Source of the DNA: Bacteroidota bacterium
GTDB taxonomy: Bacteria > Bacteroidota > Ignavibacteria > Ignavibacteriales > Melioribacteraceae
Direction of reading: 5' to 3'
Assembly: GCA_021814855.1 (NCBI GenBank)
Contig: JAKAHQ010000072.1
Location: 1-7,678, forward strand
DNA length: 7,678 nt
The notes beneath the pieces are model-generated. The model searched no databases. It worked only from the letters and a program-made list of their open reading frames with translations, and was not told the origin of the DNA. The position numbers were made by a program, and so were the translations under genes. Positions 1-7,678 of the stretch are shown here, piece after piece (position 1 is the stretch's first letter; the number at the start of each line of letters is the position of its first letter).

Positions 1-177
1 AAATCCTCTAAATACTTTTGTTGTACCGTCGTCCATTCTAACGGGAATGCTGAAATGAAATTCTCTCAATGGATTTCTAAGAATTTCCCGAGTAGCCGTA
101 TCCAGATTTAATATTTCAGCAACTTTGTCAAATTGCGCCTGGGCCATCTCGAATGGATTAAAAGCTTTGTCGCTCAT
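1..177 (-). CDS. gdhA: Glutamate dehydrogenase (Glu/Leu/Phe/Val dehydrogenase family), N-terminal fragment
   Basis: This is the first 59 codons of a gene that continues beyond the left edge. The translation begins MSDKAFNPFEMAQAQFDKVA, continues with NLDTATREILRNPLREFHFS, and then reads IPVRMDDGTTKVFRGF. The block L-x-x-P-x-R-E followed by a beta strand IPVRMDDG and then F-x-GF is the typical opening of the hexameric glutamate dehydrogenase dimerisation domain. Leucine dehydrogenases open differently. The family interconverts glutamate with 2-oxoglutarate and ammonia using NAD(P) in the cytoplasm. The ATG at 175-177 is preceded by GAGG (184-187 on the complementary strand) at a suitable distance. 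The catalytic lysines and the Rossmann domain lie outside the window, so cofactor preference cannot be judged. It is the next gene downstream of the aldehyde dehydrogenase on the same strand, but a 499-bp gap makes a shared transcript unlikely. Confidence 0.85.
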   Translation of the reverse strand, partial: MSDKAFNPFEMAQAQFDKVAEILNLDTATREILRNPLREFHFSIPVRMDDGTTKVFRGF

Positions 178-293
178 GTTTAACCTCAATAGAAATTGTT
201 TTTAAGAATGAAGAGTATGCAACTAGTAAGTCAACTACACCAATAGGAAGAATTTATTTCATTTATTAATTACTGCCTAATTGCAAACTCAAC

Positions 294-309
294 TTCCAAA
301 TATTTGGAA
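294..309. promoter_or_regulatory. Perfect 16-bp palindrome upstream of glutamate dehydrogenase, candidate operator
   Basis: The sequence TTCCAAATATTTGGAA is its own reverse complement over all 16 bases, and the symmetry stops abruptly on both sides. It lies about 117 bp upstream of the glutamate dehydrogenase start, in a gap that otherwise lacks genes. Uninterrupted symmetry of this length is typical of binding sites for dimeric regulators. Which regulator binds, if any, is not known from the sequence. The arms are AT-rich, so a chance palindrome cannot be excluded. Confidence 0.4.
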
Positions 310-572
310 AATTAACGTTGTCAAAATAGATACGATTGCCTTCTTAAGCAATAATCCCACAACCTCATTGAGGAATTGGAGCACTGAAACAATTTTCGAA
401 TTAACGAGTTATGGGATAATTTATTTAGGTTAATAGACATAACTTCAATTTTTATCAAGTCTATGCATGCAATGTAAGTAAGAAAGAGAAATTGCAAGCC
501 AAGCAAATTTTTTTTTTGTAAAATTGAGTTATAGTTTGAATAATTCTCCAAAAATTTTATTAATTAAGAGTT

Positions 573-596
573 AAAAATACGACGGCGGCGCCGTAT
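573..596 (-). terminator. Possible rho-independent terminator of the aldehyde dehydrogenase gene
   Basis: On the minus strand the sequence reads ATACGGCGCCGCCGTCGTAT followed by TTTTAA. It can fold with outer arms ATACG and CGTAT, or as a compact inner hairpin GGC/GCC-type stem ACGGC-GCC-GCCGT. It is the only GC-rich island in the gap, and a T tract follows it in the direction of transcription. It lies about 80 bp after the aldehyde dehydrogenase stop. The two stems compete, and the T tract is short, so this is a weak call. Confidence 0.35.
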
Positions 597-676
597 CTAC
601 TTTGGATTGACATGACTTCTGCTTTAGAATAGAGCATTTAATCTTTCTTTATTTTTGAAGTGAGCGGCTATCAAAA

Positions 677-2239
677 TTATTTTTTGAAAATTCTAGGCAA
701 AATTTTCAACGCAGCCGTAAGGCCGCTAAATTTGGTGTTCCACCTTTTGCTGTAAAGTAGTTGTAATGTTCCTTTGAGTCCATCGTATAAATTTTTGTTG
801 TAGGGATGCCACCACAAATTCTTTTTTACAAATGGAAGGATATCCGATACAACTACCTGAACTTGTGTCATTTCATTAAACCCGATTTGGCCGTGAGTTC
901 TTCCTATGCCAGATTGTTTAAATCCGCCCCACGGGGTTTCAGCCAACCCGTGGCTCATTAAATGATCGTTTATAGTTACAACACCTGCTTTTATTTGACG
1001 ACCTATACATTCACCGCGGGAATTATTTTTCGTCCAAACCGAGGTTGTAAGCCCAAGGGATGAATCATTTGCCAGTCTTATTGCTTCCTCATAATCTTTA
1101 AACTTCATTACACCAACAACCGGACCAAAAGTCTCCGCCTGCATTAGAATCATATCGTGAGTTACATTTGTCAGCACGGTAGCAGGTAAAAAATTTTTAT
1201 ACTGTGCATCGTTCGGAATTTTAGATTTGGCGTAAATCGTCGCGCCCTTTTTTATTGCATCATCAATGTGAGCATTCACGGTAACACATTGGTTATGAGA
1301 AGTCATGCAGCCCATATCGGCATTAAAATCCTTGTAATAATTAACACGTAATGCTTCAATTTTTTCTTTGAGAATCGGCATGAACGATTCGTAAATATTT
1401 TGATGGACATAAATTCTTTCGATCCCCCCGCAAGATTGCCCGGCGTTTTGAAATCCGGCCCAAAGGGCTCCCGAAGCTGCTCTATAAGGATCGGCATCAT
1501 GGCAGACAATCATTGCATCGTTTCCGCCAAGTTCAAGACAAAGAGGCGTTAAAGATTTTGCGGCCTTTTCCATCAAATATTTTCCAACCGCGACCGAGCC
1601 GGTAAAAAATAATTTATCAATCCTTTCTTCTAAAAAAGCGTCGCCTGCTATTTTACCGGGAAGATTAATCAATTGAAAAACACCCGGCGGAAGTTGAGCT
1701 GCATCAATTGCCTCTTTTAAGATTAATCCCACCAAATTGGATTCGGATGCGGTTTTCAGAATTATAGCATTACCTGCCAGCAAGCCCGATATCGCTTCAC
1801 TGAAAGGTATGGCAAACGGGTAATTGTTCGGAGAGATAATTCCAACAACACCATAAGGCACACGAACAAGTTTACTCCGCTTGTTAATTAAAATAATGTT
1901 TCCGGCTTTTAGCTTTTTGTCGCGCAAAAATTTGTTTACGTTCTTACAGTAATACGAGACTGCCATTGCGGCGGGCATCACCTCGGTTGCTAATGAATCA
2001 ACCAAGGTCTTACCGTTGTTCACAGAAATCGTCTCTGCAATACGGTCGGCATTCTCTACAAGGAAGTGTCGAATTTTAATTACAAGTTTAGCGCGCTCAT
2101 GTATGGAGAATTCTTCCCATAACTGCTGGGCTTCTTTACCTAAACGAATCATCCTTCTCAGATCGTCCACGTTATTTATATCCGATTGCCCTATAGTTTT
2201 TCCAGTGGCCGGATCTAATGCTTTTGTCTGCTCATTCAT
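677..2239 (-). CDS. NAD(P)-dependent aldehyde dehydrogenase with C-terminal extension
   Basis: This 520-residue protein belongs to the aldehyde dehydrogenase superfamily, which oxidises aldehydes to carboxylates in the cytoplasm. The main motifs are present: SPNNYP with oxyanion-hole Asn139, a cofactor-binding Lys162 in LKTAS, FTGS at 212-215, ELGG with general-base Glu236, the nucleophile Cys270 in QSCGGIER, and ETFGP with Glu369. The enzyme should therefore be active. Ser165 sits where NAD-preferring members often have Glu, which leaves NADP use open. About 50 residues follow the normal end of the fold (from roughly 470) and include NLWWHPYNK and a hydrophobic/basic tail ending in RIFKK. 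I recall a similar tail in the subgroup around diapolycopene-dialdehyde dehydrogenase, so a hydrophobic or membrane-associated substrate is possible; this is from memory. The ATG has a modest AGGT upstream (about 2244-2250). It is transcribed divergently from the small gene at 2339. Confidence 0.9.
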   Translation of the reverse strand: MNEQTKALDPATGKTIGQSDINNVDDLRRMIRLGKEAQQLWEEFSIHERAKLVIKIRHFLVENADRIAETISVNNGKTLVDSLATEVMPAAMAVSYYCKNVNKFLRDKKLKAGNIILINKRSKLVRVPYGVVGIISPNNYPFAIPFSEAISGLLAGNAIILKTASESNLVGLILKEAIDAAQLPPGVFQLINLPGKIAGDAFLEERIDKLFFTGSVAVGKYLMEKAAKSLTPLCLELGGNDAMIVCHDADPYRAASGALWAGFQNAGQSCGGIERIYVHQNIYESFMPILKEKIEALRVNYYKDFNADMGCMTSHNQCVTVNAHIDDAIKKGATIYAKSKIPNDAQYKNFLPATVLTNVTHDMILMQAETFGPVVGVMKFKDYEEAIRLANDSSLGLTTSVWTKNNSRGECIGRQIKAGVVTINDHLMSHGLAETPWGGFKQSGIGRTHGQIGFNEMTQVQVVVSDILPFVKKNLWWHPYNKNLYDGLKGTLQLLYSKRWNTKFSGLTAALKILPRIFKK

Positions 2240-2338
2240 TTATTACCTGCTGAATACTTTTATAATTTGAAATCGAAACTTAACGCATGAATAAATTATG
2301 AAATATTTCTTAAATTATTTTATGAAAAAGGAGACAAT
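2240..2338. promoter_or_regulatory. Divergent promoter region between aldehyde dehydrogenase and the TerB-like gene
   Basis: These 99 bp separate two genes that point away from each other, so both promoters probably lie here or just inside the coding ends. The plus strand has TATAAT at 2261-2266, which would leave a leader of roughly 65 nt before the plus-strand gene, but no good -35 box stands at the usual distance. A 10-bp palindrome GAAATATTTC lies at 2300-2309. AAGGAG at 2328-2333 is the ribosome binding site of the plus-strand gene. Exact promoter positions cannot be fixed by eye. Confidence 0.4.
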
Positions 2339-2758
2339 ATGGAACTAACTATCCTTGATAAGAGCAATTATTTAAAAGCATTGCTAATATTAATCGGGAA
2401 GGATAAAAAAATTTCGGATAGAGAAAGAGAGCTATTTCTAACCTTATCGGTGATTCTCGGGTTTAATCAAGAATTTTGTGAAAATGCGATCAATGAACTC
2501 TTTGAGAACGAATACATAATTGAAGAACCTCCGTTGTTCTCCAATGTGGAAATTGCAAAGGCATTTATTAAAGACGGAATACGAATAGCATTTTCAGATA
2601 AAGCGCTTCACATCTATGAAATGAACTGGTTAAAATCGATAGGTGATAAAAATAATGTTTCTACAGAGTGGAGACTTAAAGAATTTGAACGGATACAAAA
2701 TTTAGGAACACACTCCAACAACGAGTTCGAAATTGCCAAACTATTGAAACCGTTGTAA
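2339..2758 (+). CDS. Small TerB-like hypothetical protein
   Basis: This is a 139-residue protein with no signal peptide or membrane segment, so it is probably cytoplasmic. The start is well supported: a strong AAGGAG lies five bases before the ATG. The pattern LLILIGKDKKISDRERELF (about 15-33) followed by LSVILGF resembles the helical TerB fold (tellurite-resistance TerB and relatives), in which a DG-x-I-x-x-x-E helix start is typical. A second, weaker copy of the pattern appears near AFIKDGIRIAFSD (75-87), matching the internal symmetry of that fold. The TerB metal-binding acidic residues are not clearly all present. No other ter genes are nearby, so a role in tellurite resistance should not be assumed. 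The assignment is by pattern only. The gene is alone on the plus strand and converges on the next gene, with stops three bases apart. Confidence 0.75.
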   Translation: MELTILDKSNYLKALLILIGKDKKISDRERELFLTLSVILGFNQEFCENAINELFENEYIIEEPPLFSNVEIAKAFIKDGIRIAFSDKALHIYEMNWLKSIGDKNNVSTEWRLKEFERIQNLGTHSNNEFEIAKLLKPL

Positions 2759-2761
2759 ATT

Positions 2762-3997
2762 TTAATTTTTTATGCCTGTTACTTTTGTATCTACAAGCAA
2801 AAATTTATTCCCGTTGTACCGCCATGTTGAATATGCAAATCCAATCGTCATATAATTTGCAACACCCTTAATCGCTTGAGTGCCATATAATTCATAGAGC
2901 CCATCTTTATTTGAATTTCTCACTTCCATCATTCCGTATGAGTTAATCCAGACGTCTCCGTTTTTTATAAGCTTTCCGGATTTGTAGTAATTCAATTCGT
3001 CTAAATTATTTTTCACATGCAAAAGACTTAGGTCAAATGATTTGCCGGATTCTTTCAAATATACTTTAGCTAAATAATTATTTTCAAAACGACCTGTTAT
3101 GTGAAGTAAATGTGAGCTATCCGGACTAAAAAGCAATACAGGTTCACTATTTTTAAATGAATAAATAAGATAATTAATGATTCCCCCGCTTCCGCCTGTT
3201 GCGCCGCAGTAAAATATTTCCGAGAATTTTTTATTTGTAAAATTTGCTGGTTGAATAACCGGATCATAACTGCCCGCGTATTCCTTTGGCAAGCCGGTTA
3301 CTTTTTCTTCTTTTGTTTTACCGTCATACAGGATGAGATAAAGTTTGTCATAAAAAAATGTTTTCAAATCGTACCTGTGTCCGACAAGAGAAATTTCATC
3401 TGCAACGCCGTCACCTGTAACATCTAAGTATAATCTTTGAATTACATAAGTACCCACGGGTAATTTATACTTATCATAGTTGTTCAGCATTAGCGGCTTG
3501 ACATTCATTGTTAAGCTGTCTGTACAATCATTCAAAGTGTACGATACGCTTCCTGTGACCCAATGAGCCGAGAATTTTGGTTTGGCATCTTTTAGAAAAG
3601 TATTTTTAGAGTAGGGATCGCCGCCGAGGAAATTAGAAATAATTTTAACTGCACTGTCTCTTTGCAGCGTTGTAGGAAATGTTAAATTAATTTGTGTTAC
3701 CTTGTTATGAATGAACAGGTATTTTGCATTTACCTTTCCAAGATCAAACCAATTCTCCTGGTATTGAATCGCATTGGACTTATGACCGGATTGAATATTC
3801 AAAACAATTTTTTTACCGCCGGGTTTTAACGAAAGCAAGCTATCGCTGCTGATTCCAAAAATTTGAAAAGGCGATTTATAATTTTTTCCCGGCGGATTCG
3901 CCTGCGCGGCAGTGTAACACGCGAGTAACATAATAGCGGCAGACAAGAAAAAATAAAATCCATGTTTCGAAGTACATGCAAATAATTTTATTTTCAT
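2762..3997 (-). CDS. Exported protein, possible lipoprotein, with VCBS-like DVTGDG and TGGSGG motifs
   Basis: This 411-residue protein opens with a Sec-type signal, a hydrophobic stretch FYFFLSAAIMLLAC at 14-27. LLAC is a fair lipobox (Cys27), but AQA at 31-33 is also a good signal peptidase I site, so lipoprotein or periplasmic fates are both possible. An in-frame TAA lies just upstream, so the ATG at 3995-3997 is the only reasonable start. AAAGG precedes it by about nine bases. LDVTGDGVADEISLVG (191-206) looks like a Ca-binding loop of the VCBS/FG-GAP type. ATGGSGGIINYLIYSFKN (266-283) matches a pattern I recall from exported Firmicutes proteins with DVTGDG motifs. NKDGLYELYG (363-372) is a second, weaker acidic loop. 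The structure is probably rich in beta strands. No enzyme motif was found and the function is unknown. It is downstream of the large surface-protein gene on the same strand, but a terminator separates them. Confidence 0.8.
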   Translation of the reverse strand: MKIKLFACTSKHGFYFFLSAAIMLLACYTAAQANPPGKNYKSPFQIFGISSDSLLSLKPGGKKIVLNIQSGHKSNAIQYQENWFDLGKVNAKYLFIHNKVTQINLTFPTTLQRDSAVKIISNFLGGDPYSKNTFLKDAKPKFSAHWVTGSVSYTLNDCTDSLTMNVKPLMLNNYDKYKLPVGTYVIQRLYLDVTGDGVADEISLVGHRYDLKTFFYDKLYLILYDGKTKEEKVTGLPKEYAGSYDPVIQPANFTNKKFSEIFYCGATGGSGGIINYLIYSFKNSEPVLLFSPDSSHLLHITGRFENNYLAKVYLKESGKSFDLSLLHVKNNLDELNYYKSGKLIKNGDVWINSYGMMEVRNSNKDGLYELYGTQAIKGVANYMTIGFAYSTWRYNGNKFLLVDTKVTGIKN

Positions 3998-4104
3998 CTC
4001 CGATTACCTTTCATGGCTAAATTTTTGGAAGCAATGCTTTGAATAAATTATTCTGCCATTAAAATAATCTTTTATTCCGATAAATATTTTCCTGAATGCC
4101 GTTT

Positions 4105-4137
4105 TAAAATAAAGAAGCCCGGTGTAACGGGCTTCTT
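4105..4137 (-). terminator. Rho-independent terminator of the T9SS surface-protein gene
   Basis: A perfect 10-bp stem, AAGAAGCCCG (4112-4121) and CGGGCTTCTT (4128-4137), encloses a 6-nt loop. On the minus strand the stem is followed by TATTTTAAAA. It lies about 80 bp past the stop of the surface-protein gene. The symmetric arms start with AA and end with TT, so it could also act on the plus strand, but no plus-strand gene leads into it. Confidence 0.8.
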
Positions 4138-4142
4138 AGTAG

Positions 4143-4159
4143 ATGTCTTTGTGAGACAT
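4143..4159. repeat. Short inverted repeat (hairpin 2 of 3)
   Basis: ATGTCT and AGACAT form a 6-bp stem around the loop TTGTG. On the plus strand TTTT follows, but no plus-strand gene reads into it. It is only five bases from the terminator stem, in the 3' untranslated region of the surface-protein gene. It is short, and its function is uncertain. Confidence 0.45.
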
Positions 4160-4171
4160 TTTTCGAAAGAA

Positions 4172-4194
4172 GGGACAAGTTCTAAACCTGTCCC
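4172..4194. repeat. Inverted repeat with GGGACA/TGTCCC arms (hairpin 3 of 3)
   Basis: GGGACA (4172-4177) and TGTCCC (4189-4194) form a 6-bp GC-rich stem. After one mismatched pair the symmetry continues with GTT and AAC around a 3-nt loop. It starts about 21 bp from the stop codon of the surface-protein gene. The long imperfect symmetry is like a dispersed intergenic palindrome (REP-like element) or an mRNA-stabilising hairpin. Only a copy count in the whole genome can separate these. Confidence 0.45.
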
Positions 4195-4215
4195 CTGCTT
4201 TGGAAGAGAAGTGTA

Positions 4216-4470
4216 TTACTTCATCAGAATCATTTTCTTGCTCATATTAACATTGTTTCCGCTCAATCTGTAGATGTACATACCGGAAGCTAATCTGCTG
4301 GCATCAAAAGTTACCTTGTGAACGCCGATTGATAATTCATTGTCAACCAGGTTGGCAATTTCCTGTCCCAGTACGTTGTATATCTTCAGAGAGTATTTAC
4401 CAGCAGCCGGAATCGAGAACTCGATTGTAGTTGTCGGATTAAAAGGATTAGGATAGTTCTGCGATAAATT
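4216..4470 (-). other. T9SS type A C-terminal sorting domain
   Basis: This stretch encodes the last 85 residues of the surface protein, roughly residues 551-635 of the fragment. The box NYPNPFNPTTTIEFSIP, the central VYNVLGQEV-type strand (here IYNVLGQEIANLV) and the terminal LASGMYIYRL...KKMILMK block are the three conserved parts of the TIGR04183-type domain. In known systems the domain is recognised by the type IX translocon and removed on attachment to the surface. It is complete here. Confidence 0.9.
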
Positions 4471-6123
4471 GAATTCCTTCGGCATCGAGTTGTTATCTTC
4501 AACAGCTGTGGTTCCGCTTATTTCGGAAACTGCATACAGAGTTCCGGATTTGGTTCCGGCAAATACAGTGTTAGTAGACGGAAGAACCATTAGCGAACTT
4601 ACACCAGAGCCGCCTAAACCAAAGCTTGTCCAGGTATTTCCGTTATCCGACGATACTTCAACGCCATTCGTGAGAGAGCTTGCATATATTTTTCCGCTCG
4701 CATCTACAGAGATTGAATAAACGAACTGGATATTCAGCGAGGTTAATTTTGTCCAGCTTCCGCCGTTATTGGTAGATCTGTAAAGACCATCGCCGTATGT
4801 GCCGGCAAAGATTGCAGTTGAAGTAGCGCCAAGCGACCATACATTACCGCATGTTAACTTTGCCCATGTTGTTGTACCGTATGCAAGTTTGAAAATGCCG
4901 CCGCCGACTGTTCCGGCAAATACATCCCCATTATTGTTGACTGTAAGAGCCTGTATTGTTAAGAATGCGCAGAAGCCGTTATTCATTTCTGTCCATGTAG
5001 CTCCAAAGTCGTTGGATACGTAAACTCCGAATCCCCATGTGCCTGCGTAAAGCACTCCGTTGTAGGAAGTGATTGAGTGACAATCTTTACCTGCAAGACT
5101 TGTAAGCGACCATGCCGAGCCATTGTATTTGTAGATACCTTTTTCTGTAGCTGCAAACATAAATCCGCCGCTTATATTGAGCGACCATATGAATGACGCA
5201 TCCATACCTGAATTGAAGAGAACCCAGGTTTTACCGTTATCGGATGATTTATAAATCTTACCGCCCCATGTTCCTGCGTAGATATTTGTTCCATCGGAGA
5301 TGAGCGAGTAAACTATAGCACCGTTACCAAACGAACATACTGACTGCCAGTTTCCGCCGCCAGAGTTTCCACCGGTATTTCCGCCGTTGTTACCACCGTT
5401 ATTGCCGCCGTTATTTCCGCCATTGGAAGAACCGCCAATTGTAATTGTAGCGCTGCCGGAATTGTTGCTTGAATTATCATCAAGCGGAGATGAGCTAATA
5501 ACACTGGCAATGTTTGTAATTTTATTATCGTATGGAATGTGCCCGTCGAATGTTACATAATTGAACTGACCCATACCGGTAAGCGAGTAACAAATCATTT
5601 GGCCGTTCTGTACGCCGCTTACAAAGTTAACTGCAGCAAACGGTGCCAGTATAGATCCTCTAATATCAATTCCCTGAATTTTCAAAGTAGTTGCTTCATA
5701 GAAATTATAGAGGACATTATTAATTGCCGTACCGTTTACAGCCAAACCTCCTGTCCAACTAATATTTGTACCGCCGATGTTTACAAGTACTCCGGCTCCA
5801 TTAGGAACGTTAATTGTGAAACTATTTGCAGCCGAAAGATCGGAACCGTTAACATCGAATACGTTTAAGTAAGGATCAGTACCGGTCAACGTTAATCCTC
5901 CCCACTGTGAAGTAGTTGTACCGTTAACCGAATAAGTTGACAGCGATACAGACATAGTCTCTAATGAATTCTTTGCTGCAGCAAAGTCGATTACATTATC
6001 CTTGCGAAGTGTTCCGCCTGTTATGCTTACGGAGGATTGCGGCAAATTGGTTGCATGACCATATACAACGTTTCCGTTATATACTGCGCCGCTTGTGAAA
6101 TTCAAATCGTTGCCTACAACCAA
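4216..6123 (-). CDS. C-terminal part of an interrupted surface protein: choice-of-anchor A domain, beta-propeller, T9SS sorting domain
   Basis: The frame is 635 residues from a TTG at 6123, but coding similarity continues upstream to 6246, directly behind a TAA. Residues 1-200, plus the 41 codons before them (GDLTQPSSDTQGKVAVG), form a choice-of-anchor A domain ending GSILAPFAAVNFVSG and FDGHIP. A Gly/Asn linker spans 229-259. Residues 260-540 hold seven similar units of the type FAGT-x-GGGIYKSSDNGKTW, with Asp-box-like S-x-D-x-G-x-TW in several, which suggests a seven-bladed propeller of the BNR/sialidase-like class. No sialidase catalytic set was recognised. Residues 550-635 are a T9SS type A sorting domain (NYPNPFNP, IYNVLGQEI, LASGMYIYRL, KKMILMK), which directs export through the outer membrane and attachment. 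There is no signal peptide, and the first ATG falls at residue 57, inside the fold. It is therefore almost certainly the rear of the gene that begins beyond 7678. Confidence 0.85.
   Translation of the reverse strand: MVVGNDLNFTSGAVYNGNVVYGHATNLPQSSVSITGGTLRKDNVIDFAAAKNSLETMSVSLSTYSVNGTTTSQWGGLTLTGTDPYLNVFDVNGSDLSAANSFTINVPNGAGVLVNIGGTNISWTGGLAVNGTAINNVLYNFYEATTLKIQGIDIRGSILAPFAAVNFVSGVQNGQMICYSLTGMGQFNYVTFDGHIPYDNKITNIASVISSSPLDDNSSNNSGSATITIGGSSNGGNNGGNNGGNNGGNTGGNSGGGNWQSVCSFGNGAIVYSLISDGTNIYAGTWGGKIYKSSDNGKTWVLFNSGMDASFIWSLNISGGFMFAATEKGIYKYNGSAWSLTSLAGKDCHSITSYNGVLYAGTWGFGVYVSNDFGATWTEMNNGFCAFLTIQALTVNNNGDVFAGTVGGGIFKLAYGTTTWAKLTCGNVWSLGATSTAIFAGTYGDGLYRSTNNGGSWTKLTSLNIQFVYSISVDASGKIYASSLTNGVEVSSDNGNTWTSFGLGGSGVSSLMVLPSTNTVFAGTKSGTLYAVSEISGTTAVEDNNSMPKEFNLSQNYPNPFNPTTTIEFSIPAAGKYSLKIYNVLGQEIANLVDNELSIGVHKVTFDASRLASGMYIYRLSGNNVNMSKKMILMK
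5350..5436 (-). repeat. 12-bp tandem repeat encoding a Gly/Asn linker
   Basis: Imperfect 12-base units, of the kind GGCGGNAAYAAY on the coding strand, encode the run GGNNGGNNGGNNGGNTGGNSGG between the choice-of-anchor A domain and the propeller. The codons vary at third positions, so the array is not freshly expanded. In the protein it is a flexible, low-complexity spacer. Tandem units of this kind can change number by slippage in whole codons, which would alter linker length without breaking the frame. Confidence 0.75.
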
Positions 6124-6246
6124 TACATCGCCGCTGTTTACCGGCAGTTGGTCGCCAACACTATAAGTAGAAAGCGATGCATTGTGACCAACGGCAACCT
6201 TGCCTTGTGTATCGGAAGATGGCTGTGTTAGATCACCTATAGCAAA

Positions 6247-6249
6247 TTA
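6247..6249 (-). other. In-frame TAA stop that interrupts the surface-protein gene
   Basis: The frame ending here (4216-6246 side) and the frame arriving here (7677-6250 side) are identical, and this TAA is the only stop in 3462 bp. The reading across it is STFDFGVAKGFN-stop-FAIGDLTQPSSDTQG. This joins into a normal opening of a choice-of-anchor A domain, where an F-N-x-F-x-x-GDLT pattern is usual. One base change would restore a sense codon, for example TTA (Leu) or TAT/TAC (Tyr). TAA is not used for selenocysteine (TGA) or pyrrolysine (TAG). The whole stretch 4216-7678 is best read as one gene, either a pseudogene or one with a sequence error here. Confidence 0.8.
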
Positions 6250-7678
6250 GTTAAATCCTTTAGCTACACCAAAATCAAATGTAGAACTGTTTGCCGAACC
6301 GCAATCCACTTTAACTGTAATTGTTAATGTTGCAAATGCTCCGTTAGCAAGGTTTCCTACAGTCCACAATCCGGTTGTGTTATCGTAAGTTCCTTGAGAT
6401 GGCGTACTGCTTACATAAACCAATCCAGCCGGCAATTGATCCATAACTTGAACATTCGAAGCGTCGTTAGGACCAAGGTTAGTTGCCTTAACTGTGAAAG
6501 TAACATTTTGATCGCACTGCGGATTCGGATTGTCGACAATTTTTTCAATTTTAATATCAGCTTTACTTTGCTGGCATACTACGTTTACAGTTACGCTGCT
6601 TTCATCAATTACCGTCGCGGATCCGTCAATCGGGTGTCCTTCGGCTCTGGCAGTATTCGTAATTTGACCACAATCTTTATCGCTTGTAACGTATGTTTCC
6701 GTGAATGAAGTAGAAGCTCCTGCGTCGAGCACATCAATGTGTTTAAGTATATTGTTTCCGGCTAACATTTGATCATAAATGTCTATTCCGCCATGCAACT
6801 GAATATCGCCGCAGTTTTCTACTGCAAACGTATATGTTATTGTTTCACCTTTATTGTATGAATCTTTATCTGCTGTTTTTGTAATGCTTACACAAGTTTT
6901 ATAGAAACCAAAATCAAGACTTAAATCGTCGCCGCAATTAACAGTTGTATTTAACGAATCGCTGTTATTTTGAGAAGCGTACCATTTTGTCTGCGAGTTG
7001 CTGTATAAAGCGCCGCCTAACTGGAAGTTAGAAGCAGCAACTCTAACTTTGTAAGAACCGTTCGGAAGATTCGGGAATGAATAATGACCAGTTTGATCTG
7101 TAATTGCACTTGCAAGTACGGTATTATTTTGTACTAATTCTACCTTAACGCCTGGTATTCCGAGTTCGCCGCTGTCTTGAATACCGTTATGGTTTTTATC
7201 ATGCCATACAAAATCGCCGATTGTATTTTGGCAAGCGCTTGAACAATCGACATTAACCGTAACGCTCGATATACTTGTTACAGTGGCCGAGCCGTCTACA
7301 GGATGACCATCGGCTTGAACTGTATTTACCAAATCTCCGCAGTCTTTATCGCTTGTGGTGTAAGTTCTTGTAAAGGTTGTATCACCACCAGGATTGAGTA
7401 AATTAATATGCAGCAATTTATGATCGCCGGAAGAAACCAATAGTTGATCATAAATATCTATTCCGCCGTGCAGCTGAATGTCGCCGCAGTTTTCAACTTT
7501 AAATGTATAAGTAACAATATCGCCTTTTTTGTAAGAAGCTTTATCAGCGGTTTTTGTAATTCCTATGCATGTTTTATAATAACCGAAATTGATTGACAGA
7601 TTATCGTTGCAGCTTAAAGTAGTATTTACTGAACCGCTGTTTTTAGTGTACCATTTAATTTGCGCTGTGTTATAGAAT
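6247..7678 (-). CDS. Surface adhesin-like repeat protein (SdrD_B and DUF11 domains), start beyond the right edge
   Basis: The frame is open to the right edge (first full codon at 7677), giving 476 visible residues with no start. In order: the end of an SdrD_B-like domain (1-37), a DUF11-like repeat (about 35-145), a complete SdrD_B-like domain (149-262) with the Ca-loop-like DKNHNGIQDSGE at 160-171, a second DUF11-like repeat (260-368), and a canonical DUF11 domain (373-459, with NPNPQCDQNVTFTVKATNLG and LPAGLVYVSSTPSQG). These are immunoglobulin-like beta-sandwich modules that build stalks of secreted adhesins. Cys residues sit at matching places in the two repeats (YKTC, ENCGD, DKDCG, VNV-x-C), which suggests disulfides outside the cytoplasm. 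A TTG at 7438-7440 is only an internal Leu codon, since the homology continues upstream. The frame ends at the TAA at 6247 in the opening of the next domain, so the encoded product would lack the T9SS sorting domain and could not be anchored normally. Confidence 0.85.
   Translation of the reverse strand, partial: FYNTAQIKWYTKNSGSVNTTLSCNDNLSINFGYYKTCIGITKTADKASYKKGDIVTYTFKVENCGDIQLHGGIDIYDQLLVSSGDHKLLHINLLNPGGDTTFTRTYTTSDKDCGDLVNTVQADGHPVDGSATVTSISSVTVNVDCSSACQNTIGDFVWHDKNHNGIQDSGELGIPGVKVELVQNNTVLASAITDQTGHYSFPNLPNGSYKVRVAASNFQLGGALYSNSQTKWYASQNNSDSLNTTVNCGDDLSLDFGFYKTCVSITKTADKDSYNKGETITYTFAVENCGDIQLHGGIDIYDQMLAGNNILKHIDVLDAGASTSFTETYVTSDKDCGQITNTARAEGHPIDGSATVIDESSVTVNVVCQQSKADIKIEKIVDNPNPQCDQNVTFTVKATNLGPNDASNVQVMDQLPAGLVYVSSTPSQGTYDNTTGLWTVGNLANGAFATLTITVKVDCGSANSSTFDFGVAKGFN
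6574..6900 (-). repeat. DUF11-like repeat, copy 2
   Basis: This encodes KTCVSITKTADK, VENCGDIQLHGGIDIYDQ, TSDKDCGQ and GHPIDGSATV to VTVNVVC. It is two codons shorter than copy 1 in the loop after IYDQ. Each repeat is preceded by an SdrD_B-like domain, so the true repeat unit is the pair, about 225 residues. More copies probably lie beyond the right edge. Confidence 0.75.
6892..7233 (-). other. SdrD_B-like domain with Ca-binding-like loop
   Basis: The encoded domain begins NTIGDFVWHDKNHNGIQDSG and continues with ELGIPGVKVELV, TDQTGHYSFPNLPNGSYKVRV and a final strand DDLSLDFGFYK. The loop D-x-N-x-N-G-x-x-D and the transthyretin-like strand pattern T-D-x-x-G-x-Y-x-F-x-x-L match the B-repeat family of Sdr-type surface proteins. 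In that family the loop binds calcium and stiffens the stalk. Confidence 0.8.
7243..7575 (-). repeat. DUF11-like repeat, copy 1
   Basis: This encodes the unit from KTCIGITKTADK through VENCGDIQLHGGIDIYDQ, TSDKDCGD and GHPVDGSATV to VTVNVDC. Copy 2 lies 675 bp further along the gene, separated by one SdrD_B-like domain. About two thirds of the residues match by eye, with many synonymous base differences, so the duplication is not recent. Confidence 0.75.

Follow-up and report, generated by a model that had tools for sequence, protein, structure and literature searches.

We found that the window, the whole stretch of 7,678 nucleotides that was analysed, carries on its minus strand a long adhesin gene whose reading frame is interrupted by one in-frame TAA at 6247-6249, inside a choice-of-anchor A domain. 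The organism is Melioribacteraceae-like (Ignavibacteria), as judged from its sequence. Comparison with related genes indicates that the lesion is most likely a singleton and young, being either a nonsense allele or a consensus error. By judgement, we lean slightly towards a real, recent single-base nonsense allele in the sampled strain. The features of the window are as follows.

1-201, minus strand: N-terminal piece matching glutamate dehydrogenase models, running off the window (NF040817, E 8.2e-11, under the cut-off for the whole protein)
677-2239, minus strand: intact aldehyde dehydrogenase (PF00171), 520 residues, aligning end to end with relatives
2339-2758, plus strand: 139-residue frame with, by inspection, a ribosome-binding-like stretch ahead of it
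2762-3997, minus strand: 411-residue frame, ATG at 3995-3997, hydrophobic leader by inspection
4216-4218, minus strand: the adhesin gene's own TAA stop, at the same end place as in relatives
4219-6246, minus strand: downstream half of the adhesin gene, 676 codons to the gene's own stop (Pfam and NCBIfam)
4228-4455, minus strand: type IX secretion C-terminal sorting domain (PF18962, E 1.2e-11; TIGR04183, E 1.3e-11)
4501-5361, minus strand: BNR/sortilin-like repeats, several weak-to-moderate matches (downstream residues 296-582)
5557-6246, minus strand: choice-of-anchor A / pAdhesive_15 ice-binding-like adhesive domain, minus its first positions (E 1.2e-52 in Pfam, 1.1e-56 in NCBIfam)
6124-6246, minus strand: 41 sense codons from the TAA to the first possible start, front of the choice-of-anchor A domain
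6247-6249, minus strand: in-frame TAA interrupting the adhesin frame (frame count; sense codon at 67 of 67 domain-bearing relative loci)
6250-7677, minus strand: upstream half of the adhesin gene, 476 codons, stalk-type domains, running off the window (Pfam matches)
6298-6558, minus strand: DUF11 repeat (PF01345), best among three stretches (upstream residues 374-460)
6616-6891, minus strand: DUF7507 (PF24346), better of two stretches (upstream residues 263-354)
7000-7224, minus strand: SdrD_B-like domain (PF17210; upstream residues 152-226, E 5.4e-23)

Read from 7677 to 4216, the minus strand gives a single 1154-codon frame in which only the TAAs at 6247-6249 and 4216-4218 are stops; the frame runs off the window, and the start of the adhesin gene lies beyond its edge. 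The remaining two minus-strand frames over 7677-4216 contain 63 and 98 stops, indicating that the openness of the adhesin frame is not due to chance. A preliminary description had placed both halves in one phase with the TAA at 6247-6249 as the sole stop between them, and the stop count agreed; on recount, neither a frameshift nor a third stop was found in the adhesin frame over 4216-7677. The earliest ATG, GTG or TTG past the inner TAA is the TTG at 6121-6123, again as described, and 41 sense codons (6124-6246) precede it. That these codons encode the leading part of a choice-of-anchor A domain was confirmed by searches with the downstream half alone. Its residues 1-230 corresponded to positions 11-254 of the PF20597 model (179.8 bits, against a cut-off of 23.8), and its residues 1-235 to positions 6-255 of TIGR04215 (192.4 bits, against a cut-off of 29). 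Since PF20597 is matched from position 11 here and from position 2 at residue 811 of the nearest named locus, L001, the TAA falls at about position 10 of 254 and breaks the continuous frame through the domain.

The two halves carry different parts of what appears, from the domain matches, to be one known architecture: an SdrD_B/DUF7507/DUF11 stalk, a choice-of-anchor A domain, BNR-like repeats and a type IX tail. PF18962 and TIGR04183 both matched above cut-off at downstream residues 598-673 of 676, so that the sorting domain ends the frame, and PF15902 alone among the BNR/sortilin-like Pfam matches exceeded its cut-off. The stalk domains and the adhesive, presumably binding, domain lie on opposite sides of the TAA and not in one frame. 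As the preliminary description had it, no sorting domain was detected by Pfam and NCBIfam in the 476 upstream residues, and the downstream part has no signal peptide by inspection. The upstream part probably has one beyond the window edge, because the intact L001 protein starts with a hydrophobic leader, as judged by eye.

We then compared the gene with its relatives, which are for the most part uncultured environmental bacteria, labelled mostly Melioribacter, Melioribacteraceae, Stygiobacter or Ignavibacteria, with some Bacteroidetes/Chlorobiota and one locus (L007) labelled Thermotogales. Among the best 80 of 205 relatives, which gave 79 loci, the nearest named locus was L001, from an uncultured Bacteroidetes MAG, with a best segment of 71% identity. 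The L001 protein, 1489 residues long, unites TED, Big_1, SdrD_B, DUF7507, DUF11, pAdhesive_15 and a sorting tail in a single chain. The thioester domain TED (PF08341) lies near the N-terminus of L001 (1635-6104); in the passages considered from the study of fibrillar-adhesin-like proteins (PMC8286594), TED is named as an adhesive domain for Firmicutes and Actinobacteria. The closest proteins among those listed were P0122-P0126 and P0153, 72-75% identical over the compared region. The first of two adhesin searches gave 448 proteins with an E-value of 1e-10 or lower. In the best 120 of these, which were compared, the column of the stop held L, V, I or A in 111 of 120, the other nine not reaching the column. 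The 231 proteins listed by both adhesin searches held L (165), V (48), I (3), A (2), P (1) or T (1), with 11 leaving the column uncovered. The rows with P (P0182) and T (P0223) are poorly aligned and without the adhesive domain; in the remaining 218 the residue is always L, V, I or A.

The same was seen at the level of DNA. Of the 79 loci, 12 (L060 and L069-L079) are without the domain in their matched part; the 67 that show it all have a sense codon at the place of the stop (L 43, V 17, I 4, M 2, F 1). Across 79 family genomes, with 13 candidates scored per genome as a rule, none of the 77 near-full-length matches listed (from 55 genomes) had an internal stop. Near-full-length here means that 713 or more of the query's 767 residues are covered, the query spanning the place of the stop; the 77 were counted by hand from the first rows of the table and include the query's own gene, and they overlap with the 67 loci, as the same genes occur under different ids. 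At least two near-full-length copies were present in at least 14 of the 79 family genomes (hand count among the matches listed), with five in one genome, G046. Nine near relatives terminate where the adhesin's final TAA stands. The exact 36-base pattern adjoining the stop was found in 0 viral contigs. The alignment to homologous choice-of-anchor A proteins that had been proposed earlier gave a sense residue, mostly L or V, where the TAA stands. The companion question, whether close relatives all encode two proteins, was answered on other species, which encode one protein instead. Among the 120 proteins listed in each of the two adhesin searches, the second of which was limited to proteins of at most 2018 residues, none was more than 75% identical, and the absence of the stop is therefore demonstrated in other species only. 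Within the sequences compared, intact copies are the rule among relatives, and a stop at this place was seen nowhere else.

These comparisons bear on whether the TAA could be a functional element of the gene. Programmed readthrough of the TAA, or its decoding as an amino acid, would explain why the halves share a frame and are both conserved. However, none of the relatives examined carries a stop there (0 of 67 loci and 0 of 77 matches listed), and nothing indicates that a regulated stop is under selection. TAA also terminates the adhesin and the aldehyde dehydrogenase, both where their relatives end, as well as the 411- and 139-residue frames, neither of which has a known family, indicating that TAA functions as a stop in the window. 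We consider readthrough or recoding very improbable, and an alternative genetic code was rejected because TAA terminates other genes of the window. Even less credible is a design of two separate genes in which the second has a start of its own; nothing but the stop itself speaks for it. The first possible start lies 41 codons into the domain and would cost about six predicted strands, no signal peptide is seen by inspection ahead of the type IX sorting tail, and the relatives examined, all of other species, encode one protein. Re-initiation at this first start, 41 codons inside the domain and with a loss of about six predicted strands, likewise found no support.

The extent of that loss was estimated on a predicted structure of the intact domain of L001, which was modelled with a mean pLDDT of 95.1 from an alignment of 41 sequences chosen by the author from the 67 domain-bearing loci. 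The column of the stop corresponds to model residue 15, where the first strand (15-17) begins. If translation restarted at the TTG, residues 16-56 of the model would be lost, and with them six predicted strands and the start of the seventh. The best fold matches of the predicted domain were DUF3494-type ice-binding proteins (PDB 7bwx, 3uyu, 6eio and others), the best being 7bwx with E 2.0e-06. The first five matches showed 12-14% identity, TM-scores of 0.40-0.53 and an rmsd of 8-11.4, and the domain profile had 0 sequence matches in the PDB at E 0.01; with such low identity and no PDB sequence match, ice binding is not implied.

To date the lesion, we examined whether the gene shows further damage. 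The reference set comprised 103 relatives, the ones at least 55% identical out of 218 covering more than 90% of the stretch; a column counted as highly conserved if it was conserved at 95% or more in the other members of this set. The downstream half violated 2 of 169 such columns, against a median of 1.2% in the 103 relatives, of which 69 had a downstream violation share equal to or below that of the window; the upstream half violated 0 of 21. These counts uphold the earlier claim that neither half is otherwise damaged and that any lesion is young, and, with no clear decay at conserved columns, the adhesin sequence has probably not been long free of selection. About 4% of the possible single substitutions in the adhesin frame (417 of 10,386) create a stop, so a lone stop without further damage fits few unselected changes. 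Lineage-specific residues, counted against five near relatives with three outgroups, were not consistently more numerous in the window. For the choice-of-anchor A domain the window was higher with several outgroups (e.g. 20 vs 10 for L001 with P0132), while in the rest of the downstream half it was equal or lower (e.g. 32 vs 58 for L001 with P0127), and the excess in the domain was absent in some comparisons (e.g. 14 vs 19 for P0124 with P0127). The mild excess in the domain counts against a young lesion, or at least not for it. Taken together, the one-protein relatives and the lack of clear decay support the ranking first given, namely a recent nonsense mutation or a sequence error, both far ahead of readthrough.

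A consensus error in sequencing or assembly, by which the organism's gene would be intact and the TAA present in the contig alone, fits the same facts, and from sequence alone it cannot be separated from a nonsense allele. We regard such an error as quite possible, though not as the favoured reading. It agrees with a lone substitution-type lesion between two otherwise undamaged halves, with the lack of the stop in all relatives inspected and with the possibility that the window is a metagenome contig. It is also consistent with the record of the species: a protein equal to the downstream fragment was not found among the best 120 of 448 proteins listed, though its length would fit, while the dehydrogenase next to it is recorded on three contigs. 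One explanation is that the species' adhesin might be known only as a longer protein (more than 2018 residues), with the fragment clustered under an intact representative; another is that the contigs with the dehydrogenase might end before the adhesin gene. Against an error, no other stray stop stands in the window's recognisable genes, and the dehydrogenase occurs on three contigs, although these are possibly re-assemblies of the same reads and one is possibly the window's own.

As for the neighbouring genes, a protein identical to the dehydrogenase is recorded on three contigs, the longest of 27,059 bases, and as the gene is also intact, the surrounding sequence is not error-ridden. The species' adhesin, by comparison, was not among the proteins listed in either adhesin search. 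Beyond the identical records, the dehydrogenase was 66-70% identical in the genomes of six named relatives and at most 72% identical among the other proteins listed. It was at most 70% identical across the 79 family genomes (29 with a match at E 1e-150), and its DNA was at most 72% identical across 391 genomes of the class drawn evenly from a larger group (13 with a match at E 1e-100). No plasmid record matched it. Of 120 neighbourhood loci, 16 contained the dehydrogenase, and the 14 listed are the loci retrieved for the dehydrogenase itself. The glutamate dehydrogenase piece occurred in 0 of the 120 loci, as did the 411-residue frame at E 1e-10. Neither that frame (residues 2-411, at E 0.01) nor the 139-residue plus-strand frame had a Pfam or NCBIfam match.

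We also scanned 6100-6400 for repeats. An imperfect 11-base inverted repeat (6193-6203 / 6347-6357) flanks the inner stop and is probably due to chance; no direct repeat was found within this interval, and the sequence has no slip-prone run at the stop. Surface proteins are often variable within species, and intact and stopped alleles might coexist in a strain mixture or through a switch, adhesin display then varying between cells. The youth of the lesion would suit such coexistence, as would, weakly, the flanking repeat if it is not a chance one. On the other hand, direct repeats and a slip-prone run are missing, and inversion of the stretch between the weak repeats would flip coding sequence and not change one codon. 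We therefore hold coexisting alleles to be improbable. The same low probability is given to the wider proposal that the species keeps stopped and intact alleles, or reads the TAA through at a low rate, and has the full adhesin on some cells or molecules only.

Returning to the slightly favoured reading of a recent nonsense allele, we propose the following course of events. One recent base change would have created the TAA where the choice-of-anchor A domain starts, and translation would stop at 6247-6249. Cargo of type IX secretion needs a signal peptide to cross the inner membrane and a C-terminal tail for the type IX machine. The upstream product would reach the periplasm by its putative signal peptide and, without a sorting tail, would not be displayed by the type IX machine. 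Any product restarted downstream, without a signal peptide and minus the first strands of the domain, would remain in the cell. The outcome would be that the adhesin is missing from the cell surface. Since several relatives have two or more copies of the family, the loss of one adhesin is probably tolerated. If real, the allele would be a further case of a surface adhesin lost by one nonsense change, in a lineage often with more than one copy. The finding is confirmed yet ordinary, and it carries a caution for annotation: a gene caller would give two unrelated-looking fragments, the first lacking the sorting tail and the second the export signal.

A literature search found no work joining choice-of-anchor A with type IX secretion, none joining premature stops, pseudogenes, metagenome assembly and sequencing error, and none joining premature stops, adhesins, surface proteins, nonsense mutation and readthrough. 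Among the matches listed for Ignavibacteria-related literature, the term choice-of-anchor A was absent. The nearest described group is that of the fibrillar-adhesin-like proteins, which, in the passages considered from PMC8286594, combine stalk repeats, an adhesive domain and a type IX tail, all of which the window encodes as well, on either side of its TAA; the Por_Secre_tail is reported there in 124 such proteins, mostly from Bacteroidetes. The same passages do not mention broken members and do not name an ice-binding-like domain among the adhesive domains. By its sequence, the adhesin appears to belong to a family, common in Ignavibacteria, of long fibrillar-adhesin-like proteins secreted by the type IX route. 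The choice-of-anchor A proteins of Melioribacteraceae and other Ignavibacteria have the same kinds of domain as the window's gene, and L001 has them also in the same order. At the place where the window's gene carries its TAA within the domain, L001 and P0122-P0126 are uninterrupted.
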